Below are positions 1 to 64,000 of a stretch of 64,000 nt of DNA, piece by piece. Numbering within the stretch: the first letter of the stretch is position 1; the number at the start of each line of letters is the position of its first letter. Both the position numbers and the translations under genes were made by a program. The stretch comes from Cololabis saira (lineage: Eukaryota; Chordata; Actinopteri; Beloniformes; Belonidae), in assembly GCF_033807715.1 (NCBI RefSeq), contig NC_084609.1, positions 34,671,850-34,735,849 of the forward strand, given 5' to 3'. The notes beneath the pieces are model-generated. The model did no database searches. It was not told the DNA's origin and worked only from the letters and a program-made list of their open reading frames with translations.

Positions 1-668
1 AGAGTTAGGCGTGTTCTAGTCCCCAAGTCATGCCTTAGTTGTCTTTAATTTTGCTGCTTTGGCTCTTTTAAACTACTCTCATCAGCACTATTTCCAGCAC
101 AAACAGGACTGGTGATACAGTTCCTGCCACCCATCAAACAGCAACTGCAGCATACACACTTTGCTGTTGAAGGGACCTAAACCTGTTGGACAGTTATCCC
201 CAAAGATATACCTCCAAGCCACAGTCACATCTGCAGAATAATATCAGGAACTCAACCTGCAGTTACATAACCGTGTTTACATGGGTCCTTTTATGTTCCC
301 ATGAAGTAAAATGTGAACGACTGCCAGTCAACGCCAAGAAAGCAGCCGAGACCTTCTGATGTCTCTCCTAATGCGATCAGTCTGCGCGCCCTCGGCTGCT
401 CTTTCTGATGTCGGTGCCAGCCGCTCTGAGCCTCTCCAGGATGATTTATGCTTGCATTTTTGTCCCTTTGCTAATCATATGAAAAGCAGAAAATAAAAAA
501 GGAAAGATAAGGGGAACCCGACCACAGCAGAGGCATTCTTGCAGGCTTCCAGGAACCTCGACATGTGTCGGCTCTCGGTTGTGACGCTCTGACTGGCCCT
601 AATGGAGATGGAAGTTTGGCTGGATTAGGAGAAACTGAGGCCACAGCAGATAAACTACCTTAGAAGCT
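1..668. other. No gene seen; low-copy sequence
   Basis: No open frame with recognisable protein similarity, no splice-flanked exon and no clear repeat ends were found. The sequence is AT-balanced and looks single copy within the window. Confidence 0.5.
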
Positions 669-1383
669 TTAAGCCTGGTTTATGGCTCTGCGTTAAATCA
701 ACGCAGCGCCTACGCCGTAGGGTACGCGGCTACGCAGGAGTCTCTCCGTAGCCTACGCCGTAGCCTGACGTGCACCTGCCAAAAAATGGAACTACGCGTG
801 GAGGCGACGCAGACCCAACGCAGACCGAGAGGGCTGTGATTGGTTTGCTTGGGGGGTCATGTTCTGGGTATGGGTCTCTGTAAAGCGTCTAGAGACAACT
901 CTGTTGTATTAGACGCTATATAAATAAAATTGAATTGAATTGAATTGAATTGGTAGCAACGCATTTCTGGTTCCAGACTGCGCCATCCCCGCCATTTTTA
1001 AAAATCTCGTTGTTGTACACGGACAGAACATTATCAATGGCCTTCCATGCTATTTATTTATTCAGTAGTTTAGGGACATGTACTTGCATTGATCATTTAC
1101 AAGAAACGAGAAGACGGGCACATCAGATTTAGTAGAAAGCTCATTTCCATCTCATTGTTCACTGTGACCGGAAAAGCCGGAAGCTAAACAGCTAAACAAG
1201 CTAAACAAAGAATCAACTAGAGACGACGATAAACCATACAGGAAAAGAACACACCCCCCTAGTGCTCTGGGGGGGTACTGCACCGCAGCGAAATGGAGTG
1301 ACGGAGAAGTCCGAAGGGTTCACGACGGCGTCACGGCAACGGCGTCACGGCAACGGAGTAGGCTCTGCGTAGATGTTCTATGT
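669..1383. mobile_element. PIF/Harbinger-like non-autonomous element
   Basis: The left end (AAGCCTGGTTTATGG) and GC-rich interior (runs of CTACGCCGTAG and ACGGCGTCACGGCAACGG) recur, partly in inverted orientation, at 36774-37237. Short ends of the same type flank the hairpin at 49411-49489 and occur at 40717-40740. Superfamily is inferred from the end motif and the TAA duplication at the 49.4 kb copy. The element is split by a LINE tail at about 857-950. No coding capacity is left. Confidence 0.6.
857..950 (+). mobile_element. LINE (L2-like) 3' tail, nested
   Basis: The stretch around AAAGCGTCTAGAGACAACT through TAAATAAAATTGAATTGAATT is the 3' terminus shared with 7578-7663, 24490-24590 and 43137-43337. 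The (GAATT)n end is typical of fish L2-type LINEs. Here it interrupts the PIF-like element: the flanks match the uninterrupted copy near 37.1 kb. Confidence 0.7.
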
Positions 1384-1815
1384 AAATCACTGCCGAGCGC
1401 TGACATCAGGTGGATCTGCATCCTGCACTGCTGGATTGACGACACCCAAACTCTTTTGAGGTCTGTCAGCACAACAGGTCGCTGCGCTGGTGCAAGCACT
1501 TTCAACAGATCCCACTTGTCCCCTTTCCTGCTCTCTTATCCGTCACCGTGTTTCCACTTTTCACAGCTCACTTGGAAAGTGTGAGTAAGCCTTTCCTGTG
1601 GAAACTGTATTTTGGTCTTAAAAGCTGGCATCTACGGCTTCTGCAAAAGAACAGCAGGACTCTGGCCGTGTGAATGAAGGGGGAAAGTGCTGCGTTAACA
1701 GTGGAGCGATAAATGTATATTTAGCTGTTTTGGTAGAGATGGGCCAGGGATGCAGGAGTCCCGTCTCCAGCGGAGGGACACAGCTCATCGCTCTGAGGAA
1801 GCACAACTATTAAAG
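1384..1815. other. No gene seen
   Basis: No supported coding or repeat structure in this 430 bp spacer. Confidence 0.4.
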
Positions 1816-2342
1816 CAGGGGTCGGCAACCCGCGGCTCTAGAGCCACATGCGGCTCTTTAGCGCCGCCCTAGTGGCTCCTGGAGCTTTTTCAAAAATTTT
1901 TTGACCTTTTTTTCTTCTTTTTTCCCTTTTTTCTTTTTTTTCCTTTTTTTCTTCTCTCTCTTTTTTTCCTTTTTTTCTTCTTTTTTCTCTTTTTTTCTTC
2001 TTTTTTCCTTTTTTTCTTCCTTTTTTCCTTTCCTTTTTAATCTTGACATTTCGACTTTTTTCTCAACATTTCAACTTTTTTCTCAACATTTCAACTTTTT
2101 CTCGAAATTTCGACTTTTCTCTCAACATTTTGACTTTTTTCTCGAAATTTTGACTTTTTTCTCGAAATGCATAATGGAAAATAAATCTTTCACCAGTTCT
2201 AACTAATATAGAAACATGCAGCATGTGTTGCCTTCATTCTAAGGCTGATACAAGACTTCATTTTTTGCGGCTCCAGACATATTAGTTTTTTGTGTTTTTC
2301 GGTCCAATATGGCTCTAGAACATTTTGTGTTGCCGACCCCTG
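1816..2342 (+). mobile_element. hAT-type MITE, family 1 (copy 1)
   Basis: Terminal inverted repeats CAGGGGTCGGCAACC and its complement bound the element. Inside are a polypyrimidine block and a tandem array based on CGACATTTCGACTTTTTTCT. The 16827-17501 copy of this family has a perfect 8 bp target duplication, which places it in hAT. Non-coding. Confidence 0.85.
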
Positions 2343-2674
2343 GTTTAGGGTAATCAGACTGAGCCACATGAGGAAGGGCAAGGGACCTGAAACGAGAAGA
2401 GAATTACTTTTCAAAATCAAACAGGAAATGACAGGACAAAACAAACCCAAGACAAGACAACCTCACCACGGTGTGACAGCTTTGTGCTAGCAGCTTCTAA
2501 GGTGCAGCAAATGTGGCATGAGTGGACACAAGGGTTGGTTAGACTAGTCACCTCACACACCCAAATAAATGCTGCTAACCACAGAACAAACTCCTAGTAT
2601 CCTCCCTTAAAACGGGATGTGCTCATCTCAGAATCAAAGAAATAAAACATGTGTTTTTTTCTCAAATTTGATCC

Positions 2675-2965
2675 ACCATTAATAATAATAATAATAATAA
2701 TCAATTTTATTTATAGAGCGCTTTTAAAAGATCTCAAAGACGTTTCACAGACACAAAGATAAAACATTGAGATCAAGAAAATTCAAAATTAAAAACCACA
2801 GGATAAAAAAAAGATAAGAGATAAAAGATAGGATAAAGGATAAGAAACACATCACACATTAAAAGCTGTTCTGAAGAGGTGAGTTTTGAATTAAACCCTA
2901 TAATTAGAAAAAGTCAAAGAGTAATAGTCTCAGAGTTTTGTTTGATGGAGACTCGGCCTGGGGTT
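2675..2965 (-). mobile_element. LINE 3' tail (inverted)
   Basis: A (TAA)n run followed by TTTTATTTATAGAGCGCTTTT reads on the minus strand as a LINE terminus with the AAAAGCGCTCTATAAATAAAA pattern and a short tandem tail. Family not determined. Confidence 0.5.
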
Positions 2966-3083
2966 GGCCTTTCTGTTGTCAAGAAATAAGTTTCAGGAAA
3001 AACACTTACTTGCTAATTAAACTTCATGTTTGACATAATAAAGATAGCTGTGCTACTTAACTCACTTTAATACTTTTAATATA

Positions 3084-3745
3084 CAGGACTGTCTCAGAAA
3101 ATGAGAATATTGTGATTTTCTGTAATGCAATTACAAAACCAATTAAAGCTGCAAGCAGCGATGAACGGGCCCTCGCGCGTCAACCACCCACATGTCTTTA
3201 TCACAACCTGTTCAAAAGTTATGGCAGAGAAAAGTTTTTTTTGGGGGGCTGCTGAGCCGTTAGGCCACGCCCATTAATGCAAACCATTAAATATCAAATT
3301 TATCGCCAGGCCTGGCTTGCATGCAAAATTTGGTGACTTTTGGGGCACGTTTAAGGGGAAAAAAGGCCCTCATTTCGTCAGAAGAAAGAATAACGACAAA
3401 AGTTTCTACAGATACAATAGGGCCTTTGCACTGTCAGTGCTCGGGCCCTAAAAATGTCATACATTCTGGATTCATTACAAATCAACTGAAATATTGCAAG
3501 CCTTTTATTATTTTAATATTACTGATATTAAAACTGAAATATCCTATCTCAAAAAATTTGAATATTCTGGGAATCTTAATCTTAAACTGTAAGCCATAAT
3601 CAGCAATATTAAAATAATAAAAGCCTTGCAATATTTCAGTTGATTTGTAATGAATCCAGAATGTATGACATTTTTGTTTTTTTAAATTGCATTACAGAAA
3701 ATAAAGAACTTTATCACAATATTCTAATTTTCTGAGACAGTCCTG
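3084..3745. mobile_element. Mariner-like foldback MITE (TA flanks)
   Basis: Ends CAGGACTGTCTCAGAAAAT and its complement are flanked by TA on both sides, as in Tc1/mariner. The interior is nearly palindromic. Other copies: 55813-56166 (complete), 63782-64000 (cut by the window edge), fragments at 25456-25645 and about 57366-57516. A second element is nested at 3139-3450. Confidence 0.8.
3139..3450. mobile_element. Nested repeat inside mariner-like MITE
   Basis: Comparison with the uninterrupted copy at 63.8 kb shows an insertion between TGCAATTACAAAA and AATGTCATACATTC. It begins near AATTAAAGCTGCAAGCAGCG and ends CTCGGGCCCTAA. Family not identified. Confidence 0.6.
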
Positions 3746-4345
3746 TAGTTTTCCTGATAGATTACAGTGAGAGAGAGCAACGGTTTGGTAACTTGATGTG
3801 TGAAACATGTTCATCCACAGTTATAAAATGACTATAAATGACTGGGTTGGGCACTTCCAGTACAAGTTAATGAACATGTTGTTCTTCAGCAGAGCCATTA
3901 ACTGCACACTCCTCCTCCCCCAGCACTCCCAACACTAACAAACAATCCCTCTCTGCTGGCCTGCAGAGCAGCGTGACAACATAGTAGACATCCCTGCGTG
4001 TCAACACAGCGGCGACAAAAGCCAAATTAATAGTAATCAAAGAGAGAAGTTGAGAACACTGTGTTCTGTTCTGAGCCTCGTCAGCTGGCTCGGACCGTCG
4101 GCACACGCACACACCAGGACGCCAGCAGAAACTAGGTCAGGTTTGGGATGAGCGTTTCAACAAGTCTAAAAACCACTTACAGAGAAATGCTCAACGCTCA
4201 TAACTGCGTACGGGAGCAGATCCAACAAGTTTGGTCTGCCACGTTCTGGTGAAATGTGCAAATCTAAGCAAAAGCACTGTAATAAGTCACAGGAATTTTT
4301 GTGTAAAAAAAAATAAATCAGATGCCAAAACAGTTGGGGGGTGTG
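3746..4345. other. No gene seen
   Basis: A minus-strand 81-codon open frame near 3867-4112 shows no recognisable family and no splice context, and is treated as chance. Nothing else is supported. Confidence 0.4.
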
Positions 4346-5245
4346 CAGGGGTCGGCAACCCGCGGCTCTAGAGCCGCATGCGGCTCTTTAGCGCCGCCCT
4401 AGTGGCTCCTGGAGATATTTCAAAAATGTTTGACCTTTTTTCCTCTTTTTTTTTCTTTTTTTTTCTTTTTTTCTTCTTTTTTTCTCTTTTTTCTCTCTTT
4501 TTCCCTTTTTTCTATTTTTTCTTCTTTTTTCTCTTTTTTTCTTACTTTTTCCTTTCCTTTTTAATCTCGATATTTCGACTTTTTTTCGGAATTTTGACTT
4601 TTTTCTCAACATTTCGACTTTTTTCTCAAAATTCCAACTTTTTTCTCGACATTTCGACTTTTTTCTCGACATTTCGACTTTTTTCTCGAGGTGCATAATG
4701 AAAAAAAAAAATCTTCCCCCAGTTATAACTAATATAGCATGCAGCATGTGTTGCCTTCATTCTAAGGCTGATACAAGACTTTTCCTTTTTTGTTGCTCCA
4801 GACATATTTGTTTTGTTTTTCTCTTTTTTTCTTACTTTTTCCTTTCCTCTTTAATCTCGATATTTCGACTTTTTTCTCGAAATTTTGACTTTTTTCTCAA
4901 CATTTCGACTTTTTTCTCGACATTGCGACTTTTTTCTCGACATTTCAACTTTTTTCTCAACATTTCGACATTTGTCTCAAGATTGTACTTCAACATTAAT
5001 CTTGACATTTCGACTTTTTTCTCAAATTTACGACTTTTTTCTCGACATTTCGACTTTTTTCTCGAGGTGCATAATGAAAAAAAAAATCTTCCCCCAGTTC
5101 TAACTAATATAGAAACATGCAGCATGTCTTTCCTTCATTCTAAGGCTGATACAAGACTTTTCACTTTTTGCGGCTCCAGACATATTTGTTTTGTGTGTTT
5201 TTGGTCCAATATGGCTCTTTCAACATTTTGTGTTGCCGACCCCTG
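4346..5245 (+). mobile_element. hAT-type MITE, family 1 (copy 2, internally duplicated)
   Basis: Ends CAGGGGTCGGCAACC and TTGCCGACCCCTG are intact. The block containing the GACATTTCGACTTTTTTCTC array and the TGCATAATG segment occurs twice, which enlarges this copy to 900 bp by tandem internal duplication. Confidence 0.85.
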
Positions 5246-6555
5246 TATTACATGAAGCAGAAGTGCGGGACGTACTGCCACAGAAACACAAAGTTACAGC
5301 CAGAGAGTATCGAGGAAGACTGTGCTCCACCTGCTTCCTCAGTGCTTGATGCCACATTTACCAGGAGGATTGCAACTCAGTCCACAGATAGTGAGAAACT
5401 GGGATTATAAATAGCCTTTTTTAGGCTGGACACTCCTCACCAATCTTTTTGAATGAGCAGGTGTGTCCACTTTTGCCCTTTGCTCTATGTTTAGTATTTC
5501 GGCTTTCATTTTTCCCCATAAATATGGTTTTAGAGATGGTGCTCCAAATAAGTAGAGAAAAACAGCCGTCCTTGTGGTTGTCAGAAGCATGCTGAACATC
5601 CTGGAGACGCAGGGCGTTTGTGGGCGTCATCAGCTAAAAGTGAAGCCTGGGAGGCGTCCGGGGACGGAACTGTGTCGCACTCTTGAGCAACTGTACTGGA
5701 GATAAGGCAACTCTTTCCAGGGGATTCCCCTGGGATGCTGCCACCCCCTGGATTGATCAATCTGGTGGTTTTTGAAACCTCCCCGTGTGTATGGGGCAGA
5801 GCCGGCCCCAGGCATAAGCCAACTAAGCAGCTGCTTAGGGCCCCGTGACCACTAGGGGGTCCCCAAGAGTTAAAAAAATAATTAATCAAAATTAAAATAA
5901 TTTTTTTATGTGTGAGTGATGATTCATACATTATCAAAGGTATGTTATTGTACAAAAACACAATAATTAATATTATATTATTACATAATATTATGTTAAC
6001 AGACTAGAGTAGACTACTAAAGATAAAGGTATGTTTTGCATGACTTAGTGTAACGTTTGGTGTCAAGGAAATTGTGAAAAGTTTCCTCAAGTTAGGAAAG
6101 TCCCTAAATAGTCTTGACGTTGCTTGCAACCTATAGTAGCAAATGAGCTAACGTTAGCTAGTTAAAAACAAAAGAGATTTCTTTTTTTAACTGGTTGGTT
6201 GGATAGCTTACTATGCAAGCTAACGTTTTTGTGTTTGCGTAATACTGAGCTAAACTCAGGGATTAAAGCAAAAAAAAATCCCAGGACGGAAAGTTTTCAG
6301 ACCTGGGCTGTCCCGTCGTGGGGGGGGGTGAATGAATGAGGGGGGTGAATGAATGAGGGGGTGAATAAACAGGAATATCCCTCTCTATCGTGGCGGAGCT
6401 GGCGCCGAGCCTGAAGCTGCTGTCACGCAACCACTGACATTGCTGAATAATCTCTCGAATATAACCCAGCTGGAGCTTGAAAACAACATTTTAAAAAGAT
6501 ATTTAAAAAAATAAAATAAAAACATACAACAAATACCAGTTTGGGGTCGAAAAAC
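5246..6555. other. No gene seen; decayed repeats
   Basis: A MITE-like end (GAGCCGGCCCCAGGCATAAG) is visible near 5803-5860 without a clear partner. The rest is AT-rich with a short GGGGTGAATGAATGA repeat at about 6325-6365. No exon is supported. Confidence 0.4.
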
Positions 6556-6815
6556 AGCCGAAACATTTCGACTTTTTTCTCGAAATTGTACTTCAACATT
6601 AATCTCGACATTTCAACTTTTTACTCGACAATTCGACTTTTTTCTCGACATTTTGACTTTTTTCTCGAAATTGTACTTCAACATTAATCTGGACATTTTG
6701 ACTTTTTTCTCAACATTTCGACTTTTTTCTCGAAGTTCATAATGAAAAAAAAATCTTCCTCCTCTAAAACATTATTTTTATTTTTCTCCTGCCTGGCCCT
6801 AATACTCTTCCGTAG
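6556..6815 (+). mobile_element. Fragment of CGACATTTCGAC-array MITE
   Basis: The tandem CATTTCGACTTTTTTCTCGA block and the segment TCTCCTGCCTGGCCC match 23195-23300 and 32500-33420. This is a sister family to hAT family 1 with a different 3' part. Confidence 0.6.
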
Positions 6816-7577
6816 TTTTCACCTCTATCTTCTGGTTTTCCCCCGGTTCCAGTTTAGACCGGTGTCCCCTGGGCTGGCCTCCCTGTCTCTCTCAGGGCTT
6901 TGTGGGTGGTGTGATGTCTATTTTGGTGGAATGTATGGGGAGACACGGTTCCGTCAGATCTCAGCGTCCGCCCTCAGCTCCAGGCTTTTTAGATGTTAGT
7001 GATAAGGAGGGAAGTGTGGCGTTGTCTCAACACTGAGCCGTAACTGGTGTGAGTCAGCTACGCTCTGTTTAGTTTGAAACATCACAACGCTAAAAATAGC
7101 AATAATATGCATTACAACTCCTGCACTTCCCTTTTGTTCCTTTTTTTTTCTTTTTGAGCTATGTGACTATTTGCTGAACATTAATGTGATACATAGAGGT
7201 GAAAATAGAGGAGAGCACAGTAAATATGAATCAGTTTTAGGGCGTAAGCATGGATTTGTGGACCCTGTGAGCTCATGATTACGATTTCAGAAAAGACTAG
7301 AGTCTTTCAGAACTGGACACCTTATGACTTTCAGGGAACTTATTTGTACATGATTCACACATTTCCTGCTACTAGTAGCTCAAATGCTGAGATTCCTGGT
7401 GAATCAGATGAAGTCACTGAAGTATCATTTCAAGGGTAAACCAGTGCTGGAAGGTTTAATCTTATTCGTCTAATTCTAAGAATCATCATTAAACGAGAAG
7501 AAGCTCTTCATTAAGTCGTGATCTTCACTTCCCACGAAGGAGGGATGAGGGGATAGGAATCATGATAAATGTTCGGG
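6816..7577. other. No gene seen
   Basis: AT-rich low-copy sequence with no supported coding or repeat feature. Confidence 0.4.
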
Positions 7578-7663
7578 GTTTATGTTCTGGGTCTTTGGAA
7601 AGATCCTAGAGACAACTTCTGTTGTAATAGACGCTATAGAAATAAAACTGAATTGAATTGAAG
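7578..7663 (+). mobile_element. LINE (L2-like) 3' tail
   Basis: GTTTATGTTCTGGGTCTTTGG followed by the AGACGCTATAGAAATAAAA terminus and a (GAATT) tail, as at 24490-24590. Confidence 0.65.
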
Positions 7664-8660
7664 AATCAGCACCTCCAAGACCGAGGCCATGGTTCTCCAC
7701 CGGGAAAGGGTGGCGTGCCTTCTCCGGGTGGGTGGAGAAGTCCTGCCTCAGGTGGAGGAGTTCAAGTATCTCGGGATCTTGTTCATGAGTGAGGGAACAA
7801 TGTAGCGGGAGATTGACAGACGGATCGGTGCAGCGTCCGCAGTAATGCGGTCGATGTACCGGACCGTCGTGGTGAAGAGGGAGCTGAGTCCAAAGGCGAA
7901 GCTCTCGATTTACCGGTCAATCTACGCACCTACCCTCACCTATGGTCACGAACTTTGGGTAGTGACCGAAAGGACAAGATCGCAGATACAAGCGGCCGAG
8001 ATGAGTTTCCTCCACAGGGTGGCTGGACGCTCCCTTAGAGATGAGTTTCCTCCGCAGGGTGGCTGGACGCTCCCTTAGAGATGAGTTTCCTCCGCAGGGC
8101 GGCTGGACGCTCCCTTAGAGATGAGTTTCCTCCGCAGGTTGGCTGGACGCTCCCTTAGAGATGAGTTTCCTCCGCAGGGTGGCTGGACGCTCCCTTAGAG
8201 ATGAGTTTCCTCCGCAGGGTGGCTGGACGCTCCCTTAGAGATGAGTTTCCTCCGCAGGGTGGCTGGACGCTCCCTTAGAGATGAGTTTCCTCCGCAGGGT
8301 GGCTGGACGCTCCCTTAGAGATAGGGTGAGGAGTTCGGTCACCTGGGAGGAGCGCGGAGTCGAGCCGCTGCTCCTCCACATTGAGAGGAGTCAGCTGAGG
8401 TGGCTTGGGCATCTGTACCGGATGCCTCCTGGACGCCTCCCTAGGGAGGTGTTCCAGGCATGTCCCACCGGGAGGAGACCCCGGGGAAGACCCAGGACAC
8501 GCTGGAGAGACTATGTCTCTCGGCTGGCCTGGGAACGCCTCGGACTCCCCCCAGAGGAGTTGGAGGAAGTGTCTGGGGTGAGGGAAGTCTGGGCATCTCT
8601 GCTGAGGCTGCTGCCCCCGCGACCCGGGAACGGATAAAGCGGGAGAAGATGAGTGAGTGA
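7664..8660 (+). mobile_element. RTE/Rex3-like LINE, reverse-transcriptase C-terminal part, broken
   Basis: The plus strand encodes the RT thumb and C-terminal region of an RTE-clade LINE. Recognisable segments are EEFKYLGILF, REIDRRIGAASAVMRSMYRT, KAKLSIYRSIYAPTLTYGHE and LRWLGHLYRMPPGRLP. An in-frame TAG interrupts the frame near 7803. A 40 bp array (8001-8320) then shifts the frame repeatedly before the C-terminus (LAWERLGLPPEELEEV, then LLPPRPGNG and a stop) and a short AGTG tail. The 5' part (endonuclease and RT core) is absent, as in a 5'-truncated insertion. It is inactive. Confidence 0.8.
8001..8320 (+). repeat. 40 bp tandem array inside LINE coding sequence
   Basis: Eight copies of a unit containing ATGAGTTTCCTCCGCAGGG and TGGCTGGACGCTCCCTTAGAG. 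The unit is coding in the parent LINE (MSFLRRVAGRSLRD), but 40 is not a multiple of three, so each copy changes frame. Confidence 0.9.
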
Positions 8661-9374
8661 GTGAATATTCCTGTCACCCCAGATGTAACAATCAGTAAGA
8701 AAATAAATGTGTTTGTATTTGGGTTTCCATGCCAACAGGGCCTGCCGATGGAAGCTGGCCAACTCCACTAGTCATTTTTCAATCTTATAATCCCGGTTTA
8801 TGTTGGGGAAAGGTACTCCGATTACTGTCTTTATGCTTTATTAGTCAACCATCTCACCAAAAAGAAAAGATTTCAGTTTTCAAATGTCAAGACTTGAAGA
8901 CCAGCATCTGTTTTTTACTCTTTTGGAAGTGAGAGGGTTGGCCTCGCCCCTAAGGATTCCCTGCTACGCTTTACTGTAAATGAACTCTACGTTTTCAAAT
9001 AAAAACATGCCCTCATTGTAACTATAATGAACCGAAAGGATGTTTGTTATTTTAGCAACTAAACCACTTTCCTACCCCTGTTGGTCCGAAATCAGTCCCC
9101 ACCCCAATCTGTAATCTGTTTAGACGTCAAAGACGGTTATAAACCGCCTGGCAAGAACCAAATCTAATTTTATTCCATCTTAAGAAATGGAAAGCCCCAT
9201 CTGGCTATACTGTCATCACTATTTTTACACTATTCTTCCATTTGTATGTCCTTGTCTTTGGAAACAGATAGCAGATGCATCTAAATGATGAGGTAACAGC
9301 TATAGTTTCATCTTGTTCTGTCTGTGATTGTGGTGAAAACAGTGGTGTTCAGACCCAAACCACTGTGGCACGTC
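8661..9374. other. No gene seen
   Basis: Low-copy AT-rich sequence without supported exons. Confidence 0.4.
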
Positions 9375-9597
9375 CAGTACTGGAGTTGTAAAAAAAAAAA
9401 TTCAGGGAGGATGGTGGATTTGATCATATGGGGACAGATAATTTGTGCTGATTACAAATAATATAATATATTACAAATAATAGCAGTGACCAAAACAGCT
9501 GCAGAAATACTGCAGGAATGACATAGCAGCAGTTAAATGCAGCCTTCTGTAAGCTTTAAATATCCACTGGGCTTACATCAAATACATCAAAACATCA
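9375..9597 (+). mobile_element. hAT-type MITE, family 2 (left-end fragment)
   Basis: Starts CAGTACTGGAGTTG and follows the family 2 left half (GGATGGTGGATTTGATCAT). It ends at ATACATCAAAACATCAAAA. The rest is missing. Confidence 0.75.
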
Positions 9598-9955
9598 AAA
9601 CCTTGGGGCCCACGAGGACCAGGAGAAACACTGGTATAGAGAATGGTGGGTGGTGTCATCTGCTAGTCATACAAGCTTCCACTGCAGCCTGAACGTGCAC
9701 CAGGGTGGAGGACCGTTCATGCTGCTTGCAGCTTTAATTAGTATTTATTTATTTTCTAAATCTACTTAATTATTTATCTATTTTTTTATTCATTCAGTCT
9801 GTGACTTTGCTTTGCTGGATTTGTATATATTCACAATGTTGTTTATCTCTCATGGTCAGCTGGTGTTTGTGTTGTGGTCTGGGTGGGGGCTGATAAGGGA
9901 AAAAGATTCTTCCTCCTGTAAAGTTATTGTTTTATTCATGACTTTTCATTAATAA

Positions 9956-10328
9956 AGAGACCTCTTTGTCTTATTTCTAGTTAAAATGTCTCATTTTTAG
10001 TCAAAAAAATCTCATTACACTTAAAACAAGAGTCATTACCAGAAAAATAACTTATTTGACAATTTTCACCGGTTTCAAGTACATTTTCACTTGAAATAAG
10101 TAGAAAAATCTGCCAGTGGGACAAGATTTATCTTCTCATTACAAGCAAAAAAATCTTGTTCCACTGGTAGATTTTTCTACTTATTTCAAGTGAAAATCTA
10201 CTTGAAACAGGTGAAAATTGTTGTTTTTTCCAGTGATGAGTCTTGTTTTAAGTGTAATGAGATTTTCCTTGACTAAAAATGAGACATTTTAACTAGAAAT
10301 AAGACAAATATTCTTGTTTTTGCAGTGC
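9956..10328. mobile_element. Foldback MITE ('CACTGCAAAAAC' family)
   Basis: Long inverted arms built on CTTATTTCTAGTTAAAATG, CACTTGAAATAAGTAGAAA and ATCTTGTTCCACTGG meet in the middle. The right end is TTGTTTTTGCAGTG; the left terminal bases are missing. Other free copies lie at 13180-13508 and 13711-14076, and the same block forms the core of hAT family 2. Confidence 0.75.
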
Positions 10329-10814
10329 AGGAGCGTTCTAGACTCGAAGTGCTGCTCGTACTTGTTGCCACGGATACGCTAATCCTCGACACGCCCTCGT
10401 CTGTCGACCGGAGTTCACCTGCGTTACCTGCGCTGCCTGTGACATCATCAGCACAATCGTTGCCAAGGCAACAAACACAACACACACAAAGCAATCGTGA
10501 TGATCTCTGCAGATTTCCACCATATCTCTGCTACGCTTCCTTCCAACAGCACGTGTCGATTTTAATCTAATGCTTTTTAGATTTGTCATATGTTTCTCTA
10601 AGTTGTTGAAGATAAAGTTACATTTCCCTCAGAGGATTATGAAATCAAGGCATGATGTTCCTGAACCAGAGGAATAAAAGACATGGTGATGTAAGCGTGA
10701 GTGTGTGTTTTAACTCTCCGTGCAGGTCATGCTGTGTAACCTGTGTAACCGTCCAGTACACAAGTGAAATAAAAATAGTAAAGCAGCTAAATGAGAGTAA
10801 AAATCAACAACAAT
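10329..10814. other. No gene seen
   Basis: An 81-codon frame at 10325-10570 shows no recognisable similarity. Low-copy sequence. Confidence 0.35.
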
Positions 10815-11660
10815 CAGGGGTGTCAAACTCATTTTGCTTGGCGGGCCGGATTTGACCAATTTTTTTCTCGCGGGCCGCACGCTCAAAATAACAAAAACGG
10901 TGCAAAAAGTTCTAATCCTTTTTTTTTACTATTGTTATATATTCCAATATCAGTTTAGTTAATTTTAAAGGAAATATGCAATTTGTTTACACTCTAATTA
11001 TGTAAAATATATTTCTTCAGGATCTTTTCTTGAAATTTCTCGTTTTTATCCAAATTATGTATAAGATACTTTTAATATCATTTTACAAAGATAAACAGAA
11101 ACAAGTATGTTTTTTTATATTTCGCTTTTTTATAGGAAATTTAATTAAAAGCAAAATCTTTCTTATTACATCCGAGAGTGTTTCTTTGTGATTTAGAGAT
11201 TTTTCCAGTACAATTAAGTGTATTTATTTTTAAAAATTTGCGCGGATATTTACCCCAGTGTGCCGAAAAAGTCAGCACTTCCTTTTTAACTGTTTTACTT
11301 TGTCACTATCCTCGTATTCAAAACTGAAATTCTCCGAATAAATATCTTCTATCATCTTTTTTAGCAGTGATATTTTTCCTGCGAAAATATATAATAGTAG
11401 TCAGTTAATAAAAATAAACGACCGTCTACAAAGAAATAAAATCGGCAAATGCATTCTAGAAAACTAAAAAAATGTTGAAAACTGCTCTATTTGTGGAATA
11501 ACGATGGATTTGTAGAAGAAATATATTATCTGGTATGCTGCGATTCATGGCAATTATTTATGCCTTCCTTTTTACTAAATTAACATTTCCTTTTTTTGCG
11601 TTGGAAACTTCTCGCGGGCTGCATGAAAATCTCTCTCGGGCCGCACATTTGACACGCCTG
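10815..11660 (+). mobile_element. hAT-like non-autonomous element
   Basis: Ends CAGGGGTGTCAAACTCATTT and CACATTTGACACGCCTG, with the GCGGGCCGGATTTGACC and CGGGCCGCAC motifs next to each end, are the pattern of a hAT MITE group common in vertebrates. The interior is AT-rich with no ORF. No convincing target duplication was seen. Confidence 0.65.
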
Positions 11661-12353
11661 GTATAGGGGTTAATTTAAAAGGCATGACAGCAGCTTAAGG
11701 ACATACAAACAAACACACAATTGCACATAACAGATTTTCAACATTTAAAATACGTGTGTTTTAAAGTGCACCTAGTTTTCTGGGGTCTAAAAAAGGTTAA
11801 GATGAGTAAAAAAAACAATAAATAGATGGATGATAAAATAGATTAAGATGCTGAGTTACTTCATAGGGGGGGCCAGATGGGGCCACTTAAATTCTTTGGG
11901 TGGAACCAAAACTAAAATCCATCATTACCGGATTGTATTATACTGTTGTAGTATACAAGCTCAGACATACTTAAAGAAACGCCTACTGATATGCATTTGG
12001 CCCAAGTGATTTGGGATGAAACGCATAACTGACGATAGAATCTATGTGACCGGCAAGTGTTTTTTTGTTTTTTTTTAATGTTTTTTATTGAGGCCAGTGG
12101 GGTGGCAAGTAATTCTGCCAGAAAATTTGTAGGAGGGGCCGTGGCCACCCCTGCCCCCCCCCCTGGTGGCACCACTGCTGTGGTCCCCAAACGTACCTGC
12201 AATTCTACAGAAGACTTTAGAGCAAAAGAAATAAGGTCTGAGCTGGATCTGGGGGAACTCGTGCAGAGCTGCACGTGAAAACATCTGCAGGCTTCACCCA
12301 CTTGGAGCAACGCTGGGAAGATGATAAGCTGCTTCCACAACCAAGCATTAGCC
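11661..12353. other. No gene seen; MITE scrap
   Basis: A short repeat-like block (GAGGCCAGTGGGGTGGC to GGTGGCACCACTG, about 12090-12178) resembles a collapsed MITE. Nothing else is supported. Confidence 0.4.
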
Positions 12354-12776
12354 CAGGGACCAGCAACCCGCGACTCTTTAGCGCCGCCCTAGTGGCTCCT
12401 GGAGCTTTTTCAAAAATGTTTGATCTTTTTTTTCCTTTTTTTCTTCTTTTTTTTCTTCTTTTTTCCTTATTTTCTTTTTTCTTCTTTTTTTTCCTTTTCT
12501 CAACATTTTGACTTTTTTCTCGACATTTCGACTTTTTTCTCGACATTTCGACTTTTTTTTTTTACTTTTTTCTCAAAAATGTCAAATGACTTTTTTCTCG
12601 AAGTGCATAATGAAAAAAAAATCTGCCCCAGTTATAACTAATATAGAAAGATGCAGCATGTGTTGCCTTCATTCTAAGGCTTATACAAGACTTTTCATTT
12701 TTTGCGGCTCCAGAAATATTAGTTTTTTGTGTTTTTGGTCCAATGGCCTTAAAACATGTTGGATAACCGACCCCTG
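12354..12776 (+). mobile_element. hAT-type MITE, family 1 (copy 3, diverged)
   Basis: Left end CAGGGACCAGCAACCCGCG and right end AACCGACCCCTG are diverged versions of the family ends. The polypyrimidine block and the GCGGCTCCAGA segment are kept. Confidence 0.75.
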
Positions 12777-13179
12777 GTCTAGACTGATGTGATAGCAGAC
12801 ATGTCTGCTTCCAGCTCTGCTGAAGGAGCTCCTGCACTCCTGAACCTGAACTGAGCTGCAGTTTTCACACACTGCTTCTGCATTTATGCTGAGTTTGGTC
12901 AACAAACACTGATTGGCTGTGACATGTCATGGGTTGTTGTTCATCAGAAGCTTCTTTGACCTTTTTTCAAGACCTGATAAAGAGCAGTAAGTTAACACTT
13001 AACCTGGATTGATTAGTCTGAAGCAAGAAAAACTCCTCTGGGACATTTCAGGGTGATGTTCCGGTTGCAGGGTTTGATGGTGGAGTGTTTGTCTACATTT
13101 GAAACAAGAGAGAAACTCTTTCCTTCATGCAAACCCAAACCTTCAGGGACTAACTGATCGGTGTCTGATTTTATGCTTC
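12777..13179. other. No gene seen
   Basis: Low-copy spacer without supported features. Confidence 0.35.
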
Positions 13180-13508
13180 ACTGCAAAAACTCAAAATCTT
13201 ACCAGGAATATTTGTCTTATTTCTAGTTAAAATGTCTCATTTTTAGTCAAAAAAATCTCATTACACTTAAAACAAGACTCATTACCAGAAAAATAACTTG
13301 TTATTTTACAATTTTCACCTGTTTCAAGTAAATTTTCACTTGAAATAAGTAGAAAAATCTGCCAGTGGAACAAGATTTATCTTCTTATTACAAGCAAAAA
13401 AATCTTGTTCCACTGGCAGATTTTTCTACTTATTTCAAGTGAAAATCTACTTGAAACAGGTGAAAATTGTTGTTTTTTTTCCAGTGATGAGTCTTGTTTT
13501 AAGTGTAA
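13180..13508. mobile_element. Foldback MITE ('CACTGCAAAAAC' family)
   Basis: Starts CACTGCAAAAACTCAAAATC, folds on CAAGATTTATCTTC / AAAAAATCTTGTTCC and loses its right terminus after GTCTTGTTTTAAGTGTAA. Confidence 0.75.
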
Positions 13509-13710
13509 ATACGTTTGAGCCCCTGAAAGTGGAGGTTCTTTGGTGAAACGGTGAGAGTCGTATCATCTTGAATGCTTGTGTCCATCCGGGTCCGTGTTGC
13601 TCCTCCAACATTGTATAATATGTTGTGCTGAGATTTTCACACTCACCAATAACATTAAAACAAAAATTGCTCAGGTTAAGGAGACCTGAGCTCAGTGAGC
13701 GGCCCTGCTG

Positions 13711-14076
13711 CACTGCAAAAACTTATTTCTAGTTAAAATGTCTCATTTTTAGTCAAAAGAATCTCTTTACACTTAAAACAAGAGTCATTACCAGAAAAAT
13801 AATTTATAATTTGACAATTTTCACCTGTTTAAAGTAAATTTTCACTTGACATAAGTAGAAAAATCTGCCAGAGATTTATCTTCTCATTACAAGCAAAAAA
13901 AATTCAGATTTTTCTACTTATTTTAAGTGAAAATCTACTTGAAACAGGTGAAATTGTTCTTTTTTCCAGTGATGAGTCTTGTTTTAAGTGTAATGAGATT
14001 TTATTTGACTAAAAATGAGACATTTTAACTAGAAATAAGACAAATATTCTTGTTAAGATTTAGAGTTTTTGCAGTG
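13711..14076. mobile_element. Foldback MITE ('CACTGCAAAAAC' family), both ends present
   Basis: Bounded by CACTGCAAAAACTTATTTC and GAGTTTTTGCAGTG. The centre of the palindrome is partly deleted compared with the 9956 and 13180 copies. Confidence 0.75.
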
Positions 14077-14493
14077 ATCCTCTCTTTCTACCAGACGCCC
14101 GTCCCTCTGCTCTCATGTGTGGACGGCAGTGATGCGTCTGTCTAGACGTCAGCGGGGTCAGAGGTGACTCCAGTTCTCTCTCCGTCAGCCTTTCTGAACA
14201 CAAGCCGACGGGAAAACAGTCACTGATTCCTTTATCTGTAGCACCGCCTGGTGGCAGTGGAGAGAACTGCACTGACTGCACACCAGCAGAACACTGACAA
14301 CGAACAGACACTTCAAGAGACTTTAATGTTTGTTTCAGTTCCACAAGATGAGCTAAAGAGGTTCAGCACAAGAAAACACGTCCAGCTTTGTATGTTCTTA
14401 CTGAAAGAAAACAAAGGAAACTGGAGGTAAATACAGTCTAAAATCACATTGTCAAAGACTTGAGCTGCAGTAACGATGTTCTCCTTCATTTAC
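14077..14493. other. No gene seen
   Basis: Low-copy spacer. A 94-codon minus frame here lacks recognisable similarity and splice context. Confidence 0.35.
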
Positions 14494-15236
14494 AGAGCTG
14501 GTAGAGTACAAAAACTGTACTCAAGTAAAAGTACTGTTACTCCAGAATAATATGACTCAAGTAGAAGTAAAAAGTATTCATCCAAATAATTACTTGAGTA
14601 AAAGTAAAAAAGTACTTGGTGAAAAAACTACTCAAGTACTGAGTAACTGTTGAGTAACGTCTGATTTATTTTTTTAACACAACCATTCAAACAGACAAAA
14701 GTACAAAATAATCATCTTCAGGCAAATTAAATCAATAAAATAAATTAAAATAAAAAATACCATACATTAAAATAATCTTAAAGTAAATTCAAGTACTTTA
14801 ATAAATAATAAAATAAATAAAATAATAACAGAATAAAAAAATAAATTAAGCACAAGTAGCACAAAATGTCCAGCCTTTGTACTTTTCTTTTTTAACCAGC
14901 AGAACTAAAACAAGCCCATGAACTCATAGAAACTCTGTGTGTGTTTGAGTCTGTGTAAATGTGACAAAACATGCAAAAACTAACATTTTTCCCAAAGAAT
15001 CACCCAGTGATGTCATGAGATTGACGCGTACGTGGATAAAAGGGATAAAAGAAAAGTAACAGCTCAACGTAGCCTAATGTAGCGGAGGAAGAGGAACAGT
15101 TTCTTCTTCATAAATCTACTCAAGTAAAAGTAAAAAGTATAGTGATTCAAAACTACTCCTAAAAGTACAACATTTCCCAAAACTTACTCAAGTAAATGTA
15201 ACGGAGTAAATGTAACTGGTTACTACCCACCTCTGG
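14494..15236. mobile_element. hAT-type MITE with 8 bp target duplication
   Basis: TCATTTAC occurs at 14486-14493 and 15237-15244, exactly flanking the element. The ends are AGAGCTGGTAGAGTA and ACTACCCACCTCTG; the interior is rich in ACTCAAGTAAAAGTA motifs. Related in composition, but not in ends, to 47814-48488. Confidence 0.85.
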
Positions 15237-15654
15237 TCATTTACCAGAATAAGTCTGCAGCAGATGGACAGACGGACACGCAGGCACAAAATCCAGACCA
15301 TAATACACACTCTCAGGTGTCAGGGCCCAGAATGCACTGCAACATCCCAGCTGTCACCAACACAGTTCCTTCAATGATCAACATCACAGTCGTAGAAAAG
15401 CTTCCCTCTAACTCTGGTGGTCTCCATATCCTTCACCTTCCTCAGCAAAGGCCAACAACTCTCTACCGTCTCAGGAAACCCAACCCGCTTCGGGTTTCTG
15501 CTGCCGGACACGGATCTGCACCGATCTGAATCATGACGGTACTCAGGACGGCCCCCATGGTTTATTTACCTTTGTTTTTCAGCTTGAAACTATGAATCGT
15601 TTGAGGTTGAATTTGCCGAATACCAAGAGCCACTACAAGAAAACATGTTCAGGT
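15237..15654. other. No gene seen
   Basis: A 70-codon plus frame at 15317-15529 has no recognisable family. No repeat is recognised. Confidence 0.35.
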
Positions 15655-16010
15655 TTCACGTTTACACATAGTATTTACAAAAACTGATATTTCCCCCTCT
15701 ACATTTTGAAAAATACCATCATCAGATCATTTTCAAAATCTCTTCATTTACACGAACCTGCATAAATATCTGTTAAGGTGCTATGAGCAGCCAAACCTAC
15801 AGGGGGCAGTGTAACGAGAAGATAAAGTCATGCTAGCCAATCAGAATCCTGGAAAAAAACATCAACAAATGACACGAGTAACTTCCGCTTCACCCTGGTC
15901 GGACCCAAAAATGATGACGACGCCGTTGCCAGGCAACCGTTTGTCTTGGTTGGAGATAAAGTGGATGTAAAATTGCAGAACTCTGAGCACTCACAATACA
16001 GCAGTTATTA

Positions 16011-16534
16011 CGGTGGCCGAGACCCGCCATTGCTGAAAATTAAAGAAACGCTGCAAATAAAATAAAGGCTTTGCAAATAAAATTAACGCTGCAAATAAAA
16101 ACAAACGGCGCTGCAAATAAAAAAAAACGACGCAAATAAAAAAAAGCCACAACGGAAGTGAATTACCGGGGATTGCTGATGCACCGGTGTTTTTACGTGA
16201 GAGGAAAAGAAGAAGACGAAGAGGACGTAAGTGAAAAGGAAGAAATAAGAAGAGCAAGGAATAAGAAGAACGTACAAGAAAATAAGTGAAAAGGTTAGTG
16301 TTCAACGTCGCTACGTGTCATTTTTAATGTGTTAGGCCATAAAAACACCGGTGCATCAGCAAAAATAGTCCCCGGTAATTCACTTCCGTTGTGGCTTTTT
16401 TATTTGCTTCGTTTTTTTATTTTATTTGCAGCGGGGTTTATTTATATTTGCAGCGTTTCTTTTATTTGCAGTGGCGTTTGTTTCTGTTTGCAGCGTTACT
16501 TTTATTTTCAGCAATGCCGGGTCTCTGCCACCGT
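16011..16534. mobile_element. Foldback element with roughly 190 bp inverted arms
   Basis: The left arm (CGGTGGCCGAGACCCGCCAT, then GCTGCAAATAAAA repeats and ACTTCCGTTGTGGC-type sequence) returns inverted on the right, ending GTCTCTGCCACCG. The loop holds AAAAACACCGGTGCATCAGC-like sequence. Open frames across it are by-products of the arms. Confidence 0.75.
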
Positions 16535-16826
16535 ATGTTATGAGTGCAAATGCCAACAGACGAAAAGTGTTTGCACAAACGTAAAAACCAGCACTTCTTT
16601 AACAGCATCCATCATGATCACGGCGGCCAAACACATTGTAACCACAGGTGTCACTCATGACGCTGGGGACGTTTCTGTCTCATAATGTGACGTTCTGAAG
16701 CCTAAATGTCCGTTTCTCTCAGTTTACAAGCAAACGTGAAGACGGAGTTTTTGCAAATCTCCACTTTGGCCGGAGTTTTCAGAAATTATGGTTTTTGGAG
16801 AATTTGAGCTTCGTTTTGGTGTAAAC

Positions 16827-17501
16827 CAGGGGTCGGCAACCCGCGGCTCTAGAGCTGCCCTAGTGACTCCTGGAGCTTTTTCAAAAATGTTGGACCTTTT
16901 CTTCCTTTCCTTTTTTTCTTCTTTTTTTCTTTTTTCTTCTTTTTTCCTTTTTTCTCTCTTTTTCTTCCTTTTTCCTTTCCGTTTTAATCTCGACATTTCA
17001 ACTTTTTTCTCAACATTTCGACTTTTTTCTCGAAATTTTGACTTTTTTCTCGAGATTGTACTTCGACATTAATCTCGACATTATGACTTTTTCTCGACAT
17101 TTTGACTTTTTTGTCGACATTTCGACTTTTTTCTCAAAATTTTGACTTTTTTCTCAATATTTTGACTTTTTTCTCAACATTTTGACTTTTTTCACGAAAT
17201 TTTGACTATTTCCTCGACATTTCGACTTTTTCTCAACATTTTGACTTTTTTCTCGAGATTATACTTCAACATTAATCTCGACATTTCGACTTTTTCTCGA
17301 CATTTTGACTTTTTTCTTAAAATTTTAACTTTTTTCTCGACATTTCGACTTTTTTCTCGAAGTTCTAACTAATATAGAAACATGCAGCATGTGTTGTCTT
17401 CATTCTAAGGCTTATACAAGACTTTTCATTTTTTGCGGCTCCAGACATATTAGTTTTTTGTGTTTTTGGTCTCTTTCAACATTTTGGGTTGCCGACCCCT
17501 G
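16827..17501 (+). mobile_element. hAT-type MITE, family 1 (copy 4) with perfect 8 bp duplication
   Basis: GTGTAAAC at 16819-16826 and 17502-17509 flanks ends CAGGGGTCGGCAACC and GGTTGCCGACCCCTG. This is the best evidence that family 1 belongs to hAT. The internal CGACATTTCGACTTTTTTCT array is expanded. Confidence 0.92.
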
Positions 17502-17563
17502 GTGTAAACGAACGGCCCAAACGCATGAAAACACCAGCATTTTTGCAACGTGGAAACAGGGCC

Positions 17564-17847
17564 TGAGTGGAGTCGCCAACTTTAGCATAAACGTGTTTCA
17601 GTCAATAACTGAACAGAACACCTCTCTGCTCTCTGAGTGATGGATATTCCTTCCTCGTGTGCCGTTTTTCTCATTCCTCATGTACACTTTTTATACTCTT
17701 TCCAACTCAACATGTTTCCAAGTGGTTATTTTAGGAGCCGTGGGTATCGGACTCAGACATTTAACCGGCCTCCAGGGAACGCTCAGCCAAGTCTGGGCTG
17801 CAACATTAACAGGCTCAGCTTTCCTGACTGGGACCATCTCTTCCAGC
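17564..17847 (+). other. Unassigned sequence with a short hydrophobic frame
   Basis: Following TTTCCAAG, the plus frame reads VVILGAVGIGLRHLTGL and then a Ser/Thr/Ala-rich stretch (TLTGSAFLTGTISS). No family is recognised. A hAT MITE is inserted at its end. It could be a chance frame or a lone decayed exon. Confidence 0.25.
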
Positions 17848-18647
17848 CAGTACTGGAGTTGTAAAAAACAATCAGGGGGGATGGTGGATTTGATCATATG
17901 GGGACAGATAATTTGTGCTGATTACAAATAATATAATATATTACAAATAATAGCAGTGACCAAAACAGCTGCAGAAATACTGCAGGAATGACATAGCAGC
18001 AGTTAAATGCAGCCTTCTGTAAGCTTTAAATATCCACTGGGCTTACATCAAATACATCAAAACACAACAATAAAAAACACTTTTCTGAACTTATCAATAT
18101 GACTCTGTCCTTCACAGGATAAGTAACATGGATCACTGCAAAAACTCACAATCTTAACAAGAATATTTGTCTTATTTCTAGTTAAAATGTCTCATTTTAG
18201 TAAAAAATTCTCATTACACTTAAAACAAGACTCATCACTGGAAAAAACAACAATTTTCACCTGTTTCAAGTAGATTTTCACTTGAAATAAGTAGAAAAAT
18301 CTGCCAGTGGAACAAGATTTTTTGCTTGTAATGAGAAGATAAATCTTGTCCCACTGGCAGATTTTTCTACTTATTTCAAGTGAAAGTTTACTTGAAACAG
18401 GTGAAAATTGTCAAATAAGTTATTTTTCTGGTGTTATTTTTCTGGTGATGACTCTAAATGTTGAAATAGCAGTAAAACCACATTCATTGATGAAATGACA
18501 TAAGGGATGGAAAGGAGGGATGGCAGTTTTACAGGGGGGATGATTTGGACCGTTTTTATTTCAGGGGGGGATGATTTGGACCGTTTTTATTTCAGGGGGG
18601 ATGCCATCCCCTCTCATCCCCCCTCATCCCCCTCAACTCCAGTTCTG
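17848..18647 (+). mobile_element. hAT-type MITE, family 2 (copy 1) with perfect 8 bp duplication
   Basis: CTTCCAGC flanks the element at 17840-17847 and 18648-18655. Ends are CAGTACTGGAGTTG and CAACTCCAGTTCTG. Order inside: AT-rich left block, the 'CACTGCAAAAAC' foldback, then a G-rich array of a roughly 30 bp unit (GGATGATTTGGACCGTTTTT ATTTCAGGGG; two units here). Other copies: 35455-36271, 46669-47613, 58088-59767, fragment 9375-9597. Confidence 0.92.
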
Positions 18648-18854
18648 CTTCCAGCGGGACAGAGAGTTCAGCTATTTAGTAAGCTTTACCCGTACATTTC
18701 CAGGAGTTTACGTTCTGAACAGTGGGGCATGTTTATGGGCTGCAGCGCCGAGGCCGGCATCGTGCACAGCATCGTGCACAGCCCTGCACGTTCAGGCCCA
18801 GAGCCAGCTAAGGAAAATGAAGTGAGGGACTTGGACGGCAGCCACAAATACTCA
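18648..18854. other. Unassigned spacer between two elements
   Basis: About 200 bp of low-copy sequence between the hAT MITE and the composite element. No exon is supported. Confidence 0.35.
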
Positions 18855-18981
18855 GTACCCAGGGGGCCAAGCAGAAAAACAGACATGGAGCGTTGTAAAA
18901 GGTTTGACACCAGAAATGATATCTAGGACCTTCAAGGATCACAACCTGGGTGGACAACCCGGTCAACTAGCTGCTGGAAAG

Positions 18982-20022
18982 CTACAGGGGGCCAGGGGGA
19001 ACTGCTTTTCCATTATCCATAGACCATCCAAATTCTGTACACAAGGGAATCTTTGGCTTGGATATGTGTGCACTCTTGTCAATGAGTGTTGCTAGAGCAG
19101 CCCTTTTCAGGTGCAGGAGAAATGCTTCTTCTGTTGGGGGTAGTAGCTTTAAGAGTGTTGATCTGTTGTTCAGGAACTTGTATGCTCTCAGCTTGCCCAG
19201 ATCTGAATCCTCAAAATGATCGGCTGTGGCTGTATACACAGCTATGGTGAGGTCCCGTGCCTGATTAAGGACGTCATCTGTTATGGCATCGGTTGGGTTC
19301 TCACCAAATTCTTCCAGTGCCGGTATGTCCAGAATCATGCTTCTCTTAAACCACGCCTTCTTTCCACTGAAATATGGGTAACTAGTTGTATCTCTGCCAC
19401 TCAGACTGTGGACAAAGGGCATTGCACAACACTGTGAAGGTCCCAGTGCCACAACCATTTTATGGATGGGCAAGTATGCATTTTGGGCTGTTCTCACCCA
19501 CAGCTCTGCTAGATCACTAAGATGCGTTGCACCTTAGTACAGGCACATGACAATGATGTCAGTGTCATTTGCATGTATGACAACTCTGTCAACTCCTTCA
19601 TTCTGGACACTGTAGAGGGTGTGGACTATGATCCTGGTGTCAGCCTCCTGCTGTGTAGACTCCAGAGCAGGAACATGTATAACAGACCCTCCTGTCAGCA
19701 CTACACTCTTGGTGTCTTCTTTGAAACCACCACCCAGGTAGAGATGAGTTGGGCCAAGAACAGGTTCCAGTTGCTCATTCTCAGACCATTTGTCACAGAA
19801 GAAGCTCAGAAGATTTGCTTTGTTAGCTGAGACTTCAAAAAACTCCTTTGGGTCTGGAGCTGTGAACTGCTCACTGACTTCATACACTTTGGCTGGTTTT
19901 GATCGGGCATATCTCTTTTCCTGCTCAGCTGATTTAAGGCTGGGTTCACTGTACCTGTCACAACAGAAGTGTATGATCTGAGTGGGAAGGTAACTGGGTT
20001 GGACATCTCTGTGAATCAGCAC
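18982..20022 (-). pseudogene. Inverted, truncated copy of the nuclease/CXC protein gene
   Basis: The minus strand repeats the central coding part of the plus-strand ORF at 20025-22214. It covers the CDRY, EADT, ANDTDIIV and SGRDTTSY regions. Codon TAT of the intact copy (Tyr in CLYYGATHL) is TAA here (19534-19536), a premature stop. Further differences include Gly to Glu in the CDRYSGPS motif and Leu to Pro in HISKLKI. The N-terminal half and the C-terminal CXC domain are missing. It cannot encode a working protein; its main consequence is that it forms a 987 bp inverted repeat with the intact copy. Confidence 0.85.
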
Positions 20023-20024
20023 AA

Positions 20025-22214
20025 ATGCTGCCTTACCTCACTGCAGCAGGCCACTATAAATATGGACAGCAATCTTTGCCTTTGTATTTGGTTGAGATGA
20101 AGAAACTACCTGAAACAGCTCCAGAGGTACATGAAGCGCTGATGGCAGGTGCATTTGTTGGGAGGAGAGCAGATGGCAGTCATAATGGGGTCTCCCCTGA
20201 CATGCTTCTGGAGCAGACATATAATGCAGATGCCAAGGAGGCAAGCGGTTTAGATGGCATTACACTCAACCCTGCTGCCCGGATGAAATGGCTTTACACA
20301 AAACCACTCACTGCAGCTATCTCTGCAGAGCTCAAGTCTATGTTGCACCTCCATTCCTCCAAACCACACCATGAATCTGGTTGGAGTCGTGTCACCAGGG
20401 ATGCTGAGATGGTAGTCAAGGTCATGGCAGCAGTAGAGACCAACCCATTCACAACAGCCACACCATGCCTGATCAACATATCAACTGGACAATGTGCAGA
20501 TTCCACAGTCAAGGACAACCTGACAAATGTGAAAGCACTTGGTTTGAGGGCTCTGTCAGAGCCCTCAGTGACCAGTGATCAGAAGAAGACAAGTATTGTG
20601 AAGCTTAACACCTTCCACACACAAAACACAAAATCCAAGAAGTCTGGGGGTAAAACATTTGCATCTGGCAAGAGCAATGAAGTTACTGCCCTTCTGCGCA
20701 TGACACAGATCATTGCCAGTGGCGGAGAGCTTAACATTGTGGACTTCATCGGCAACCACGAGTGCAGTGACTTTCCCCCATCCCTCTTCCAGGAGGATGG
20801 CAGTATGAGAACTGATACCAAGGCAAGCCTAGTAAAGATTCTGAAAGAGGAGACCAAAGTGAACAGCATCCCTAATCTGCTTCAAGATGGCAAAAAGACA
20901 GCACTAGTAGTTGATGCTATGTGTGCCATAAGACACTGGTCTTTTCAAAAAGGTGAACTATTTGGAACTATTGCTGAGCGATACAAAAACTTGCTGCTGA
21001 ATGATGTGCCTGCTGGCACTCAGATCATACACTTCTGTTGTGACAGGTACAGTGGACCCAGCCTTAAATCAGCTGAGCAGGAAAAGAGATATGCCCGATC
21101 AAAACCAGCCAAAGTGTATGAAGTCAGTGAGCAGTTCACAGCTCCAGACCCAAAGGAGTTTTTTGAAGTCTCAGCTAACAAAGCAAATCTTCTGAGCTTC
21201 TTCTGTGACAAATGGTCTGAGAATGAGCAACTGGAACCTGTTCTTGGCCCAACTCATCTCTACCTGGGTGGTGGTTTCAAAGAAGACACCAAGAGTGTAG
21301 TGCTGACAGGAGGGTCTGTTATACATGTTCCTGCTCTGGAGTCTACACAGCAGGAGGCTGACACCAGGATCATACTCCACACCCTCTACAGTGTCCAGAA
21401 TGAAGGAGTTGACAGAGTTGTCATACATGCAAATGACACTGACATCATTGTCATGTGCCTGTACTATGGTGCAACGCATCTTAGTGATCTAGCAGAGCTG
21501 TGGGTGAGAACAGCCCAAAATGCATACTTGCCTATCCATAAAATGGTTGTGGCACTGGGACCTTCACAGTGTTGTGCAATGCCCTTTGTCCACAGTCTGA
21601 GTGGCAGAGATACAACTAGTTACCCATATTTCAGTGGAAAGAAGGCGTGGTTTAAGAGAAGCATGATTCTGGACATACCGGCACTGGAAGAATTTGGTGA
21701 GAACCCAACCGATGCCATAACAGATGACGTCCTTAATCAGGCACGGGACCTCACCATAGCTGTGTATACAGCCACAGCCGATCATTTTGAGGATTCAGAT
21801 CTGGGCAAGCTGAGAGCATACAAGTTCCTGAACAACAGATCAACACTCTTAAAGCTACTACCCCCAACAGAAGAAGCATTTCTCCTGCACCTGAAAAGGG
21901 CTGCGCTAGCAACACTCATTGACAAGAGTGCACACATATCCAAGCTAAAAATTCCCTTGTGCACAGAATTTGGATGGTCTATGGATAATGGAAAAGCAGT
22001 TCCCATCTCTTCTCCAAAGCCAGCCTGGCCTGTGTCAATGAACAAGACAATCTCATGTGGATGTGTCAAAGGTTGCCAGAAGAACTGTTCCTGTGCAAAG
22101 AAGGGAGTTCCATGCTACATAGGGTGCCGTTGCCAGGGACTGACAACCAGATGCAACAGATTAAACACAGTCACATTGGAGTTCAGTGGCAGCAGCAGTG
22201 AATCAGAAAACTAG
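20025..22214 (+). CDS. PIN/XPG-like nuclease with C-terminal CXC domain, transposon-type (Academ-like)
   Basis: Single-exon 729-residue frame with no stop. Around residues 290-345 there is a PIN/FEN-type pattern: a hydrophobic strand ending in Asp (LVVDAM, about residue 295), then HFCCDRYSGPSLKSAEQEKR, resembling the DRY...K..ER..R segment of XPG/Asteroid-like nucleases. Further acidic motifs follow: QQEADTRII (about 444), HANDTDIIVM (about 470) and LSGRDTTSY (about 526), the order expected of such a metal-dependent nuclease. Residues about 676-710 hold a Tesmin/TSO1-like CXC cluster (CGCVKGCQKNCSCAKKG then CYIGCRC). No helicase or RNase H-type transposase domain is visible. Such proteins are multicopy in fish. 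XPG-like nucleases are known from Academ-type DNA transposons, so a mobile-element origin is inferred. The start is the first ATG next to the inverted junction, so the N-terminus is probably truncated. Confidence 0.75.
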   Translation: MLPYLTAAGHYKYGQQSLPLYLVEMKKLPETAPEVHEALMAGAFVGRRADGSHNGVSPDMLLEQTYNADAKEASGLDGITLNPAARMKWLYTKPLTAAISAELKSMLHLHSSKPHHESGWSRVTRDAEMVVKVMAAVETNPFTTATPCLINISTGQCADSTVKDNLTNVKALGLRALSEPSVTSDQKKTSIVKLNTFHTQNTKSKKSGGKTFASGKSNEVTALLRMTQIIASGGELNIVDFIGNHECSDFPPSLFQEDGSMRTDTKASLVKILKEETKVNSIPNLLQDGKKTALVVDAMCAIRHWSFQKGELFGTIAERYKNLLLNDVPAGTQIIHFCCDRYSGPSLKSAEQEKRYARSKPAKVYEVSEQFTAPDPKEFFEVSANKANLLSFFCDKWSENEQLEPVLGPTHLYLGGGFKEDTKSVVLTGGSVIHVPALESTQQEADTRIILHTLYSVQNEGVDRVVIHANDTDIIVMCLYYGATHLSDLAELWVRTAQNAYLPIHKMVVALGPSQCCAMPFVHSLSGRDTTSYPYFSGKKAWFKRSMILDIPALEEFGENPTDAITDDVLNQARDLTIAVYTATADHFEDSDLGKLRAYKFLNNRSTLLKLLPPTEEAFLLHLKRAALATLIDKSAHISKLKIPLCTEFGWSMDNGKAVPISSPKPAWPVSMNKTISCGCVKGCQKNCSCAKKGVPCYIGCRCQGLTTRCNRLNTVTLEFSGSSSESEN

Positions 22215-23054
22215 ACACTGATACTAAAACCTGTTATACCTGCTGTAATTTGGAGATGTATTATGTCAGGTTACTTTTTTTTCTTTTCTTTTTTTTAAAA
22301 TCAATCTAGTTCTGGCCACGAAAATGGCTATTTTGTATTCAATTTATGAAAATCCAAATGAAAATAAATGTTTTGCTGACAGGTATCTTGTTTCTTATTA
22401 TCATCAATATCTAAGTATCAATATAGGATGTTATTCAAATGATAGAAGAAGAAATAGCACTTGACCTCATCTCGTGGAACACTGACTGGAAATTCAGTTT
22501 CAGTACAATTCTCGATTTGGGATATAGAGCAGACATTTGGCCACAGCTAGTGCAGCCTTCGAGATAGAAAGGCCATCTTCGACTCCAATTAAAGCTTATG
22601 AATTAAGGAAGTTTTCTATATACATGGTAGGCATAGATATTCTCCATAAAGTACTGAAAAATATAGATTTTCATGAGAATTTGTTAGGCGAGCAGTACTT
22701 TTTTTTGTCTTTTTTGGGATGTTGAGAGTGATATCTCAAAATAGAGTTGCAGCAAGGCCCAGAATATTATTTTCCTGTCTTCTCCTATGTGTCAACATAC
22801 TCTCTGCCAAATTTTATAGTTCTATGATTATTAATGCCATTGTAGTACCTAAATATCTGCAGATACATAATTTCGCCTGGAAAATGTCCCAAAAAGAGGG
22901 TTTTTGGCCCCCTGTAGCTTTCCAGCAGCTAGTTGACCGGGTTGTCCACCCAGGTTGTGATCCTTGAAGGTCCTAGATATCATTTCTGGTGTCAAACCTT
23001 TTACAACGCTCCATGTCTGTTTTCCCCAAAAATTGGGTTTTGCCCCCTGGGTAC

Positions 23055-23329
23055 AGTGTAGAACCGTGAGCTACTACCGCTGGGCCTGGACCTCATCACA
23101 GAGACAAGAAATCATTGTGCAAAAAAGCAACAGTACAATGAATTGAAAGGGTCTAAGAAGTGCAAAGCACTCTGCAGAGATTTGATGTTTTGTTTTTGTT
23201 CTCGACATTTTGACTTTTTTCTTGAAGTGCACAATAAAAAAAAATCTTCCCCTCTCAAATATTTTTTCTCCTGCATAGCTCTGATACTTTTCCGTCAGCT
23301 GTCCCGTAAAATTCAGATTCCAATTTAAC
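23055..23329 (+). mobile_element. Spacer with fragment of CGACATTTTGAC-type MITE
   Basis: CTCGACATTTTGACTTTTTT and the CTCCTGCATAGCTCTGATAC segment at about 23195-23300 match 6700-6815 and 33290-33415. The first 140 bp is low copy. Confidence 0.5.
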
Positions 23330-24590
23330 ATTTTATTACTTGCGTATAAAGCCCAAAACGGCTTAGCTCTACAATATTTGCAAGACCTGATAGTGCCTTA
23401 TGTTCCTGGCAGAGCTCTCCGTTCTCAGAGTGCAGGTTTACTCGTAGTTCCTAGAGTATCCAAATGTAGATTTGGAGGGCGGGCGTTCTGCTATCAGGCG
23501 CCACTACTATGGAACCAACTTCCAATCTGGGTTAAGGAGGCTGACACCACCTCCACCTTTAAAACTAAACTTAAAACATTTCTGTTTAGTAAAGCCTATA
23601 GTTAGTGTTTAGTAAACCTCTAGCTGGTGTTGGTAAATCTCTAGGTAGTGTAAACTCTAGTGTGTTAGAGTCAGTAGTCATAGTTGCAGCTATAGAACAA
23701 GACTATAATAGTTAGTCTCAAATATAGCTTGGTGGTAGATATGCTGCTAAAGGCTTATGCTGCAGGGGGGCACCGACATGACCCGCTGGGCGGTGCCTCT
23801 CACCCTTCTTCTCCTCTCCTTTTCCCTGCCTCTCTTCTCCATTTCCATGTTTGTTGATTATAAGTATCTCATAGCTATCATTTTTGTCCATTGCTCCTGT
23901 AGTTTCTTGTGCCGTCCCCCTTTTCTCCTCTTTTTTATCTTTTGTCCATGTTGCAGCATCCTCTGCTGGTGGTGAAGAGCATCTCTGAATGCACAACACC
24001 GGAACCTGCAGCGTGGGAGTGAGGGGGGCAGGGTAACGGCCCCTTTTGGGCGGGGAGAAGGTTCGTCCCTCAAGACTCCTCTCCCTGGCCCTGCCCCTTC
24101 TCAACCTTTCCCTGACCCTGCACCTAACCTGGGGCTTGCTGATTGGGCCAGAGCTTCGGGAGCTGCGTGCTGGCCTGCGGTCCCCACCCCTGGTCATGCC
24201 GTTGCTGCTTCCACCTGCCTGCTGTCCCCACCCCCGGTCATCCCGCTGCTGCTTCCACCTGCCTGCGGTCCCCACCCCCTCTGGTCATCCCGTTGCTGCT
24301 TCCACCTGCCTGCTGTGCTGTTAACGTCCCCGACTCCCCCAGTCTGGCCTTCGGCAGGAGGGTCCCCCCTTATGATCCAGGTCCTGGTCCAGGTTTCTTC
24401 CTAAAGGGGAGTTTTTCTTGCCACTGTTTGGCTTAAGGTTTTTCTCCCACTAGGGGAGTTTTTACCTGCCATTGTTTATGTAATAATTGCTCTGGGGTTT
24501 ATGTTCATGTTCTGGATCTCTGGAAAGCGTCTAGAGACAACTTTTGTTGTATTAGACGCTATATAAATAAAATTGAATTGAATTCAGCCA
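23330..24590 (+). mobile_element. L2-like LINE 3' end with RT C-terminus and 3' UTR
   Basis: The plus strand encodes LQDLIVPYVPGRALRSQ, FGGRAFCYQAPLLWNQLP and FKTKLKTFLFSKAYS, the typical C-terminal end of L2/CR1-type reverse transcriptases. About 950 bp of 3' UTR follows. It includes a Pro/Cys-like GC-rich block with imperfect tandem repeats (24180-24320), the pattern GGGGAGTTTTTCTTGCCACTG and the TAAATAAAATTGAATTGAATT terminus. It gives the parent context for the short LINE tails elsewhere in the window. It is 5' truncated and inactive. Confidence 0.8.
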
Positions 24591-25455
24591 TTGTTGTGGT
24601 GATAAAGTCGGCTGCAACGCCGGCTAGCTTGCTGGCTAAAAGCAGCTCGATCTGTCTGAACCAGAGCCATCAATTACGTCCCGAGGCTCCTGCAACTTGT
24701 TTCAAAAGTTATAACAAATAACATTTATATTTATACCATTTCTCATATAATCTTTTAGAATATGTTTATGTGAAACATGTATAAAGTTGGCTGGGAGGGC
24801 CAGTGCCAGCCAGGCCCATTACTGGCTATGCGCCTGGAACCCGCAGTCGGCAGAGAACCACCAATCAATCTAAAGCAGCAGGACTTCACAAACACACGCT
24901 GCTCCTTCTGGCCTCTGGTGAATATGCTGCCCCTTCGGTCGTCTCTACATTTAACGGAGCCAGAGCTATAAATAGCAGCCGTCTGGAGATCATCCTGACA
25001 CCAACACCACTTGGCTCAGACGGTTCCTCTCCTCGGGGATCAGGGCCTGCAGGCCGAGCGTGCAGCGCTTTCAGCTCAGACTCTCAGCTCATACTTTCAG
25101 CGCTACTAAGTCTTGAGAGTGTCGTGACTTGCTTATAGATTCCCGGCAAAGCCAGGATTTGATCCAGGAACCTCAAACTGACAAAACATGAATAAAGTCC
25201 TCTCTGCTGCCAAACTCTGCATCCTCCTGTTCCTCTTCTCCCCGAGGCTCTTACCGATCTGAAACACCCCCCTCGTCCCAGAACCAGGGCGGGACGCCGT
25301 GTACAGATCAGATGTGACTCAGAAGCAGAATGCAATGACTGGAAATCTCAAATGATGAACGTTCCAGGAACACGGTCCGAGGCTGGAAAACCCGACCTAT
25401 GGGCTGCTTTCTTCCAGTTCCCAACTGGAAATCCCAACATCCCATTTGTTATCAC
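24591..25455. other. No gene seen
   Basis: Several open frames of 64-111 codons overlap here, but none has recognisable similarity or splice context. No repeat ends are recognised. Confidence 0.35.
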
Positions 25456-25700
25456 ATACAGGAAAATTTGAATATTGTGATAAAGTTCTTTATTTTCTGT
25501 AATGCAAAAATGTCATACATTCTGGATTCATTACAAATCAACTGAAATATTGCAAGCCTTTTATTATTTTAATATTGCTAATTATGGTTTACAGTTTAAG
25601 ATTAAGATTCCCAGAATATTCTAATTTTTTGAGATAGGATATTTGAGTTTTCTTAAACTCAAGGAAGGAAGGAAGGAAGGAAGGAAGGAAGGAAGGAAGG
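25456..25700. mobile_element. Mariner-like MITE fragment plus (GGAA)n
   Basis: 25456-25645 repeats the interior of the TA-flanked element (GAATATTGTGATAAAGTTC ... TAATTTTTTGAGATAGG). It is followed by a clean GGAA microsatellite (about 25660-25700). Confidence 0.7.
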
Positions 25701-26239
25701 AAAGAGGAAGGGAGAAGGGAGAAGGAAGGAGAGAGCAGGAGGAAAGAAGGAACAGTAGAATTAGGTCATTTTGACCCGAAGACAGTACAAGGGTTGTGAA
25801 GTCCATGAAGAATGGACAGAATTGATCTGATTCGTTAAATGTTATTAAATTGAGAATCATGTTTTTGGTTATTGGAGAGGTTGAGTGAATTCATGATTTA
25901 TTTGTCAAGATAATCTAATTTGTTCTTTCTTTATTTAGAACCATCATCCTGAAAACTTCACAGAATCAACATTCACCTTGTGAATTTAAATACATTGGAT
26001 GCTTGATTGATTGATTGCAATCCTGTTTTGTGGCTCCGGTCAGAACATTCATTCACTACAATCTGTGGTACAAATTGTCTCATTAAAAGGAGACTTTAGT
26101 GAAAGTGTTTGCTCTAAATGTTACTATGATTCTTTTATTATTTACAGTGTTTCTGTTCAGAAGTGTCTGGGTGGCGTGACAGCTGATGTGGCTCAGTCTG
26201 ACAGAAAGGAGACTGCTGAGTCTCAGGAACAGAAGAGCA
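25701..26239. other. No gene seen; possible asb13 copy A 3' end
   Basis: The minus strand contains an AATAAA hexamer (TTTATT on the plus strand near 26135), about 510 bp below the asb13 stop codon. It could serve as the polyadenylation signal, but this is unsupported beyond position. No other exon. Confidence 0.3.
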
Positions 26240-26590
26240 GGTGGGGCCGCCGGGGCCGGGTTCCCAGGGGCCCGCCGGTGCCGGGTTCCCAGGGGCCCGC
26301 CGGGGCCGGGTTCCCAGGGGCCCGCCGGGGCCCGGTTCCCAGGGGCCGGGTACCCAGGGGCCCGGTTCCCAGGGGCCGGGTACCCAGGGGCCCGCCGCGG
26401 CCGGGTTCCCGGGGGCTCGCCGGTGCCGGGTTCCCGGGGGCCCGCCGGTGCCGGGTTCCAAGGGGCCCGCCGCGGCCGGGTTCCCAGGGGCCCGCCGGTG
26501 TCGGGTTCCCAGAGGCCCGCCGGGGCCGGGTTCCCGTTTGTGCCGGGTTCCCAGGGGCCCGCCGGTGCCGGGTTCCCAGCAGCCCTGGGA
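26240..26590. repeat. GC-rich 25 bp minisatellite, 3' of asb13 copy A
   Basis: About a dozen units of GGTTCCCAGGGGCCCGCCGG type, each about 25 bp (some shortened), nearly all G and C. Long frames in every phase are by-products. It begins about 60 bp past the asb13 copy A stop, so it probably lies in the 3' UTR. Confidence 0.9.
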
Positions 26591-26646
26591 ACCGGTCCGA
26601 GCCGCCTGGTGTCCCCTGTGGTCCCCTTGTCGTCGTGGCGACGGCC

Positions 26647-32276
<5,630 letters not shown>

Positions 32277-32499
32277 CCTCCTTCACTCCGACCACTCGAC
32301 CTGCTGCTAAACAGACCTGTCCTCCGCGGCCATGACGCACCGCAGGAGTCACGTGACCGCCCCACACGCATGCTGGGACTTGGAGTCTTTAACTCAAACA
32401 TACACCGGGTTGTGTCCCGAGTCCTGAGTTCTGAGATAAACGCTGCTGCTGAACGTCTGTGGAAACATCTGGAAACATCTGGAACATGAGTCTGGAGAA

Positions 32500-33420
32500 G
32501 AGACGTCCCCCTGAGACAGCTGGGACTGGAGAGGATCAGGGCCAGGCAGGAGAACAAATATTTGAGAGGGGAAGATTTGTTTTTATTCTGCACTTGTGCA
32601 TTAATGTTGAAGTACAATTTCAAGAATAAAGTCGAAATTTCGCCTTTGTTCTCAACATTTCAACTTTATTCACGAAACTTTGACTTTTTTCTCGACATTT
32701 CAACTTTTTAGTATTAGGGCCAAACTAAGACAAAAAAAAAAGGAAATTACGAGAATAAAGTCATAATAATATGAGAATAAAATCGTAAAATTACCAAAAT
32801 AAAGTCATAATATTACAAGAATAAAGTCGTAATATTTTGAGAATAAAGTCGTAATATTAAATATATAATTCATATAACTTCACAAGATGCTCAATATTCC
32901 TCATTTTAACACAGGGAGAAGAAGCTCTTCCTGTTAGAGTTCTATAAATTATATTCTCGTAATGTTACGACTTTATTCTCATAATGTTACGACTTTATTT
33001 TCATAATATTACGACTTTATTCTCATAATATTACGACTTCATTTTCATAATATTACGACTTTATTCTCATAATATTACGACTTTATTCTCGCAACATTAT
33101 GACTTTATTCTCGTAATGTTACGACTTTATTTTCGTAATATTACGACTTTATTCTCGTAATATTACGACTTTATTCTCGTAATGTTACGACTTTATTCTC
33201 GCAACATTATGACTTTATTCTCATTAAATTATGACTTTATTCTCGTAATTTCCCATTTTGTTTTGTCTTAGTTTGGCCCTTCGTCGTATTTCTCAACATT
33301 TCAACTTTTTTCTTGACCTTCGACTTTTTTCTTGAAGTGCATAATAAAAAAAAAATCTTCCTCTAAAATATTTGTATTTCTCTCCTGCCTGGCCCTGATA
33401 CTCTTCCGTACATCTGGAGA
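32500..33420. mobile_element. CGACATTTCAAC-type MITE interrupted by a second MITE
   Basis: The outer element runs from GATCAGGGCCAGGCAGGAGA to CTCCTGCCTGGCCCTGATAC, an inverted-repeat pair. At about 32712 it is interrupted by an element with ends AGTATTAGGGCCAAACTAAG and CTTAGTTTGGCCCT. That inner element is filled with TTACGACTTTATTCTCGTAA repeats and folds back on itself; its relative is at 52774-53182. Confidence 0.7.
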
Positions 33421-33649
33421 CATTTGTCCATTGTCATATTGACGAGGCCGTGCTTTCCTGTGAAAGATCCTCGTCCGTTTGTCTGGTGCACTGTAAGAAA
33501 ACCAGTGAACAGAATCAAAGTTATTAGCTTTATTTTTATCATGCACAATGATTTCCAGCCACTTTTCTCAAACCCCAGAGGTAGGAGAGAAATGCACACG
33601 GTGGTCATGGACCCAGTGGTATTTATACTAAAAAGGGAGGGGTTTTATA

Positions 33650-34515
33650 CATGAACCCCATCGTGGATCAAGCTGCCACACATGTCCCACCTTCAGACCT
33701 ATATCCCTGTTTACACATGAACCCCAGCGGTGGATCAAGCTGCCACACATGTCCCACCTTCAGACCTATATCCCTGTTTACACATGAACCCCAGCGGTGG
33801 ATCAAGCTGCCACACATGTCCCACCTGCAGACCTATATCCCTGTTTACACATGAACCCCAGCGGTGGATCAAGCTGCCACACATGTCCCACCTGCAGACC
33901 TATATCCCTGTTTACACATGAACCCCAGCGGTGGATCAAGCTGCCACACATGTCCCACCTTCAGACCTATATCCCTGTTTACACATGAACCCCAGCGGTG
34001 GATCAAGCTGCCACACATGTCCCACCTTCAGACGTATATCCCTGTTTACACATGAACCCCAGCGGTGGATCAAGCTGCCACACATGTCCCACCTGCAGAC
34101 CTATATCCCTGTTTACACATGAACCCCAGCGGTGGATCAAGCTGCCACACATGTCCCACCTTCAGACCTATATCCCTGTTTACACATGAACCCCAGCGGT
34201 GGATCAAGCTGCCACACATGTCCCACCTTCAGACCTATATCCCTGTTTACACATGAACCCCAGCGGTGGATCAAGCTGCCACACATGTCCCACCTGCAGA
34301 CCTATATCCCTGTTTACACATGAACCCCAGCGGTGGATCAAGCTGCCACACATGTCCCACCTGCAGACCTATATCCCTGTTTACACATGAACCCCAGCGG
34401 TGGATCAAGCTTCCACACATGTCCCACCTTCAGACCTATATCCCTGTTTACACATGAACCCCAGCGGTGGATCAAGCTGCCACACATGTCCCACCTGCAG
34501 ACCTATATCCTTGTT
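33650..34515 (+). repeat. 67 bp satellite, about 13 units
   Basis: The unit contains GAACCCCAGCGGTGGATCAA, CTGCCACACATGTCCCACC and CAGACCTATATCCCTGTTT. Units are nearly identical; the commonest variant is T or G in the C-T/G-CAGAC position. 67 bp is not divisible by three, which produces overlapping 63-codon frames that are not genes. Confidence 0.97.
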
Positions 34516-34597
34516 TATCCTTCATACTGGAGATGTAGACCCAGATAACAGATAAGACCCATCAGTGATGACCCTTGTGATGTCTGTGGGTCAAGGG

Positions 34598-35255
34598 AGG
34601 TGAAGGGAGAAGAGAAGGAAGGAAGGAAGGGAGAAAAGAAGGAAGGAAGGAAAGAAGGAAGGGAAGAAGGAAGGGAGAAAAGATGGAAGGAAGGAAAGAA
34701 GGAAGGGAAGAAGGGAGAAAAGAAGGAAGGGAGGAAAGATGGTAGGGAGGGAGGAAAGAAGGGAGAAAAGATGGAAGGGGGGAAAGATGGAAGGAAGGAA
34801 AGAAGGAAGGGAAGAAGGGAAGAAGGAAGGGAGAAAAGATGGAAGGAAGGAAAGAAGGAAGGGAAGAAGGGAGAAAAGATGGAAGGAAAGAAGGGAGAAT
34901 AGGTGGAAGGAAGGGAGAAAGGAGAAAAGAAGAGAGAAAAGATGGAAGGAAAGAAGGAAAGAAGGGAGAAAAGATGGAAGGAAAGAAGAGAGGAAAGATG
35001 GAGGGGAGGAAGAGAGAAAAGATGGAAGGAAAGAAGAGAGGAAAGATGGAAGGAAAGAAGAGAGAAAAGATGGAAGGAAAGAAGGGAGAAAAGATGGAAG
35101 GAAAGAAGGGAGAAAAGATGGAAGGAAAGAAGAGAGAAAAGATGGAAGGAAAGAAGAGAGAAAAGATGGAAGGAAAGAAGGGAGAAAAGATGGAAGGAAA
35201 GAAGGGAGAAAAGATGGAAGGGAGGAAAGATGGAAGGGAGGAAAGAAGGATAGAA
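34598..35255 (+). repeat. Polypurine (GGAAGGAAAGAA) tract
   Basis: More than 600 bp of almost pure A/G on the plus strand, locally organised as a GGAGAAAAGATGGAAGGAAA unit. The long frames (up to 257 codons) on both strands are low-complexity artefacts. Confidence 0.95.
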
Positions 35256-35454
35256 GAATTGGGTCATTTTGACCCAAAGACAGCACAAGGATTAAAACAT
35301 TTGTTTCCCTTCACTGTCTTCACCTAAGGAAGAGTAAATACCTGAACTAGTTTAACAGCCTGGTCATAAAACAGGAGGTGACCCTGCAAATAGAGAAAAA
35401 AACACCAGCGTAGAATCTTATGGAAAACCCCTTCAAGCTTTTAAACAATTTCAT

Positions 35455-36271
35455 AATGGATGGTGGATTTGATCATATGGGGACAGATAATTTGTGCTGA
35501 TTACAAATAATATAATATATTACAAATAATAGCAGTGACCAAAACAGCTGCAGAAATACTGCAGGAATGACATAGCAGCAGTTAAATGCAGCCTTCTGTA
35601 AGCTTTAAATATCCACTGGACTTACATCAAATACATCAAAACACAACAATAAAAAACACTTTTCTGAACTTATCAATATGACTCTGTCCTTCACAGGATA
35701 AGTAACATGGATCACTGCAAAAACTCTAAATCTTAACAAGAATATTTGTCTTATTTCTAGTTAAAATGTCTCATTTTAGTAAAAAAAATCTCATTACACT
35801 TAAAACAAAACTCATCACTGGAAAAAACAACAATTTTCACCTGTTTCAAGTAGATTTTTACTTGAAATAAGTAGAAAAATCTGCCAGTGGAACAAGATTT
35901 TTTTGCTTGTAATAAGAAGATAAATCTTGTCCCTCTGGCAGATTTTTCTACTTATTTCAAGTGAAAATTTACTTGAAACAGGTGGAAATTGTCAAATAAG
36001 TTATTTTTCTGGTGATGACTCTAAATGTTGAAATAGCAGTAAAACCACATTCATTGATGAAATGACGTAAGGGATGGAAAGGAGGGATGACAGTTTAACA
36101 GGGGGGGTGATTTGGACCGTTTTTATTTCAGGGGGGGATGATTTGGACCGTTTTTATTTCAGGGGGGGATGATTTGGACCGTTTTTATTTCAGGGGGGAT
36201 GATTTGGACCGTTTTTATTTCAGGGGGATGCCATCTCCCCTCATGGTCTTCCCCCATTAACTCCAGTACTG
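35455..36271 (+). mobile_element. hAT-type MITE, family 2 (copy 2, left end lost)
   Basis: Begins at GGATGGTGGATTTGATCAT, without its terminal repeat, and ends AACTCCAGTACTG. It carries four units of the GGGGATGATTTGGACCG array. Confidence 0.88.
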
Positions 36272-36405
36272 CATACATCCTTAACTACGGGTACCTGGAA
36301 GGCTCAAACACCTATTCCATCACATCCCTGAGGACCAGGAGACATGTCTCCAGGTGGCGGTGTGGCTTAAGCTCATCTGCAGAGGAAGCTGCAGAGCATC
36401 ATCAT

Positions 36406-37733
36406 TAGGGATGGGAATTGATAAGATCTTCCGATTCCGATTCCATTTTCGATTCTGTTTAACGATTCGATTCTTTATCGATTCTCATTTGGAAAAAAGG
36501 AGAAAAAACAGGTTGATTAGCATCAACTTTGTTTTATATCTTTGAACAAAAAAATACAAGTGAGGTCTTCCACCACTGGAAGGGAAATGTTAGGACGAAG
36601 CACTTCAGCTCCGATGGACATGAGTGAAAACCGCCATTATAAAAGCGTTGGGCTCCTCCATGGTGCCAGGAGGTCCCCACAAAATTATTTGTAATATAAA
36701 ATATGTATTTAATATAAAATAAATATTCTTCTGTAGAAATTAACTAAATACAACAAATTATTCTGTGACAATTAAGCCTGAGTTATGGTTCTGCGTCAAA
36801 ACGACGCCGTGCACACGCCGTCGCCGTGACGCCGTTGCCGTGACGCCGTCGTGAACCTTCGGACTTCCGTCACTCCATTTCTCCGTGGTGCATTTCCCCC
36901 CGCGACCGCCAGGTCGCGATCTTTTCCTGAATGGTTTATCCGACTTTTTCCAGTCACAGTGAATCAAAGAGGTAAGGACAACTATTGTGCAAAAAACAAA
37001 AACAAACAAAAAAATCACACATACATGAAGAAAAGAGTGCTGAAAGTTCACGACTGCTTCAAACCAGAACCGGAAATGCATTGCTACCAAGTGAACCAAT
37101 CACAGCCCTCTCCGTCTGCGCTTGGTCTGCGTCGCCTCGACACGTAGTTACAATTTTCGGGAGGTGACGTCGTCAGTGATGGCGTCAGTGACGGCGTCAG
37201 TGACGGCGTGTGGTCTGAGTCGACGCGTAGCACACGCCAGCCTTTACACAAGAATGTCCAGTAACATGTTCAACACCACAAACTTAGTCACTGCTCAGTG
37301 ACATTCACCTATTCTGGCCTGGGTCATACTCTTCCATGGCTTGAAGTTAGCGGTAGATGCTCTTTAACTTGAGCTGATGAGCTGCAGCGTCTGCCGGAGC
37401 GCGCGGCTCGTGGCCGAGCGCCCGGCTCTTCCTGCCACACGCTGCATCGACTCTGCGCTCCCAGCGCACCAGCCGGCCGAGTCCCAACAGTTTCCCCGCT
37501 TTGGTAAAATATCCACATTGCAAGTATTGTCACCCTGTTGTCATCCTTTTTGGTAAAATGTAACCAAACTTTCGAGCGTTTATGCCGCTTTGTCCCCGTG
37601 CTTTCCTGCTGTGCGCGAATGCGCCCACTGGAATCGATAAGGGAATCGTTTGCAAAATAGGCAAACGATTCCAAGGAATTGAAACACTGGGAACTGGTTC
37701 TCAACAAGAACCGGTTCTGGATTCCCATCCCTA
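36406..37733. mobile_element. hAT-type element with 8 bp duplication and nested PIF-like MITE
   Basis: ATCATCAT at 36398-36405 and 37734-37741 flanks ends TAGGGATGGGAATTGATAAG and GGATTCCCATCCCTA. A PIF/Harbinger-like MITE (about 36774-37237, GCCTGAGTTATGGTTCTGCG ... ACGCCAGCC) is nested inside. No transposase frame remains. Confidence 0.85.
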
Positions 37734-37989
37734 ATCATCATCATCGGGTGATGACGTCAGACGGGACTGGACCAACTGCATCTTTCTTCTCATGTCTCTG
37801 TTTCTGAGCGGTAGCAGCTGGGACCATAAGAAGTCACCTTTGACACCTGTACATGCTCTCAAGCTGAGAAAACCACCAGGTTTCAGAAATACCTCCTTTA
37901 AGAATATATTCATTAGTGAATTTAAAAACAAGTGTATTTAATATTGATAAATATTCCTTCATAAAACAGTATTACAGTACTATACAGTG

Positions 37990-38152
37990 CAATCTCAGTG
38001 CTTTTTATTATTTTACCTTCTTTTCTCATAATTTTATTTCATTTTATTTGTTATTTACTGTCTAATTATGTCTTGCAGATTTTAATGTCGATGCAAGGCA
38101 CTTTGAATTACCTTGTGTTGAATTGTGCAATATAAATAAACTTGCCTTGCCT
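37990..38152 (+). mobile_element. LINE 3' tail
   Basis: TTGAATTACCTTGTGTTGAA and GCAATATAAATAAACTTGCC are the 3' terminus of a common fish LINE; it is directly followed by the RTE LINE 5' end. Confidence 0.55.
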
Positions 38153-40185
38153 CCTTGAACCGCCACCTTACTGTGGTGGAGGGGTTTGTGTGCCCGAGTG
38201 ATCCTAGGAGCTATGTTGTCGGGGGCATTACGCTCCTGGTAGGGTCTCCCATGGCAACCAGGTCCTGGGTGACGGGCCAGACTAAGAGCGGTTCATAAGC
38301 CTATCATGAGAAGAATTAAACCAAGGACCGTAACGTAATCGTAACCGTAATCGTCCGGATCGGCGTCACCGGGGCCCCTCCCTAGAGCCAGGCCTGGGGT
38401 TGGGGCTCGTAGGCGAGCGCCTGGTGGCCGGGTCTTTGCCCGTGGGACCCGGCCGGGCTCAGCCCGAAACGGCGACGTGGGCCCGCCTTCCCGTAGGAAG
38501 GACTGTGAGAGGCCGGTGCCATGTGGGCTGGGTAGCATTAGTGGCGGGGCCTCGACGACCCAATCCCTGGACCAAAAATTCCCTGGACCCTGGCAGTAGG
38601 GACATGGAATGTCACCTCGCTGGGGGGGAAGGAGCCGGAGCTTGTGCGTGAGGTTGAGAGATACCGGCTAGAGATAGTCGGGCTCACCTCCACACATAGC
38701 TTGGGCTCTGGAACCAGCTCCTTGAAAGGGGCTGGACCCTCCACTACTCTGGAGTTGCCCAGGGTGAGAGGCGGCGGGCTGGTGTGAGCTTGGTTATAGC
38801 CCCTCAGCTCAGTCTCCATGTGTTGGAGTTCACCCCGGTGAACGAGAGGGTCGCTTCCCTGCACCTTCGGGTCGGGAAAAGGTCCCTCACTGTTGTTTGT
38901 GTCTACGGGCCGAACAGCAGTGCGGAGTACCCGGCCTTCTTGGAGTCCCTGGGAGGAGTACTTGATAGTGCTCCAACTGGGGACTCCATTGTTCTACTGG
39001 GGGACTTCAACGCTCACGTGGGCAATGACAGTGATACCTGGAGAGGTGTGATTGGGAGGAACGGCCTCCCCGATCTGAACCCGAGCGGTGTTTTGTTGTT
39101 GGACTTCTGTGCTAGTCACAGTTTGTCCATAACAAACACCATGTTCAGGCATAAGGGTGTCCATCAGTGCACGTGGCACAAGGACACCCTAGGCCGGAGG
39201 TCAATGATTGACTTTGTTGTCGTTTCATCTGACCTTCGGCCGCATGTCTTGGACACTCGGGTGAAGAGAGGGGCTGAGCTGTCAACTGATCATCACCTGG
39301 TGGTGAGTTGGATGCGCTGGTGGAGGAGGAGGTTGGACAGACCGGGCAGACCCAAACGGATTGTGAGGGTCTGTTGGGAACGTCTGGCTGAGCCCTCTGT
39401 CAGGGACATCTTCAACTCTCACCTCCGGGAGAGCTTCTCTCGGATCCCGGGGGAGGCGGGGGACATCGAGTCCGAGTGGACCATGTTCTCTGCCTCCATT
39501 GTCAACGTGGCAGCTCGAAGTTGTGGACGCAAGGTCTCCGGTGGCTGTCGTGGCGGCAATCCTAGAACCCGGTGGTGGACACTGGAAGTACAGGATGCCG
39601 TCAGACTGAAGAAGGAGTCCTACCGGGCTATGTTGGCCGGTGGGACTCCTGACGCAGTAGATGGGTACCGGCAGGCCAAGTGAGCAGCAGCTCGGGCGGT
39701 CCTGGAGGCAAAAACTCGGGTCTGGGAGGAGTTCTGGGAGGCCATGGAGGAAGACTTTCGGTCGGCCTCAAGAAAATTCTGGAGGACTGTTCGGCGCCTC
39801 AGAAGGAGGAAGCAGTACTCTGTCGGCACCGTTTACGGTGCGGGTGGGGAGCTGTTGACCTCGACTGGGGACATCTGGAGCTGGAGGAAGAGCTGGAGGA
39901 AGAGCTGGAGGAAGAGCTGGAGGAAGAGATGGAGGAAGAGCTGGAGGAAGAGCTGGAGGAAGAGCTGGAGGAAGAGCTGGAGGAAGAGATGGAGGAAGAG
40001 ATGGAGGAAGAGCTGGAGGAAGAGCTGGAGGAAGAGATGGATGAATATATGGATGAAGAGATGGAGGAAGAGATGGAGGAAGAGATGGAGGAAGTGTCTG
40101 GGGTGAAGTGTCTGGGGTGAAGTGTCTGGGGTGAAGTGAGTGTCTGGATGGATGGATGGATGGATGGATGGATGGATGGTTGGAT
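38153..40185 (+). mobile_element. RTE/Rex3-like LINE, internally deleted
   Basis: The 5' region (CTTGAACCGCCACCTTACTG ...) leads into an apurinic-type endonuclease frame (38784-39683; start chosen loosely). It is recognisable by [32 protein letters not shown] ([12 protein letters not shown]) and STDHHLVV, the conserved residues of LINE endonucleases. TGA at 39681-39683 interrupts it where relatives read on; after it the frame continues as EAMEEDFRSASRKFWRTVRRL up to LLTSTGDI. The whole reverse transcriptase is then missing: the sequence passes through a GAGGAAGAGCTG array (39880-40095) into the element's 3' end (GAGGAAGTGTCTGGGGTGA) and a (GATG)n tail. Inactive. Confidence 0.85.
39880..40095 (+). 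repeat. 12 bp array at the deletion joint of the LINE
   Basis: About 18 units of GAGGAAGAGCTG / GAGGAAGAGATG. It sits exactly between the 5' and 3' parts of the LINE, where both parts contain CTGGAGGAAG-like sequence. Confidence 0.93.
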
Positions 40186-40294
40186 GAACAGTGCAATCTT
40201 GAGCCACGTTACATATACACAATCTTTTATGAATAAAACCTTTAATAATTCTTTTTAAGTAAATGTGCTATCCATGATGTTTCCGTCTAGGGAA

Positions 40295-49677
<9,383 letters not shown>

Positions 49678-49687
49678 GGCTGCGCGA

Positions 49688-49695
49688 TGACGTCA
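49688..49695. promoter_or_regulatory. Perfect CRE palindrome upstream of asb13 B
   Basis: TGACGTCA, the consensus CREB/ATF site, lies 10 bp upstream of the start codon within a CpG-rich stretch (GCCGCGGGGG). The neighbouring ACTACATTTCCCAC-like sequence (minus strand of GTGGGAAATGCAG) is also typical of vertebrate promoters. Function is inference. Confidence 0.45.
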
Positions 49696-49936
49696 CCGCC
49701 GCGGGGGCTTGTGGGAAATGCAGTTTAGCATCAGGGCATCAGAGCAGCGTCGGTGCGTCAGAAATGCCAGACTAAACAGTATATACTCAAAAAGTATACT
49801 TCAGTTCGGCACACTTTTGAGTAAATATCAGTAGTATGCATTAATTGGGACGTACTACTCCTTAAATTAATTGATATAGTTGAATTAAACACTGCCCTCC
49901 TAATGTATAACTTATACATTAGTATAATGTATAAGT

Positions 49937-50021
49937 ACTCTGGTACAGGATGGAAGGAGATGCTTGTGTGCCTTATACAGTATAAGGCACACAAGCATCT
50001 CCTTCCATCCTGTACCAGAGT
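49937..50021. repeat. Perfect 41 bp inverted repeat with 3-nt loop
   Basis: The arm beginning ACTCTGGTACAGGATGGAAG and ending GTGCCTTATA (49937-49977) is exactly complementary to 49981-50021. The loop is CAG. Confidence 0.97.
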
Positions 50022-50047
50022 CTGTTCCAGCTAGAGAGACTGCCTTA

Positions 50048-50393
50048 TATAATAGAACCAAAACTAGGATAAATACTAAAGAAAGATGCATATAATAGAA
50101 CCAAAACTAGGATAAATACTAAAGAAAGATGCATATAATAGAACCAAAACTAGGATAAATACTAAAGAAAGATTCATATAATAGAACCAAAACTAGGATC
50201 AATACTAAAGAAAGATGCTTATAATAGAACCAAAACTAGGATAAATACTAAAGAAAGATGCATATAATAGAACCAAAACTAGGATAAATACTAAAGAAAG
50301 ATGCATATAATAGAACCAAAACTAGGATAAATACTAAAGAAAGATTCATATAATAGAACCAAAACTAGGATAAATACTAAAGAAAGATGCGCA
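50048..50393 (+). repeat. 43 bp minisatellite inside LINE
   Basis: Eight units containing TATAATAGAACCAAAACTAG and GATAAATACTAAAGAAAGAT. Point variants (GATTCA, GGATCAAT, GATGCT) mark individual units. Confidence 0.95.
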
Positions 50394-50533
50394 TCGGTTG
50401 CAGGAGTTAAAATATGGAACAGCCTAAATAATGAATTAAAAAACTGTAGTTCAATAAATAAATTTAAAACGATGTATAAATCCAATATAATCGAAAGATC
50501 CAGAACATTAGTGTGATACAAAACCATATATAT

Positions 50534-50565
<32 letters not shown>

Positions 50566-51009
50566 TATGCTCCATACTATATGATTACAATAATAATTGT
50601 TGTAATATTTATATACCAATATGTTTTCCTGTTGTTTTCACTCTTCTAGAGATTGTTTCTGTTTCCTCTAATCATTGATTATTTACTTTCTCTGTTAGTT
50701 GTTTTTCTGACATCCGTCTTCTTTTTGTTTTTTACTTGATTTTTCCATCATATTTACATTTGTCTTCCTTCTTGTTTTGCATGTGTGTTTACTCTGCTCT
50801 TTTTTTTTTCTTTTTTTGTAGTACTATGAAGCAAAGTTAAAAAGGGAAGGCACAATAAGCTTAGGCTTCAGCTACACCTTTTGGTCGGTTTATTCCTTAC
50901 TTCTTTTTTTTATTATGTCTTTCCTACTAAAGGAAATGAAATGCAATGTATTTATCAATGGAAACTGATCGACCAAATAAACTATTACTACTACTTTAGT
51001 CCTGATGTC

Positions 51010-51335
51010 AACTGTTACCATGGTAACAACTCCTGTCACAGCAGCAGTAGCAGCTGTTACCATGGTAACAACTCCTGTCACAGCAGCAGTAGCAGCTGTT
51101 ACCATGGTAACAACTCCTGTAACAGCAGCAGTAGCATCTGTTACCATGGTAACAACTCCTGTCACAGCAGCAGTAGCAGCTGTTACCATGGTAACAACTC
51201 CTGTCACAGCAGCAGTAGCAGCTGTTACCATGGTAACAACTCCTGTCACAGCAGCAGTAGCAGCTGTTACCATGGTAACAACTCCTGTCACAGCAGCAGT
51301 AGCAGCTGTTACCATGGTAACAGCAGCAGTAGCAT
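51010..51335 (+). repeat. 42 bp array with eight GTTACCATGGTAAC palindromes
   Basis: The unit is CTGTTACCATGGTAACAAC followed by TCCTGTCACAGCAGCAGTAGCAG. Palindromes start at 51014, 51056, 51098, 51140, 51182, 51224, 51266 and 51308. Each matches the RFX X-box consensus (GTNRCC, spacer, RGYAAC). Because 42 is divisible by three, all frames stay open (195-codon plus frame 50881-51468; 141-codon minus frame 50890-51315), but neither shows protein-like context. Confidence 0.93.
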
Positions 51336-51485
51336 CACCGCTTCGCTCTTTCCTGTTTATCCTGGCCCAAAGAAGATGAGTGGGAAGTTTCTGCTTGTTT
51401 CTGTTTTAGTTTCTACATGTTTTCTATCCCCTGCTACTTACACCAAGGGAGCTCTGTTCCAGCTCTGATTGAGATATATATACAC

Positions 51486-51487
<2 letters not shown>

Positions 51488-51548
<61 letters not shown>

Positions 51549-52192
51549 ACCAGACCTGCAGCTGGAGGAGATTCTGCTGCCAAATGTGATTGTAATGCTG
51601 CTAACAGGACTGTTGTGTCCAGGGCCGTGTATGAGTGGAATTCATTTCCCAAACACATCCCACAAACAAACAGCATAAGAACATTCAAATTATTAGTCAA
51701 GCAACATCTTTTGAATCAGTATAAGTAACAATTCTAGAACCTTGAATAGAGATCACTGAAAGCAGCAGCTGCTGAGACTGATTGTCTGACCTGCTGGAAA
51801 TGGAAACATAGTTGACTGTTGTTGAATGTATTGGTTTCTTTCTTTTTTTCTGTATTAGATCAGTTGTGAAGTTCTAGACTACAAATGAATTGAAATTGTG
51901 GACTGCTTTTCAGACTTTTTGAAGACCTCAGATGAATCTTAACTGTGCAGTGTTTTGGTTTTTTTCTCATTTCGATGTCTTCATTTTGTGGAATGTCTCT
52001 GCTTTTTTTTGCAGAGTATTTTTAATTTGATATTCTCTTTACCTAGTGGAAATGTATTTGGTTTGCTTTTATGATGTTATGTTTAGTGCTGTATTATTTT
52101 TAAATGTTTGGCGGACCCCAGGAAGAATAGCTGCAGTCCTGCTGTAGTTATTGGGGATCCTAATTAACAATTAAAACACTGTCGAATCCTTA
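51488..52192 (+). mobile_element. (TA)n and LINE 3' end
   Basis: A TA microsatellite (about 51490-51544) precedes a frame reading RAVYEWNSFPKHIPQTNSIR, FKLLVKQHLLNQ, the C-terminus of a non-LTR RT. The terminus is GGACCCCAGGAAGAATAGCT ... TTGGGGATCCTAATTAAC, a LINE end widespread in fish. Confidence 0.65.
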
Positions 52193-52308
52193 AATACAAA
52201 GACAAACTTCAGGAACAATTACAGGACTGAGTTACTTCCACACACGTCTCCTCGTGACTAACTTAAAATGACAGTAACCCATACTATTAGTTTTACACTA
52301 CACAAATA

Positions 52309-53211
52309 TGGAGGTAGATTTGTTTCTTAATTATTCAATCAAAAAAAAGATTGCTTCAATCAAAAAATATATTTTCAATTAAAAAAAAAATTCACTTAAA
52401 AAATATTGGATTCAAAAAGTGTTCAAATGCAATTTTTTGGGTCTCAAATATTTTTTTTGCATTCAAACACTTTTTGATTGAAAATATTTTTTCTTTTTCA
52501 AGAAACCTTTTTTGATTAAATGATAAAGACACAAATGTCCTACCCATAATAATATGGCCCAAACACAAAAAAAACCTACTACAATCAAAACAGTTGCTTC
52601 AAACAAAAAAACTTCACTTCTATCAAAGAAAACATTTCCTTTCAAAGAAAAACAGTGTTCAAATGTATTTTTTTGAGTCTCAAAAATGTATTTGCATTCA
52701 AGCACTTTCTTTGATTGAAAGTTTTTTTGATTGAAGTGATTTTTTTTTTGATTGAATAATTAAGAAACTACGACGGAGTATTAGGGCCAAACTAAGACAA
52801 AAAATAATAATTGGAAATTACGAGAATAAAGTCATAATATTATGAGAATAAAGTCGTAAAATTACGAAAATAAAGTCATAATGTTGCAAGAATAAAGTTG
52901 TAATATTACGAGAATAAAGTCGTAATTTATGAGAATATAATTTATAGAACTCTAACAGGAAGAGCAGCTTCTCCCTGTTAAAATGAGGAATATTGAGCAT
53001 CTTATGAAGTTATATTTATACATTTATAATATATTTAATATTACGACTTTATTCTCGTAATATTACCACTTTATTCTCAAAATATTACGACTATTCACGT
53101 AATTTTACGACTATTCTTATTTTATTATGACTTTATTCTCGTAATTTCCATTTCTTTTTTGTCTTAGTTTGGCCCTAATACTCCGTTGTAAGAAACAAAT
53201 CTACCTCCATA
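52309..53211. mobile_element. Nested foldback MITEs
   Basis: Outer ends GGAGGTAGATTTGTTTCTTA and TAAGAAACAAATCTACCTCC. Inside, 52774-53182 has ends ACGGAGTATTAGGGCCAAAC / GTTTGGCCCTAATACTCCGT and TACGACTTTATTCTCGTAA repeats (relative of 32712-33287). The left part is an independent AT-rich palindrome (AATTATTCAATCAAAAAAA). Confidence 0.75.
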
Positions 53212-54179
53212 CAGAAAAATAAGTCACAAATGTCAGTTTGCAGGACAGAAATCATTTGAGCACAAGGTTTTTTTTTCCTCAACAGTTCTTTAAATCCAAC
53301 AGAACAAGGCTCCAACCAGAACCAATCCAGTACTGCTGCGGTTGCACATTTGGTCCGTGTTTATCAGTTACAGTCACCATGGTTACCGTCTGCTGTTAAT
53401 ACCGGTCTCCCCAACATCCCACATCACACACAAACTAATCATGTCATTAAAGCGAGCTGTTAACAGGTTCAGGTGCTTCTTCCTCTCCAGGACGGCTCGG
53501 CTTTTACACCGCGCTGTCCCGGCTGTTGAGGGATTTCACAAAGCGGATATATATATCGAGAAAATGAAAGGATGGATATGAAAATGCCAAGCCCACACAC
53601 ACATTTTACCACTTTATTTCACAAAAACCTCACCATTTTGCTGCGTCGGCTAAGGAACTTTCTGCTGTTACCGGGCCTTTATTACCACACCTGACAAAGG
53701 AAACTGTTACATGGTTGAATACAAAAAGAAACAAAAGCCAAGCCCACTTCTCTCTTTATCCAAACATGGAAAAACTTCAAGAAAACAAAATATTGGATTT
53801 TGTAGATATTTGAAATTCTGCAGAAACTTTTACACGACAGAAGAATTGGAGCCCCGCCGCCCACCCATGGATACTTCCGGTAAGATACTACGAATTACTT
53901 GTTTTGGCATCTTTGGACTATGCGTGTTTACAGCTGGGCATAACCGATGTTTAGTGCATCATCCACCTGAACGGGCTCTGGAAAAGCATCGCTCCCTCCC
54001 TGAATAAACCCTATACTATATCAAATTTCTCTATATATCATCATCTTCTTCCTCCGTGGGCAAACCTTCTACCTGGATATTCAGCCTGCCCACGGTGGTG
54101 TACGTATTTGTGTAGGTTTTTGCTTATTTGTCAGATTTCCGTTGTCTTCCGTCTTGCTGATGGGGAGGATGCGGGGCCT
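53212..54179 (-). other. Intergenic; probable gdi2 3' UTR
   Basis: Minus-strand AATAAA hexamers occur at 53683-53678 and near 53612, about 500-570 bp after the gdi2 stop, and could end its transcript. No other exon is recognised. The 98-codon plus frame at 53711-54007 has no known similarity. Confidence 0.4.
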
Positions 54180-54332
54180 TCACTCGGCGGCGTCTCCGAA
54201 GATGTCCTGCTTCCTGCGCTCCATCTCGGCAAAGTCAAAGTCCGAGCCGGTCATCCTCCGGTAGATGTCCTTGATGTCGTCGCAGGTGGTCTCGAAGTGA
54301 GTGGTGGCGTCGTAGGAGCGGGAGATGAAGAT
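54180..54332 (-). CDS. gdi2: gdi2 last coding exon
   Basis: Acceptor CTGTCTCAG. 50 codons plus TGA, ending DIFGDAAE. Confidence 0.96.
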
Positions 54333-57300
54333 CTGAGACAGGACAAAATACAATAAAAATCATTTTACTCAACATTTCTGCCGTGTTTTTTTTCTCTTCC
54401 TCAAAAAACAAACAAAACAAAAAAAAAAAGTCCAACCCCAATTTTTGAAAACGAGACGCCATAAATCAGTGGTCCCCAACCGTTTCGGTTTAATGTCTGA
54501 CAATATTTTCACGGCCCAATCTAAAGGTGTAGCTGATAAACACTAAATAAAATGACAAGATCGGCATTAAAAACTGGTATTTTCTCTATAATAATAATAA
54601 TGATAATAATAATAATAATAATAATACATCACTGTCGAAAAAATAAAATAAAATGGAAATTGTAAATTACCTTTAATATGAGTATTTCTATAAATGTGTT
54701 TTTATGTTTGTTTTCTCATTAACGTTATTTAAAGCCAGGCTTTTATTTTATTTGTTATATATTGAGGAGACCGATATTTAGTGCTTTTATTTTGAAGGCG
54801 TCTCGCCGACACCTCGTCAACATCCGGCGCTTTGGACTTTAACGGTAAAAGTTTAACGCAGTAGAAAGTAGTGAATGTAGAAAGACTAACTATTTTATTT
54901 GATTCCTTTATTGCTCTTACGGTGTGTTTGCAGTGTATTTACATCCAAGGAATAAAAACATTGTGAACCATCAGTTTGAGAGTCATCCATCATCAGTCGG
55001 GGATTCTACAGAAATTATTTTTTCTGTCTGTGTTCCCGGTACCAAATGACCCACGGTCCGGTACCGGGCCGGGGCCCGGAGGTTGGGGACCACTGAATTA
55101 AATGGTCAAATGAGGGAAAGACGTCACAGATGTGACTTCACAGCGGGTTACGCCCACTGATTGTCAGAAAGACTGAGTGTCAGAAAGACTGAGTGTCAGA
55201 AAGACTGAGTGTCAGCGTAAAGCGTTCCAGCGTTCAGTTTGAGCAACTGGAAAACATCTAGAATGGGAAAGAGCTGTTGTGTGATCGACTGTACTCATAG
55301 ATTTAGCAAGAAATCTGAGTTATTGTTTTACAGACTACTGAAAAATAAGCTTAAGAGAGACAAATGGATCACTGCAATTCACAGAAACAACTGGTACGAG
55401 GATCCCATTTTGTATCAGGTAATGTTGGATTTTTGGGTAGCTAACGTTAAACGGTCAAATCATAAAGTTCGGTGTCCTCATCACTTTAATTTCTGTTTTG
55501 AAGTCGGACCAAGCGTCAAGACTTCAAGCTTTGCTTCATGTATTTCCCCAGTGTTATCACAGAAATCCGCTTTTTGGCCGTATCTCAGCGAGAAACGTTC
55601 ATTTTGCACCTGAAACACATGTAAATGGTTTGGTGAGTCCAATAATGAAAGGAGTCACTAAAAACAACTATACAGACTACCCCCTTCAATTTTCTGATGT
55701 TTTCAATAGCTATATATATATATATATATATGATATTAAAAAATATATAATGCATATTAAAAATGCATAAATTCCTTAGGTTTTTACCAACTTGGTATTA
55801 TCCATTAATATACAGGACTGTCTCAGAAAATTAGAATATTGTGATAAAGTTCTTTATTTTCTGTAATGCAATTAAAAACGGTGCAAGCCTTTTATTATTT
55901 TAATATTGCTGATCATGGCTTACAGCTTAAGAAAACTCAAATATCCTATCTAAAAAAATTTGAATATTCTGGGAATCTTAATCTGTAAACCATGATCAGC
56001 AATATTAAAATAATAAAAGGCTTGCAATATTTCAGTTTATTTGTAATGAATCCAGAATGTATAACATTATTTATTTATTTTTTATTTATTTATTTATTTT
56101 TTTTAAATTGCATTACAGAAAATAAAGAACTTTATCACAATATTCTAATTTTCTGAGACAGTCCTGTATATGCAGACAAAAACCCAAAACAAAAAGCAAC
56201 CCTCCTTTCACTAAGTGAATGTGTGTAGCAGCCCCCTCCCCCCAGCAGGGGGCGTGCTTGTGTTTAGTGAGGACTTGTCTCTTGTTTCCTGGCTGCACTC
56301 AGACTTGACAATAATGGCAGGACAGCGTTCTGGTGGACACGGCAATCCCCTCCAGCACAGCACCAGTTCTCCTGACTCAGAAAGTTCAAAAAGCTGGTCC
56401 GACTCCAAACCAGCACTGGAACTGACTGGTTAAAAGGGCCTGCACCTGGTGTTGGAGTTTGGTTTTATTCCCAGCTTAAAGTGGATTTGCTTTATTAAAC
56501 AAAGTAGACACACGTTTCTTGTTCTCCACTTACTACTCACATGAAATGTCAGCAAATAGCATGGAAGAGTAAAGAGCACATCCTTCCAACAGCTATGTTA
56601 ATGCAGCTCCGCTGGTTACTGGCACATTTACAGATGAAAACAGCTGATCAAATGAAGGTACAACTCTACGGACAACCTCAGGCAGCTCAGTCAAACTCAA
56701 CAAGCAACAACAAAGAGCAGCAGCAACCTCGTTCCCTGTGTAGATGCAGCTCCACTGTAACAGCAGTGGAGCAGCAACACAGCAGCTGCTGGACAAACAT
56801 CCAGCAAATCAAGTCACACCAAGTGATTGAAGCTAAAATGATCCCTTAAAGCAGAGGTTTTCAACTGGTTTTGTCCCAGTCCCACCATTATAACCAAGAA
56901 GACCCTTTGGGAATGTTTGTTTTATTTTGCACCTTGCTTTTAAATAAGAGTATGGGCCTATATAGGCTATTTATTTTCATCAGTTTATATTTTTATTTGC
57001 ACCTTTTGCTATGAAAAGACAAAATAAAAAACAGTCAATGAAAAATGAACAATAGGAAGTCAAGAGCGCTTATAATATTACAAAGTTCACTCTCACTCAT
57101 TTGACATAATTTGGATTGGTAAATTATTCACAAAAATGAATAGTAAATGGAAAATAAATTGAGTCTAAAGAATAAATATATATTTTTAAAATTATTATTG
57201 TTTTCCATTTACAATTTCACGGGCCACCTGCAATACCACCACGGACCACCAGAGGGCCTCGGTGACACCGCTTGACAAACCCTGCCTTAAAACAGTGTCT

Positions 57301-60300
57301 CCCAACCTGGGGTCCAGCCCCCCTGGGGGGCCCAGAGATCTCTGGGGGGGCACCAAATTTTGTCTGAATCAACTGAAATATTGCAAACCTTTTATTATTT
57401 TAATATTACTGATTAAATAGTTGATTTGTAATGAATCCAGAATGTATGACATTTTGGTTTTTTAATTGCATTACATAAAATCACAATATTCTAATTTTCT
57501 GAGACAGTCCTGTATATGATATATATTAAAAATCCATGTATGCCTTAGGTTTTTACCAACTTGGTATTATCCATTAATACATATGCAGACAAAAACACAA
57601 AACAAAAAAGAACCCTGGCTGGTCTTAGACACAAGTAGGGGGGAAGAAGGAAAAAAGGTTGGGAACCAGTGCCTTAAGTAGCCTGGATTTCTTGTGAATA
57701 AGGTGGAGCGTGTGATCCCCCAGCGTGATTCCCCGTGTCCTTACCTGGCTGTCGGTGCCCAGGTTAGTGGGTTCAAACTGGTCGCTGATGCTCACAAACT
57801 TCTGCTCGATGGGCTCCAGCAGGTCCAGGGCCGGCTTCACCTCCTTCTCAGGGTCGCTGGTCTCCACCGTGGTGCTGGCAATCGCAATGTATTTACCCTG
57901 CGCTGCCACGTTGTGAGCAAAGGAGATCATGCACACGTAGATGTCTGGAAAGAAACGAGCAGGAGTGAATGTTTGGTCCTCTAACCCTGGAGGTGGAGTG
58001 TTGTTTTATGTTCAGATGTTCTGATACACTTCCAATACCGAGTACTGTTAAGATACCAGTGTTAATTCCCCTCAGATTGAGAACAACCAGTACTGGAGTT
58101 GAGGGGGGTTGAGGGGGGATGAGGGGGGATGGCATCCCCCCCTGAAATAAAAACGGTCCAAATCATCCCCCCTGAAATAAAAACGGTCCAAATCATCCCC
58201 CCTGAAATAAAAACGGTCCAAATCATCCCCCCTGAAATAAAAACGGTCCAAATCATCCCCCCTGAAATAAAAACGGTCCAAATCATCCCCCCTGTAAAAC
58301 TGACATCCCTCCTTTCCATCCCTTATGTCATTTCATTAATGAATGTGGTTTTACTGCTATTTCAACATTTAGAGTCATCACCAGAAAAATAACTTATTTG
58401 ACAATTTTCACCTGTTTCAAGTAAATTTTCACTTGAAATAAGTAGAAAAATCTGCCAGTGGAACAAGATTTTTCTACTTATTTTAAGTGAAAATCTACTT
58501 GGAACAGGTAAAAATTGTTGTTTTTTCCAGTGATGAGTCTTGTTTTAAGTGTAATGAGATTTTTTTAACTAAAATGAGACATGTACAATGAGACCAATTG
58601 GTTGCATTTTGCGACCTTTTCTGGAGGCCGTGCGACATAGTTTTTTAACTAGGAGCACCAGTGCGACTTACAAATCCAACCCTCTCGCCCATTTCTCTCT
58701 TTTTTTTCATAATAATGTGGAGGAGCGGAAGCAAGTGTCTGTGTCTGTGTCATGTGTGTCTGGATGCGCACTGCGAGGCAGGGGGGGCGCCAGTAACCAT
58801 AGCAACGCGCAGCATTTTTAGTACGTGTGAACTGTGTGCAAGATTAGGGTTACAGGATTCAGGAGTGGGTGTTGAGTAGAAAATGCTGTGTCGTTTGACC
58901 ATAAAGTAACACTATGAAACGAACTATAGCAGTGATGGGCAACCCGGGGCTCTTGCGACTTTATTTGATAGGTGCAGTGAAAGACAAACACGTAGGAAGT
59001 GGGGGCAAAATATGCCACGACTGGAATCCAACCCGCGTCGCTGTACAGGGGAAGGTTTATATGAGTCGCCTGCTAGACCCGTTGAACCATACGGGCGCGC
59101 GCTCCTGCTGAATTTTGCGTTTGTGGTGCACTCTCAAAATGGCAGGGAAAAATGCACGGCCAAACGAAAATATGAAGATAAACACAGGTCGATTTTAACG
59201 GAGTGGGAGAGTTTACAGCTCTGCATGTCGTCTTTTTTTTTCCGGAGACAGGCACTCGTCAATCCATCCATCCATCGTTAGCCCTCCCCGAAGATCAAAG
59301 TTTACCGTCAACATGCCAAATTAATTGTTAACTAAAATAAAAAATAGACTTTAACACCAGCTACTTTCTGCTACCTGCTGTAACCGTTAAAACATATGTC
59401 TTGTTAATGAGATTTTTTTACTAAAATGAGACATTTTAACTAGAAATAGGACAAATATTCTTGTTAAGATTGTGAGTTTTTGCAGTGATCCATGTTACTT
59501 ATCCTGTGAAGGACAGAGTCATATTGATAAGTTCAGAAAAGTGTTTTTTATTGTTGTGTTTTGATGTATTTGATGTAAGCCCAGTGGATATTTAAAGCTT
59601 ACAGAAGGCTGCATTTAACTGCTGCTATGTCATTCCTGCAGTATTTCTGCAGCTGTTTTGGTCACTGCTATTATTTGTAATATATTATTTGGAATCAGCA
59701 CAAATTATCTGTCCCCATATGATAAAATCCCCCATCCCCCCTGATTCTTTTTACAACTCCAGTACTGAACAACTATCAAATACAGAGCAGTTCTGCAGAA
59801 ACGACCACAGCCCCAGATGTTCCATTACAGTGAAAGTCAACGTTGGAACTGGTTCCTCCCAGAAAGGGAACCTACGGTTTTGTCCATGGTTGTTCTTGTT
59901 TTAGTCTTGAAACCACAGAATTGCGTAAGTAGCACGTCACAGCCTTCCTGGGGGGATTTTCCAGCCTAAAGTAATGTGATGCATCCAGGTAAATACTCAG
60001 ATTCCCTTATTTTTGGCAGTATCTCCAATACTGCTGTGATTACCAGACTCTTATCACCTAAGCTGCTCCAAGGTTTCTAGGTAAGCTCCCTCTCTTAGCG
60101 TAATCATCAAGGCCACGTTTCCACACAGCCGGGTATTTACAAAAACGGATATTTCTCCCTCTACGTTTTGAAAAATACCATCATTTCCAGGAACCTGCAT
60201 AAATAGCTGTTAAGGTGCTATGAGCAGCCAAACCTGCAGGGGGCAGTGTAACGAGAAGATAAAGTCATGCTAGCCAATCAGAATCCTGGAAAAATGCAGC

Positions 60301-61928
60301 TCCAGAGGCGCATGTGGCTCTTTAGCGCCGCCCTAGTGGCTCCCTGGAGCTTTTTCAGAAATGTTTGACCTTTTTTTTCCCTTTTTTTCCCCTCTTTTTG
60401 TTCCCTTTTTCTCTTTTTTCCCCTTCCTTTTCCTTTCCTTTTAATCTCGCCATTTCAACTTTTTTCTCAAAATTTTGACTTTTTTCTCGACCTATAATTT
60501 TTTTCCTCGAGATTGTACTTCAACATTAATCTTGACATTTCGCCTTTTTTCTCTCAACATTTCGCCTTTTTTCTCTCGACATTTCGCCTTTTTTCTCTCG
60601 ACATTTCGCCTTTTTTCTCTCGACATTTCGCCTTTTTTCTCTCGACATTTGGACTTTTTTCTCTCGACATTTGGACTTTTTTCTCTCGACATTTGGACTT
60701 TTTTCTCTCGACATTTGGACTTGTTTCTCTCGACATTTGGACTTGTTTCTCGACATTTGGACTTTTTTCTCTCGACATTTGGACTTGTTTCTCGACATTT
60801 GGACTTGTTTCTCGACATTTGGACTTGTTTCTCGACATTTGGACTTGTTTCTCGACATTTGGACTTGTTTCTCGACATTTGGACTTGTTTCTCGACATTT
60901 CCCTTCATTCTAAGGCTGATACAAGACTTTTCATGTTTTGCAGCTCCAGACATATTTGTTTTTTGTGTTTTTGGTCCAATACGGATCTAAAACATTTTGA
61001 AACTCAGTCAGTTTAAACCAGGGCAGCCAGTTCTGTAGATTCAACGTATGAAAAGTCTCAGAAAGTGTTGCCTCCAGAATTGAGCGGTGGTTTCCGTGTG
61101 ACGTGTGGTCTCACCGTGCTTCCTGTTGACCTGGTTCTGGGGGATGATGATCTGGCAGGAGTTGATGTCTCCGGTGTTGGGGATGGGATGGTTTAAGACG
61201 CAGATGACCCGGATCACCTGACCCACCTTCTTCACGTGATCCATGACGTAGCTGGGGTCGCAGATCAGCTGTTTGCACCTCGCAATCTACAGCCACAAAC
61301 ATATTCATGTTCTTATTAACGGCTTCACCAGCCCCTAGGATTCAGAGACAAGACTTTACATATTTACTGAAGGGGATGGAAGAGAAACTGAGCTCCCTCA
61401 TCTGGAGTAGTGGATAAGAAACGTGTTGAAACAGGAAGATTGTACAGAATGTCTGGATTATAGGACCTTAATCCCACTGACAACCTCTGAGATATGCTGA
61501 TTTATTTATGAAACATCTAAATAAACACTGAATAAATAACTCCACCATAACAACCTCAGATCATAGCAGGTCCCAACGTTAAAACTTAATAATAAATGTA
61601 AAATAAATGACTCCTATACACCAGTCTACACACCCACACACACTTAAGGAACATTAATAATGTAGACTACAGATAAGGATGTGTCATCTTTCAGAAATCA
61701 ACTCTGATGATCAAAAAAGAAAATGCATAAATTAACCTGATGTGTTCACAATGATACAAAAATCATTTACAAAGTGTTTAATTTTTAGGATGGATTTAAT
61801 TCCAATAATAAACACTAAAGAAAAGAAAAAGGTATTGCATCAGCTTATTGAAACAATGCCAAGGCAAAAATGTGCACCATAATCCAGGGTGTGTGTGTAT
61901 ATAAATATATACATATGTGTATATATAT

Positions 61929-61967
<39 letters not shown>

Positions 61968-63518
61968 CATACATACATACATACACACACACAATAGGGG
62001 TGTAACAATATATCGTGCTACGAAATTTCGCGATACAAAAACATCACAATACGTGTCGTGGAGGTGACAAACTGTATCGTGATATTGGGTTATTAATATT
62101 AATCTATTGTGTTGACTAGTAACGCACCTCGACCCACGGACCAAAATCTTACTCCACTCAGAAGAAACTAGTACCGTTTTGGTCCCGATCACGGGACTCT
62201 TGCAGGGTTTTGAGCTCTGAACTTTTACTGATGTAAGGCTGGTGTAGAGTTAAGCCTTACCTTATTAAATTAAACCTTTTTGGGGTGGTGAGTAGGATAA
62301 ACACGGGGAAACTTCTGCTGAGTTCCAGTGTACTTTAATGTCCCTCAACAGTGTAGGATTTTAGAACATCAACACAGCACCTAGTGCCGTACTGTGGCGT
62401 ATCACTCCGCCCAATCTAAAACAGACTAATCACTACAGATAAACTGACTAGTGTCATTATAGTCCCTGATTTACATCACAATATAAAGAATAGATTTATA
62501 AAATAATCAACCCTGAATTACCAAAATACAAAACCAAAAATTAATCTCCTCTTACACTTATAAGGTGAGCATGAATCAATCTTTTTTATGATGTTAAATT
62601 GTATGTAATTATTTACTTTTATTTATTTAAGTTGTTACATTTCTGGCAAAGAAAAAAAGTCAAATCATACATGAGAGAAACTATTCAGTTTGTTGCTAAA
62701 TATTTGTACTTCTATGAAACTGTAGATCATAATGCAAACCTGACATTTACTTTTTTTTCAGTTTGTGGAAAATGGTTGGCCTGGCTTTCTCTTTAAAACT
62801 TAAACAGTTATAAAGCATTACAAACTGGAACAATAGGGCAAACGTACAGTATTGTTTTGTATTTTGTGTCTTTCAAATAAAAGACAATTTTTTCCAGTCA
62901 TATGTTCCTCATTCAAGGTTGTTAAAAAGATACTGCTATAATATCGTATCGTTATTGTGACCTCAGTATCGTGTATCGTACCGTATCGTTACACCTCTAA
63001 CACACACACATACAGACATATACACACTGTAAAGTCTAACAATACTTTTTTACAAGTGGGTGCAGGGGATTCATTTCTGACAGCCCAAAGAAGAAGCTGC
63101 ATAAATTCAGAGATGTGAGGACGACCCTGAGCTTCCTCTTCCTGACAGATTCCTGCTGCGCTGCAGCCACTCTGCTCCATAAACGCAACTAAACTCAGCA
63201 GTGTCCAGCCGGAGGGTTGTGCAGATCTGCTGCAGCACGGAGCGCTGCAGTCTTCCTGTCCATCTACAACCACTCTTTAAACAGACTAATACTGCCAGAT
63301 AAAACCTCTGCTGGGATTCAGGAAGCATCATTCAACCCAGCAGCTGGGGAGCTCAAGTTGTTCAACTTTCACGCCGTGAAACGTAGAATGTTTTTGTTTT
63401 AAGTGACAGGGCTCTCACCTCTCCCTCAGACTTGACTCCCACCACCTTCCCGTTCTCCATGACGATCTCCTCGATGGGCTTGTTCAGCATGTACGTCCCG
63501 CCGTAGATGGCACTCAGT
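54180..63518 (-). CDS. gdi2: gdi2, Rab GDP-dissociation inhibitor beta, 3' four exons (partial)
   Basis: Exons (minus): 63518-63419, 61286-61115, 57944-57745 and 54332-54180 (TGA). Together they encode the last 207 or so of about 447 residues and match human GDI2 almost throughout: [145 protein letters not shown] binds prenylated GDP-Rab proteins, extracts them from membranes and recycles them through the cytosol. This part covers the second half of the Rab-binding domain I and the C-terminal tail. The first exon shown begins in phase 2, so upstream exons lie beyond the window. GDI2 rather than GDI1 is chosen from the linkage with asb13. Confidence 0.96.
54467..55095. mobile_element. hAT-type MITE in gdi2 intron
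   Basis: Ends CAGTGGTCCCCAACCGTTTC and GGAGGTTGGGGACCACTG are those of a widespread vertebrate hAT group. A (TAA)n run lies inside. Confidence 0.75.
55140..55418 (+). pseudogene. THAP-domain exon remnant with 16 bp repeat leader
   Basis: Downstream of three ACTGAGTGTCAGAAAG units, ATG at 55263 opens a frame [41 protein letters not shown], the N-terminal C-x-C and AVPTIF-less half of a THAP zinc finger. It ends at CAG followed by GTAATG, a plausible donor (55263-55418, 52 codons). The second zinc pair (C-x2-H) is not found at normal spacing, although RCPHHF occurs 60 residues after the second Cys if the donor is ignored. THAP domains occur in host regulators and in P-element-type transposases. 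The repeat leader shared with 30.4 kb suggests a transposon. Opposite strand to gdi2, inside its intron. Confidence 0.5.
55419..56850. mobile_element. LINE tail with mariner-like MITE, and spacer
   Basis: A LINE tail (CCTTAGGTTTTTACCAACTT, about 55775-55810) is interrupted at a TA by the complete mariner-like MITE 55813-56166 and resumes with TATGCAGACAAAAACCC (56168-56205). The rest to 56850 is low copy; short frames there have no similarity. Confidence 0.7.
56852..57284. mobile_element. hAT-type MITE (first of two sharing a target)
   Basis: Ends CAGAGGTTTTCAACTGG and TTGACAAACCCTG; flanks CCTTAAAG (56844-56851) and CCTTAAAA (57285-57292). Confidence 0.8.
57293..57671. mobile_element. hAT-type MITE (second of two), with nested scraps
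   Basis: Ends CAGTGTCTCCCAACCTGG and GGTTGGGAACCAGTG; flanks CCTTAAAA and CCTTAAGT. It contains a mariner-like MITE fragment (about 57366-57516) and a LINE tail (57517-57612). Confidence 0.75.
57745..57944 (-). CDS. gdi2: gdi2 exon
   Basis: Acceptor TCTTTCCAG, donor GTAAGGAC. Encodes [57 protein letters not shown]. Confidence 0.97.
58088..59767 (-). mobile_element. hAT-type MITE, family 2 (copy 4, inverted, interrupted)
   Basis: Ends CAGTACTGGAGTTG and CAACTCCAGTACTG, with GAACAAC at both borders. It carries a five-unit CCTGAAATAAAAACGGTCC array. About 830 bp (58583-59407) of foreign sequence interrupts it between two copies of TTACTAAAATGAGACAT; this contains a GTGATGGGCAACCCGGGGCT repeat piece. 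Confidence 0.85.
59768..60108. other. No gene seen (gdi2 intron)
   Basis: Low-copy intronic sequence without supported features. Confidence 0.4.
60109..61005 (+). mobile_element. Fused fragments of the 15.7 kb element and hAT family 1
   Basis: 60109-60297 matches the left part of 15655-17563. From 60298 the sequence is family 1 MITE interior (CTTTAGCGCCGCCCTAGTGG) without its left end. The array has switched to a homogenised CTCGACATTTGGACTT unit (60540-60900). The right end is also lost. Confidence 0.75.
61115..61286 (-). CDS. gdi2: gdi2 exon
   Basis: Acceptor GTGGCTGTAG, donor GTGAGACC. Encodes [53 protein letters not shown]. Confidence 0.97.
61287..61994. other. No gene seen; AT-rich spacer and microsatellite
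   Basis: Intronic. A TATATA/CATACATACA microsatellite occupies about 61905-61993. Confidence 0.5.
61995..62999. mobile_element. hAT-type element inserted in a (CA)n tract
   Basis: Ends TAGGGGTGTAACAATATATC and GTATCGTTACACCTCTA; flanks ACACACAA and ACACACAC (7 of 8). The interior is AT-rich, without a transposase frame. Confidence 0.8.
63000..63418. other. No gene seen (gdi2 intron)
   Basis: Low-copy intronic sequence after the remaining CA run. Confidence 0.4.
63419..63518 (-). CDS. gdi2: gdi2 exon (first within window)
   Basis: Acceptor CCGTTCCAG, donor GTGAGAGC. Begins with the last base of an Arg codon. Encodes [32 protein letters not shown]. Confidence 0.97.
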
Positions 63519-63781
63519 CTGGAACGGTCAGGAAAATTAGAAACTTTAACAAACAGCCTTCACACTTACACCATTACATTCATCTTAAGAAAGTAACAAA
63601 TAGTGATATTTTGTTTAAGAATGCTTGCCTTTCCTCATCCCAAAAGTTTTGTATTTAATTTAATATTTTCCTTTTTGGCAAGTTACCGAAAAACTGGACT
63701 GTATCCCGTATCTCGTCAAAGAGAAATTCAACATCAGCTCCTAATAATAAAATACACTAGCCAAGGTGGGTCTAATATCTA

Positions 63782-64000
63782 CAGGACTGTCTATGAAAAT
63801 TAGAATATTGTGATTTTCTGTAATGCAATTACAAAAATGTCATACATTCTGGATTCATTACAAATCAACTGAAATATTGCAAGCCTTTTATTATTTTAAT
63901 ATTGCTGATCATGGCTTACAGCTTAAGAAAACTCAAATATCCTATCTCAAAAGAATATTCTGGGAATCGTAATCTTAAACTGTAAACCATAAGAGATTGA
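63782..64000. mobile_element. Mariner-like foldback MITE, cut by window end
   Basis: TA followed by CAGGACTGTCTATGAAAAT and the palindromic interior known from 55813-56166; the right end lies outside the window. Confidence 0.8.

What the first reader, a model, noticed from the sequence alone, without database searches (positions are those of the whole stretch)
18855..23054. Self-facing inverted copy of a nuclease/CXC transposon gene forming a 987 bp hairpin
The 987 bp arms 18997-19983 and 21018-22004 are equal in length and nearly identical, separated by about 1 kb that includes the start of the intact ORF. The left copy has a deletion joining its terminal 140 bp to the middle of the ORF and one nonsense codon. 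Transcription through the locus would give a long double-stranded RNA matching the coding region of the element family, a natural configuration for small-RNA silencing of its relatives.
Basis: partly seen in the sequence, partly recalled or inferred. Interest (0 to 1): 0.75.

Follow-up and report, generated by a model that had tools for sequence, protein, structure and literature searches.

The report
Fish transposon with self-inverted duplication
A broken copy of a fish jumping gene carries part of its own gene a second time, facing backwards, so any RNA copied across it would fold into a long double-stranded hairpin; the structure is real, but nothing yet shows that it silences its relatives.

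Summary
In detail: arms 18997-19984 and 21017-22004 (988 nt, 8 mismatches) face each other across 1,032 nt. They lie inside one unit, 18856-23053, whose ends share TACCCAGGGGGC and are flanked by CAG, readable as a 3-bp target duplication. The right-hand ORF is not intact: homology to full-length relatives starts at the inner edge of the left arm, so 841-990 N-terminal residues are missing. What remains has seven near-invariant carboxylates (nuclease-like order, recalled) and nine near-invariant cysteines. Best filing: an Academ/AcademX-like transposon derivative, membership not proven. The host is a ray-finned fish, most likely an acanthomorph teleost. Most likely origin: break repair with a template switch, giving a structure like maize Mu killer. 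One transcript would pair 980 of 988 left-arm positions. Silencing is untested: there are no RNA data, and teleost AGO2 is reported to slice poorly (PMC11811051). Copy number in the host genome was asked for 15 times and never answered. I rate it a probable neutral relic, with a small chance of a vertebrate Mu-killer analogue.

The parts
18856..23053 (+). Whole rearranged element, end to end (strand given for the retained gene)
   Evidence: Ends share TACCCAGGGGGC in inverted orientation
18853..18855 (.). CAG, possible left copy of a 3-bp target site duplication
   Evidence: Read directly; a 3-bp match arises by chance 1 in 64
23054..23056 (.). CAG, possible right copy of the 3-bp target site duplication
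   Evidence: Read directly
18856..18994 (+). Left terminal inverted repeat: 12 bp tip, 8 differing bases (18868-18875), then 119 bp identical to the right end
22905..23053 (-). Right terminal inverted repeat: same 12 bp tip, 18-bp box (23024-23041) where the left end has 8 bp, then the 119 bp
18995..18996 (.). Joint 1: two extra G between terminal repeat and left arm
18997..19984 (-). Left arm: inverted copy of the middle of the gene; carries a stop at 19534
19985..21016 (+). Loop: 1,032 nt with the first part of the retained ORF; joint 2 at 19984/19985
21017..22004 (+). Right arm: codons of the nuclease-like region (6 of its 7 near-invariant carboxylates)
20028..22214 (+). Retained, N-terminally truncated ORF (728 aa from the first ATG; open frame from 19977)
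   Evidence: stop TAG 22212-22214
22056..22154 (+). Cysteine-rich (CXC-type) region, nine near-invariant cysteines
   Evidence: Pfam TCR in 3 of 41 relatives, none in the window ORF itself
22363..22368 (+). Only AATAAA of the element on either strand

Best explanation
It is one internally rearranged, non-autonomous copy of an animal DNA transposon, probably Academ/AcademX-like, in a fish genome. Shown: one unit with matching ends; the 5' half of the gene is gone; a 988-bp inverted copy of the nuclease-like region stands in its place; the RNA would fold as a hairpin. Inferred: a break in or excision of a complete copy was repaired from the right end leftward; synthesis reached mid-gene, switched to the other strand about 1 kb away, copied 988 nt backwards, and was joined to a short left end with two filler bases. 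The product cannot make a whole transposase. If transcription entered from the left repeat, or from the asb13-like gene that ends about 3 kb away on the other strand, it would give double-stranded RNA of the family; whether this happens is unknown, and a neutral relic is the default.
For: One unit: shared tips, 119-bp identical end repeats, CAG on both sides. Truncation: in blastp against 11 relatives the match starts at ORF residue 4 in 10 and at residue 2 in 1; in the nine relatives of 1,582-1,749 aa that is residue 842-991. No terminal repeat at either inner joint, two filler bases at joint 1, as expected from template switching rather than nested insertion; PMC8277862 (passages) describes such gap filling in animal TIR elements. 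Both arms drifted separately: left arm derived at codons 360, 467, 497, right arm at 657 (numbered from 19977; relatives with the left-arm state 0 of 8, 0 of 7, 0 of 7; with the right-arm state at 657 0 of 4). Fold.
Against: No intact copy was seen as DNA, so the parent's left end, the true breakpoints and any microhomology at joint 2 are unknown; the own-genome search did not complete (15 times). The 3-bp CAG could be chance (1 in 64). In tblastn 7 of 11 relatives' matches run a little into the left arm, one (P0052) as far as 19887, probably chance extension. The nuclease reading has no significant Pfam, NCBIfam or PDB support.
Confidence: 0.75

Rival explanations
1. Mu-killer-like silencer: the locus is transcribed, the hairpin RNA becomes small RNAs (siRNA or piRNA), and these silence intact members of the family in trans.
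For: Anatomy: partial inverted duplication of the gene between terminal repeats, as described for Mu killer (PMC3440606, abstract and passages); hairpin fold; no polyadenylation signal before the second arm on the + strand and none on the - strand of the element; a host gene ends about 3.1 kb away on the other strand.
Against: No RNA data. Teleost AGO2 is reported to slice poorly (PMC11811051 passages). No sign of selection on the arms. In Mu killer itself PMC3440606 found short antisense RNAs unable to form the large hairpin and proposes a new model.
Confidence: 0.1
2. Protein-level repressor: the truncated ORF makes a protein that keeps the nuclease-like and cysteine-rich parts and interferes with the full transposase.
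For: A 728-codon frame is open from an ATG at 20028 to 22214, with the conserved carboxylates and cysteines kept.
Against: 26 ATGs lie upstream on the + strand from the left end; the arm would pair with the coding region. With roughly 0.4% divergence per arm an open frame is expected to survive often without selection (inference).
Confidence: 0.05
3. Nested or adjacent insertion of a second family copy in reverse, followed by deletion.
For: Would also give inverted copies of one family at 99% identity.
Against: No terminal repeat and no target duplication at the inner joints; CAG flanks only the outer ends.
Confidence: 0.1
4. Assembly artefact.
For: Long inverted repeats are prone to misassembly; no reads were available here.
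Against: A foldback of one molecule would give identical arms; there are 8 scattered differences, with derived states in both arms. The arms have different neighbours, and both outer ends are kept with CAG on each side.
Confidence: 0.05

Closest known systems
Mu killer (maize MuDR derivative), PMC3440606, abstract and passages seen
   Same: An internally deleted, partly inverted-duplicated copy of a transposon gene between terminal repeats; expected hairpin RNA.
   Different: Other transposon and a fish host; arms here are 988 bp with a 1-kb loop (Mu killer about 1.3 kb of mudrA on each side). In Mu killer both repeats come from the same end; here that is undecided. Transcription and silencing are reported there, unknown here.
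Academ superfamily, AcademX lineage (PMC10045372 and PMC10294476, passages)
   Same: 3-bp target duplication and an encoded nuclease fit AcademX (3 or 4 bp, nuclease). Relatives' ORFs of about 1,590 aa lie on contigs of 5.5-7.6 kb, near the mean 5,565 bp given for Academ consensus elements in bivalves.
   Different: No Academ reference sequence was compared; this copy is truncated and rearranged.
Gap-repair derivatives of TIR transposons (Pack-TIRs, abortive gap repair; PMC8277862 and PMC4678618, passages)
   Same: Internal loss and template switching at joints with little or no homology.
   Different: The extra sequence is the element's own gene in reverse, not foreign DNA.

Membership tests
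Academ / AcademX transposon | 3 or 4 bp target site duplication (AcademX; PMC10045372 passage) | tested here: inconclusive
   CAG on both sides; one locus only, 1 in 64 by chance
Academ / AcademX transposon | Encodes a nuclease besides the transposase | tested here: inconclusive
   Seven near-invariant carboxylates in FEN/PIN-like order (recalled), but PIN_11 in 1 of 41 relatives at E 0.048 and no nuclease by PDB sequence/profile search
Academ / AcademX transposon | DDE transposase related to known Academ proteins | not testable with these tools
   No Academ sequence held; the defining paper is not held; that region is missing from the window copy
Academ / AcademX transposon | Terminal inverted repeats | tested here: met
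   Shared 12-bp tip and 119-bp identical stretch
Mu-killer-type silencing locus | Partial inverted duplication of the transposon gene between terminal repeats | tested here: met
Mu-killer-type silencing locus | Both terminal repeats derived from the same element end | tested here: inconclusive
   119 bp identical (0 differences expected with P 0.38 at the arms' divergence), but the tips differ by an 8 versus 18 bp box
Mu-killer-type silencing locus | Transcript, small RNAs and heritable silencing in trans | not testable with these tools
   No RNA data available

The most novel reading that the evidence does not exclude
A vertebrate counterpart of Mu killer: a self-made hairpin derivative of an Academ-like transposon, transcribed in the fish germ line, seeds piRNAs or other small RNAs and silences its family, so that repair errors of the transposon itself supply new silencers.
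Probability: 0.06. Interest if true: 0.75.

Novelty: new variant of a known kind. Interest (0 to 1): 0.33.

Why it matters
If transcribed, it would be a natural test of whether one hairpin derivative can start silencing of a DNA transposon in a vertebrate whose AGO2 is reported to slice poorly. If not, it is still a clear template-switch derivative of a little-studied transposon group, and a caution that a long open frame in such a copy is not an intact gene.

Tried and rejected
Relatives as DNA: none in viral contigs; in prokaryote genomes 11 pattern matches, none confirmed; no second copy in the window. Rfam and tRNA scans of the window were empty. Pfam on the ORF gave nothing. NCBIfam gave single-member weak matches, best E 0.002 and of unrelated kind. 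PDB searches gave no nuclease: one match at E 0.91 for the single sequence, 7 up to E 1 and 8 up to E 10 for the profile, best a sorting protein at E 0.01.

Considered and rejected: the element inside an asb13-like intron. The nearer gene's SOCS box ends at 26653, its stop is at 26647-26649 and an AATAAA at 26134-26139, so the element lies about 3.1 kb beyond its 3' end.

Literature, ten searches: in the rows listed I saw no title or abstract start on a fish Academ hairpin; most lists were cut short, so this is no proof of absence. Passages of PMC10799480 and PMC8476124 were seen and not used.

Full report
The structure. Two arms, 18997-19984 and 21017-22004, are reverse complements over 988 nt with 8 mismatches and 1,032 nt between them. 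Among 37 inverted matches of at least 100 nt in the window (self-palindromes included, gap under 6 kb) this is the longest; it and the element's own 119-nt end pair are the only two above 96% identity.

The unit. The arms sit inside one element. Its tips read TACCCAGGGGGC on both sides (from 18856 and 23053 inward). Next come 8 bases on the left and an 18-bp box on the right, then 119 identical bases (18876-18994, 22905-23023). Just outside lies CAG on both sides, readable as a 3-bp target duplication; a 3-bp match occurs by chance once in 64. The right end holds two similar boxes, AGGGGGC(C)AAAA(A)CCCNNTTTTTGGG, at its tip and at its inner edge; the left end lacks both.

The gene. The frame from 19977 is open to the stop at 22212-22214. 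In blastp against 11 relatives the match begins at ORF residue 4 in 10 and at residue 2 in one. In the nine relatives of 1,582-1,749 aa that is residue 842-991, so 841-990 residues are missing; in P0003 and P0026 it is residue 415 and 409. In tblastn 7 of 11 relatives' matches reach a few codons further left, one (P0052) to 19887, which I take for chance extension into the arm. DUF6589 matched 4 of 7 relatives scanned, 2 of them above Pfam's cut-off; in P0003 it spans 210-501, of which 210-414 is absent here. The window ORF itself matches no Pfam family.

What the rest looks like. Seven carboxylates are near-invariant among the relatives that cover them: D296 39 of 39, D339 39 of 39, E443 34 of 34, D445 34 of 34, D470 32 of 34, D472 32 of 34, D528 32 of 33 (numbered from the ATG at 20028). 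Their order is that of FEN/XPG/PIN nucleases as I recall it. Nine cysteines (677-709) are near-invariant, 26 of 28 to 28 of 28 or 29 of 30. Over the 41 members of alignment A4, Pfam TCR (CXC) matched 3 (best E 4.9e-4), DUF6589 13, PIN_11 1 (E 0.048). The nuclease reading is unproven. The arms cover six of the seven carboxylates and none of the cysteines.

Host and neighbours. Two tandem ankyrin/SOCS genes lie on the - strand. The second, exons joined by eye, gave 1,847 matches, 120 listed; the best is 77% (asb13 of Pelmatolapia mariae), and the named rows I read are ray-finned fish, mostly teleosts. Its stop is at 26647-26649 and an AATAAA at 26134-26139, 3,081 nt from the element. In a tree of 41 proteins the window ORF pairs with a Siganus protein (99/97) within a five-row set that also holds a Pogonophryne protein (98/96); both fish rows cover under 40% of the columns.

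How it arose. Joint 1 has two extra G; neither inner joint shows a terminal repeat; overlap at joint 2 cannot be measured without an intact copy. This fits break repair with a template switch. PMC8277862 (passages) describes gap filling with microhomology of median 2 bp in animal TIR elements; PMC4678618 (passages) names abortive gap repair as a known source of internal deletions. The order of events is inferred.

Age and drift. K between the arms is 0.0081; with assumed, not measured, rates of 2.5e-9 to 1e-8 per site and year that is 1.6 to 0.4 million years. Of 8 differences 4 are silent and 4 replacement or stop; 6.2 replacement are expected if neutral, P(4 or fewer) = 0.08. Against relatives (numbering from 19977) the left-arm state at codons 360, 467 and 497 occurs in 0 of 8, 0 of 7 and 0 of 7, and the right-arm state at 657 in 0 of 4, all four having the left arm's proline. 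So both arms have drifted. Four differences lie within 57 nt (P = 0.04), so conversion elsewhere in the arms is not excluded and the age may be too low.

What it could do. As one RNA, 18856-22400 pairs 980 of 988 left-arm positions in register, -2469 kcal/mol; with the left arm turned round, -1058. On the + strand the polyadenylation-like signals are ATTAAA 22160, AATAAA 22363 and ATTAAA 22588, all past both arms; on the - strand there is none. Transcription entering from either side would thus cover both arms. That is the anatomy of Mu killer (PMC3440606, abstract and passages). The same passages report short antisense RNAs that cannot form the large hairpin and offer them as a new model, so even there the hairpin route is not settled. 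PMC11811051 (passages) states that zebrafish lack efficient AGO2 slicing because of substitutions specific to teleosts, citing Chen et al. 2017 (not read). A piRNA route would not need AGO2 (recalled). I rate silencing at about one in ten and a neutral relic as the default.

Filing. AcademX makes 3 or 4 bp duplications and encodes a nuclease (PMC10045372, passage); Academ consensus elements in bivalves average 5,565 bp (PMC10294476, passage), near the contig lengths that hold the relatives' ORFs of about 1,590 aa. No Academ sequence was compared and the defining paper is not held. I call it Academ-like, without claiming membership.

Limits. Copy number in the host genome, the most useful missing fact, was asked for 15 times without an answer. 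No reads and no RNA data were available.

Noticed in passing
window 40325-44355 and 26647-29720, - strand: Two tandem ankyrin/SOCS (asb13-like) host genes; the second resembles asb13a.2 of acanthomorph fish.
   Followed up: partly
P0046 (Strongylocentrotus purpuratus LOC105441519) versus window 19986-22196: A sea urchin protein is 74% identical over 737 aa to the fish ORF and sits next to the fish rows in the tree, while a hagfish row matched at 52% over a quarter of the query (P0039). Horizontal transfer is possible but was not tested.
   Followed up: partly
window 22882-22911 and 23018-23048: Two similar boxes, about 25-30 bp with A/T-rich inverted halves, at the tip and inner edge of the right terminal repeat, absent from the left end; possible transposase binding sites.
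   Followed up: partly
window 17841-18600: An interspersed repeat next to the element with further copies or parts near 35458-36227, 46811-47620, 58085-59767 and 9374-9594.
   Followed up: no
window 28231-28921: A self-palindromic stretch, 740-column self-alignment at 80% identity, next to the asb13-like exons: a foldback or MITE-like element.
   Followed up: no
window 26751-27952: A minisatellite-like array open in three frames (such as RRPPDDRQTTA) between the last exons of the second asb13-like gene.
   Followed up: no
window 38700-39680: LINE-type endonuclease ORF (Pfam PF14529, E 1.1e-9).
   Followed up: no
window 55221-55610: ORF with a THAP domain (Pfam PF05485, E 7.4e-6), a gene exon or a transposase remnant.
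   Followed up: no
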